Shown here: positions 1 to 64,000 of the stretch, piece by piece
Numbering within the stretch: position 1 is the first letter of the stretch
Layout: the number at the start of each line of letters is the position of its first letter
From: Sulfurospirillum multivorans DSM 12446
GTDB lineage: Bacteria; Campylobacterota; Campylobacteria; Campylobacterales; Sulfurospirillaceae
Reading direction: 5' to 3'
NCBI RefSeq assembly: GCF_000568815.1
Contig: NZ_CP007201.1
Span: 3,109,654-3,173,653, forward strand
DNA length: 64,000 nt
Translations under genes and position numbers: made by a program
Notes under the pieces: generated by a model
Told to the model about the DNA's origin: nothing
The model's input: only the letters and a program-made list of their open reading frames with translations
The model's database searches: none

Positions 1-15268: not shown

Positions 15269-18144
15269 CTACCCCCTTGCCTTTTCAAAATTGACCGCGC
15301 CATCGTAGGCGTATTGATTTCCATCCCAAAGTCCCCCAAACTTCAAGTGCCCCCAGCCATCCGCCATCTCCAAAAGATTGAGCGCTGTTGGTACGACTTC
15401 ATTATGTCCTCGTTTATTTTTGTACATATACGGTTCCCATCCATCTTCTAAAACAATACCATCGGGTGGACACGAAGAGCTCAATTTTGCCATCGCATAA
15501 AACTCGCCAATAGCGTTAAAAATGCGAATCGAATCGCCGTCTTTAATCCCCTTCATTTTAGCCACTTCACGATTCACTTGAATCGCAGGAACACCTCTTT
15601 GTAAACGAAGCAGGGTACGGCTTGTTTTGTAATTGGAGTGAATACTCCATCTTGCATGCGGTGTTAACATGGCAAACGGATGGGCTTTAGTATCGGGACG
15701 AATGCCTTGCATACCGGTGTTGGTTTGTGCTCCCATCTTAATGTACATATCATGATCCACGTAAAAGGTTTGACGACCGCTGAGTGTCTCTAGGCGTTGA
15801 AATTTAAAGAGATGATCTTCGTTAGAGTTAAACGGACGATCGGCATAGAGTGGTGAACTTTTCGCCGCTTTTTCGTTAAGCTGTAAAAAACCACCCGTTT
15901 TGTACATCTTCTCAATCGTCCACGGCTCATACTGCACACAGTTCGCCAATGCTGCTTCCACCGCTTGCTTGTCAGTGCCTAAGAGTGGCTCCATCTCAGA
16001 GCGACTCTCTTCATCGCTGTTCGTAAACTCTTGATGCACGATGCTTAGGTCATGAAAACCCTCTTTGGCATAGCGTTTGTCATCTTTGACTTTGGCTTTC
16101 TCTTTGTTCTCAGGCTTATTGGCAATCGCTTCAAGCTTTTTGGTAATGAGCGAGAACATACTCCACTCATCCATCGCTTCCCCCACAGGTTTGAGGTTTT
16201 TAGCCGGTTGTGCTAGGTTGGTAAAGCGATGATACCCAGGGCTTGAGCGTATATCCCACACCTCGTAGTGGCTTTTGGCTGGCAGTAAGATGTCGGCATA
16301 GACAGCCGCTTCACTCATACGTGTATCAACATACGCAAAATATTTGGTCTTTTTCAAGAAGGCTTCTTTGTAGTCACTGCCTTTGTTACGCCTAAACTTC
16401 GCATCGGCAACGATAAGCGCAATTTCAGGCGTCCAGTGTGGCTTGACCCCTTTTTCTTTGCCGTCTTTGCCTTTTTCAAGAAGCAATGAAACAACCTTCA
16501 TATACTCCTCTTTACTCATACCATTTTGCGCACGTCTGACATCGGCATCACTAAAATACTTCTCAAACGTCTTCATACCATCGCCCAAAATAAACTCACC
16601 CACAAAACCTGAGCCAAAGCGTGCAGTGTATTTGCCACTAAAACCGCTGAGTGCTTCCAGACCGCTGAGTTGGAACTCGTTTTCCGTATTCAAACCGCCA
16701 TACGGTCCCATGCGTCCTGTTAAACCGCAGATAGAAGCGATGTTCCATATAGACATCATTCCATTAAAGTATTTGTTCAAACTAAAACCTGTGGTAATCT
16801 CAACAACTTTTGGAAGTGCTATGTCACGGGCTAGTTGACGTACCGTGTCTGGATGCACACCCGTCTCTTTTTGAGTAGCTTCAGGGCTGAAGCGTACAGT
16901 GCTTCGCTTTAACATCTCAAAAACAGTGGTCACTTTCACTTTTTCACCATTTAGGAGTGTGACTTCAAATTCACCCTCTAACAGTGGCTCGATACCAAAG
17001 TCGCTTAGGCGCAGGGTTTTATGCTCACTTCCTTCACTTCCAGGCATGATGGCTGGCGCATTGGTTTTGGCATTCCATGCGTAAAATTGCTCATCAAAAC
17101 TGTGATGTTCTTTCTCGTCTTTTGCTTTTTCTACCTCTGAGCGTCGCAATAGTTTCTTGTTGTCAACTCTTACTAAAAAAGGAAGATCGGTATAGGTTTT
17201 TGCAAAAGCGGGTTTATACATCTTTGCATTTAAAATCTCATAGATAACACTCATAGCAAGGATATTGTCGCTCCCTGCTTTAATCGGTATCCAAAGATCC
17301 GCGGCTCTGGCACTGGCATTAAACTCAGGGGTAATGACGATGATCTTCGCGCCATTGTATTTACCTTCCCACACAAAGTGCGCATCAGGAATACGTGAGA
17401 CCGAAGGATTACCACCCCAAAAAACTGCGGTGTTAACCGTGTACATAAAGTCATACGTACACCCGAGGTTTCCCTCGCCATAGGCAATCGCCGCACCACT
17501 GAACATATCGCCAAGGTAAGACGCTGGATAAATTCTTACAGCACCCAACTGTGTTGAAAGTCTTAATGGTCCACCGCGTCTGCCTTCGGTTAAAAGACCC
17601 GTTCCTGCATGTACCATTAACTTCTCAGGGCCTTTTTTAGGGTCTGTCATAACATCCCAAATCTTTTGTGCGACTTCACTAGAGGCTTCATCCCAACTGA
17701 TGCGCTTCCATTTTCCCTCGCCCCGCTTGCCCATACGTTTCATCGGGTAGAGCAATCGGTCTTTTTCATACATAATCTGGGAGTGCTGCACACCCTTATT
17801 ACAGCCTCTTGGGTTAAAGTCTGGCACTTTTGCATTGATGAATGGATAACGTGAAGATTGATTTTCACGGGTGACTACGCCGTTATTCGACCAAATTTCC
17901 CACGAACAGTTGCCTTGGCAGTTGACACAGTGACACAGTGGTACGCAAAGCCATGCTCCTCTTTTTTACCGTACGTAAAGCCAAACTCATTGCGGTACAT
18001 CTCTTCGCTATAGCTGGTATTTGGGTAGTTCTCTTTTGCATTTTCGATTTTACTTACACCCGTCTTGGCAAACGCATACCCTTCCCCTGCGATCATCGCC
18101 GCAGTGGCACTGGAGATTTTTAAAAAGTCTCTTCGCTTTAGTAT
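15269..18144 (-). pseudogene. Type II DMSO-reductase alpha subunit, frameshifted
   Basis: Mo-bisPGD catalytic subunit of about 955 residues once an 8-bp duplication is removed. The Tat signal is KRRDFLKISSATAA. The Fe-S motif HCVNCQGNCSWEIW (H-x3-C-x3-C) follows near residue 68, as in NarG/SerA-type enzymes. Later blocks are NPRGCNKGVQHSQ, KWKRISWDEA, YGEGNLGCTYDFMYT and SRIPDAHFVWEGKYNGAK. The duplication CACTGTGT-CACTGTGT (coding strand) falls in the Fe-S motif and ends the frame 24 residues later. No ATG, GTG or TTG lies between the upstream in-frame stop and the Tat motif; only ATA at 18144 fits the GGAG site. As written it would not be functional. Confidence 0.85.
17924..17939. repeat. 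8-bp tandem duplication in the alpha gene
   Basis: GACACAGT occurs twice in direct succession. With one copy the reading frame of the type II alpha subunit is continuous through its Fe-S cysteine motif. Confidence 0.9.
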
Positions 18145-18155
18145 ATTCTTCTCCT

Positions 18156-19184
18156 CTATCTTCGTATCGGTAGGTTCATATCATTCGCCCATTCATCCCA
18201 ACTGCCCGTATACACTTTCACATTAGGATAGCCTAAAAGTTCAAGCGCCGTAATGATGTGTGAGCTTCTTCCTGCACCCACATGACAGTAAGCGTAGATT
18301 GTTTTGTCTTTGGTGATGCCATTTTGAGCAAAAAGTGCTTGCATTTTTTCTAACTCTTTGAAGGAGAGTTTTTTATCCATATCGGTGACATTTTTCCACT
18401 CAATAAACGTAGCACCTGGTATATGGCCACCACGAGCGACATTGTCCATTTTTCGCTCACCCATTATCTCTTCAAAACCTCGTGCATCAATGATCGCATA
18501 CGAAGATTTCTGCCCCTTTTGCACCAAATCTTCTACAGCTTTAAGCAGCTCCTCTTTACCTGCAATGTAGGTGTAATTGACTTTGGAAAGATCAATGCTG
18601 TACTGTTTTGGCACCCCTTTAACTTCAACACCTTTTTGCACGATGAGTTTTTTTTCTTGCTCTTTGAGCTGTAATGTGAGCGTTTCGACTAGAGTTTTAT
18701 CCTCTTTTGCCGCTTTGATCTGCGCTTTAAGCGCATCATAGATTTTCTGCTCAGGATCAGCCGCCATCATTGCTGCTCGTCCACCATTGAGGATTTTCAC
18801 CTTCTCATGCCCGTAGCTTTTAAAGTACGCATACACACCCGTAGCATTAGGCCCTTTAAAGTCATCATAGGCAATCACCAATGTGTCGTTTGCGATCCCT
18901 TTGCTTCCGATGTAATGCTCCGCCTCCTCTTTGCACATAAAAAGTGGTGCGCACTCCATTTGGCCCGTAGTGCTTGAATGATGCAAATGATGCGCATACA
19001 TCTCGACTGAGCCTTTGATGTGCCCCGTAGCATAAATGTCTTCGTCATCGCCCATGACAAACACCACTTTCTCTTGCCCGATCAACTTCATCGCATCTTC
19101 CGCTGAAATCAAGATGTCACTTGATGTAGCAGACAGCGTTGATACGATAAGTGAACCCAAGAGAATACCTCGTAACCATCCCAT
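18156..19184 (-). CDS. Periplasmic two-domain rhodanese (sulfurtransferase)
   Basis: 342 residues from the ATG at 19184, which has AGGAG upstream; an earlier in-frame start at 19259 has none. A Sec signal (about 1-20) is followed by two rhodanese domains. The first (about 25-140) lacks the catalytic Cys (YDDFKGPNAT). The second has it in YCHVGAGRSS near residue 300 and ends TGSWDEWANDMN, the CH2-type ending of SseA-like enzymes. It transfers sulfane sulfur to cyanide or thiols. It is the first gene before the molybdoenzyme alpha gene and ends 11 bases before its start, so it is in the same operon. Confidence 0.8.
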   Translation of the reverse strand: MGWLRGILLGSLIVSTLSATSSDILISAEDAMKLIGQEKVVFVMGDDEDIYATGHIKGSVEMYAHHLHHSSTTGQMECAPLFMCKEEAEHYIGSKGIANDTLVIAYDDFKGPNATGVYAYFKSYGHEKVKILNGGRAAMMAADPEQKIYDALKAQIKAAKEDKTLVETLTLQLKEQEKKLIVQKGVEVKGVPKQYSIDLSKVNYTYIAGKEELLKAVEDLVQKGQKSSYAIIDARGFEEIMGERKMDNVARGGHIPGATFIEWKNVTDMDKKLSFKELEKMQALFAQNGITKDKTIYAYCHVGAGRSSHIITALELLGYPNVKVYTGSWDEWANDMNLPIRR

Positions 19185-19375
19185 ATAAACTCCTTTTTGT
19201 AGCGTTTTTACACATAAAGAAAGGCGCAAATAACGGACTAACACACAATTTTTCACCATCAGATGCTTTAAAAGCCCATAAACAGCTGAAGTGTTACTTT
19301 ATATCCTAGTTATTTACTCGATTTTAGTCTGCCTTTACTTAACGTGATGTAAAATAAAAGAAGTATGATTAATTT

Positions 19376-19391
19376 GTTACATAATTGTAAC
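19376..19391. promoter_or_regulatory. Possible Crp/Fnr-type operator
   Basis: GTTACATAATTGTAAC is an imperfect inverted repeat in the divergent region between the rhodanese operon and the gene at 19409. It is near the form bound by Crp/Fnr-family regulators, but its identity is not certain. Confidence 0.3.
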
Positions 19392-19408
19392 TTAACTAAA
19401 GGAAACCG

Positions 19409-19774
19409 ATGCAATACCCTCAAGAGCCCTTCTACACACCCAAACATCTCCTTTCACTCTGGCAGTGTGGATGTTACATTCATACTCAAAATCTCATTAC
19501 GCTGGGTTCGGCGCTGGGCATGGAACTTCCCTTTAAAAAACGCTCTTCCCTCTTGCAAACATTGCTTTTACATGTAAAAGAGACCCACCAAGAACCAGTA
19601 TTTCTCTCTTTGATGAACGACCTTTTAGACCATAAAGCACAAACGCTGCATGAGAACATCGCGCACTATCCCAAAACAGCACGTTTGATGCAGCCGTGGC
19701 TTCAAAAAATAGAAAAAACCAAGCATCTTTTAAACCGAGAATTTGCTTTACATGTAAAGGAAAAACATGAATAA
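19409..19774 (+). CDS. Unknown 121-residue protein before mrp
   Basis: Cytoplasmic, mostly helical, no known family recognised. N-terminal cysteines (WQCGCYIHTQN) could bind a metal. It includes two LHVK segments (LLLHVKETH and FALHVKEKHE), both coded by TTACATGTAA copies. Its stop overlaps the mrp start by eight bases, so translation is coupled. AAAGGAAACCG lies before the ATG. The pairing suggests a role in Fe-S or molybdoenzyme maturation, by context only. Confidence 0.6.
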   Translation: MQYPQEPFYTPKHLLSLWQCGCYIHTQNLITLGSALGMELPFKKRSSLLQTLLLHVKETHQEPVFLSLMNDLLDHKAQTLHENIAHYPKTARLMQPWLQKIEKTKHLLNREFALHVKEKHE

Positions 19775-20573
19775 GATCAAACGCCCCTATGGCTCTACCC
19801 AAACGCCCAATAACCGAGCGCCGTCTGCCAAAAAAGTGATCGCCATCAGCAGTGGCAAAGGGGGTGTGGGCAAAAGCACCCTTGCCGCCAATCTCGCCGT
19901 TGGGCTCGCGCAAAGTGGTTTACATGTAGGAGTGTTGGATGCCGATATTTACGGGCCTAGCATTCCACGGCTTTTAGGCGTTGAAACTGAAAAACTACGA
20001 TGGAATGCTGACAATCAAATGATCCCCAGTGAAAATTTTGGCATTAAGGTGATGAGTGTGGGGCTTACAACGCCCAAAAGCGATACCCCGCTCGTTTGGC
20101 GAAGCTCCGTGGCAGTAAGTGCCTTAATACAGTTTTTAGAAGATGTTGCGTGGGGAGAGTTGGATGTTTTGGTGATCGATATGCCTCCAGGAACGGGCGA
20201 TGTGCAACTCACCATGGCACAAGAACTTCCACTCAGCGGCGCAGTACTTGTCACAACGCCTCAAATGCTCGCAACCGATGATGTCAGTCGCGCCATCGTG
20301 ATGTTTCAAGACATTCACGTCCCAATTCTTGGAGTTGTGGAAAATATGAGCTATTTTATCGCCCCAGATACGGGGAAACGTTACGATATTTTTGGAAGTG
20401 GCGGAGCAGTTAAACTGTGCAATACCTATCAAATCCCTCTTTTAGGACAAATCCCGCTTACAAGCGATATTTTAAACCTAAGCGACCAAGGTAAAATTCC
20501 CATGGCGTTGGGTGAAGCAGCAACAAAAGAGATCTATGGAAGTATTGTAAAAAAAGTGAGAGAGGCCATGTGA
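19767..20573 (+). CDS. mrp: Short Mrp/NBP35-type Fe-S carrier ATPase
   Basis: 268-residue P-loop ATPase of the Mrp/ApbC group. The deviant Walker A is GKGGVGKST near residue 30, with DADIYGPSIP and DMPPGTGDVQ as later family motifs. The usual Mrp C-terminal CxxC is absent here (VENMSYFIAPDTGKRYD where most have two cysteines). The N-terminal DUF59 domain of typical Mrp is also missing. It may act in Fe-S delivery to the Fe-S-rich reductase coded divergently, but the missing cysteines leave room for another role. Confidence 0.8.
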   Translation: MNKIKRPYGSTQTPNNRAPSAKKVIAISSGKGGVGKSTLAANLAVGLAQSGLHVGVLDADIYGPSIPRLLGVETEKLRWNADNQMIPSENFGIKVMSVGLTTPKSDTPLVWRSSVAVSALIQFLEDVAWGELDVLVIDMPPGTGDVQLTMAQELPLSGAVLVTTPQMLATDDVSRAIVMFQDIHVPILGVVENMSYFIAPDTGKRYDIFGSGGAVKLCNTYQIPLLGQIPLTSDILNLSDQGKIPMALGEAATKEIYGSIVKKVREAM

Positions 20574-20580
20574 CCTCTCT
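20559..20580. terminator. Hairpin between convergent mrp and porin genes
   Basis: AGAGAGG pairs with CCTCTCT over an eight-base loop that includes the mrp stop codon. No T tract follows, so strength is doubtful. Confidence 0.35.
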
Positions 20581-20594
20581 TCTAAAGCGTTAGA

Positions 20595-22076
20595 TTAGTA
20601 TCTGTATCGTAAAGAAGCACGAACATTTTGAGCTGTTTTAACCGCACCTGTTGTCGTGTCAACATCTTGTGGTGTACCGGTCCATCCAAAGAATGTATCG
20701 CTACCTGTATAGTCATAATCAATGTAGATATAACTCAACTGCGCTGTCAAGTTTTTACCAACAATGGGTAAGATATAGTAAAGCTCATACGCATCACCAC
20801 GTGCTGCAAGTTTGGAACCAACTAAAGTATCTTCACCATAGGTAAAGCTTCTCCAGTATTTGCTACCATGGTTATACTCAACGCCAAGTCTTTGACCTTT
20901 CATAATACCTGGAACTTGTACACCTGTGTAAATGGATGAACCTGTTTCGCTATCGCTACGTCCTAACATACCAGTAGCTGGACCTGCCGATGAGCCTATT
21001 ACATTGTCATTTGGATCTGTTTTGCTATAAGCGTAGGAAAGGAAAAAGATACTATCATCCAAGAAGTCACTAATACCATCACCGATACCATTAACTTGAA
21101 GCGCTAATGAACCCCCGGTTAAATCGCCAACATCTGCGAAATTAAATAAAGGATTATATTGAGTACCACCTGACGCCAATGGTATCGCTTGCATATCATA
21201 AATATTCATGTCCATCATATTCCAAGCTTGGAAGTAATTTGCCATGACTTTATATTGACCGTTATCATAAATTTGCCAAATCACTCCTGCAAGATCCATA
21301 TCTGGAGTCTCGCCATCTTCACTATAACTTGCGTTAAAACCACCACTACTACTCATAGAATAAGAACCTGTTGTTTCAGAAAAACCTCTACCTAAGCAGA
21401 GTTTTAAGTACATTCCTGAAATACCGGTAACTTTATCCATATCAAATTTAAAGCTTGCACCATCAAACTCCATATTGATATTATGGCTAGTAGGTGAAGC
21501 TGGGCTTTCATTATCATTTCTTAGATTTGCCAAAAATCCATCAACCGATGGACGACGACCAAAAGAAGCTGCATAAGGAATATCACCCATATCGCCTGTA
21601 TAGATAAAATAAGCTTCTCTTAATTTGATGGTACTATCACTTGGCTTCTGCGTTCCATACCAATCAAAACTTTGGAACATTGTTCCATTTGATGACATAT
21701 TGGTTTGACCAAATGCTTTATAAGCTCCTAAAGATCCTCTAAAGACTAAATTATCTGCAGGTTGAGAGGCCATACCGAGAATTAACTTATTAGTCCAAAT
21801 TCCATTATCTTGGTCTGGCGCATTATGCAGTTTATAATCAACAACATCATAGGCTGTTCTAAAATCAACTGTCCACTTGATGTTATCCCCAGCATCATGC
21901 GCTTTGATCTCAGATACTTGAGCTTTTAGGGCATCAATATTGATTTTTGATTGAGCATTTTTGAGCTCGGCCATTTGCACTTTGAGTGCTTCAATCTCCT
22001 GCTTTAGTGAATCATCAGCGCCAAACGCTGAAGAGAGTGCTGCTCCGATGAGTAGCGGTGCGATGAGTTTTTTCAT
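20595..22076 (-). CDS. Outer-membrane beta-barrel protein (DUF3373-like porin)
   Basis: 493 residues. A Sec signal (1-19) is followed by a coiled-coil stretch (about 22-60, LKQEIEALKVQMAELKNAQ) as in porins anchored to peptidoglycan, then a barrel with alternating strands. The last strand is NVRASLRYRY, ending in an aromatic residue as outer-membrane proteins do. FGRRPSVDGFLANLRNDNE matches the DUF3373 group found in Campylobacterota. Substrate unknown; an oxyanion or sulfur-compound channel would fit the setting. Confidence 0.75.
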   Translation of the reverse strand: MKKLIAPLLIGAALSSAFGADDSLKQEIEALKVQMAELKNAQSKINIDALKAQVSEIKAHDAGDNIKWTVDFRTAYDVVDYKLHNAPDQDNGIWTNKLILGMASQPADNLVFRGSLGAYKAFGQTNMSSNGTMFQSFDWYGTQKPSDSTIKLREAYFIYTGDMGDIPYAASFGRRPSVDGFLANLRNDNESPASPTSHNINMEFDGASFKFDMDKVTGISGMYLKLCLGRGFSETTGSYSMSSSGGFNASYSEDGETPDMDLAGVIWQIYDNGQYKVMANYFQAWNMMDMNIYDMQAIPLASGGTQYNPLFNFADVGDLTGGSLALQVNGIGDGISDFLDDSIFFLSYAYSKTDPNDNVIGSSAGPATGMLGRSDSETGSSIYTGVQVPGIMKGQRLGVEYNHGSKYWRSFTYGEDTLVGSKLAARGDAYELYYILPIVGKNLTAQLSYIYIDYDYTGSDTFFGWTGTPQDVDTTTGAVKTAQNVRASLRYRY

Positions 22077-22116
22077 CTTTTTTTTACCTTTTCTAAGTAA
22101 GAATTATTTAACACAA

Positions 22117-22458
22117 CTAGCAAGACGGAACGTTGCCGCTATCGCTCGCAAACTCGATACAGAAATCTCTAATATCTGGCATAAATTTTTGGAATTTTTC
22201 GCCTTTTAGAAACGCATCTAATCCCGGAAACTTTTTGGAGTATTCAGCAATAAATTTCTCGCCTTTTCCATCAAAAAGTGCTTTCCACTCTGCTTGCGTA
22301 TGTTGTGTTGCAAATTTTGCTCCATTCATACCTGAACCATCTTTCATATATTTAAGATAGTACTTTTGTCCTTTTGCCGCATCTGCAAAAGCAGAAGTGC
22401 TCATCATGCCCAATACCAAGAAAGCTGAAACAAGTAAACCGAAGACTTTTTTCATCAT
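22117..22458 (-). CDS. Cytochrome-c-like periplasmic protein without haem motif (1)
   Basis: 113 residues: a Sec signal (about 1-25), then ADAAKGQKYYLKYMKDGSGM, HTQAEWKALFDG and the ending FASDSGNVPSC. The pattern is that of small c-type cytochromes (K-G-x-x-Y at the start and a C-terminal helix), but CxxCH is missing; the expected place reads KDGSGMNGAKF. Cysteines occur only at the end (DFCIEF and PSC). About 85% alike to the gene at 22701 by eye. Role unknown. Confidence 0.7.
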   Translation of the reverse strand: MMKKVFGLLVSAFLVLGMMSTSAFADAAKGQKYYLKYMKDGSGMNGAKFATQHTQAEWKALFDGKGEKFIAEYSKKFPGLDAFLKGEKFQKFMPDIRDFCIEFASDSGNVPSC

Positions 22459-22624
22459 TTCTCCTTTTCAAATTTTAGATATGGAGTCATCATAACAAAA
22501 GTAAAATAAATTTTAATTTAAAAAGACGATTATGAAGACAAATAAGTAAATATTATGTTTACTTTTTTTACTTTTCTGAACTATACAGGCTTAAAGCTGA
22601 AAGGTAAGGCATTTTGTAGTAAAT

Positions 22625-22635
22625 TTTATTTAACT
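22625..22635. promoter_or_regulatory. Shared 11-base motif upstream of the cytochrome-like gene
   Basis: TTTATTTAACT (AGTTAAATAAA on the minus strand). The same 11-mer lies upstream of both psrA genes (36564-36574 and 44287-44297). Confidence 0.3.
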
Positions 22636-22644
22636 TTTATAAAT

Positions 22645-22678
22645 GCTTTTCAGATCATTTAAATCTGATCTGAAAAGC
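22645..22678 (-). terminator. Terminator of the second cytochrome-like gene
   Basis: GCTTTTCAGATC pairs perfectly (12 bp) with GATCTGAAAAGC over a 10-base loop, just after the 22701-23039 gene on the minus strand and followed by ATTTAT. Confidence 0.7.
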
Positions 22679-22700
22679 GTGGAGTCACTTTAGAAGAAAA

Positions 22701-23039
22701 TTAACACGAAGGAACATTACCACTATCACTTGCAAACTCAATACAAAAATCTCTAATATCTGGCATAAATTTTTGGAATTTTTCGCCTTTTAGAAACGCA
22801 TCAAGTGTAGGAAACTTTGCAGAATACTCTGCAATAAACTTTTCACCCTTTCCATCAAAGAGAGCTTTCCACTCCCCTTGCGTGTGTTGCGCAGCAAATT
22901 TAGCCCCATTCATACCTGAGTCATTCTTCATGTACTTCAAGTAGTATTTTTGCCCTTTAGCGGCATCCGCAAGTGCATTTGTACTCAAAAGCCCTACAAT
23001 AAAGAAGGCTGAGACGAGTAAACCAATCAATTTTTTCAT
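22701..23039 (-). CDS. Cytochrome-c-like periplasmic protein without haem motif (2)
   Basis: 112 residues, a close copy of the gene at 22117. Signal peptide about 1-24; SGMNGAKFAAQHTQGEW replaces a haem site; the end is FASDSGNVPSC. The two genes are separated by a terminator and an AT-rich promoter region, so each has its own transcript. A more distant relative is at 38272. Confidence 0.7.
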   Translation of the reverse strand: MKKLIGLLVSAFFIVGLLSTNALADAAKGQKYYLKYMKNDSGMNGAKFAAQHTQGEWKALFDGKGEKFIAEYSAKFPTLDAFLKGEKFQKFMPDIRDFCIEFASDSGNVPSC

Positions 23040-23337
23040 TCTTGATCCTTTTAGTTAAGTTTAGGTAAATATAGTAACGCAAAGAGACTAAAATGTAATT
23101 GAAAAAATCAAACTTATAATATTAATAATAATTATAATAAGGCTAAATGATACGTCTAATAACAATGAAAAAATATGGTGTAAGCGCGGATGTAGGATAG
23201 AAGATTATTAAAAAGTGAAGGGTATATTAACAGATAAGAATAAAAGGGAAGGCGATGAAACTAGATAGACGTTGTGTTATATGTTAAGTAAATGTGATTG
23301 TTATCATTGTAAATAAAAGGAGGGATAAAATCACGAG
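23040..23337. other. Gap between cytochrome-like gene and 5S rRNA
   Basis: About 300 AT-rich bases holding the promoter region of the 22701-23039 gene and the trailer of the rRNA operon. A TTTTAGTTAAGTTTA stretch lies near 23050. I see no gene and no clear terminator hairpin. Confidence 0.6.
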
Positions 23338-23455
23338 AACTGGCAGCGACCTACGTTTCCATCCCAGTAAGGGAGAGTATTATCGGCGATGAAGAGCTTA
23401 GCTTCCTGGTTCGAAATGGGACAGGGCGTTTCCTCTTCTCTATAGCCACCAGAAT
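23338..23455 (-). rRNA. rrf: 5S ribosomal RNA
   Basis: On the minus strand it reads TCTGGTGGCTATAGAGAAGA, later CGAACCAGGAAGCTAAGC and ends GGTCGCTGCCAGT, the conserved 5S blocks. Ends are approximate to a few bases. Confidence 0.9.
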
Positions 23456-23591
23456 CGTGAATTAAATCTATTTAGCATTTTAGCGAAATAGGCTTAATTC
23501 ACCATTCTTTTGGTGAGTTTAGTATTGTCTAGTCAACAAAGCGCTTTACACTTAATAAGGAAGTGAAATAGCATTATCATACGTAATAATA

Positions 23592-26503
<2,912 letters not shown>

Positions 26504-26820
26504 TTGTATTCTAATGCACATTTCACTCCCTTATTAAATGTAAAACATCTAACAAGTTGTAAATTGTTTTTTTTGCGTTTTGTTGACTTTGACAATAATA
26601 AATTAAATAACATCTTTATGTTCTTTCACCAGATAGCAAAGCTATCTTAAAGAACCAAACCTACAGCACAACACAAAGCGTCGTATTCTAAATTGTAGAA
26701 CATAAACTTAGACTAAAAAGTCTAATATAAAAACAACCTAAATTGTTCTTATATTAGACATTGTGTCTTCATTCTCACTAACAATGTCTCTTGGCAATTT
26801 TTCACCATTTCTCTAAAAAA
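26504..26820 (-). other. tRNA-Ala to 23S spacer
   Basis: 317 AT-rich bases of transcribed spacer with processing stems; no gene seen. Confidence 0.7.
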
Positions 26821-26896
26821 TGGTGGAGAATAGCGGGATCGAACCGCTGACCTCCTGCGTGCAAAGCAGGCGCTCTCCCAGCTGAGCTAATTCCCC
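26821..26896 (-). tRNA. tRNA-Ala (anticodon TGC)
   Basis: GGGGAATTAGCTCAGCTGGG at the 5' side, anticodon loop CTTTGCACG, T arm GGTTCGATCCC, and encoded CCA. Usual rRNA spacer tRNA. Confidence 0.95.
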
Positions 26897-26897
26897 A

Positions 26898-26975
26898 TGG
26901 TGGGCTTAAGAGGACTCGAACCTCTGACCTTACCCTTATCAGGGGTACGCTCTAACCACCTGAGCTATAAGCCCC
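26898..26975 (-). tRNA. tRNA-Ile (anticodon GAT)
   Basis: GGGGCTTATAGCTCAGGTGG at the 5' side, anticodon loop CTGATAA, T arm GGTTCGAGTCC, and encoded CCA. It lies just upstream of tRNA-Ala in the transcript. Confidence 0.95.
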
Positions 26976-27062
26976 TTTTTCATTCAATCTCTCAAAACTA
27001 AATAAGCTTCCCTAGCTATGCTCGCCGGAGCACCATTGTGAGATAGTGCCCCTATACTCTAG

Positions 27063-28569
<1,507 letters not shown>

Positions 28570-28772
28570 AAATTTATGAAGTGTCTTCATTTGACTTAAA
28601 GTATCTCTTTTTTATTAAAGAGTTGATAATCTCTTTTTTCGCGTCACTGACTAAGGTCGCTTATTTAGATTTCAAAGATTGAATTTGACATTGTTAAAAT
28701 GGTAATGAACTTGAAGCAAATCCCCTACTTTGGGTGCTTCTCTTTAACCCCGTTCTCTCAAACGAGGACGAA

Positions 28773-28778
28773 ATTATA
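28773..28778 (-). promoter_or_regulatory. Probable rRNA operon -10 box
   Basis: TATAAT on the minus strand about 200 bases before 16S, in a run of TATATAAT. The stretch 28570-28772 is leader and holds no gene. Confidence 0.45.
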
Positions 28779-28875
28779 TATCCATACACCTTAAAATAAG
28801 GTTAAAACGAATGCATGGTTAAGTAGTTTTTTTCTTCCTCTTAATACGATTAATTTTTTGTTTACTCTGTTTCCA

Positions 28876-28881
28876 TATAAT
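28876..28881 (+). promoter_or_regulatory. Probable -10 box of the BAX-inhibitor gene
   Basis: TATAAT, followed by a leader of about 85 bases with a hairpin (GCATTC...GAATGC, 28898-28927) and a perfect inverted repeat TGTTTAGTAAACA at 28942-28954 before the ribosome site. Confidence 0.45.
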
Positions 28882-28971
28882 AGAGAACTCAAAAATTGCA
28901 TTCCATCTTTTGAATTAGATAGAATGCGTTTTGATTTAACATGTTTAGTAAACAGTAAAAGGAGAATTAAT

Positions 28972-29679
28972 ATGGGACTGTATGACCGAAATTACATACA
29001 ACAAGGTACCCATGAGAGTACCCATGAGCATACGAGGCTTAATGAAAGTTCATTAGGACTTTTTATTAAACAAACCTATCAGCTCTTTGCAGCTTCATTG
29101 CTTGCTGCGAGTGCAGGTGCTTATGTCGGAATTGGAATGGCAAGTGCCATTGCTTCTTGGTATTGGGGTCTTGTTATTTTAGAGTTTGTCTTCTTGTTTG
29201 GACTTTTTGCGGCTAAAAAGAAAGCTGGCCTGAATATGGTACTTCTTTTTGGTTTCACGTTTTTAACAGGTTTAACACTCACACCGCTTCTTTCGAGCAT
29301 TCTTGGAATGAAAGGCGGCGCAAGTATTGTGGCAAATGCTTTCATTTTGACAACGGTTGCGTTTGGTGGACTTTCTGTGTTTGCGATGAATACCAAAAGA
29401 GATTTTTCAGCAATGGGTAAAATGTTGTTCATCACATTGATTGTGGTTGTGGTTGCAGGCGTCATTAATATCTTTTTCCATAGCCCAATCTTACAATTAG
29501 CCATTGCAAGTGTTAGCTCTATTTTGTTTAGTGCGTTTATTCTTTACGATACACAAAACATTATCAGAGGCGCTTATGAAACACCGATTGAAGGTGCTAT
29601 TGCTCTGTATTTAGACTTTTTAAATCTCTTTATCTCATTGCTTCAAATTCTTGGAATTTTTGGCTCACGCGACGAATAA
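28972..29679 (+). CDS. BAX-inhibitor-1/YccA-family membrane protein
   Basis: 235 residues with seven hydrophobic helices from about residue 40, a hydrophilic N-terminal arm (MGLYDRNYIQQGTHESTHEH) and the conserved ending SAFILYDTQNIIRGAYETP then DFLNLFISLLQILG. This family forms inner-membrane channels or protease modulators (YccA binds FtsH in E. coli). The start is the ATG at 28972 after AAAGGAG; an upstream in-frame start at 28858 has no site. Confidence 0.85.
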   Translation: MGLYDRNYIQQGTHESTHEHTRLNESSLGLFIKQTYQLFAASLLAASAGAYVGIGMASAIASWYWGLVILEFVFLFGLFAAKKKAGLNMVLLFGFTFLTGLTLTPLLSSILGMKGGASIVANAFILTTVAFGGLSVFAMNTKRDFSAMGKMLFITLIVVVVAGVINIFFHSPILQLAIASVSSILFSAFILYDTQNIIRGAYETPIEGAIALYLDFLNLFISLLQILGIFGSRDE

Positions 29680-29695
29680 GTTCTAGATTAGCTAT

Positions 29696-29735
29696 AAAAA
29701 AAGGGGCGAGAGGATTGAATCCTCCGCCCCTTTTT
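29696..29735. terminator. Strong bidirectional terminator
   Basis: GGGGCG pairs with CGCCCC and GAGGA with TCCTC, with A-rich left and T-rich right flanks. Serves the BAX-inhibitor gene and the convergent rhodanese gene. Confidence 0.85.
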
Positions 29736-29754
29736 ACGTTTACATGTAAAGCTA

Positions 29755-30790
29755 TTAACCTAAAGGTTCATTGACCTTAATCTCACATTTACTGCTCGTA
29801 TCACATTTGATATTCGCATCAAAGTAGAAGATCTTACTCACATCAACTTTGGCATCTTTGAGTTTCAAGAAGGCTTCCATAGCTCTTCCTCCTGTCGCAC
29901 AATTGATAATCACCATTTTACCTTTGGGTAATTTTGCTGCCAATTCTGTTGCTTTTAGTTTCCCTGCTTCAATATTGATAGCCCCGTTTATATGTCCATT
30001 CGCATATTCTGCTGCACTTCGTACATCGATAACAGCCACATTTGCGGGTATCTTATCACTGATGATCAGTGCTTTATACCATTCACCGTCTACCGTTCCT
30101 TCATCTTCTCCTAGTTTAATTCCTTCTACGAAGGTATCTTTTTTAGGAGCTGTAGCGACTTCTACTTTTTTAGCGCCTGCGGTAGTTTGCAGTTTTGCTT
30201 CTTTCCATGCGGGGAGTCCACCTGCGTAGACACTCACTTTTGTGTATCCAAGCTCTAGGAGTTTATTCGCAACCACATGGGATTTATGGCATTCATAGCC
30301 TGCACAGAAGGTAATGATCGGTGTTTTTTTATCGGTAGGAAAACGTCCCATTAGGGCTGGCATCTCTTCATCATTCATGTAAAGAGCTCCTGGGATACTC
30401 TCTGCCATTGTTTTAGCGTAAGGTCTTGCATCAATCAAGAGGGCACTATTTTTCTTAAAGGCACTCTCAACGACGGGTGTTCCTACTTCAAGGTAATTTT
30501 TACTGGCCCATTCTGGTTCACCTGCTTGGTAAAGTTTTACGTTGGTAAAGCCTTTACTTTTTAGGTGACCTGCAACGATTGGACTTTTTTCACAATCCCA
30601 TCCACCACAGAAGACGATAATCTCTTTATCTTTTGCGACTTTATCCAGTTGTCCTATGTATTTATCAATTTGGGTATCAGGAATATTCAAACTGGAAGGA
30701 ATCGTTCCTCCTAAGTATTTTGGGTTAGGACGTGCGTCAATCAAGAGGGCTTTAGCGCCACTTCTGGTTCCATTACCAATCGCTGTTTTT
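29755..30790 (-). pseudogene. Triple-rhodanese lipoprotein, copy A, 5' end missing
   Basis: Identical to residues about 62-404 of the intact copy at 38661 and then broken at a junction near 30790. It lacks the lipoprotein signal and ribosome site, so it is not likely expressed as it stands. The three active-site cysteine loops (FCGGWDC, FCAGYEC, NCATGGR) are present. It probably arises from a tandem duplication or an assembly error with copy B. Confidence 0.75.
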
Positions 30791-31040
30791 ACGTAGTAGC
30801 TATTACTAATGTCATGACTATCTCACATTACTGCTCGTATCACATTGATATTCGCATCAAAGTAGAGATCTACTCACATCAACTTTGCATCTTTGAGTTC
30901 AAGAAGGCTTCCATAGCTCTCCTCCTGTCGCACAATGATATCACCATTTTACCTTTGGGTATTTGCTGCCAATTCTGTTGCTTTTAGTTTCCCTGCTTCA
31001 ATATTGATAGCCCCGTTTATATGTCCATTCGCATATCTGC
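30791..31040. other. Duplication junction with dense single-base deletions
   Basis: Compared with the same sequence at 29750-30010, this stretch lacks about 15-20 single bases, nearly all in runs (for example CATTTACT to CATTACT, AGAAGATCTTAC to AGAGATCTAC, GGTAATTTTGC to GGTATTTGC). No other part of the window shows this. It looks like unpolished long-read sequence at a misassembled repeat. Confidence 0.75.
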
Positions 31041-31997
31041 TGCACTTCGTACATCGATAACAGCCACATTTGCGGGTATCTTATCACTGATGATCAGTGC
31101 TTTATACCATTCACCGTCTACCGTTCCTTCATCTTCTCCTAGTTTAATTCCTTCTACGAAGGTATCTTTTTTAGGAGCTGTAGCGACTTCTACTTTTTTA
31201 GCGCCTGCGGTAGTTTGCAGTTTTGCTTCTTTCCATGCGGGGAGTCCACCTGCGTAGACACTCACTTTTGTGTATCCAAGCTCTAGGAGTTTATTCGCAA
31301 CCACATGGGATTTATGGCATTCATAGCCTGCACAGAAGGTAATGATCGGTGTTTTTTTATCGGTAGGAAAACGTCCCATTAGGGCTGGCATCTCTTCATC
31401 ATTCATGTAAAGAGCTCCTGGGATACTCTCTGCCATTGTTTTAGCGTAAGGTCTTGCATCAATCAAGAGGGCACTATTTTTCTTAAAGGCACTCTCAACG
31501 ACGGGTGTTCCTACTTCAAGGTAATTTTTACTGGCCCATTCTGGTTCACCTGCTTGGTAAAGTTTTACGTTGGTAAAGCCTTTACTTTTTAGGTGACCTG
31601 CAACGATTGGACTTTTTTCACAATCCCATCCACCACAGAAGACGATAATCTCTTTATCTTTTGCGACTTTATCCAGTTGTCCTATGTATTTATCAATTTG
31701 GGTATCAGGAATATTCAAACTGGAAGGAATCGTTCCTCCTAAGTATTTTGGGTTAGGACGTGCGTCAATCAAGAGGGCTTTAGCGCCACTTCTGGTTCCA
31801 TTACCAATCGCTGTTTTTACGTAAGCGTAATCTACATTTTCAAGTTTAAATTTCTCCATCAAACCTTTTACATGTAACGTGGGTTCATTCAACACTTTTG
31901 CACTCGGTGTTGCGCCTGTTGTCTCGGGTTGATTCGTACATCCTCCTAGTAGCAATCCTGCTACGATCAGGCTACTCGCTATTACTCTTAGTCTCAT
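30826..31997 (-). pseudogene. Triple-rhodanese lipoprotein, copy B, 3' end damaged
   Basis: From the ATG at 31997 it matches the intact copy through about residue 321, then a one-base deletion shifts the frame and it ends SAADMRMDI at 31017. The lipobox LLLGGC, first two rhodanese domains and their cysteines are intact. If the deletions are sequencing errors, the real gene here is the full 404 residues. It follows the first psrABC-type operon directly. Confidence 0.8.
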
Positions 31998-32025
31998 TCT
32001 CTCTCTCCTTTTTCGGGTTATTGGT

Positions 32026-33291
32026 TTAATGGTGTTCTCTTAATTCATTCACAGAAAAAAGCGTATCAAAAAGCTTATAAATAACCATCACCACGCCCAC
32101 AGAGCCAACGACGATAAAAATCTCTCCTAAGTGCGGTGCGACATAATTAAATGATTTAGACAATGCGTAAAAATCGTATTTCTCATACCCGAGGCCAAAA
32201 CGGTTTGACATGGGATTGGCATTGCCTCCATAGACAAAAAGGTACCTTCCCACAAAGCCACCAACAACCACGGAAATGGAAGCGACTAATGTAAATATAG
32301 GCTGTCGTGCCTTAACAATACATAAAAAGGGGAGTGCCAATGTCAAAAAGATGTACCCTGTGAAATAGAGATAACGAAAAGGTCCAAAGAGAATCAAAAA
32401 TGCCCAATCTTTATCGACCGTCATATAACCAAAGATCTCATAAATACCTAAAAGAGAGACGAAAAATAGCATCGCTCTACGAATAAGATCCATCAAGGCC
32501 TTATATTCTGCTTTACTGCGATGAGCAAAGAAACTGATGATTCCCATAATACCCAAAGATGAGACAAAAGCAGAGATAATAAAATAAAATGTCAAGAAGG
32601 GAAATTCTGTCCAAAGATGACGTGCCGTATTCATGGAAAAAAGTTTCGCTTGAATATAATACTCAATCAAGTCAACCCCAATGCTCAGCACTAAAATAGG
32701 CAATGCCAAACGTTTAGCCCACTCTCGTTTGTGCGTTAGAACCAGATAGATTTCAAATAAAACAAAAGGAATATACGTGCAATAAAGTGGCAACATCAAC
32801 CACATGCCCGCATTAAGATTCGGGGTGAGTACCATCCAAACCATATTGAGCATATTAAGATCGGTTGCAATCGTAAAGAGTCCTGCAAACACCATCGAAA
32901 TTCCGATGACCATAAAACCTGCGGCTGCTTTAGCTATAAGATTAAAATTCATCAACTCTGCCAATGCGACCAAAAAGATCACCCCGCTACCGGTATAAAT
33001 CATGTACATGTAATTCACAATGAAAAGCGTCCAAGGGATATTGCGATTGACCTCGCCAACATCTCCAAAAACGGCTAAACGCATCGCCTCTTTAAGGGCA
33101 GGATCGGTTGGATTGAGCCCTGAAGCATGCGCATTAGCGGCTGCACTAAAATAGCGTACATCAAAAATTTCATAAATGCCAATACATGCAAAGACTAAAA
33201 GAACATAGCCTAAAAGCATCGTTTTATTGAGCAACAGTTGAACGATACTGATCTTGTTAATATCAAGACCTGCAAACCTTATTTTCTCCAT
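32026..33291 (-). CDS. psrC: PsrC/NrfD-like membrane subunit, operon 1
   Basis: 421 residues with about ten membrane helices, the NrfD/PsrC quinone-binding anchor that passes electrons from menaquinol to PsrB. Typical segments are NYMYMIYTGSGVIF, NLNAGMWLMLPLY and FGPFRYLYFTGYIFLTL. It is longer than the paralogue in operon 2 (389 residues). The start overlaps psrB by 13 bases. Confidence 0.8.
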   Translation of the reverse strand: MEKIRFAGLDINKISIVQLLLNKTMLLGYVLLVFACIGIYEIFDVRYFSAAANAHASGLNPTDPALKEAMRLAVFGDVGEVNRNIPWTLFIVNYMYMIYTGSGVIFLVALAELMNFNLIAKAAAGFMVIGISMVFAGLFTIATDLNMLNMVWMVLTPNLNAGMWLMLPLYCTYIPFVLFEIYLVLTHKREWAKRLALPILVLSIGVDLIEYYIQAKLFSMNTARHLWTEFPFLTFYFIISAFVSSLGIMGIISFFAHRSKAEYKALMDLIRRAMLFFVSLLGIYEIFGYMTVDKDWAFLILFGPFRYLYFTGYIFLTLALPFLCIVKARQPIFTLVASISVVVGGFVGRYLFVYGGNANPMSNRFGLGYEKYDFYALSKSFNYVAPHLGEIFIVVGSVGVVMVIYKLFDTLFSVNELREHH

Positions 33292-33944
33292 TCTGTACTC
33301 CTTCGATTGCGAGCTTGGTCATACATGGGTTTAATCTCGTCCCATGTGTGAATAATCGTATTATGCGAAACACTCTGTTTGGCATAGGTTTCATCATTGG
33401 GTAAAATATAAAAAAGTTTTGGAAGTGTTCCTGTGTACTCTTTTTGAAAGAAAAAACGTTTTGTTTTTAAAAGCTTCACAATGTCGCTATTCTCATCATC
33501 CAAATCACCAAAGGTTCTTACTTTGGTCGGACATGTCGCTTGACACGCGGTAGTACCGCCTTCCACCAATGAGCGATGGTCGCAAAACGTGCATTTATCC
33601 ACAGCAACCATTGTGTCATCCACAAACCGTGCATCATACGGACACGCTTCCATACAGCCTTTGCATAAAATGCACTTCTGTGCATCCACTTTGACAATGC
33701 CACCCTGCGCAAAATGGCTTGCATTGGTCGGGCAAACACTCACGCATGGCGCATCAATACAGTGGTTACATTGCGACGGATAGAGATTGGCGAAGGGTTT
33801 ACCAAAAATGGTTCCCTCCACCACACCGATCCAAATACGTTGCTTATCGGCACCCAATTGAACACCGTTTTCCTCTTTACATGCAACCTCACACGCTTTG
33901 CAGTTGATACAATTTTGATAATCTAATGCCATTGCATAATTCAT
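33279..33944 (-). CDS. psrB: PsrB-like Fe-S electron-transfer subunit, operon 1
   Basis: About 221 residues from the ATG at 33944, which has AGGAGGG seven bases upstream. Four 4Fe-4S groups: CINCKACEVACKEENG, CNHCIDAPCVSVCP, CILCKGCMEACP, and CTFCDHR with CQATCP. This is the PsrB/PhsB/NrfC fold that wires PsrA to PsrC. A C-terminal tail of about 40 residues beyond FYILPND is absent from the operon 2 copy. Confidence 0.85.
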   Translation of the reverse strand: MNYAMALDYQNCINCKACEVACKEENGVQLGADKQRIWIGVVEGTIFGKPFANLYPSQCNHCIDAPCVSVCPTNASHFAQGGIVKVDAQKCILCKGCMEACPYDARFVDDTMVAVDKCTFCDHRSLVEGGTTACQATCPTKVRTFGDLDDENSDIVKLLKTKRFFFQKEYTGTLPKLFYILPNDETYAKQSVSHNTIIHTWDEIKPMYDQARNRRSTEWRK

Positions 33945-33946
33945 CT

Positions 33947-36370
33947 TCACACCCTCCTAATCGATACGAGTGTTTCATGCATATTGGCACATCCATGTAC
34001 TGGCTCAATCGTATCTTCAATAATTTCATTATCACTCGCACCATTACGATGCGCAAACGTTAGTCCTTCTGATTTTGCACCAAATCCGTGAATGTAAAAG
34101 ACGCTCTGTGGCACAATTTTGGCTGTCGGATAGGCTTTAATTTGCACCTGCCCTACGCGACTTGTCACTTCAACCGTATCTCCAAACTGGATGTTTAGCG
34201 CTTCGGCTTCTTTGTCATTGATCCACAAATAATTCTCACGCATCAACTCTAAGAGCATGATGTTATTTTGCGTTGCATTTTGGGTGAACTGTGCATGGCG
34301 CCCTGTAATAAATTTAAATTTCCCCACGGGAACGTTGACATACTCTTCATCCCTCCACACAGGCATAGGATCAACGCCTTTAGCAGCCATACTGCCCAAA
34401 AAGCATTCAACTTTTTTATTCGGGGTATTAAACGAGCGTTTAAGATCAGCAATATCCACAGGATTGACACAAATATCGTGTAAAAAGGCAACAGGATCGT
34501 ACTCCTCTTCCAACTTCAGCACAGAGTAAAACTTTTTATCTTTAGGGTAGTATTCGTACGTATTGTTATCAATCTTTTTAAAGTAGGTGAGCATATTGGG
34601 ATAAAAAACACCCTTCGCTCGCAAAACTCCCCACGCCTCTTCACCGTATTTTTCAACAAACATATGTTTGTTCGTCTCTTCTTGATCGTGCATAAAAGGC
34701 TCTGCTAAATCAAAACCATTTTCTTCATAAAACTCATTTTCATCAGTATCTTCAAGCTCTTCTTGCACATCTTCATCATACTTTTTGGTAATTTCCCACA
34801 ACGGTTTTGAAAGTTTTTGGGCTAAGCCTCGCATAATTTCATTCACCGGTTTACTCTCATACATAGGCTCAATCACTTTTTCACGTATCGCGATGGAAGG
34901 CTCGATCCCCGCAAAAGACTGCACGGGATCTTCTCGCTCCAAGTAAGTACACTCAGGCAAAATGACATCGGCTAACATGGCAGTATCGCTTGGCATCGTG
35001 TCGATGACAACGACCAAATCCATTTTTTCAAACATCGTGCGTGTTTTAGCAGAGTTGGGAACGGAGAGCATTGGGTTTTGTTTGTAGACAAACATCCCAC
35101 GAATCGGATAGGGTGACTTTCCCTCTTCGACCATATTGCGCCAACCTACCCATGTACCTGTTGCGCCGACAACTGCAGCTAAATTTTTATCGATTCTAGG
35201 TTTGGCGTTGGCGTACATTGGAGCGGTGGTTGTGTGTTCACCCAACGGAAGTTTTTTACCAAAGACAATGCCACCTTTGACATCGATGCCACCGCCAAGC
35301 GCTGTAAAAAGTGCCATGGCGCGACGCAGTTGAAAATCATTTTTAGACCATGTCGTTCGTCTTCCTTGGTAATAAACCGCTTGAGGCGCATTTGCCATAA
35401 AATCATGCGCAATTTTACATATCGTTGCAGCAGGAACACCTGTAATTTTTTCTGCCCATTCTGGGGTATATTCACTCTCAATGATATGTTTTTTGTATTT
35501 ATCAAAATCAACAAAGTTTTTGGCAACATAACTTCGGTTGTAAACTTGGTCAATGATCGCAACATAGGTCAGTGCCAATACAAATGCCAAGTCGGTTCCT
35601 GGGCGAATTTGAACATAGGTATCAGCGTGCATTGCGGTATTGGTAAAGCGTGGATCGACCACAACCAGTTTCATACCGCGTCCACGGGTGCGTTTAAACA
35701 TATCCATCGTGTCAGGCGTTAAAATCGCTTCGGCGCGATTGGCACCTGCCATAATGACGTACTTTGCATTTTCCAAATCCGCTTGCCCATAACCACCAAT
35801 GGTGAGCGTATAGCCTGAAACAGCGGTTTGCAGACAGATGGTTGAGTGATTAAGGAAATTGGACGATCCAAATTTATCGGACATAAAAGTTTTAAAAGTG
35901 TGCTCTGCCAACCCTTCACCTGCACAGTAACCAATACAGGAACGGTTGTCTTTCTCTTCTTCTAAAATTTTGACCAATTTGTCTTTAATATACTCATTCG
36001 CCTCTTCCCATGTCGCACGTCTGTATTTGCCTTCCCCTCTCTCTCCTGTTCGAATTAAAGGGTATTTGAGTCGATCAGGATCATACAGGGCATGAATGCC
36101 TGCCGCTCCTCTAGCACAGAGCATATTGCGAGATTTGGGGAAATAAGGATTGGGATCTAATTTTGTCACAATGCCATTACGTACATGCGCGATAGCCGCA
36201 CATTTATTAACACACATTTCACAGATAGTTGGAACTTCCTTCATCAGTGCCACTTGAGGTTTCTCTTTTGAGCTTGCTAGAATGGTTGACGAACTAAACG
36301 CCGTTCCACTTGCAATACTCAAGGCGACACTGCCTTGAAGAAATCTCCTTCGTGAGATCTCTACTTTCAT
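33947..36370 (-). CDS. psrA: PsrA/PhsA-type polysulfide or thiosulfate reductase, operon 1
   Basis: Periplasmic Mo-bisPGD catalytic subunit of 807 residues. The Tat signal is EISRRRFLQGSVALSIASG. The Fe-S group is CEMCVNKCAAIAHVRNG with a later LCARG. NHSTICLQTA holds the probable Mo-ligand Cys. Later blocks are YYQGRRTTWSKNDFQLRR and VIDTMPSDTAMLADVILPE. It would reduce polysulfide or thiosulfate to sulfide; the two substrates cannot be told apart here. The start is the ATG at 36370 (GGAG seven bases upstream). Confidence 0.85.
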   Translation of the reverse strand: MKVEISRRRFLQGSVALSIASGTAFSSSTILASSKEKPQVALMKEVPTICEMCVNKCAAIAHVRNGIVTKLDPNPYFPKSRNMLCARGAAGIHALYDPDRLKYPLIRTGERGEGKYRRATWEEANEYIKDKLVKILEEEKDNRSCIGYCAGEGLAEHTFKTFMSDKFGSSNFLNHSTICLQTAVSGYTLTIGGYGQADLENAKYVIMAGANRAEAILTPDTMDMFKRTRGRGMKLVVVDPRFTNTAMHADTYVQIRPGTDLAFVLALTYVAIIDQVYNRSYVAKNFVDFDKYKKHIIESEYTPEWAEKITGVPAATICKIAHDFMANAPQAVYYQGRRTTWSKNDFQLRRAMALFTALGGGIDVKGGIVFGKKLPLGEHTTTAPMYANAKPRIDKNLAAVVGATGTWVGWRNMVEEGKSPYPIRGMFVYKQNPMLSVPNSAKTRTMFEKMDLVVVIDTMPSDTAMLADVILPECTYLEREDPVQSFAGIEPSIAIREKVIEPMYESKPVNEIMRGLAQKLSKPLWEITKKYDEDVQEELEDTDENEFYEENGFDLAEPFMHDQEETNKHMFVEKYGEEAWGVLRAKGVFYPNMLTYFKKIDNNTYEYYPKDKKFYSVLKLEEEYDPVAFLHDICVNPVDIADLKRSFNTPNKKVECFLGSMAAKGVDPMPVWRDEEYVNVPVGKFKFITGRHAQFTQNATQNNIMLLELMRENYLWINDKEAEALNIQFGDTVEVTSRVGQVQIKAYPTAKIVPQSVFYIHGFGAKSEGLTFAHRNGASDNEIIEDTIEPVHGCANMHETLVSIRRV

Positions 36371-36690
36371 TCGTTTTCTCCACTTCAATTTTTAAACATT
36401 AGGTTTCAGAAAACCTACTGAAATAACCATTTCATGGATACATTGTAAGAAGAGTTTCTTTATATTATTATTAAACTAAATCATATTTATAAGTTAAACA
36501 AATTAATACAAAGACGAAACTCCGATGCAATCGCTTATAAAAAAAATAAAAGAATTTTATAATTTTATTTAACTTAGTAAAAAAAAATGTTGTTTTTTTG
36601 ATTTTAGTAAAAAAATAATGACATTTGTGAAATTTTTATACCTATTTTTAAATATTCTAAGATACCGTTAAGAGAGGAAAGGTTGCAGAA
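36371..36690. promoter_or_regulatory. Upstream region of psr operon 1
   Basis: About 320 very AT-rich bases. It holds the 11-mer TTTATTTAACT at 36564-36574, also found before psr operon 2 and the gene at 22117. No gene seen. Confidence 0.4.
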
Positions 36691-36713
36691 AGAGGCTAAA
36701 GACGTTAGCCTCT
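36691..36713 (-). terminator. Hairpin after the 36727 gene
   Basis: AGAGGCTAA pairs with TTAGCCTCT over a five-base loop, just downstream of the stop on the minus strand. Confidence 0.55.
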
Positions 36714-36726
36714 GATGGTGAAGTAT

Positions 36727-37161
36727 CTATTTTTCACCTGGTTCTTTAGTACAGTTCGCACCATCACCTTTAATGACAACTCGCACACGCTTCTCTTTAC
36801 CTTTTTGCTGTTCGTTTTCATACAGAAGCTCTCGTATTTCATTTTGAAACGACTCAATACAGTCTTGGCTATTTTTAGTCGTATCCAAAATAAGCACTTT
36901 TTCTTCTTTGGGATTTGAAGATGCACTCTTCTCTTGGGCTGCAGCCTTTTGGATCGAAGCATTCAGATCGCACTCCTCTTCTAAAAGCGTATTGATTTTT
37001 TGCGTCAGCGCTTCGATGGAGTTATTTTTATCATCGGGGTTGGCATAAAGAATTTTAGTAATCTCATTTTGAAACACTTCCGTACAATCGGCCCGACTCT
37101 GGGGATTAGCGCTTATCAATAATGAAGCTAGCAATGGTAAACTAAATATAACTTTTTTCAT
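36727..37161 (-). CDS. Unknown secreted protein with internal repeat
   Basis: 144 residues with a Sec signal (about 1-19). Two similar units are visible: DCTEVFQNEITKILYANP (residue 25 on) and DCIESFQNEIRELLYENE (about residue 99 on), i.e. D-C-x-E-x-F-Q-N-E-I-x-x-[IL]-L-Y. Each has one Cys, so a disulfide or metal pair is possible. No family recognised. It stands alone between psr operon 1 and the LysR gene. Confidence 0.6.
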   Translation of the reverse strand: MKKVIFSLPLLASLLISANPQSRADCTEVFQNEITKILYANPDDKNNSIEALTQKINTLLEEECDLNASIQKAAAQEKSASSNPKEEKVLILDTTKNSQDCIESFQNEIRELLYENEQQKGKEKRVRVVIKGDGANCTKEPGEK

Positions 37162-37284
37162 TTTATCTCCTTTATTTTTAACTATTATATACTATAATTA
37201 TAAAAATATTTACTTTATTTTATGTTAAATCGTTACATGTAAAGCTTTGTGGTTCAAAAAGAGACGTACGAAGAGGTTTGGAGT

Positions 37285-37311
37285 CCAAGGAGCGTTTGCA
37301 ATGCTCCTTGG
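37285..37311 (-). terminator. Hairpin after the LysR gene
   Basis: CCAAGGAGC pairs with GCTCCTTGG over nine bases. No clear T tract. Confidence 0.5.
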
Positions 37312-37317
37312 GTAATG

Positions 37318-38229
37318 TTAAATTGAGGGTTTAATATCTTGTTTTCGGGTGATAAAATCAAGTGCGCTCGTAATTAGTGCATCTTGAATGCGGTCTTTAA
37401 GGTAGCAAATATAAAATTTTCGCATCAAATGGATACCTTTGATCGTGGCGACATGTAATCTTCCGGCCTTTACATCATCTTCGACCATATATTTGGAAAG
37501 AATGGAAACCGTTGGAGCCTCGTTGATGTCGGCTTTTAGAAGCGTTTGTTTGATGGTTATTGCGCTGTTAGCGATATTTTTAATCGTAAAATTTTTACAA
37601 TCCACATCTATTTTGTGAAATGTCTCATAAATGATTTTACGCGTATTAGACTCCTCTTCGCGGCAAATCCACTGCAACCCAAAGAGCTCTTCCTTTTTTA
37701 AAGTGCTAGGAAGCGGCGATCTGCTGACAACGACCAGCTCATCTTCCATCCATTCACGGTAGAAAATATTGGGATGAAAGGTAGGAGATTCGATGAGCGC
37801 TAGATCAACTTTTCGGTTCACCACAAGCTCAGTTAGTTCAACGGAGCTGTTGACTTTGACCATCACTTGGTTGGAGATCACCTCTTGAATATCGTTGAGA
37901 AACTCAGGCAAAATATAATTTCCAATCACAGGAGAAGCACCCAAAATAAAGAGCATCTCTTTATTAACCAGACGCAGTACCTCTTTTTCCGTGATCAAGA
38001 TTTGCTTTTCAAGGCTGAGCAACACTTGAAAAAGTTCTTCGCCCTCTTTGGTAAGGCTAATGCCACTTTTTTTGCGATCCACGATGGGAATGTTTAAATA
38101 ATCTTCAAGGAATTTGATCTGTTGGGTAACGGCAGGTTGGCTAATTCCAAGCTTTCTGGAAGCTTTTGAAAAACTTTTTTCTCGCACAACGGTTAAAAAC
38201 GTCTCTATCTTCGCAAAATCTTTAAACAT
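37318..38229 (-). CDS. LysR-family transcription regulator
   Basis: 303 residues. The N-terminal winged helix reads FLTVVREKSFSKASRKLGIS then QPAVTQQIKFLEDYL, the standard LysR motif, followed by a linker helix and a periplasmic-binding-like effector domain (about 90-295). It lies between the two psr operons, near the cytochrome-like gene 38272, so control of sulfur metabolism is a fair guess; CysB/CysL-like function is not proven. The start codon is followed by the family-typical FKDFAKIETF. Confidence 0.85.
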   Translation of the reverse strand: MFKDFAKIETFLTVVREKSFSKASRKLGISQPAVTQQIKFLEDYLNIPIVDRKKSGISLTKEGEELFQVLLSLEKQILITEKEVLRLVNKEMLFILGASPVIGNYILPEFLNDIQEVISNQVMVKVNSSVELTELVVNRKVDLALIESPTFHPNIFYREWMEDELVVVSRSPLPSTLKKEELFGLQWICREEESNTRKIIYETFHKIDVDCKNFTIKNIANSAITIKQTLLKADINEAPTVSILSKYMVEDDVKAGRLHVATIKGIHLMRKFYICYLKDRIQDALITSALDFITRKQDIKPSI

Positions 38230-38271
38230 TCACATCCCTATTTAAACAGTTCTAAATCTATCTCGTATCCA

Positions 38272-38592
38272 TCAATAACATAAAGCCGTATTGCCACTAT
38301 CGTTCGCAAAATGATAGAGAAAATCGTACAGATGTTTTAGGGAAGCATCGGTTAATGGCTTTGCATCAGGGCACAAAAGAAGCATCTCAGCTTTGAATGT
38401 TCCTGCTTCATAAAAGTGTTGCCACTCTTTTTGCGTATGCTTTTTAGCCATCACATTTCCACTAAAACCACAGACCGTGAGCATCTCTTTTTTAAAAATA
38501 TCTGCACCCATTGTTGCATCCGCAAAACTAGGTGGTGCAAACCAACCAAACGCAACACAAGCGCCTAGAAATACATTTGTAAATTTTACCAT
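38272..38592 (-). CDS. Cytochrome-c-like periplasmic protein without haem motif (3)
   Basis: 106 residues: Sec signal (about 1-24), then ADATMGADIFKKEMLTVCGF, KKHTQKEWQHFYEAG and the ending FANDSGNTALCY. It shares HTQxEW and DSGNxxxC with the pair at 22117 and 22701 but is otherwise quite different and has extra cysteines (VCGF, LLCPD). No CxxCH. It follows psr operon 2 on the same strand. Confidence 0.65.
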   Translation of the reverse strand: MVKFTNVFLGACVAFGWFAPPSFADATMGADIFKKEMLTVCGFSGNVMAKKHTQKEWQHFYEAGTFKAEMLLLCPDAKPLTDASLKHLYDFLYHFANDSGNTALCY

Positions 38593-38613
38593 GTTTTACT
38601 TCTTTTAGTGTAA

Positions 38614-38659
38614 GCGATCAGAGTGTTTCATCTCTGATCGCAGCTTTACATGTAAAGCT
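38614..38659 (-). terminator. Terminator of psr operon 2, with palindrome
   Basis: GCGATCAGAG pairs perfectly with CTCTGATCGC (38614-38641). Next to it, 38642-38659 is AGCTTTACATGTAAAGCT, an 18-bp perfect palindrome containing TTACATGTAA. Confidence 0.7.
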
Positions 38660-38660
38660 A

Positions 38661-39875
38661 TTAACCTAAAGGTTCATTGACCTTAATCTCACATTTACTG
38701 CTCGTATCACATTTGATATTCGCATCAAAGTAGAAGATCTTACTCACATCAACTTTGGCATCTTTGAGTTTCAAGAAGGCTTCCATAGCTCTTCCTCCTG
38801 TCGCACAATTGATAATCACCATTTTACCTTTGGGTAATTTTGCTGCCAATTCTGTTGCTTTTAGTTTCCCTGCTTCAATATTGATAGCCCCGTTTATATG
38901 TCCATTCGCATATTCTGCTGCACTTCGTACATCGATAACAGCCACATTTGCGGGTATCTTATCACTGATGATCAGTGCTTTATACCATTCACCGTCTACC
39001 GTTCCTTCATCTTCTCCTAGTTTAATTCCTTCTACGAAGGTATCTTTTTTAGGAGCTGTAGCGACTTCTACTTTTTTAGCGCCTGCGGTAGTTTGCAGTT
39101 TTGCTTCTTTCCATGCGGGGAGTCCACCTGCGTAGACACTCACTTTTGTGTATCCAAGCTCTAGGAGTTTATTCGCAACCACATGGGATTTATGGCATTC
39201 ATAGCCTGCACAGAAGGTAATGATCGGTGTTTTTTTATCGGTAGGAAAACGTCCCATTAGGGCTGGCATCTCTTCATCATTCATGTAAAGAGCTCCTGGG
39301 ATACTCTCTGCCATTGTTTTAGCGTAAGGTCTTGCATCAATCAAGAGGGCACTATTTTTCTTAAAGGCACTCTCAACGACGGGTGTTCCTACTTCAAGGT
39401 AATTTTTACTGGCCCATTCTGGTTCACCTGCTTGGTAAAGTTTTACGTTGGTAAAGCCTTTACTTTTTAGGTGACCTGCAACGATTGGACTTTTTTCACA
39501 ATCCCATCCACCACAGAAGACGATAATCTCTTTATCTTTTGCGACTTTATCCAGTTGTCCTATGTATTTATCAATTTGGGTATCAGGAATATTCAAACTG
39601 GAAGGAATCGTTCCTCCTAAGTATTTTGGGTTAGGACGTGCGTCAATCAAGAGGGCTTTAGCGCCACTTCTGGTTCCATTACCAATCGCTGTTTTTACGT
39701 AAGCGTAATCTACATTTTCAAGTTTAAATTTCTCCATCAAACCTTTTACATGTAACGTGGGTTCATTCAACACTTTTGCACTCGGTGTTGCGCCTGTTGT
39801 CTCGGGTTGATTCGTACATCCTCCTAGTAGCAATCCTGCTACGATCAGGCTACTCGCTATTACTCTTAGTCTCAT
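38661..39875 (-). CDS. Triple-rhodanese lipoprotein, intact copy C
   Basis: 404 residues. The lipoprotein signal ends LLLGGC (Cys20), so it is membrane-attached, probably on the periplasmic side. Three rhodanese domains follow, with active-site cysteines at about 121 (VFCGGWDC), 222 (TFCAGYEC) and 357 (INCATGGR). Such proteins can bind polysulfide sulfur as persulfide, like Sud of Wolinella, and pass it to the reductase. AGGAG precedes the ATG. It follows psrC of operon 2 directly and is identical over its length to copies A and B near operon 1. Confidence 0.85.
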   Translation of the reverse strand: MRLRVIASSLIVAGLLLGGCTNQPETTGATPSAKVLNEPTLHVKGLMEKFKLENVDYAYVKTAIGNGTRSGAKALLIDARPNPKYLGGTIPSSLNIPDTQIDKYIGQLDKVAKDKEIIVFCGGWDCEKSPIVAGHLKSKGFTNVKLYQAGEPEWASKNYLEVGTPVVESAFKKNSALLIDARPYAKTMAESIPGALYMNDEEMPALMGRFPTDKKTPIITFCAGYECHKSHVVANKLLELGYTKVSVYAGGLPAWKEAKLQTTAGAKKVEVATAPKKDTFVEGIKLGEDEGTVDGEWYKALIISDKIPANVAVIDVRSAAEYANGHINGAINIEAGKLKATELAAKLPKGKMVIINCATGGRAMEAFLKLKDAKVDVSKIFYFDANIKCDTSSKCEIKVNEPLG

Positions 39876-39904
39876 TCTCTCTCTCCTTTTTCGGGTTTAA
39901 TACA

Positions 39905-41074
39905 TTAATGCTGAGTGGTTTCATCCAAATTAAATACCTTATCGGCAACATAATATAAAAACAGCGCTAAACCAATACCGCCAAACCCTATGGCAAACTC
40001 TGCCGCTGAGGGAAAATATTCCACAAAGGTGGGAGCGACTTGGTATTCGGCTCGTTTGAGCGTTGTCATAGGATAGAGCAATGTGTCATGCACCAAATCA
40101 TAGCGCATAAAAAAGATGCCCACCATACCTGTTATAGAGGCATAAACGGTGGCTTTAATCGCCTTTGCATTGCTCACTAAAATAACGGTAAACGGTATCA
40201 ACATACCTAAAATCAACTCACCAAACCAGAAATTGGGGTGTTTAATCGCATGAAAAATAGTTGCAGCACGTTCAGGCATATCACCATACAATGCGGTTAA
40301 AATTTTCCATGCTTCAAAAAAGATCAATACGGCTAAAAGCATGCCTAAAATTTTTGAAAGTTTCACAAGCATCACGCTTACTTTTTCAGGAAAATTCATT
40401 TTATAACGAAACCCATACATTAAAAAGATCAAATAACACCCTGTGATCATCGCTGAGAGAATAAAATAGACAGGGTAAAAAACACCGTTGGCAGAAGGAC
40501 GTGAAACCAAAAAGCCAAAAACAGCGCCAAGATTAGAGTGTGCGGCAAGACCCACTAAAAGTCCACAAATACCAAAGATTTTAGAAAAGGTGTGATTCAC
40601 CTTAATCGCTAAAAAGAAAAACTCTAAACAGATAAAGGTCAGATAAAGTCCATAAAGTGTGCCCATCCACCAAATAGCCGAAGTCAAACCTGGGGTTAGG
40701 ACGTTGTAAATCAGCATCGTCATCGGGTGACCGATTTCTAGACCAATAACTGCGAAACCTGAACTGATCGTGATAATAGCACCTGCGATCGCTCGTTTAC
40801 CGATTTGTTGAAACTCAGGAATACCAAAAACGTGTCCGATAGAGGAGATAATACACAAACCTGTGCTAGAGACTACAAAGAAAACGTACATCGCGATCAG
40901 TAATCCCCACGGATGTTGTCTCGTGACATTGTAAACATGATGTCCGTGTAAGATATAGGCAACCGCACCTGCCATAAAAGCGGCAAGAAGCGCTACGGTT
41001 GTCACTGCCATCACCACATTTAGGGGTGTTTTTTCAAAATTAAAGAGTTTTTTCAAAGAGAGTGTTTGCATCAT
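39905..41074 (-). CDS. psrC: PsrC/NrfD-like membrane subunit, operon 2
   Basis: 389 residues with about nine to ten membrane helices of the NrfD family. GLEIGHPMTMLIYNVLTPGL, then SAIWWMGTLYGLYL is a typical quinone-site region (conserved His, and Asn-x-x-Pro). It is closer to the standard NrfD pattern than the operon 1 protein. Anchors PsrB and oxidises menaquinol. Confidence 0.85.
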   Translation of the reverse strand: MMQTLSLKKLFNFEKTPLNVVMAVTTVALLAAFMAGAVAYILHGHHVYNVTRQHPWGLLIAMYVFFVVSSTGLCIISSIGHVFGIPEFQQIGKRAIAGAIITISSGFAVIGLEIGHPMTMLIYNVLTPGLTSAIWWMGTLYGLYLTFICLEFFFLAIKVNHTFSKIFGICGLLVGLAAHSNLGAVFGFLVSRPSANGVFYPVYFILSAMITGCYLIFLMYGFRYKMNFPEKVSVMLVKLSKILGMLLAVLIFFEAWKILTALYGDMPERAATIFHAIKHPNFWFGELILGMLIPFTVILVSNAKAIKATVYASITGMVGIFFMRYDLVHDTLLYPMTTLKRAEYQVAPTFVEYFPSAAEFAIGFGGIGLALFLYYVADKVFNLDETTQH

Positions 41075-41080
41075 AAACTC

Positions 41081-41644
41081 CTACAAGATATAAAATAATT
41101 TTGGTTTCGTACCCAAGTGCTCTTTCACTTGACGGTACTCTTTGTTAGCAAGCAATACAGAAATCTCGCTGTTTGGATCGTCCAAATCACCAAATACCCG
41201 AACTTTTGTTGGGCAGGTTGCTTGACAGGCGGTGGTTGTTTCGCCTGCAGCTAAACGGGTGTCGGAACAGAAGGTACATTTATCAACCGTGTTGGTTCGA
41301 TTATCCACATAACGCGCATCATACGGACATGCGTTGATACAATAGGTACACAAAATACATTTCGTCGGATCCACCATCACCATACCACCTTCGCCATAAT
41401 AGGTTGCATTAGTAGGACAGACTTGCTGACACGGTGCATTTTCACAATGTTGGCATTGACTCGGATGATAGGTTTGTGAAGCGATAGAGATGTTCGGGAA
41501 CTCACCCTCCGCCTCTTTAAAGCCGACCCAAATACGGTAATGATCGGGTAAAAGTAAAACGCCATTCTCTTCTTTACATGCACTTTCACATGCTCTACAA
41601 TTAATACAATTTTTGTAGTTGAGTGCCATTCCATAACGTGCCAT
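41081..41644 (-). CDS. psrB: PsrB-like Fe-S electron-transfer subunit, operon 2
   Basis: 187 residues. Four 4Fe-4S groups: CINCRACESACKEENG, CQHCENAPCQQVCP, CILCTYCINACP, and CTFC with CQATCP. No signal peptide; it is carried out with PsrA. It ends KLFYIL without the tail of the operon 1 protein and starts two bases before the psrA stop region. Standard PsrB length. Confidence 0.88.
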   Translation of the reverse strand: MARYGMALNYKNCINCRACESACKEENGVLLLPDHYRIWVGFKEAEGEFPNISIASQTYHPSQCQHCENAPCQQVCPTNATYYGEGGMVMVDPTKCILCTYCINACPYDARYVDNRTNTVDKCTFCSDTRLAAGETTTACQATCPTKVRVFGDLDDPNSEISVLLANKEYRQVKEHLGTKPKLFYIL

Positions 41645-41646
41645 GA

Positions 41647-43986
41647 TTAAACCTTTCTAATTTCTACGATGGTGTCGTGAAGACAGGTTGATCCGTGCAT
41701 CGGTTCAATGCCATCTTCTATAATAGCCGCGTCATTACCGCCATTGTTGTACCCAAGACTCAGCGCTTTTGAGTACACACCAAAGCCGTGTACAAAAAAG
41801 AGGGTATCGGGTCCAATTTTCTCTGTCGGATACGCTTTAATAGTTGTTTTACCGACTTTACTCGCAACTTCAAGTTTATCGCCAAATTTAATGCCCAGTT
41901 TTTCAGCGACGCGTTTATTGATCCACGCGTAGTTTTGAGGCACAAGATTGAGAAGCAGGCGGTTATTGGAGGTGCCTGATTGGGTAAATTGTGCATGACG
42001 ACCGGTGATAAAGCGAAATTTTCCTGCGGGAATTGCCATCTCGTATTCACTTTTCCAAACAGGCATCGCATCGATTCCTTTTTTAGCAAGAGCAGGAACA
42101 GAACACTCAATTTTGCCTGATGGGGTATTGAATTTCATGTTGCGTACCGAGTAGGCGCGTTTATGCTCAGGATAATACTCATAGTCATTCACACCCACTT
42201 TTTTGAAATACTCATTCATATTGGGATAGAAAACGCCTTTTTCTTTAAGTATATCAGCAGCACCTTCGTACTTGGCAACGGCATTGACATTGAGCTCTGC
42301 TTGATCGTGCGCAAACGGTTTTGTCAGATCAAACTCTGCGTAGACGGTCTCTTCATCATCATCTTCAATCGCTGATTGCACATCTTCGTCGTATTTTTTC
42401 GTAATTTCAAACAGCGGTTTGGTAAGCTTTGCACTCAGCCCTCGCATGATTTCCATCACAGGTTTACTCTCAAACATCGGATCAATCGCTTTGTTGCGTT
42501 GCGCGATGGAAGGCTCAATGCCACCGTACGAAACGACAGGATCGGTGCGCTCTAAATAAGTACACTCAGGTAAGATAACATCACTGAGTATCACCGTATC
42601 GCTTGGCATCGTATCGATCGTGACGACAAGGTCTAGTTTTTTCAGAAACTCTGCTGTTTTAGCATTGTTGGGCATATTTTGCATTGGGTTATGTTTGTAG
42701 TTAAAAAGTGCTCGAATCGGGTAAGGACTTCGATTTTCCAAAACCATATTGCGAAACGCAACCCATGAACCAGAACCGCCCACAACGGCTGCTTCATCTT
42801 TTTCAATGCGTGGTTTGGCTTGGGCGTACATTGGGGCAACGACATCGTGCTCCATAAGTGGCAAGGTTTTACCAAAACAGATACCCCCTTTGACATCGAC
42901 ACCGCCACCAAGGGCTGAAAAGATCGCTTGAGCGCGACGAAGTTGGAAGTCATTTTTAGACCATGTGGTACGGCGACCTTGATAGTAAATGGATTGTGGT
43001 GCATGCGCCATAAAATCGCGCGCTACCTCATAAATATCTTTGGCTTTAATACCTGTGATTTTCTCCGCCCATTCAGGCGTGTAGTTATTGTTTAAAATGT
43101 GGTTTTTATACTCTTCAAAGCCATTGAAATAATTTTCCACAAACGCCTTGTTGTAACGCTCTTCTTTGATGACAACATAGGTGAGTGCCAAGACAAAGGC
43201 TAAGTCGGTTCCCACATTGATGGCAAGCCATTTATCACTTTTTGCAGCAGTGTTGGTAAAACGAGGATCAACCGTAATGAGTTTAGCCCCTCTTCCGTTG
43301 GTGCGTTTAAACATGTCCATCGTGTCAGGTGTTACAATCGCTTCCGCACGATTGGCTCCTGCCATAATGACATACTTGGCGTTGTCCAAATCGGCAATGC
43401 CATACCCTCCAATGGTCAGTGAATACCCAGAAACCGTTGTGGCTAAACAGAGACTTGCGTGGTTGAGAAAATGCGAAGAGCCAAACATCGTAAAGAAGCT
43501 TTTAAAGGTGTGTTCAGCCATACCTTCGCCGGCACAAAAGGCGACTGTGGAGCGGTTATCTTGCTCTTCATCCAAGATTTTGGTGAGTTTTTCATTGATG
43601 TAAGCATAGGCTTCGTCCCAACTGACGCGCTTAAACTTACCACTTCCTTTTTCACCATCGCGAATCAACGGGTATTTGAGTCGATCAGGATCGTACAGAG
43701 CTTGAATGCCCGAATTTCCACGTGCGCAAAGCATATTGCGCGATTTGGGGAACAGTGGGTTTGGATCGAGTTTTTCAACGACACCATTGCGAACATGCGC
43801 AATGGCAGCACATTTATTGACACACATTTCACACAGCGTTGCTATCTTTTTATCTTCATTGCCAACTTTTTTGGCGGGGGTTGCAGCGCTTGCCATCATG
43901 GAAGAGGAACTGATGCTCACTCCACCTGCGATAGACATCGCCACACTCCCTTGAAGAAATCTCCTTCGTGAGATCTCTACTTTCAT
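41647..43986 (-). CDS. psrA: PsrA/PhsA-type polysulfide or thiosulfate reductase, operon 2
   Basis: 779 residues from the ATG at 43986 (AGGAG five bases upstream). The Tat signal is EISRRRFLQGSVAMSIAGG, followed by CEMCVNKCAAIAHVRNG for the Fe-S cluster. NHASLCLATT has the probable Mo-ligand Cys. Later blocks match the operon 1 protein closely (YYQGRRTTWSKNDFQLRR, VTIDTMPSDTVILSDVILPE). By eye the two enzymes are roughly two-thirds identical, so they are old paralogues and may differ in substrate. Confidence 0.87.
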   Translation of the reverse strand: MKVEISRRRFLQGSVAMSIAGGVSISSSSMMASAATPAKKVGNEDKKIATLCEMCVNKCAAIAHVRNGVVEKLDPNPLFPKSRNMLCARGNSGIQALYDPDRLKYPLIRDGEKGSGKFKRVSWDEAYAYINEKLTKILDEEQDNRSTVAFCAGEGMAEHTFKSFFTMFGSSHFLNHASLCLATTVSGYSLTIGGYGIADLDNAKYVIMAGANRAEAIVTPDTMDMFKRTNGRGAKLITVDPRFTNTAAKSDKWLAINVGTDLAFVLALTYVVIKEERYNKAFVENYFNGFEEYKNHILNNNYTPEWAEKITGIKAKDIYEVARDFMAHAPQSIYYQGRRTTWSKNDFQLRRAQAIFSALGGGVDVKGGICFGKTLPLMEHDVVAPMYAQAKPRIEKDEAAVVGGSGSWVAFRNMVLENRSPYPIRALFNYKHNPMQNMPNNAKTAEFLKKLDLVVTIDTMPSDTVILSDVILPECTYLERTDPVVSYGGIEPSIAQRNKAIDPMFESKPVMEIMRGLSAKLTKPLFEITKKYDEDVQSAIEDDDEETVYAEFDLTKPFAHDQAELNVNAVAKYEGAADILKEKGVFYPNMNEYFKKVGVNDYEYYPEHKRAYSVRNMKFNTPSGKIECSVPALAKKGIDAMPVWKSEYEMAIPAGKFRFITGRHAQFTQSGTSNNRLLLNLVPQNYAWINKRVAEKLGIKFGDKLEVASKVGKTTIKAYPTEKIGPDTLFFVHGFGVYSKALSLGYNNGGNDAAIIEDGIEPMHGSTCLHDTIVEIRKV

Positions 43987-44426
43987 CGCGTCTCCTTGTT
44001 CTCTTTTGCCTTTAAGTTTCGTACTTTCAAACGGTGTCAAAAAGTACGTCTTTATAACTCCATTGTAAAGGTTAAATCTTATAAATAACTTACATTTTCG
44101 AAGACAGATTGCCCTAAGAATAGGATATGAGGTGCAAATGCCCTATTTGTCGAAAGATAAAGATTGAAAAAAAATAAAATTTTTTTCTCAAAAGAGGGTA
44201 AAAAGTTAATTTTAATTGACATTTAGTAAATTATTTTTTCACTTTTTATGAAAAAACAGGCAAATAAGTAGTCTATTTTGTTTAAGTTTATTTAACTAAA
44301 TATCTATTTTATCGGGGTTTTTGTTAATTTTACTAATAATTATAATTAGTAAAACGAATTATAATTACGTCAGAATAATAGTTAAATATTTTTTACAATT
44401 ATAACTATAATAACTAATTTATATAA
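43987..44426. promoter_or_regulatory. Upstream region of psr operon 2
   Basis: 440 AT-rich bases without a gene. It holds TTTATTTAACT at 44287-44297 and a 10-bp inverted repeat TTTTACTAAT/ATTAGTAAAA at 44328-44354. The latter may be an operator for the psr operon or the terminator of bioC. Confidence 0.4.
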
Positions 44427-45146
44427 TTAAGCTTTTGAGGGAGTGCCCCAAATGAAAAGAACCTCAAACTCAAGGTAGGCGTGCGGGTAATTTTGAATGA
44501 GCGCCTTGGTTTGTGCTACATTCAAACGTCTTTTTCCGCCACTCACACCACTTTTTTTGATGTAACGAAAGGCGGAGAGATTGTCATCAAAAAAGAGGCG
44601 ATAGGTTTTGATTTCATGTTTACATGTAAAGAAGTTTTCAAACAGATGTATCAATGCTTTGGCGTTAGGTAAGAACGAGGGAAGCCCGCTTACATGGTAG
44701 ATACTTTCAAAGGTTTTATCGGTAAAAATAGCAAACGCGCCCTCTTTACATGTAAGACTCATTTTGGCGATTAACGCCTCAATATCGCTTGCCCATTGCA
44801 ATGCAGACGAGGAGATCAAAAGATCAAACGGTGGGTTGAGGCGAGAGAAAAGTGCAGACGATTCAAAGTCTTCACAGAAAATCTCAACCTCTTTACCTGT
44901 AGGATGCAGGTCACACATGCCTTGCGCACTATCCACACCTGTAAAATGCGTTATCTCCCAAGGAATATTTTTAAAAATAGCCCCACTGCCACACCCCAAA
45001 TCTAAAATGGTTTGAGGCTTTGAAGTAATCTGCGCAATCAAATAACGCGCGATCTCTTGTTGCAACGCGGTATGGTCATCATAACAATGGGCATTTTTGG
45101 AAAATTCTTTGGTATGTTGTGCGATCATTGCGGTTGGGATATCCAC
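44427..45146 (-). CDS. bioC: BioC-like malonyl-ACP O-methyltransferase
   Basis: 239-residue SAM-dependent methyltransferase. Motif I is LDLGCGSGAIF near residue 48; SSSALQWASDIEALI and the C-terminal KSGVSGGKRRL are typical of BioC, which makes the methyl ester that lets fatty-acid synthesis build pimeloyl chains for biotin. No other biotin gene is in view. The start may be the GTG at 45146 or the ATG of MIAQHTKEF six codons later. Contains two TTACATGTAA copies, read as TCK. Confidence 0.7.
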   Translation of the reverse strand: MDIPTAMIAQHTKEFSKNAHCYDDHTALQQEIARYLIAQITSKPQTILDLGCGSGAIFKNIPWEITHFTGVDSAQGMCDLHPTGKEVEIFCEDFESSALFSRLNPPFDLLISSSALQWASDIEALIAKMSLTCKEGAFAIFTDKTFESIYHVSGLPSFLPNAKALIHLFENFFTCKHEIKTYRLFFDDNLSAFRYIKKSGVSGGKRRLNVAQTKALIQNYPHAYLEFEVLFIWGTPSKA

Positions 45147-45348
45147 TCTTTTTTGGAAAAGTATACCCTCCTATGGCTAAAAAATGACTGTTTGATCTTT
45201 ACATGTAAAGCGAAGAAGAAGTGCCAATAGTAGTTTAAGAAATCTTTTCATAGAATTAGGGAGCACACTCAAACGAGCGCGGAAAGATGGCTAAATGACG
45301 TGCGATACACTCTAGGCACTTACAAACATTATAGGAACATTTTAGACC

Positions 45349-47580
45349 ATGCAAAAAAGCCTCATACAACTTCTTTTTACATTTGTCGTGATGGCTGGCT
45401 GCATTGGAGGCTATCTCTCGTTGAACCATTTTTGGCAACCGTTTGAACATAAGATCAAAGATTTGATGCTTGAAAGCCGTGGAGAACTACGAGGCGATGC
45501 GAACATTGTGATCATCGACATTGATGAAAAGAGTCTCAAAGCGCTCGGGCAATGGCCGTGGAGCAGGGATAAAATGGCAAAACTGCTGCAAAACCTTTCC
45601 GACCTTGGTGTTGCGATTATTGGGCTCGATGTTGTGTTTGCTGAGGCGGATAGCAGCTCACCCCAAAAGGTTTTAGCCAAGCTTGGATTGCCGCACAAAG
45701 ATGTACCCGATTACGATGCTATTTTTGCTCAAACCATTGCGGAAACACCCACCGTGGTGGGCTATGTTTTTGCGCTTATGCCTGATTCCATCGCGCCAGA
45801 AGGTCACCCAAAATCTGCGGCAATTATCATCGAGCAAAACCGCCCAGCCCACTCATCGCTTATCAAACCCTACCGCGCCATTTTGAATATTCCAGAAGTT
45901 CAAAAACAGGCGTATTCGAGTGGTTATTTCAACACGATTCCCGATAGCGACGGGATTGTGCGTAGTATTCCTTTGGTGATGGAGTACGATGGAGTGCTCT
46001 ACCCTTCACTCAGCCTTGAAATGGCGCGTATTGCGCTGGGAGAAAAAAAGATTCGCATTGTTTACGACGAAAGTGGGCTTCGCCACATTGAGATGGGAGA
46101 GCATCTTATTCCCACCGATTTTTTTGGACGCTTGATGGTGAATTACCGTGGCAGTCAACACAGCTACGAATACATCTCGGCGATTGATATTTACAACAAC
46201 ACCGTTGATGCTTTACATGTAAAAGATAAAATCGCACTTGTAGGCACCTCGGCAGCAGGACTTTTGGATCTGCGAAGTACCCCGTTTGATAGCGTTTATG
46301 CGGGTGTGGAGGTGCATGCCAACGCAATTGATAACATTTTGCATCAAGACTACATTGCCAAACCAATCTGGACGCGTGGGGTTGATCTTTTGAGCATCGT
46401 CCTGTTCTGTTTCATCACCTTTTCCATTTTGCTTCTTCCGAGTGCTTTTTTCAGCTTTCTGGCGCTCATCGCACTCAATCTGATCATCGTTCTAACCCAC
46501 TACTACAGCATGGTGTATCAAGGAATTTTATTCAATACCCTTTTGCCACTGAGTGCGATCAACACTCTTTTTATCATCGGACAAGCGATCAACTATTTTC
46601 TAGAGATCAAGCAAAAAGAGCTGATCAAACATAAATTTGCCAGTAAAGTCAGCCCTGCGGTTATGAATAACATTCTTGCAAGCGAGGATGACATCTTACA
46701 AGGCGTGGAAAAAGAGATCACGATCTTTTTCTCTGACGTACGAGGGTTTACCGCGATTTCCGAAGCAGCGGGCAATGCAAAGTCGCTGTTTCACCTGATG
46801 AATGCCTATATGGACCCGATGAGTCAGATTATTATTCGCAGTGGTGGCACGGTCGATAAATTTATTGGCGATGCGATTATGGCGTATTGGAATGCACCCA
46901 TTAGCATGGAAGATCACGCCGATAAAGCCGTCCATGCCGCACTCGAACAGCTCCATCATCTCACATCGCTTAATGCCAAGCTCAAGGCAAATCCTGAGTT
47001 TGCACCCATCGCGTTGATGGCTGAGGCACACAAAATGCCTATCATCGACATTGGCATTGGGATTAACACGGGTGTTGCCATTGTAGGCGAGATGGGAACA
47101 AGCAGTCGCAGCGACTATACCGTCATTGGTGATGCGATCAATCTGGGCTCGCGCCTTGAGTCGCTGTGCAAATACTACCATTCGCACCTTACCATTTCGC
47201 ACCTTACCATTTCGCATTTCACCAAAGCTAAACTCAAAGGTGCTTACCTCTTTCGCTTTTTAGATTTGGTGACCGTCAAAGGCAAACATGAGCCGATCGA
47301 AGTGTGGCAGGTTCACGACTTTGATGCGCCACAAACAGAGCCACTTTACGAAGTCAGTTATGAAGCACTCCAAGAAGAGCTCAGACTTCACCACGAAGCG
47401 ATTGCCCTTTACAAAGAGGCGCATTTTGCTGAAGCGCTCACCTGTTTTGAAGCACTAAATCAAAGAGAGAATAAAACCAATGAAGCCATTTATGGCATCT
47501 ACGCTGAGCGTTGTGCGCATTACATCGCCTTCCCACCTCTTGCATTTAACGGTGTCTTTGTACACACGACTAAAGGATAA
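45349..47580 (+). CDS. CHASE2 membrane sensor-adenylate/guanylate cyclase
   Basis: 743 residues. A first membrane helix (about 8-27), then a periplasmic CHASE2 domain (about 30-330), then three helices (about 343-420), then a class III nucleotide cyclase domain (about 455-640). The metal-binding Asp residues are in FFSDVRGFTAI and KFIGDAIMAYW; YTVIGDAINLGSRLE matches the adenine-selecting region, so cAMP is the likely product. A tail with TPR-like helices follows. It is two bases upstream of the phosphodiesterase/HD-GYP gene. It includes a 15-bp in-frame repeat at 47181-47210. Confidence 0.85.
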   Translation: MQKSLIQLLFTFVVMAGCIGGYLSLNHFWQPFEHKIKDLMLESRGELRGDANIVIIDIDEKSLKALGQWPWSRDKMAKLLQNLSDLGVAIIGLDVVFAEADSSSPQKVLAKLGLPHKDVPDYDAIFAQTIAETPTVVGYVFALMPDSIAPEGHPKSAAIIIEQNRPAHSSLIKPYRAILNIPEVQKQAYSSGYFNTIPDSDGIVRSIPLVMEYDGVLYPSLSLEMARIALGEKKIRIVYDESGLRHIEMGEHLIPTDFFGRLMVNYRGSQHSYEYISAIDIYNNTVDALHVKDKIALVGTSAAGLLDLRSTPFDSVYAGVEVHANAIDNILHQDYIAKPIWTRGVDLLSIVLFCFITFSILLLPSAFFSFLALIALNLIIVLTHYYSMVYQGILFNTLLPLSAINTLFIIGQAINYFLEIKQKELIKHKFASKVSPAVMNNILASEDDILQGVEKEITIFFSDVRGFTAISEAAGNAKSLFHLMNAYMDPMSQIIIRSGGTVDKFIGDAIMAYWNAPISMEDHADKAVHAALEQLHHLTSLNAKLKANPEFAPIALMAEAHKMPIIDIGIGINTGVAIVGEMGTSSRSDYTVIGDAINLGSRLESLCKYYHSHLTISHLTISHFTKAKLKGAYLFRFLDLVTVKGKHEPIEVWQVHDFDAPQTEPLYEVSYEALQEELRLHHEAIALYKEAHFAEALTCFEALNQRENKTNEAIYGIYAERCAHYIAFPPLAFNGVFVHTTKG
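47181..47215 (+). repeat. 15-bp tandem repeat inside the cyclase gene
   Basis: TTCGCACCTTACCAT occurs twice plus five further bases, giving SHLTISHLTISH in the protein. Being a multiple of three, slippage would change length without losing frame. Confidence 0.8.
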
Positions 47581-47582
47581 GT

Positions 47583-49979
47583 ATGAGTTTTATTCGCATT
47601 TTAGGCGCTCAAGGAAGCAGGTCCAAAAACGCCTTTACCACCTGCATTCAGGTCAATAACCATACGTTAATAGATGCAGGTAATATTATGTACGCACTAG
47701 GCGAAGAGGCTTTACATGTAAACCGTATTTTTTTCTCCCACGCCCATTTAGATCACGTCATCGACACGGCATTTTTGATCGACCATTTTTTTACCAAACG
47801 CACTGAAACGCTCTATCTCTACGGACTTGCTCACACCATTGAAGCCTTACAAAAGCATCTTTTTAATGACGTTCTTTGGCCCGATTTTAGTCAAATCCAT
47901 CTGCCAAATTCCACCACGCCTGCACTCACCTATGTTGAAATAGAGCCCAATCAACCCTACACCATTGAAGAGGGCATCACGCTCACCCCATTTTTAGCCA
48001 ACCATACCGTGCCGTGTTGCGGTTACATCATCGAACAAAACGGAAGTAGTGTGCTTTTTTCAGGCGACACGTTCCACAACGAAGCGCTTTGGCAAAAGCT
48101 CAATGAAACGCCCTCCATCAAAGCGCTCATCATCGATGTTTCGTTCCCCAACCACTTTGTCAAAATTGCGACCGAGAGCAAACACCTCACGCCCCAGTTT
48201 CTTGAACATGCGTTAAAACAGCTTACCCGCACTGATTTGAAACTCTACATCAACCATCTCAAACCACTTCATGCGGCGTTGATTATTCAAGAACTTGGTG
48301 AGATTGGTATTAAAGAAGAGATGGTCTTGCGTGATGGCGAGAGGATTGAGCTCTCTTCTGGTACACTGCATCGTCCTTTAAACACTCCAAAAAATGACGA
48401 GCGCGTTCAAAAACTCACCGAAATTGGCACAGCCCTCTCGGCAAGTGAAAGCCTTGATGTTCTCTTAGAGATGATCGTCACCGAAGCTAAAAATCTCACG
48501 CACGCCGATGGAGGAACGCTCTATCTGCTAGAAAAAGAGCACCTCCATTTCAAAGTGGTGCAAACCGACTCACTGGAGATCAAAATGGGAGGAACGGGTG
48601 AGAAAATCACATGGCCACCACTGCCGTTGCATCTTGAAAATGGCGCACCCAATAAAGCGATGGTTGCCGTCACCTGCGCACTTGAAAACCGTTTGATTAG
48701 CATCGCTGATGTGTATGAAGCCATTGGATTTTCCTTTGATGGCACGAAAACGTTTGATCAAGGAACAGGGTATCGCTCCAAATCCATGTTGGTCATTCCC
48801 ATGAGAAACCACGAACAAGAGATCATCGGCGTGTTACAGCTGCTCAATAAAATGGATGTGCAAAACCATAACGTCATCTCATTTGATGATGAAGATGAAA
48901 AAATCACCCTCTCACTGGCATCTCAAGCCGCCATTGCCATCACCAACACTTCCCTAATTCAAGGGCTTGAAACGCTTTTGGAATCTTTTTTGAAAAGCAT
49001 CATTTTTGCCATCGGCAAGAAATCGCCCTACACCGCAGGACACGTCAAACGTATGGTCAAGCTGAGTGTTATGCTCGCTGAAGCGATTAACCACGACACG
49101 AACGTCTACGCACACAAACACTTCAGCAGTGATGAGATCAAACAGATCAATTTTGCCGCCCTCATGCACGATATAGGCAAACTTGCAACGCCTGAACATG
49201 TGATGGATAAAGCAACGAAACTCCAAACCTTGTTTGACCGCGTTGAGCTTGTCGAAAGCCGCATTCAGATGATCGAAAAAGCGTTACATGTAAAGTTTTT
49301 GGAAGATAAATTTGCCCTTTTAGAAGGCAACCAACAGGAAAATGTGAGCTCGCTTGAAACACAGTATCAAGAAAAAATTGCAACCTTGCATGCTGCGTCC
49401 AAACTCATCCAAACAAGCAATAAAGGCGATACGCCCCTTAGCGAGGAAGCCGTAACGCAGATTCAAACCCTTTCAACGCAAACGTGGCAGATTGGCGATG
49501 AGACCTACACGATTTTAAGCAAGGATGAAGCGCATCATTTGAGCACACAAAATGGTACGCTCACGTTTGAAGAGCGCGAAATTATCAATGCCCACGCCAA
49601 ACTCAGCGTCGATATTTTAAACCGTCTCCCTTTTCCTAAAAAATACCGCCAAATTCCTCAAATTTCAGGCAACCACCATGAAAAGCTCAACGGTAGAGGT
49701 TATCCCCAAGGGCTCAAAGGCGATGAAATCAGCTTTGAAGCGCGTATCTTAGCTATTGCCGATATTTTTGAAGCCCTCACGGCGAGTGATCGACCTTATA
49801 AAGCAGGCATGCCCCTCTCCGTGGCGATGAAAATTCTCTATGCCATGGCAAAAGAGGGTGAACTTGATGTCGATCTTGTGAAATTTTTCTACACATCAGG
49901 CACCTATTTAGAATACGCCAAAGCGTTTTTACCACAGCGTAGCATCGATGAGATCGTCCTTGATTTTGAGAAGCCTTAA
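47583..49979 (+). CDS. cAMP-phosphodiesterase-like / GAF / HD-GYP fusion
   Basis: 798 residues, soluble. Residues about 1-255 are a metallo-beta-lactamase fold (SHAHLDHVIDTA, FSGDTFHNE, YINHLKPLH), nearest to class II cyclic-nucleotide phosphodiesterases. About 275-455 are a GAF domain. About 465-790 are an HD-GYP c-di-GMP phosphodiesterase with HDIGK near 528 and HHEKLNGRGYP near 698; the gap between these is some 100 residues longer than usual and includes a coiled-coil stretch. It is the partner of the adjacent cyclase and could link cAMP with c-di-GMP breakdown. Confidence 0.8.
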   Translation: MSFIRILGAQGSRSKNAFTTCIQVNNHTLIDAGNIMYALGEEALHVNRIFFSHAHLDHVIDTAFLIDHFFTKRTETLYLYGLAHTIEALQKHLFNDVLWPDFSQIHLPNSTTPALTYVEIEPNQPYTIEEGITLTPFLANHTVPCCGYIIEQNGSSVLFSGDTFHNEALWQKLNETPSIKALIIDVSFPNHFVKIATESKHLTPQFLEHALKQLTRTDLKLYINHLKPLHAALIIQELGEIGIKEEMVLRDGERIELSSGTLHRPLNTPKNDERVQKLTEIGTALSASESLDVLLEMIVTEAKNLTHADGGTLYLLEKEHLHFKVVQTDSLEIKMGGTGEKITWPPLPLHLENGAPNKAMVAVTCALENRLISIADVYEAIGFSFDGTKTFDQGTGYRSKSMLVIPMRNHEQEIIGVLQLLNKMDVQNHNVISFDDEDEKITLSLASQAAIAITNTSLIQGLETLLESFLKSIIFAIGKKSPYTAGHVKRMVKLSVMLAEAINHDTNVYAHKHFSSDEIKQINFAALMHDIGKLATPEHVMDKATKLQTLFDRVELVESRIQMIEKALHVKFLEDKFALLEGNQQENVSSLETQYQEKIATLHAASKLIQTSNKGDTPLSEEAVTQIQTLSTQTWQIGDETYTILSKDEAHHLSTQNGTLTFEEREIINAHAKLSVDILNRLPFPKKYRQIPQISGNHHEKLNGRGYPQGLKGDEISFEARILAIADIFEALTASDRPYKAGMPLSVAMKILYAMAKEGELDVDLVKFFYTSGTYLEYAKAFLPQRSIDEIVLDFEKP

Positions 49980-50021
49980 GGACGCAAAAGTCACTTTAAC
50001 GATTTTTTAACCCGTTTTGGG

Positions 50022-50027
50022 TATAAT
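50022..50027 (+). promoter_or_regulatory. Probable -10 box of the secG operon
   Basis: TATAAT in GGGTATAATCC, 41 bases before the secG ATG; a plausible promoter for secG through the downstream genes. Confidence 0.55.
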
Positions 50028-50067
50028 CCTTAGTTCTACATTATTTAAAAAACAAAGGACTTCCCTT

Positions 50068-50403
50068 ATGACCTCCGTTTTATTGGTTTTACAATTTGTA
50101 TTAACCGCTATTTTAACTGTTTCTGTACTGCTTCAAAAAAGCTCCTCTATCGGTCTTGGCGCTTACAGTGGAAGCAATGAATCTCTTTTTGGTGCAAAAG
50201 GACCAGCAGGTTTCATGGCAAAATTCACCTTTATTGTAGGAATCTTGTTTATTGCAAATACGCTCACATTAGGTTATTTTTACAACCAAGATAAAAAAGT
50301 ATCGATTGCTGAAGATATTAAAATCGAAAAAAGCGTTGTACCAAGTGTTCCAGCTCCTGCGACAACAGCACCAGCAGCCCCTGAAGCTCCAACGTCTAAA
50401 TAA
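50068..50403 (+). CDS. secG: Preprotein translocase subunit SecG
   Basis: 111 residues with two membrane helices (LLVLQFVLTAILTVSVLLQ and FTFIVGILFIANTLTLGYF) joined by the SecG loop with FGAKGPAGFMAKF. The C-terminal tail is Ala/Pro-rich. The start is the ATG at 50068; an earlier in-frame start lies in the promoter. It is first in an operon with the deacetylase, frr and pyrE, all within a few bases of one another. Confidence 0.9.
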   Translation: MTSVLLVLQFVLTAILTVSVLLQKSSSIGLGAYSGSNESLFGAKGPAGFMAKFTFIVGILFIANTLTLGYFYNQDKKVSIAEDIKIEKSVVPSVPAPATTAPAAPEAPTSK

Positions 50404-50408
50404 TCAGC

Positions 50409-51365
50409 ATGAAATCTTTTTGGCTTGTGGTGTGTCTCAGTGTGATGGTATGGGCCGATGCCCATATCTTCATCTACCATCGTTTTAACGATGCCAGATA
50501 CCCCACGACCAATACAACGCTCGAAGAGCTTCGCAAAGAGTTTGACTTCTTCAAAAAAAATGGCTACGAAGTGATACCCCTTGAAAAACTGGTTAACGCC
50601 CTTCACGCTAAAGAGCCCATCCCCGATAACTGGGTCGTTCTTACCATTGATGATAACTACAAAAGTTTTTATGAGCATGGTTTAGCCCTTTTTAAAGAGT
50701 ACAACTACCCCTTTTCGATGTTCGTTTATGTGGGAGCTACGGAGCAAAAGTATGGCGATTATATGAGCTGGGAACAGCTTCGTGAAATCTCTAAGTACGG
50801 CGCTTTAGAGTTTCATTCACTGAACCATCCGCACATGACCGAACTGAGCAACGAAGCGCTTAAAAAAGATTTTGATGAAGGCTTAAACCTCTTTGAAAAA
50901 CGCCTTAGCATAAAACCGCGCTACTTCTCCTATCCGTTTGGTGAGTTTAGTCCGCGTGTGAAAGCCATCGCGCAAAGCTATGGGTTTGAAGCGATTGTGA
51001 ACCAAAATATGGGCGCGGTTGCGAGCTTTAGCGATCCGCTTGATTTAGACCGCTCCGCGTTGGTTGGCAAGAGTAATTTAGAGGGATTTTTAAAGTACAA
51101 AGCCCTTGAAACCACATGGTTTAAGCCTAGTGTATTGCTCGAAGATGGCAAACTTACCTCTTTACATGTAAAGGCACACACCACCGCACAAAAAGGCGGC
51201 ATCTACATCAGTGAACAGGGCTATTTTGAGGTCAGTTTAAGCGATGGCGTTTTTGAAGCTCAGATCAATAAAATACTCACCAAAGAGCGCACACGGATCA
51301 TTGTCTCCGTGGGCAACACAATTTCAACGAAACTACTTGTAAAGGATAAATATGGAACTCAGTAA
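50409..51365 (+). CDS. Polysaccharide deacetylase (CE4/NodB family)
   Basis: 318 residues with a Sec signal (about 1-17). The NodB-type core has [10 protein letters not shown] (catalytic Asp pair), HSLNHPHM (metal His pair) and [26 protein letters not shown] is a typical helix of the fold. It deacetylates N-acetyl sugars in the periplasm; peptidoglycan or a surface polysaccharide could be the substrate. The last 14 bases overlap frr. Confidence 0.8.
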
Positions 51366-51912
51366 AATCTATGCTGAACAAAAAGAGCATATGGAAAAAT
51401 GTATCGCGGCACTCAAACGCGACTTTATGACGATTCGCAGTGGTAAGGTCTCTACGACCATTTTAGACAACATTCATGTTGATTACTACGGAACACCAAC
51501 AGGTCTTAGCCAAGTAGCGACTGTTTTAACCACCGATGCAACGACGATTACGATTTCTCCGTGGGAGAAAAAGATGCTCAGAGAGATCGAAAAAGCGATC
51601 ATGCAGGCCAACATCGGGGTCAATCCGAATAACGATGGCGAAACCATTAAACTTTTCTTCCCTCCAATGACAACAGACCAGCGTAAAGAGGGTGCTAAAC
51701 AAGCCAAAGCAATGGGCGATAAAGCCAAAATTGCGATTCGCAATGTCCGTAAAGACTCAAATGACCAAGTGAAAAAACTCGAAAAAGACAAGATTATCAC
51801 GGAAGACGGTTCTAAAAAAGGACAAGACGAAGTGCAAAAAATCACCGATGCAACGGTTTCAAAAGTCGATGAGCTCGTAAGAGAAAAAGAATCTGAACTC
51901 CTAAAAATTTAA
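51352..51912 (+). CDS. frr: Ribosome recycling factor
   Basis: 186 residues, the usual length. Typical blocks are [19 protein letters not shown] near the N-terminus, [14 protein letters not shown] and [18 protein letters not shown]. It splits post-termination ribosomes with EF-G. Followed eight bases later by pyrE. Confidence 0.95.
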
Positions 51913-51920
51913 GGGCAAAT

Positions 51921-52529
51921 ATGCAAGTTGAAAAAATTTATAAAGATGCCAATGCCCTGTTAGAGGGACACTTTTTACTCAGCAGTGGCAAACACTCACG
52001 CTATTACCTTCAAAGTGCGAAAGTCTTGGAAGATCCTAGAGTTGCAGAGCAGTTAGCCGTTGAATTGGCGAAAATGATCAACGCTTCCAACGTAGAGATC
52101 GACACCATCTGCTCCCCAGCGCTGGGTGGCGTTTTAGCAGGCTACGAGCTTGCACGTGCCCTTGGTAAACGCTTCATTTTCGCGGAGCGTGTGAACGGTG
52201 AGATGACGATTCGCAGAGGTTTTGAAGTCAAAAAAGGTGAGAAAATTTTGGTCTGTGAAGACATCATCACAACCGGTGGTTCTGCTTTAGAAGCGGCAAA
52301 CATTGCTGAAAGTATGGGTGGTGTGATCGTTGGATTTGCAGCCCTTGCGAACCGTGGTTTTTGTAAACGTGTGGGAAGCGATCTTGTGGGCAAGTCTACA
52401 TGTAAACTTCCAAACGACGCACCCTTTTTCGCATTGGCTGATTTTGAATTTGACATTTACGAGCCAAGTGAATGCCCTTTGTGTAAAGAGGGAAGCGTAG
52501 CGATCAAACCCGGTAGCAGAGGAAACTAA
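51921..52529 (+). CDS. pyrE: Orotate phosphoribosyltransferase
   Basis: 202 residues. PRPP-binding motif is [15 protein letters not shown]; other blocks are [14 protein letters not shown] and [17 protein letters not shown]. Makes OMP from orotate in pyrimidine synthesis. The C-terminus has two cysteines ([10 protein letters not shown]), usual in the Campylobacterota form. Confidence 0.95.
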
Positions 52530-52535
52530 GCTTTA

Positions 52536-52997
52536 ATGCGGTGGAGAGAGACTAAAAAAGGGGGCAAAAAAGAGCATAAAAGCGCTTTGCCTCTTTTTAC
52601 CATCGCACCCTTTCAAAGACGCCTCAAAGCTTTTGTCGTCGACTCTTTTATGCTTTTGATGCCGATTTTGTACATTGTTTTTTACCTGATTTACGGTTCG
52701 CGCGAAGGCTTTGCGGCACACATGCTGCAAGGCTGGCTTCTTATTTTGATTCCTTATGGTTTTCTCACGACCCTCTTTCTCAAACGAAACGCTCAAACCC
52801 CTGGCTACAAAGCGTACGATCTTTTACTGATCGATCTTAAGACAGGACAACGTCCCACATTAACGCAACTCATGCTGCGGTATGTCCTGCTTCTGCTCAC
52901 GGCTATGAGTATCCTTGGACTTTTTGTACCCCTCTTGCGCAAAGACAAACTCGCGCTGTATGATATTTTGAGTCAAACGGCTCCCATTCCTAAATGA
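52536..52997 (+). CDS. RDD-family membrane protein
   Basis: 153 residues with three membrane helices. RRLKAFVVDSFMLLMPI has the R-x-x-A-x-x-x-D core of RDD proteins, and QTPGYKAYDLLLID the second block. Function of most RDD proteins is unknown, ion transport being suggested. The site before the ATG is weak. Its stop overlaps the next start (ATGA). Confidence 0.75.
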   Translation: MRWRETKKGGKKEHKSALPLFTIAPFQRRLKAFVVDSFMLLMPILYIVFYLIYGSREGFAAHMLQGWLLILIPYGFLTTLFLKRNAQTPGYKAYDLLLIDLKTGQRPTLTQLMLRYVLLLLTAMSILGLFVPLLRKDKLALYDILSQTAPIPK

Positions 52998-54085
52998 TCT
53001 TTTTTAAAATCTCTGGTTTTTTCTTTGCCTACTTTTCTGTTACCAGTGTGTATGTCATCTTTATGCCTAAAATCTTACAAACACTTGATTACAGCGCGCC
53101 TCAAATCGGAGCCATCTTTGCGTTAGCGCCTTTGATGCGTTTTTTTGTCCCCTTTTTCTTTCTCAAACATTTTGAGCTTACCCAAAAGGTCTTTTATACA
53201 GCGCTTTGTGGGGCTCTGCTTGCCATTTTGCTGTTCTACCCGACCATTCATCACTTTTACCTCTTTATGCTCCCCAATATGCTTCTGGGTGCGTGTCTTG
53301 GCATGATTTTGCCGTACATTGAAACCTATGCGATGGAGCATTTGCAAAAAGAACGCTTTGGACGATCACGCCTGTTTGGTTCCATCGGTTTTATGCTGAT
53401 TGGCATCATCTTAGCGCGCCACTTTGAAAACTATATGAATGGCTTGCATTATCTGCTTTTAGCCATCAGTCTGACCGCTTTTTTTGCCTATTGGCTGACG
53501 CAAAACAATGTTCACTTTACAGCCGAAACTGTCACGAGCGAAGCGCCTTTTAACTTCTTACATGTAAAGTATTTGTGGATCAGTCTTTTTTTGATGCAAG
53601 TCAGTTTTGGGGGATTTTATAACTTCTTTACCATTTACGAAACGGCGCACGGCATCAGCCTTGAAACGACAAGCTATTTGTGGGCATTTGGTGTTATTTG
53701 TGAGATTGTGCTGTTCTATTTTCAATCCCCTTTACTTAAGCGTTTTAGCCTTCTATCGCTTGTCAAACTGGGTGTTTTAGCAACAGCCCTTCGTTGGTTT
53801 TTGCTCTTTTTATTTCCCTCATCACTGTGGATTTCGTATGCTTCACAATCCTTGCATGCCTTTAGCTTTGCCCTGCATCACACCGCAGCGCTCAGCCTTT
53901 TGTACTCACTTTACGCGCATAAAAAACTTGCGGGACAATTTTACTATGGCTTTTCATTTGGACTGGGAGGTTTTGTGGGAGCGTTGCTGGCGGGCTATTT
54001 TTATGGGGAGTATCTTTATTTGTATGCCAGTTTTGTGGCACTGCTCGCTTTTGGAAGCTTGATGCTTTTCAAGGAGAGAGAATAA
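52994..54085 (+). CDS. MFS transporter (HcaT-like)
   Basis: 363 residues with about 11-12 helices. The family pattern is RFGRSRLFGSIGFMLIGI after helix 4, as in the phenylpropionate-permease-like MFS branch. YASQSLHAFSFALHHTAALS is a typical helix 9-10 region. Substrate unknown. The end overlaps the convergent FliL-like gene by 17 bases. It contains one LHVK from a TTACATGTAA copy. Confidence 0.75.
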   Translation: MIFFKISGFFFAYFSVTSVYVIFMPKILQTLDYSAPQIGAIFALAPLMRFFVPFFFLKHFELTQKVFYTALCGALLAILLFYPTIHHFYLFMLPNMLLGACLGMILPYIETYAMEHLQKERFGRSRLFGSIGFMLIGIILARHFENYMNGLHYLLLAISLTAFFAYWLTQNNVHFTAETVTSEAPFNFLHVKYLWISLFLMQVSFGGFYNFFTIYETAHGISLETTSYLWAFGVICEIVLFYFQSPLLKRFSLLSLVKLGVLATALRWFLLFLFPSSLWISYASQSLHAFSFALHHTAALSLLYSLYAHKKLAGQFYYGFSFGLGGFVGALLAGYFYGEYLYLYASFVALLAFGSLMLFKERE

Positions 54086-54521
54086 AGTTTTTAATGTAAA
54101 TCGTCTCGATCTCATACCCAAATGTCTCTTCTAACATCTCGATCAACTCTTCTTTAAGGCGATCTTTACCATTCAGCGTTTCAAGACCATTGGCATCCAT
54201 GGTGCTAAGATACTGTAAAACAGCATTGCGCACATTGTCCATATTGGCTTGAAGCTCTTTTTTGGTCGCATTGTTTTTCAAAACCAACGCAATATCGGCT
54301 TTTAAAATCTTATACTTTTGCGCTTTAATGTTAATAAAAATCGTATCAAGGCTCAGCTCTTTTGTATTCTTACTGAGATTGTTAGCCTGCGTTGAGGGAG
54401 TTTTTTCGTATGAAGATTGATTGCTATCGTCTTTAAGCATATAATTAATTGTAACAAATCCAAGAAGAATCAACAAAAAAATAAAACCTAAAGAGAGTTT
54501 GAGTAGTCTTTCATTAAACAT
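54069..54521 (-). CDS. FliL-like membrane-anchored protein
   Basis: 150 residues: one N-terminal helix (LSLGFIFLLILLGFVTINYM), a polar linker, and a domain from about 60 (FINIKAQKYKILKADIALVL) ending in a NGKDRLKEELIEML helix and IETIYIKNFIL strand, the layout of FliL. FliL proteins sit near the flagellar stator. Here the gene is not with flagellar genes but behind LemA and DUF3137, so it may be a FliL paralogue in another role. Confidence 0.6.
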   Translation of the reverse strand: MFNERLLKLSLGFIFLLILLGFVTINYMLKDDSNQSSYEKTPSTQANNLSKNTKELSLDTIFINIKAQKYKILKADIALVLKNNATKKELQANMDNVRNAVLQYLSTMDANGLETLNGKDRLKEELIEMLEETFGYEIETIYIKNFILSP

Positions 54522-55490
54522 TTAACGTTTACTCCATAATTTTTCATTGAGTTTAAATTCAGTGACAATGTTCGTAATCATCATTAAAAGTTCAAAATAG
54601 TCTTTGATCGATTTAAATTCTAACAATGATCGTGTTAATATCGGCTCAAAGAGCGGTTTGGTGTAGTGCAGGGCTAAAAATAGCTTCGAATCCACAAACG
54701 AGAGGTACAGAGGTTTGTCGATTTTTTGATGAAATGCGACAATGCGCTCCATCAAAGCATGCGATAAAATATAGCGGCTCTCGATCTGATCATCGCCATA
54801 CACCACAAAAAGCTTTTCAAATGCCACATGATCAAGCTTGATAAGCTCGCCTCTGCTTGGATTCACGCCTTGCAACCATGTGCCTAAAATTCCCAAACTT
54901 CGCTCAGCCACATCGGGAAGCACGACCACTTTGGCATGAAAGGTTTTGTTAAAATCTGCCACAAAAAAAAGCCCTGAGAAGATGTCACTCCACTCCTCTT
55001 TACCGTTTTTGGTACGCACTTTTTTCTCTACATGTAAATCGCAAAAACGAACCTTCACCCCTTCGATCTCGCCACGCACCAAATCTTTACCCGAAAAACG
55101 ATCATAGGCTTCGTTAAAAAGCTCACTACGCTCATATTCATGCGCATCAATGGAATCCATTTTCGCGTAGATCAGCGAAGGGTCTAAAAAATGGATCATC
55201 TTCTCGATCACCAGATCTTTAAACAACGAGTCATACCCTGCGCGTTCATGGCGATAGATAAACATAAAGATGAGGAAACCACTCATGGCGCTGAGCAAAA
55301 AAGCATGCAGGGGAGTGAAAACATTCGTGCGACTTAAAACAAAAAAGAGCACTGTGCCCAAACATGCAAGCATCAACGCGGCTTTTTTAAGCGAAGAGAG
55401 TATGGCTAAGCGCTTTTCTTCCAATGCTTGAAGCGTTGGGGACATTGACTCGTAGTAATAATCCAGCAAAGAGGCAAGACGTGGTTTCAA
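54522..55490 (-). CDS. DUF3137 membrane protein
   Basis: 322 residues. Two membrane helices lie at about 33-72 (KAALMLACLGTVLFFVLS, then PLHAFLLSAMSGFLIFMFI). A soluble C-terminal part contains VKVRFCDLHVEKKVRTKNGK-type strands and the block FFVADFNKTFHAKVVVLPD, as in DUF3137 proteins, which are commonly coded next to LemA. Function unknown. It is adjacent to the FliL-like gene with no gap and seven bases after LemA. Confidence 0.75.
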   Translation of the reverse strand: MKPRLASLLDYYYESMSPTLQALEEKRLAILSSLKKAALMLACLGTVLFFVLSRTNVFTPLHAFLLSAMSGFLIFMFIYRHERAGYDSLFKDLVIEKMIHFLDPSLIYAKMDSIDAHEYERSELFNEAYDRFSGKDLVRGEIEGVKVRFCDLHVEKKVRTKNGKEEWSDIFSGLFFVADFNKTFHAKVVVLPDVAERSLGILGTWLQGVNPSRGELIKLDHVAFEKLFVVYGDDQIESRYILSHALMERIVAFHQKIDKPLYLSFVDSKLFLALHYTKPLFEPILTRSLLEFKSIKDYFELLMMITNIVTEFKLNEKLWSKR

Positions 55491-55497
55491 AGCTTAC

Positions 55498-56055
55498 CTA
55501 TTTTTGAAAAAGGTTTTTCACATCAACGGAGGAGCGTTCACGTTCAGGAATGCTAAAAACCTCTTTGCGCTCCAAGTGCATAAACCCTGCCATAAAATTG
55601 GTCGGGAACATCTCAATCGCATTGTTATAATCATTCACACTTTGATTGTACGCGCGTCTGGCAGCAGAGATTTGCTCTTCAACTTCACTCAGAGTTGCTT
55701 GAAGGTGTAAGAAATTTTCATTGGCTTTGAGCGTGGGGTAGTTTTCTACCGCAACCATAAGATTGCCAAGCATGGAAGAGAGCTGTTTTTCTAAAGCAAT
55801 GGTTTCGCGGCTATCAAGGGAGTGTGTCATGGCTTTTGTGCGAAGTTCGGTGATTTTCTCAAGCGTGATGCTCTCATGCACCATATACTCTTGAACACTT
55901 GCGACAAGGTTGGGAAGAAGGTCATGTCGTTTTTTAAGAACGGCGTCAAGCCCTGCGTAAATAGTATCGACTTGGTTTTTTTTGGAGATAAGCGTGTTGT
56001 ACATAAACACGACAAGAAGAAAAATGAGACCTGCAACAACCAAAAACGTTTCCAT
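55498..56055 (-). CDS. lemA: LemA-family protein
   Basis: 185 residues. One N-terminal helix (FLVVAGLIFLLVVFMYN) leads to a four-helix domain with LVASVQEYMVHE, SSMLGNLMVAVENYP and RRAYNQSVNDYNNAIEMFP, then NFMAGFMHLERKEVF, a standard LemA protein. Exposed at the membrane; role in bacteria unclear. First gene of the set with DUF3137 and the FliL-like gene. Confidence 0.85.
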   Translation of the reverse strand: METFLVVAGLIFLLVVFMYNTLISKKNQVDTIYAGLDAVLKKRHDLLPNLVASVQEYMVHESITLEKITELRTKAMTHSLDSRETIALEKQLSSMLGNLMVAVENYPTLKANENFLHLQATLSEVEEQISAARRAYNQSVNDYNNAIEMFPTNFMAGFMHLERKEVFSIPERERSSVDVKNLFQK

Positions 56056-56134
56056 CGTAAACCTCCTGTATTGTTCAGAAATGATACGATTTTGCCGCCA
56101 TTATGGCGACAAAATCTTTACATGTAAAAACTTC

Positions 56135-57934
56135 TTAGCGACTCATACGTTTACGTTGGTTTGGATCAAGGTATTTTTTACGAATACGAATGTTGATAGG
56201 AGTTACTTCCACCAATTCATCGTTTTCAATCCACTCAAGTGCTAATTCTAGGTTCATTTTGCGTGGTGGAACGAGTTTAATCGCTTCATCAGCACCACTA
56301 CTTCTTACGTTACTTTGTGGCTTACCTTTGATTGGGTTAACATCCAAATCATTCGGTCGTGAATGCTCACCAATAATCATACCCGCATAAACTTTAATTT
56401 GTACATCAATGAAAAGCATTCCTCTCTCTTGTAAACTAAAGAGTGAGTAACCCATTGCTGTACCACTTTCCATAGAGATAAGTGCACCATTTTTACGGTG
56501 TTCAACTTCTCCACTTAGAGGTCTAAAATCTAAAAATGAGTGGTTCATAACACCCTCACCTTTGGTATCGGTCAAAAATTGTCCACGAAAACCAATCAAA
56601 CCACGAGCAGGAATCTCAAACTCAATACGTGTTTGACCATCACCTGTTGGGTTCATCGCTTTCATTTCCGCTTTTTTACGACCTAATTTTTCAATAACCG
56701 TTCCCGTAAATTCATCAGGAACATCGACAACAAGGTGCTCATATGGCTCCAATTTGACGCCATTTTCTTCTTTGATAATAACTTCAGGACGCGCAAGTGA
56801 AAACTCAAAACCTTCACGACGCATATTTTCAGCCAAGATCGTGATTTGAAGCTCTCCACGTCCACTGACTTTAAATTTACCTTCGCCTGCGTTTTCATAT
56901 CGCATTGCGATGTTTGTTTTCATCTCAGATTCTAAACGTTCATTGATTTTGTTTGATGTGACGTATTTGCCATCAAGTCCCGCAAACGGAGAGTCATTAA
57001 CGCCAAAAACAACGGAAAGTGTTGGCTCTTCGATGTGTAAGGGATCAAGAGGCATCGGATTGTTTGGATCAACCAAACTGTCCCCAACATCAAGGGTTTC
57101 AAAACCAGCAACCGCTACAATGTCGCCGCTTTCTGCTTCGTTAATATCAATTCTTTCCAAACCGTGAAAACCGATCAGTTTTGAAACACGTCCACGTACT
57201 TGTTCGCCATCGGCTTTAGCCAGTAGCACCGTCTCATTTTTCTTAATCGTTCCGTTAAAAATACGGGCAATACCGATTTTTCCAACGTAGTTGTCGTAAT
57301 CAAGGGTAAAGACTTGAAGTTGAAGTGGATTTTCAGGTTTTCCTGAAGGGGCAGGAACATGTTTGAGGATGGTTTCAAAAAGAGGCTCAAGATTTTTGCT
57401 CTCGTCGCTCATATTGTATTTGGCATAACCATCACGCGCTGCTGCATAAATGATAGGAAATTCGAGTTGATCTTCATTCGCTCCAAGGGCGACTAAAAGG
57501 TCAAACACTTCATCAACAACACGCTCTGCATCTGCCGCTGGCTTGTCGATCTTGTTAACAACAACAATCGGGCAAAGACCAAGGCTAAGCGCTTTTTTAA
57601 CCACGAATTTGGTTTGAGGCATAACGCCTTCTTGTGCATCAACCAGCAATAAAACACCATCAACCATTTTTAAAACACGCTCAACCTCACCACCAAAGTC
57701 GGCGTGGCCTGGAGTGTCGATAATGTTAATTTTAGTCTCTTTATAACGAATAGCTGTATTTTTAGAAAGAATGGTAATTCCGCGCTCTTTTTCAAGATCG
57801 TTGCTGTCCATTGCTCTTTCTTCTACTTTTTGGTGCGCTGTGTAGGTACCTGATTGTTTCAACAGCTCATCGACTAAGGTCGTTTTTCCGTGGTCAACGT
57901 GCGCTATCACGGCAATATTTCTAAACTCTTGCAA
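56135..57934 (-). CDS. typA: GTPase TypA/BipA
   Basis: 599 residues, standard length. GTPase motifs are [26 protein letters not shown] and [17 protein letters not shown]-like domains follow, and the TypA-specific C-terminal region carries [19 protein letters not shown] ribosome-associated factor used in stress and cold. The start is TTG with GAGGAG six bases before it. Its terminator region contains a TTACATGTAA copy. Confidence 0.95.
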
Positions 57935-58088
57935 AAAATTCTCCTCGTAAACTTTGACTTTTACATCTTATAAAACGTACGTGATTGGTGTAGTTTGATG
58001 AAGTAAATATGCTTCATTATACCACGTTCTTGACTAAATTCAAAATTCCATTACATGTAAAGCATTTTTAGTGTTCACTTTTAAAAAC

Positions 58089-58104
58089 TGGAATGAGTAT
58101 TGCT
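58089..58104 (+). promoter_or_regulatory. Sigma-54 promoter of fliK operon
   Basis: TGGAATGAGTATTGCT has the GG-N10-GC spacing of -24/-12 elements, 43 bases before the fliK start. Hook-stage genes of Campylobacterota are usually RpoN-dependent. Confidence 0.75.
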
Positions 58105-58146
58105 TGTTAAAAGTGTGAAATTATCTCTAAAATAAATTGTAAGGCA

Positions 58147-59694
58147 ATGATGATGCAAAATCTTCTCTCTTTTGTGCAGGCTTCAAGCGCGCTACCCGTA
58201 GCTTCAGTATCGACAGAAGCGATGAAAAGCGAGAGCGGTGATGGCTCGTTTTCTGAGAGTTTTTTCTCAATGATTCTTGGACAATACGCAAGTGAAGAAG
58301 AGCAAACACCACTGAGCGAAACAGCACTTCCTGTGACAACACAAGAAAATGATACGCTTGAACTTCTCAGCAGTGAAGGCGAAGCAAAAAGCATTGATGA
58401 ACATTTATTGGAAGACCTTTTAAGTGTGGTAAGCACACTCCAAGACGATCCAACAGCAACGGTTTTCCCAACACTTAATGCCTCTTCAAGTTTAGAAAAA
58501 TTAGTGGCGAGTGAAACAACGCGCCAAGAATTTGCCAGTGTTAAAAACGTAAGCGATCTATTGGCATTATCGCAAAAATACAACCTTGGATTGGAAAAAC
58601 TTACCATCTCAACCGAAAGTGCTCAAAGCCTTCAAGCCAAGTTTCCAACACTGGCTGAAAATAACTTTTTTGATGATTTGCAAACAGCCCTTACGACCGC
58701 ACAAAGCACGACTCAAAGTGATGTAAGCCTCTCTACAACGGCTTCGAGTGTTATGAGTTTGCTCGATAAACAATCCACTCAAACACAAACATCCTCTAAA
58801 TCTTCGATGTTAAGCGAGCTTATCTCCAAAGAGAATTTAAGCACCCAAACCGATGGTGAGGTAGAATCACTCGAAGTAAACGAAAAACAACAAACCGTGC
58901 AAGCAATTCAAGAAGAGACAACCGAAACGTCTACCAAACCTTTAGATACGCTTCTTCAAAAAGTAACCAATGCTAACGAAACTAAAAAAACACTCACGGC
59001 AGAAAATGCAAGCCTCAGTAGCGATGATACCTCCGTGGAAACATCCACAACACGTGTCAATGAAGTACCTGTTGAACGTGTGCAAACGGAAGACGAGAGT
59101 ATTGATAGTGTGTTAACCACCCTTAAAACCGATAAAACTTCTGATGAAGCGGCGGAAGAGGAGATTGCACTCAGCCAAAAAATCGTAAGCAGTGAAGAGA
59201 GTGAAACCACATCAACCTCATCAGAGGATTCACAATCCACATTGGAGATTAAAAATGATCTTAAAACAACGCTCAGACAAGAGATAACATCCAAAACAGC
59301 TACGGTTAAAGAGAGCCTCAATCAATTTGCAAGTGATCTTCAAGAGAAGATTGATGCGTACAAACCGCCTATTATGAAGGTTGAACTCTCCTTAAGTCCT
59401 CAAAGTTTAGGCGATGTTGATGTCACGCTTTTAACCAGAGGCAACAATTTACATGTAACGATTTCGTCCAACACCAGCACGATGTCACTCTTTACGCAAA
59501 ACCAAAATGATGTTAAAAGTGCCCTGATCAATATGGGCTTTACCAATTTAGAGATGAACTTTAGCGATCAAAACAACAAAGAACAAGCACAGCAAAATCA
59601 AAAAAACAGTAGTGGAAGTTCAGATGAATTTACCACAGAATCAAGTGAAGAAGAGACAACCCTTTTAGAGATTGTCATTCCTCAATACGTCTAA
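58147..59694 (+). CDS. fliK: Flagellar hook-length control protein FliK
   Basis: 515 residues. Long Ser/Thr/Glu-rich low-complexity region (about 30-400), then a C-terminal FliK domain with MKVELSLSPQSLGDVDVTLL and NNLHVTISSNTSTM. Such proteins measure the hook and switch the export gate. The start may be one of three tandem ATGs. It is first in an operon with flgD and flgE. Confidence 0.8.
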   Translation: MMMQNLLSFVQASSALPVASVSTEAMKSESGDGSFSESFFSMILGQYASEEEQTPLSETALPVTTQENDTLELLSSEGEAKSIDEHLLEDLLSVVSTLQDDPTATVFPTLNASSSLEKLVASETTRQEFASVKNVSDLLALSQKYNLGLEKLTISTESAQSLQAKFPTLAENNFFDDLQTALTTAQSTTQSDVSLSTTASSVMSLLDKQSTQTQTSSKSSMLSELISKENLSTQTDGEVESLEVNEKQQTVQAIQEETTETSTKPLDTLLQKVTNANETKKTLTAENASLSSDDTSVETSTTRVNEVPVERVQTEDESIDSVLTTLKTDKTSDEAAEEEIALSQKIVSSEESETTSTSSEDSQSTLEIKNDLKTTLRQEITSKTATVKESLNQFASDLQEKIDAYKPPIMKVELSLSPQSLGDVDVTLLTRGNNLHVTISSNTSTMSLFTQNQNDVKSALINMGFTNLEMNFSDQNNKEQAQQNQKNSSGSSDEFTTESSEEETTLLEIVIPQYV

Positions 59695-59713
59695 CATATA
59701 AAAAGGATCTATT

Positions 59714-60412
59714 ATGGCAACAACCGGATATGAAAATCTTATTTCAGGCTCAAGCTCAAGCACAACAACCGCAAGTACGACAACGTCAACGTCATCCTCA
59801 TCGCTGAGTAACGATGACTTTTTAACCTTACTTGTCACCGAATTACAGTACCAAGATCCAACTGATCCTATGGATACAGAGACCATTTTAACGCAAACTT
59901 CACAGCTAGCATCGATTGAAGCCGCTCAAAATACAGCCGATTCTTTGGATGAGCTCTCCGAACAATTGCAATCCTCAACCACCTTTAATGCGGTTTCGTC
60001 CATTGGTAAAATGGCAAGTTTGGGATCTAACTATATCACCTACACAGGAAGCGATGATATCTCCTTTGAGGTCTACTTCCCCAATGAAATTTCAGATGGA
60101 ACACTCACCATTGCCGACTCTGATGGTAATGTGGTAAGAACGATCGACTTAGGCGATGAAGCCAAAGGAGAAAGTGGCATTGTCACCATCACCTGGGATG
60201 GACTCGATGATGAGGGTAATCAAGTGGATGAAGGCTATTACAGTGTGGGTGCAACGTATATTGACCCTGAAGGCGCTTCGGATACAACAGTGTTAGGTGT
60301 TTATCCAATCGAATCTGTTTACTACGACGATGGCGTGATCAAGCTAAAACTTGGTTCAAACTACTACAATATTGATGAAGTCGTTGAAATTTATGCAAAA
60401 AGTGAATCGTAA
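59714..60412 (+). CDS. flgD: Flagellar hook cap protein FlgD
   Basis: 232 residues. N-terminal LSNDDFLTLLVTELQYQDPT and DPMDTETILTQTSQLASIEA are the FlgD signature. A FlgD-type Ig-like domain follows (about 110-200). It scaffolds hook assembly and is lost after completion. AAAAGGA precedes the ATG. Confidence 0.92.
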   Translation: MATTGYENLISGSSSSTTTASTTTSTSSSSLSNDDFLTLLVTELQYQDPTDPMDTETILTQTSQLASIEAAQNTADSLDELSEQLQSSTTFNAVSSIGKMASLGSNYITYTGSDDISFEVYFPNEISDGTLTIADSDGNVVRTIDLGDEAKGESGIVTITWDGLDDEGNQVDEGYYSVGATYIDPEGASDTTVLGVYPIESVYYDDGVIKLKLGSNYYNIDEVVEIYAKSES

Positions 60413-60424
60413 AAAGGATAGACC

Positions 60425-62107
60425 ATGAATACCTCTTTTTACAATAGCATCTCTGGTGTAGTCAGTAGCCAATTCTATATCGATGTTGTTGGCAATAATA
60501 TTGCAAATGTGAATACCAATGGCTTTAAAAGCAGCACAGCTGAGATCACATCACTTTTTTCGAGCATTCTCTCAAGTTCCACCGCCTCCACCAATGATAT
60601 TGGTATGGGCGCATCCAGTCAAACCACGGCACTTAATATGACCCAAGGCTCACTTCAAGGAACCGATAACACGTTTGACTTAGCACTTGAAGGTGAGGGA
60701 TGGTTTGGTGTTTTGGGTGCAGATGGAACAACGTATTACACCCGTGCGGGTAGTTTTTCACTGGATGGCAATGGTAATCTTGTGGATGGTGATGGAAACT
60801 ATCTTATGGTCACGCGTGGCGATAATATGACAGAAACAACCTTAGATGCAGAGACCCTTAAAGGATTTGGTTCCACAGATACAACACTACAGGCCTACGC
60901 CATTACGGAAATGGATGATATAGCACTTGGAAATGTAGGAGACCAAACTAAAGTGGCGCTTCCTTTAATACTCTACTATGCTCCCGTTGCAACCACAGAA
61001 GCCTCTTATGGCGCCAATCTTGATCCAACCGTAACGGTGGATAGCGTTAACGTTGATTTGGATGCGGCGGATTATCCCTCAACCGTAACGCCTAGCACAA
61101 CAGGAACCATTAACCTCAGTGGTACGGTTTCAAATACAACAGCAGCGCTTGACCCTCAAGAGGGCGATGTTGTTATTATCACCTTAACCGATGCAGATGG
61201 CTTAACACAAACGATCAATGCCAAACTCGATGAAAACTTAGCATGGTCTCTTTCCGATTACGATGTAAGTGGGCTAAATACCTCATCGGATCTAACCGTT
61301 ACGTCGGCTGTACTTCAAACATCCCAAGAAGTTGCCAATGAAGAGCACTTTACGATGACCGTTATTGGGCCTGATGGAGACAAAGATATTTTAGATATGA
61401 CCTTTACCAAAGTGGTTCCACAAGGCGAAGAGGGAACCACATGGAATGCTGTTGCCAATATTTACAGCTATTACGAAGAGTATGACAGTACAAAAACGTA
61501 CGATACCTCTTTATATTATGTCAACGAATCGACTAAAAAAGTGTATGAAATTGTGGATTCGCAAACGGGTGCACTCACCTTTAACAGTGATGGTTCACTT
61601 GCAAGTAACACAGTTCCAACGCTCAACAATGGTGGCACTGCTTTAACGCTAGATCTGGGAACCGTTGGTAGTTTCGATGGTATGATCTCAAGCACCAGCA
61701 TTGAAAAATCCAATATCGCAGATTACAATGGTTCCGTAGAAGGGTACTTAACCGCCTATGATGTCGATGAAAATGGTAATGTCGTTGCAACCTTTAGCAA
61801 TGGAAAAAGTTCAGCTGTTGCTAAAATTGCGGTCTATCACTTTCAAAATGACCAAGGCTTAACCCAAGTTTCCTCAACTCTTTTTGCAGAGTCTGCTAAC
61901 AGTGGTGATCCTATTTTTTATACGGATGCTGATGGAAATACAGTTTTAGGATCCTCCATTGCCAATCAAACGCTTGAAACCAGTAATACGGATCTTGCAA
62001 CTGCCCTCACCGAGCTTATTATTATTCAAAAATCGTTTGGTGCGAGTGCTAAAGGCATTACGACCAGCGATGAGATGCTTCAAAATGCAATCAACATGAA
62101 GCAGTAA
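60425..62107 (+). CDS. flgE: Flagellar hook protein FlgE-type (first)
   Basis: 560 residues. N-terminal rod/hook motif DVVGNNIANVNTNGFKSSTA and the C-terminal block LATALTELIIIQKSFGASAK are the standard axial-protein ends; GEGWFGVLGADGTTYYTRAG is the usual FlgE/FlgF/FlgG D1 block. Length fits a hook protein. It is 12 bases after flgD. A second, larger hook-type gene follows. Confidence 0.85.
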   Translation: MNTSFYNSISGVVSSQFYIDVVGNNIANVNTNGFKSSTAEITSLFSSILSSSTASTNDIGMGASSQTTALNMTQGSLQGTDNTFDLALEGEGWFGVLGADGTTYYTRAGSFSLDGNGNLVDGDGNYLMVTRGDNMTETTLDAETLKGFGSTDTTLQAYAITEMDDIALGNVGDQTKVALPLILYYAPVATTEASYGANLDPTVTVDSVNVDLDAADYPSTVTPSTTGTINLSGTVSNTTAALDPQEGDVVIITLTDADGLTQTINAKLDENLAWSLSDYDVSGLNTSSDLTVTSAVLQTSQEVANEEHFTMTVIGPDGDKDILDMTFTKVVPQGEEGTTWNAVANIYSYYEEYDSTKTYDTSLYYVNESTKKVYEIVDSQTGALTFNSDGSLASNTVPTLNNGGTALTLDLGTVGSFDGMISSTSIEKSNIADYNGSVEGYLTAYDVDENGNVVATFSNGKSSAVAKIAVYHFQNDQGLTQVSSTLFAESANSGDPIFYTDADGNTVLGSSIANQTLETSNTDLATALTELIIIQKSFGASAKGITTSDEMLQNAINMKQ

Positions 62108-62134
62108 GTATCGTTAAAGTAACAAAAAATAAAA

Positions 62135-62150
62135 TGGAATAAAAATTGCT
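62135..62150 (+). promoter_or_regulatory. Sigma-54 promoter of the second hook gene
   Basis: TGGAATAAAAATTGCT with GG-N10-GC, 48 bases before the next ATG. It is nearly the same as the fliK promoter. Confidence 0.75.
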
Positions 62151-62198
62151 TTTAAAAAGTACAAATACCCCTAAGAAGATAAGACTAAAGGATACGCT

Positions 62199-64000
62199 AT
62201 GATGAGAGGACTCTGGGCCGGCGTTACCGGATTACAAGCACATCAAGTTGCAATGGATACTGAAGCTAACAACATTGCAAACGTTAATACAACAGGTTAT
62301 AAATATTCTCGTGCAAATTTTGCAACGCTTTTAAGCCAAACAACCTCCATTGCTACATCACCAACCGGTACACTGGGCGGGCAGAACGCAACTCAAATTG
62401 GTCTTGGAACCACTATTGCCACGGTCACAAAGATTTTTTCGCAAGGGTCTATCGAAACCACCGATAAAACAACCGATCTAGCCATTAGCGGCTCTGGCTT
62501 TTTCGTTGTTTCTCCTGATGCTGGAACCACGTACAAATATACCCGTAATGGCGATTTTGAATTTGATGCCGATGGTAACTTTGTAGATGGCAATGGCTAT
62601 ATCGTTCAAGGTTGGCTTAAAGATGAAGATACAGGGCTTATAGATACAACGTCACCTATTACGAATATTACCATTGCTCCAGGACTGACCACACCCGCAA
62701 GTGCTACCACTAAAGTAACCGTTAAAGCAACCCTTGATTCGGGAACGAGTGTGGGAACCAATAAAACATCGATCTATTCACTTGACTCCAACAGTGGTTG
62801 GGTTGATACCAATGGGGATGGTGTTAGACAAACAACAGAAATACACAATGAAGACGATACGGGCGATAATATTTTCGACACTGATTCGGATCTGATTGAG
62901 CGTGGTGTAGACTTTAGCGTTCTTTTTGATTCTGATGGTGAAGCACTTGGCGTGACCGAAGGTCAAGGTATGTGGGTCAGTTACGCCACGGCTAAAACCA
63001 GTTTTAACATTACCGCAGATACGTCCGGTACCACCACCATTAATATGACGATCAATGGTACAACGATTAGTGGTTCTATCTCTTCTTCAGATGATGATGA
63101 TGTTGCTGCTTACATTGCAAGCTTGATTAATGCACAAAAAGCTTCTACGGGGGTTGAAGCAACTGTAAGCAGTGGCAATAAAATTACCTTAAGTAATGAT
63201 AACTCAACCGGAACAACAGACGCAACCAAAAATATTAAATTAGTTCAAGGAAGTACCAACAGTGCCGTAGGAATCACTGACACTGAAGTTAATACCGCTT
63301 ACCAATATACTTATACTAGCTCCGCTTCATCATCCAATCCTAGTTATGATGATAGTATTGCAAGAACCTTTACCACCACGGAAGATTTAAGAGACGCCAT
63401 GCAAACCGATGCTAGACTCTATGTCGATTACACAGGAGATGGCACTGCGGATCTTAATGATGGTGCCTCTGTATCCGTCAATACTTCAGGACAATTTGTC
63501 ATCTCCAATCCAACGGGAGATGCGTTTAATACGGATGATGGTGATTATATTGAAACTGAAATTGTGACAGAAGTTAAATTTAATGAACTTCTAGAAAGTT
63601 CTTCACTCACCTTACCAGAAGATTCTGTCTTACCTGCAGGAGATTACATCTTTACAACCGATGTTACTATCAATGGTACAACTTACGCCGCTGGCGCAAC
63701 ACATACATTTGCAACAGCTATCACTTTAGACAGTGCTGTAACAATTCCACAAGGCACAACGGCTGATTTTATTCCAGCTGTAACCACCATAGCACTTCTT
63801 GCTGGAACCAATACGGCGCAAGCGACGTTTACAGAGACCTCTTTAAATTATGCCTTAACCAATAAAGATATTACCCTTTCCAGTGGTTCAATACTGCCTG
63901 CAGGCGACTACACCTTTAGTAGTGCTGTTACCATTAATGGCGTAACCTATGCAGCAGGCACCCACACACTCTCTGCCACAACATTGAGCAGTGATCTTAC
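62199..64000 (+). CDS. flgE: Large flagellar hook protein, N-terminal part
   Basis: The gene runs off the right edge; 600 residues are present. MMRGLWAGVTGLQAHQVAMD and NNIANVNTTGYKYSRANFAT are the axial N-terminus, and SGSGFFVVSPDAGTTYKYT follows as the D1 block. Variable domains then begin. From about residue 475, two similar units are seen: LPAGDYIFTTDVTINGTTYA and LPAGDYTFSSAVTINGVTYA, 89-90 residues apart. Campylobacter hook proteins are also large (over 800 residues), so this is likelier the main hook subunit. AAAGGA precedes the ATG by six bases. Confidence 0.85.
   Translation, partial: MMRGLWAGVTGLQAHQVAMDTEANNIANVNTTGYKYSRANFATLLSQTTSIATSPTGTLGGQNATQIGLGTTIATVTKIFSQGSIETTDKTTDLAISGSGFFVVSPDAGTTYKYTRNGDFEFDADGNFVDGNGYIVQGWLKDEDTGLIDTTSPITNITIAPGLTTPASATTKVTVKATLDSGTSVGTNKTSIYSLDSNSGWVDTNGDGVRQTTEIHNEDDTGDNIFDTDSDLIERGVDFSVLFDSDGEALGVTEGQGMWVSYATAKTSFNITADTSGTTTINMTINGTTISGSISSSDDDDVAAYIASLINAQKASTGVEATVSSGNKITLSNDNSTGTTDATKNIKLVQGSTNSAVGITDTEVNTAYQYTYTSSASSSNPSYDDSIARTFTTTEDLRDAMQTDARLYVDYTGDGTADLNDGASVSVNTSGQFVISNPTGDAFNTDDGDYIETEIVTEVKFNELLESSSLTLPEDSVLPAGDYIFTTDVTINGTTYAAGATHTFATAITLDSAVTIPQGTTADFIPAVTTIALLAGTNTAQATFTETSLNYALTNKDITLSSGSILPAGDYTFSSAVTINGVTYAAGTHTLSATTLSSDL

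Follow-up and report, generated by a model that had tools for sequence, protein, structure and literature searches.

The alpha subunit gene and its duplication

Has the alpha gene of a molybdoenzyme operon in Sulfurospirillum multivorans DSM 12446, a soil and sludge bacterium, been put out of use by an 8-bp duplication, and if so, how recently, and what enzyme went with it? The window that we analysed is the whole 64,000-nt stretch at positions 3109654-3173653 of the closed 3,175,729-bp S. multivorans genome. In the alpha gene, which lies on the - strand, TGACACAG is perfectly doubled within the Fe-S cysteine motif. The doubled sequence GACACAGTGACACAGT occupies 17924-17939, and the full period-8 run covers 18 bp (17923-17940, TGACACAGTGACACAGTG on the + strand), that is, 2.25 copies. 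The coding strand reads CACTGTGTC ACTGTGTC AACTGC at the duplication, and relatives have CACTGTGTGAACTGC or a synonymous variant. A whole-genome search finds the doubled pattern only once.

Taken alone, an 8-bp repeat is close to what chance would give, and only mildly unusual. With the background rate taken from the 64-kb window, we observe three period-8 runs of at least 16 bp against approximately 0.8 in first-order Markov simulations, and one of at least 18 bp against 0.08. A second perfect 8-bp tandem repeat, with a AAAGATCA-type unit, is found at 44813-44830; it is near chance expectation. We count the duplication in alpha as real because of the comparison with relatives at this site, not because such repeats are rare. 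All 11 orthologues in the genus have a single copy and an open frame at the site, which confirms the doubling that the earlier note had reported. In the alignment with the sister genome G006, the duplication is the only frame-breaking indel across the operon. It is unlikely, at the level of perhaps a residual doubt, that a sequencing or assembly artefact hides a real genome with a single copy and an intact alpha. Such an artefact would fit an operon that is otherwise intact and under purifying selection, as for a working gene, and this is what we see. Typical sequencing errors, however, involve single bases or homopolymers, which a perfect 8-bp tandem duplication does not resemble; the lack of any other broken frame relative to the sister genome argues in the same direction.

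A frameshift with a premature stop follows from the duplication. Reading from an ATA at 18144, the gene encodes a Tat signal (KRRDFLK) and roughly 70 residues that are still correct before the frame changes inside HCVNCQGNC, in the FS0 motif. A stop at 17875-17877 ends this 5' remnant (17875-18144, - strand) after about 89 codons in total, where the frames of the relatives stay open for 925-967 codons. The 3' part (15269-17827, - strand) is an open ORF of 852 aa starting from a GTG, with neither the Tat signal nor the FS0 motif. The frame downstream of the duplication is open to 15269 and there is no further frameshift in alpha; with one copy removed, a continuous frame of 955 codons runs from the ATA, as the earlier note had proposed.

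Alpha has the premature stop of a pseudogene at a place where its orthologues are intact. Relaxed selection and additional lesions, also expected of pseudogenes, are not found in alpha (dN/dS is 0.03, and the only other lesion is an ATA start shared with the sister genome). This absence of decay is expected if the loss is very young. Judged from the sequence, loss of function of alpha is very likely, in support of the claim that the frameshift inactivates the enzyme. The gene is a recent frameshift pseudogene from a divergent, uncharacterised branch of the type II DMSO-reductase family, and we hold with good confidence that a recent 8-bp duplication was the loss-of-function mutation in the alpha subunit of a putatively sulfur-linked, type II-like molybdoenzyme. 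It resembles other frameshift pseudogenes made by short tandem duplications in having a single small duplication, a premature stop and an otherwise intact operon, and nothing notable sets it apart from them but its youth and its position within the cluster motif. In the literature searched, we found no paper that deals directly with this pseudogene. In the type strain of S. multivorans, a model organohalide respirer, one of about twenty molybdoenzymes is then probably dead, and genome-based predictions that count alpha would be wrong.

The operon and its family

The other operon genes are intact, as the earlier note had stated, and those downstream of alpha are full length. All of them are on the - strand. 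Directly upstream of alpha is a rhodanese-like protein (18156-19184) with two rhodanese stretches and, by eye, a signal-peptide-like N-terminus. Downstream are the beta subunit, a 4Fe-4S protein (14162-15265); the gamma subunit (12981-14165), in which an ethylbenzene-dehydrogenase-type haem b domain (PF09459) is fused to a C-terminal cytochrome c domain; a conserved protein of 129 aa (12595-12984) that has no match in Pfam or NCBIfam; a TorD/DmsD-like assembly chaperone (12044-12604); a multi-4Fe-4S cluster protein (11031-12050); a small protein of 84 aa (10734-10988) with a weak match to DUF3862 below the gathering score; and a DUF4405 membrane protein (10171-10680).

The DUF4405 gene is the last one before a composite-transposon-like insertion of 6.2 kb (3922-10163), which ends approximately 10 bp from it and is absent from the sister genome. 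The insertion carries two copies of a Mutator-family transposase (3971-5174 and 8904-10106) that match exactly over approximately 1311 bp apart from one inserted base, which breaks the left copy, and it is flanked by the direct repeat CCTCACACTA at 3912-3921 and 10164-10173. The transposase has eleven matches in the S. multivorans genome, nine of them full length with a 100% identical protein, and has spread there recently.

Alpha matches TIGR03479 over its length, and scores below the cut-off of 984.75 bits both for the piece in the window (658.8 bits) and for an intact relative (L003, 749.5 bits). Because even the intact relative falls below the cut-off, we call alpha a divergent branch and do not give it the name of a reductase. 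Beta is above the TIGR03478 cut-off (510.8 versus 480.7 bits). Gamma is above the gathering score of PF09459 and below the cut-off of TIGR03477 (108.6 versus 169.85). The closest solved structures for alpha, both strong sequence-profile matches, are PcrA, the best one, and EbdA. ClrA and a haloarchaeal homologue have the same residues at the HX3CX3C FS0 motif and a downstream Cys (H81, C85, C89 and C124) and at D222, and in the window it is this FS0 motif that is out of frame. D222 aligns with the Asp column of PcrA, which we take to be the Mo ligand. The operon thus resembles the type II DMSO-reductase family (ClrABDC, PcrAB, EbdABC, DdhABC, SerABDC) in the Tat signal, FS0 motif and Mo-ligand Asp column of alpha, in a beta subunit above TIGR03478, in a haem b gamma subunit with PF09459 and in a TorD-like chaperone. 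It differs in an alpha subunit below TIGR03479 and only about 35% identical to ClrA, in the gamma subunit fused to cytochrome c, in the extra Fe-S and 129-aa genes, and in the constant upstream rhodanese. A literature search on type II enzymes in Campylobacterota found nothing directly on point.

A conserved module linked to rhodanese

A search of genome_contigs with alpha as the only query, so that rhodanese was not selected for, finds relatives of alpha at 64 loci. Rhodanese is upstream of alpha in every one of the 61 loci with room to show one, a linkage that the earlier note had missed. Across Campylobacterota, the gene order is rhodanese, alpha, beta, gamma, 129-aa protein, TorD-like chaperone and Fe-S protein, divergent from an mrp-like gene. 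The operon is a conserved module of Campylobacterota and Aquificota. An Aquificota locus (L074, 5838-20462) has two rhodaneses and a PF04143 sulfur transporter ahead of alpha and, directly behind it, an NrfD/molybdopterin set; another locus (L071) has a rhodanese and an ArsR-rhodanese fusion as neighbours.

Two further loci have irregular alpha genes. In a soil MAG (G017, locus L018), alpha has a frameshift near the C-terminus at about 7970-8083 and, by tblastn coordinates, is approximately 49 nts shorter; either another, independent loss or a fault in the assembly may explain this. At L081, alpha seemed to be multiply broken, and we rejected this case since the breaks coincide with runs of N.

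Psr with Sud is an example of a rhodanese-linked sulfur molybdoenzyme. Like Psr/Sud and the MOLY cluster (PMC12998232), the operon described here combines an exported molybdoenzyme tied to sulfur metabolism with a TorD-type chaperone. Psr and MOLY belong elsewhere in the molybdoenzyme superfamily, and an NrfD-type membrane subunit is missing from the Campylobacterota operon. In Thiovulum stygium, a six-gene operon has been published as narGH plus rhodanese, intact and with expression reported (PMC9938260). By gene order and description (compare L034, 8212-14404), it is most likely the same rhodanese-linked module as the one here, and not the nitrate reductase as which it is annotated there. 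A conserved rhodanese-linked, type II-like molybdoenzyme that has been annotated at least once as a nitrate reductase deserves attention.

What would the intact enzyme act on? The gene neighbourhood suggests sulfane sulfur, and not selenate, chlorate or nitrate, because rhodanese constantly precedes alpha. The cytochrome c fused to gamma is compatible with either oxidation or reduction. The earlier note had proposed an oxyanion substrate, which is probably wrong. If the enzyme were a selenate, (per)chlorate or nitrate reductase, its loss would remove that respiration. This assignment draws on PcrA as the best solved structure, on ClrA, about 35% identical, as the closest characterised homologue among those from plasmids, and on the narGH annotation of the seemingly same operon in Thiovulum (PMC9938260). 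S. multivorans, however, is listed as positive for nitrate, arsenate and selenate despite its broken alpha (PMC11406935). The same source gives S. barnesii as selenate-positive, and S. barnesii is not among the 64 loci found in genome_contigs; S. halorespirans is recorded as selenate- and arsenate-positive. The S. multivorans genome contains no member of the chlorite dismutase family (PF06778), and further molybdoenzymes remain complete in it, of the Nap, Arr-like, DmsA/YnfE, Phs and Ttr-like types. Together with the constant rhodanese, this leaves an oxyanion reductase as an outside chance, and sulfane sulfur as the substrate that we favour.

Age of the loss

Between the window and the sister genome, alpha has a dS of 0.34 and a dN of 0.010 (ratio 0.030). 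On the window branch, we count 23 synonymous and 8 non-synonymous changes, and on the sister branch 27 and 2 (Fisher p 0.08 between branches). Assuming that non-synonymous changes have been free since the duplication, the share of the terminal window branch that is possibly neutral is about 6%, and at most about 16%. The operon is a mosaic relative to the sister genome: its divergence swings from 0 to 18% per 300 bp, and near-identical blocks alternate with 8-18% divergent ones over 10100-19500 of the window, i.e. the pattern expected of recombination between Sulfurospirillum lineages. Because of this mosaic, the branch counts mix histories and the age bound is rough. Across the 60 members of the family, just two residues are found in the window alpha alone, both at columns that vary; one candidate at a family-invariant column was rejected, as it came from letters of the duplication junction read out of frame. 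The loss appears to be recent because the body of the alpha gene shows no decay, and the proposal of a fresh loss is borne out; the rough counts would fit an event before isolation or one after it, such as the loss in laboratory growth that the earlier note had raised.

The ATA start codon

Another feature missed by the earlier note is the start codon of alpha, an ATA in place of ATG (18142-18144, - strand) at a normal distance from an SD-like AGGAG (18155-18151). The window sequence has no in-frame ATG, GTG or TTG before the Tat signal. ATA is found only here and in the sister genome; the other relatives in the genus have ATG at this position. The sister genome (3,029,840 bp) is dehalogenase-positive and probably S. 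halorespirans, and a gene of the dehalogenase family is located near 1.49 Mb in S. multivorans. The start falls within the segment 18600-18065, about 535 bp in which the two genomes differ only once, so that a recent exchange may have brought the ATA allele from one lineage into the other.

The ATA would be either a weak working start, favoured by the strong purifying signal in the sister, or the mark of a gene already crippled in both species. One could then take it for the main lesion, with the duplication a later event in a silent or weak gene. In favour of this, ATA replaces ATG in the only two reductive-dehalogenase carriers among six genomes tested, and the nearly identical block may have carried it from one to the other. 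The sister alpha, however, is open, with the purifying counts given above. An ATA can serve as a weak initiation codon, this one is well spaced from its AGGAG, and the gene may still work in the sister. We regard an ATA-first loss as possible but doubtful, and keep the duplication as the inactivating mutation.

Course of events and reversibility

The duplication with its effect on the frame, the one copy in relatives, the purifying selection, the ATA start and the linkage to rhodanese are observations; that slippage was the cause, that activity is lost, that sulfur is the substrate and that events came in the order given here, we infer. The intact enzyme would be periplasmic, exported by Tat and linked to rhodanese; it would act on sulfane sulfur and trade electrons with a c-type cytochrome. 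The change from ATG to ATA, common to the sister species, may have weakened alpha before the duplication. At the HCV codons, the starting allele would have been CACTGTGTCA, where a 2-bp CA...CA microhomology eight bases apart was available, and replication slippage may have duplicated the 8 bp. Translation would then go out of frame within the FS0 motif and stop at about 89 codons, with no iron-sulfur motif and no molybdenum domain. Were translation to begin again from the GTG at 17827, the product would have neither the Tat signal nor the FS0 cysteines. The genes for beta, gamma, the chaperone and the rhodanese are still intact because too little time would have passed since the event for them to decay.

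Could slippage between one and two copies toggle the enzyme as a reversible phase variation, as the earlier note had suggested? Slippage could in principle remove one copy of a perfect tandem duplication and so bring about reversion, and the remainder of alpha is preserved. But the repeat has only 2.25 copies, its copy number does not vary among relatives (none of the 11 in the genus has a second copy), most of them lack the microhomology because their Val codon is GTG, and even a restored frame would have its expression limited by the shared ATA start. The literature search gave nothing directly on point for reversible short duplications. We consider a switch highly improbable, and an ordinary recent loss remains our reading.

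More tentatively, and with rather less than even confidence, the locus may represent an undescribed periplasmic type II-like molybdoenzyme, conserved in Campylobacterota and Aquificota, that takes sulfane sulfur from its partner rhodanese and passes electrons via the fused haem b/cytochrome c subunit. The reductive-dehalogenase carriers S. multivorans and S. halorespirans would be losing it stepwise, first by the ATA start and then, in S. multivorans, by the 8-bp duplication. Since S. halorespirans and S. arcachonense have intact copies, S. multivorans with its natural break can readily be compared with them.
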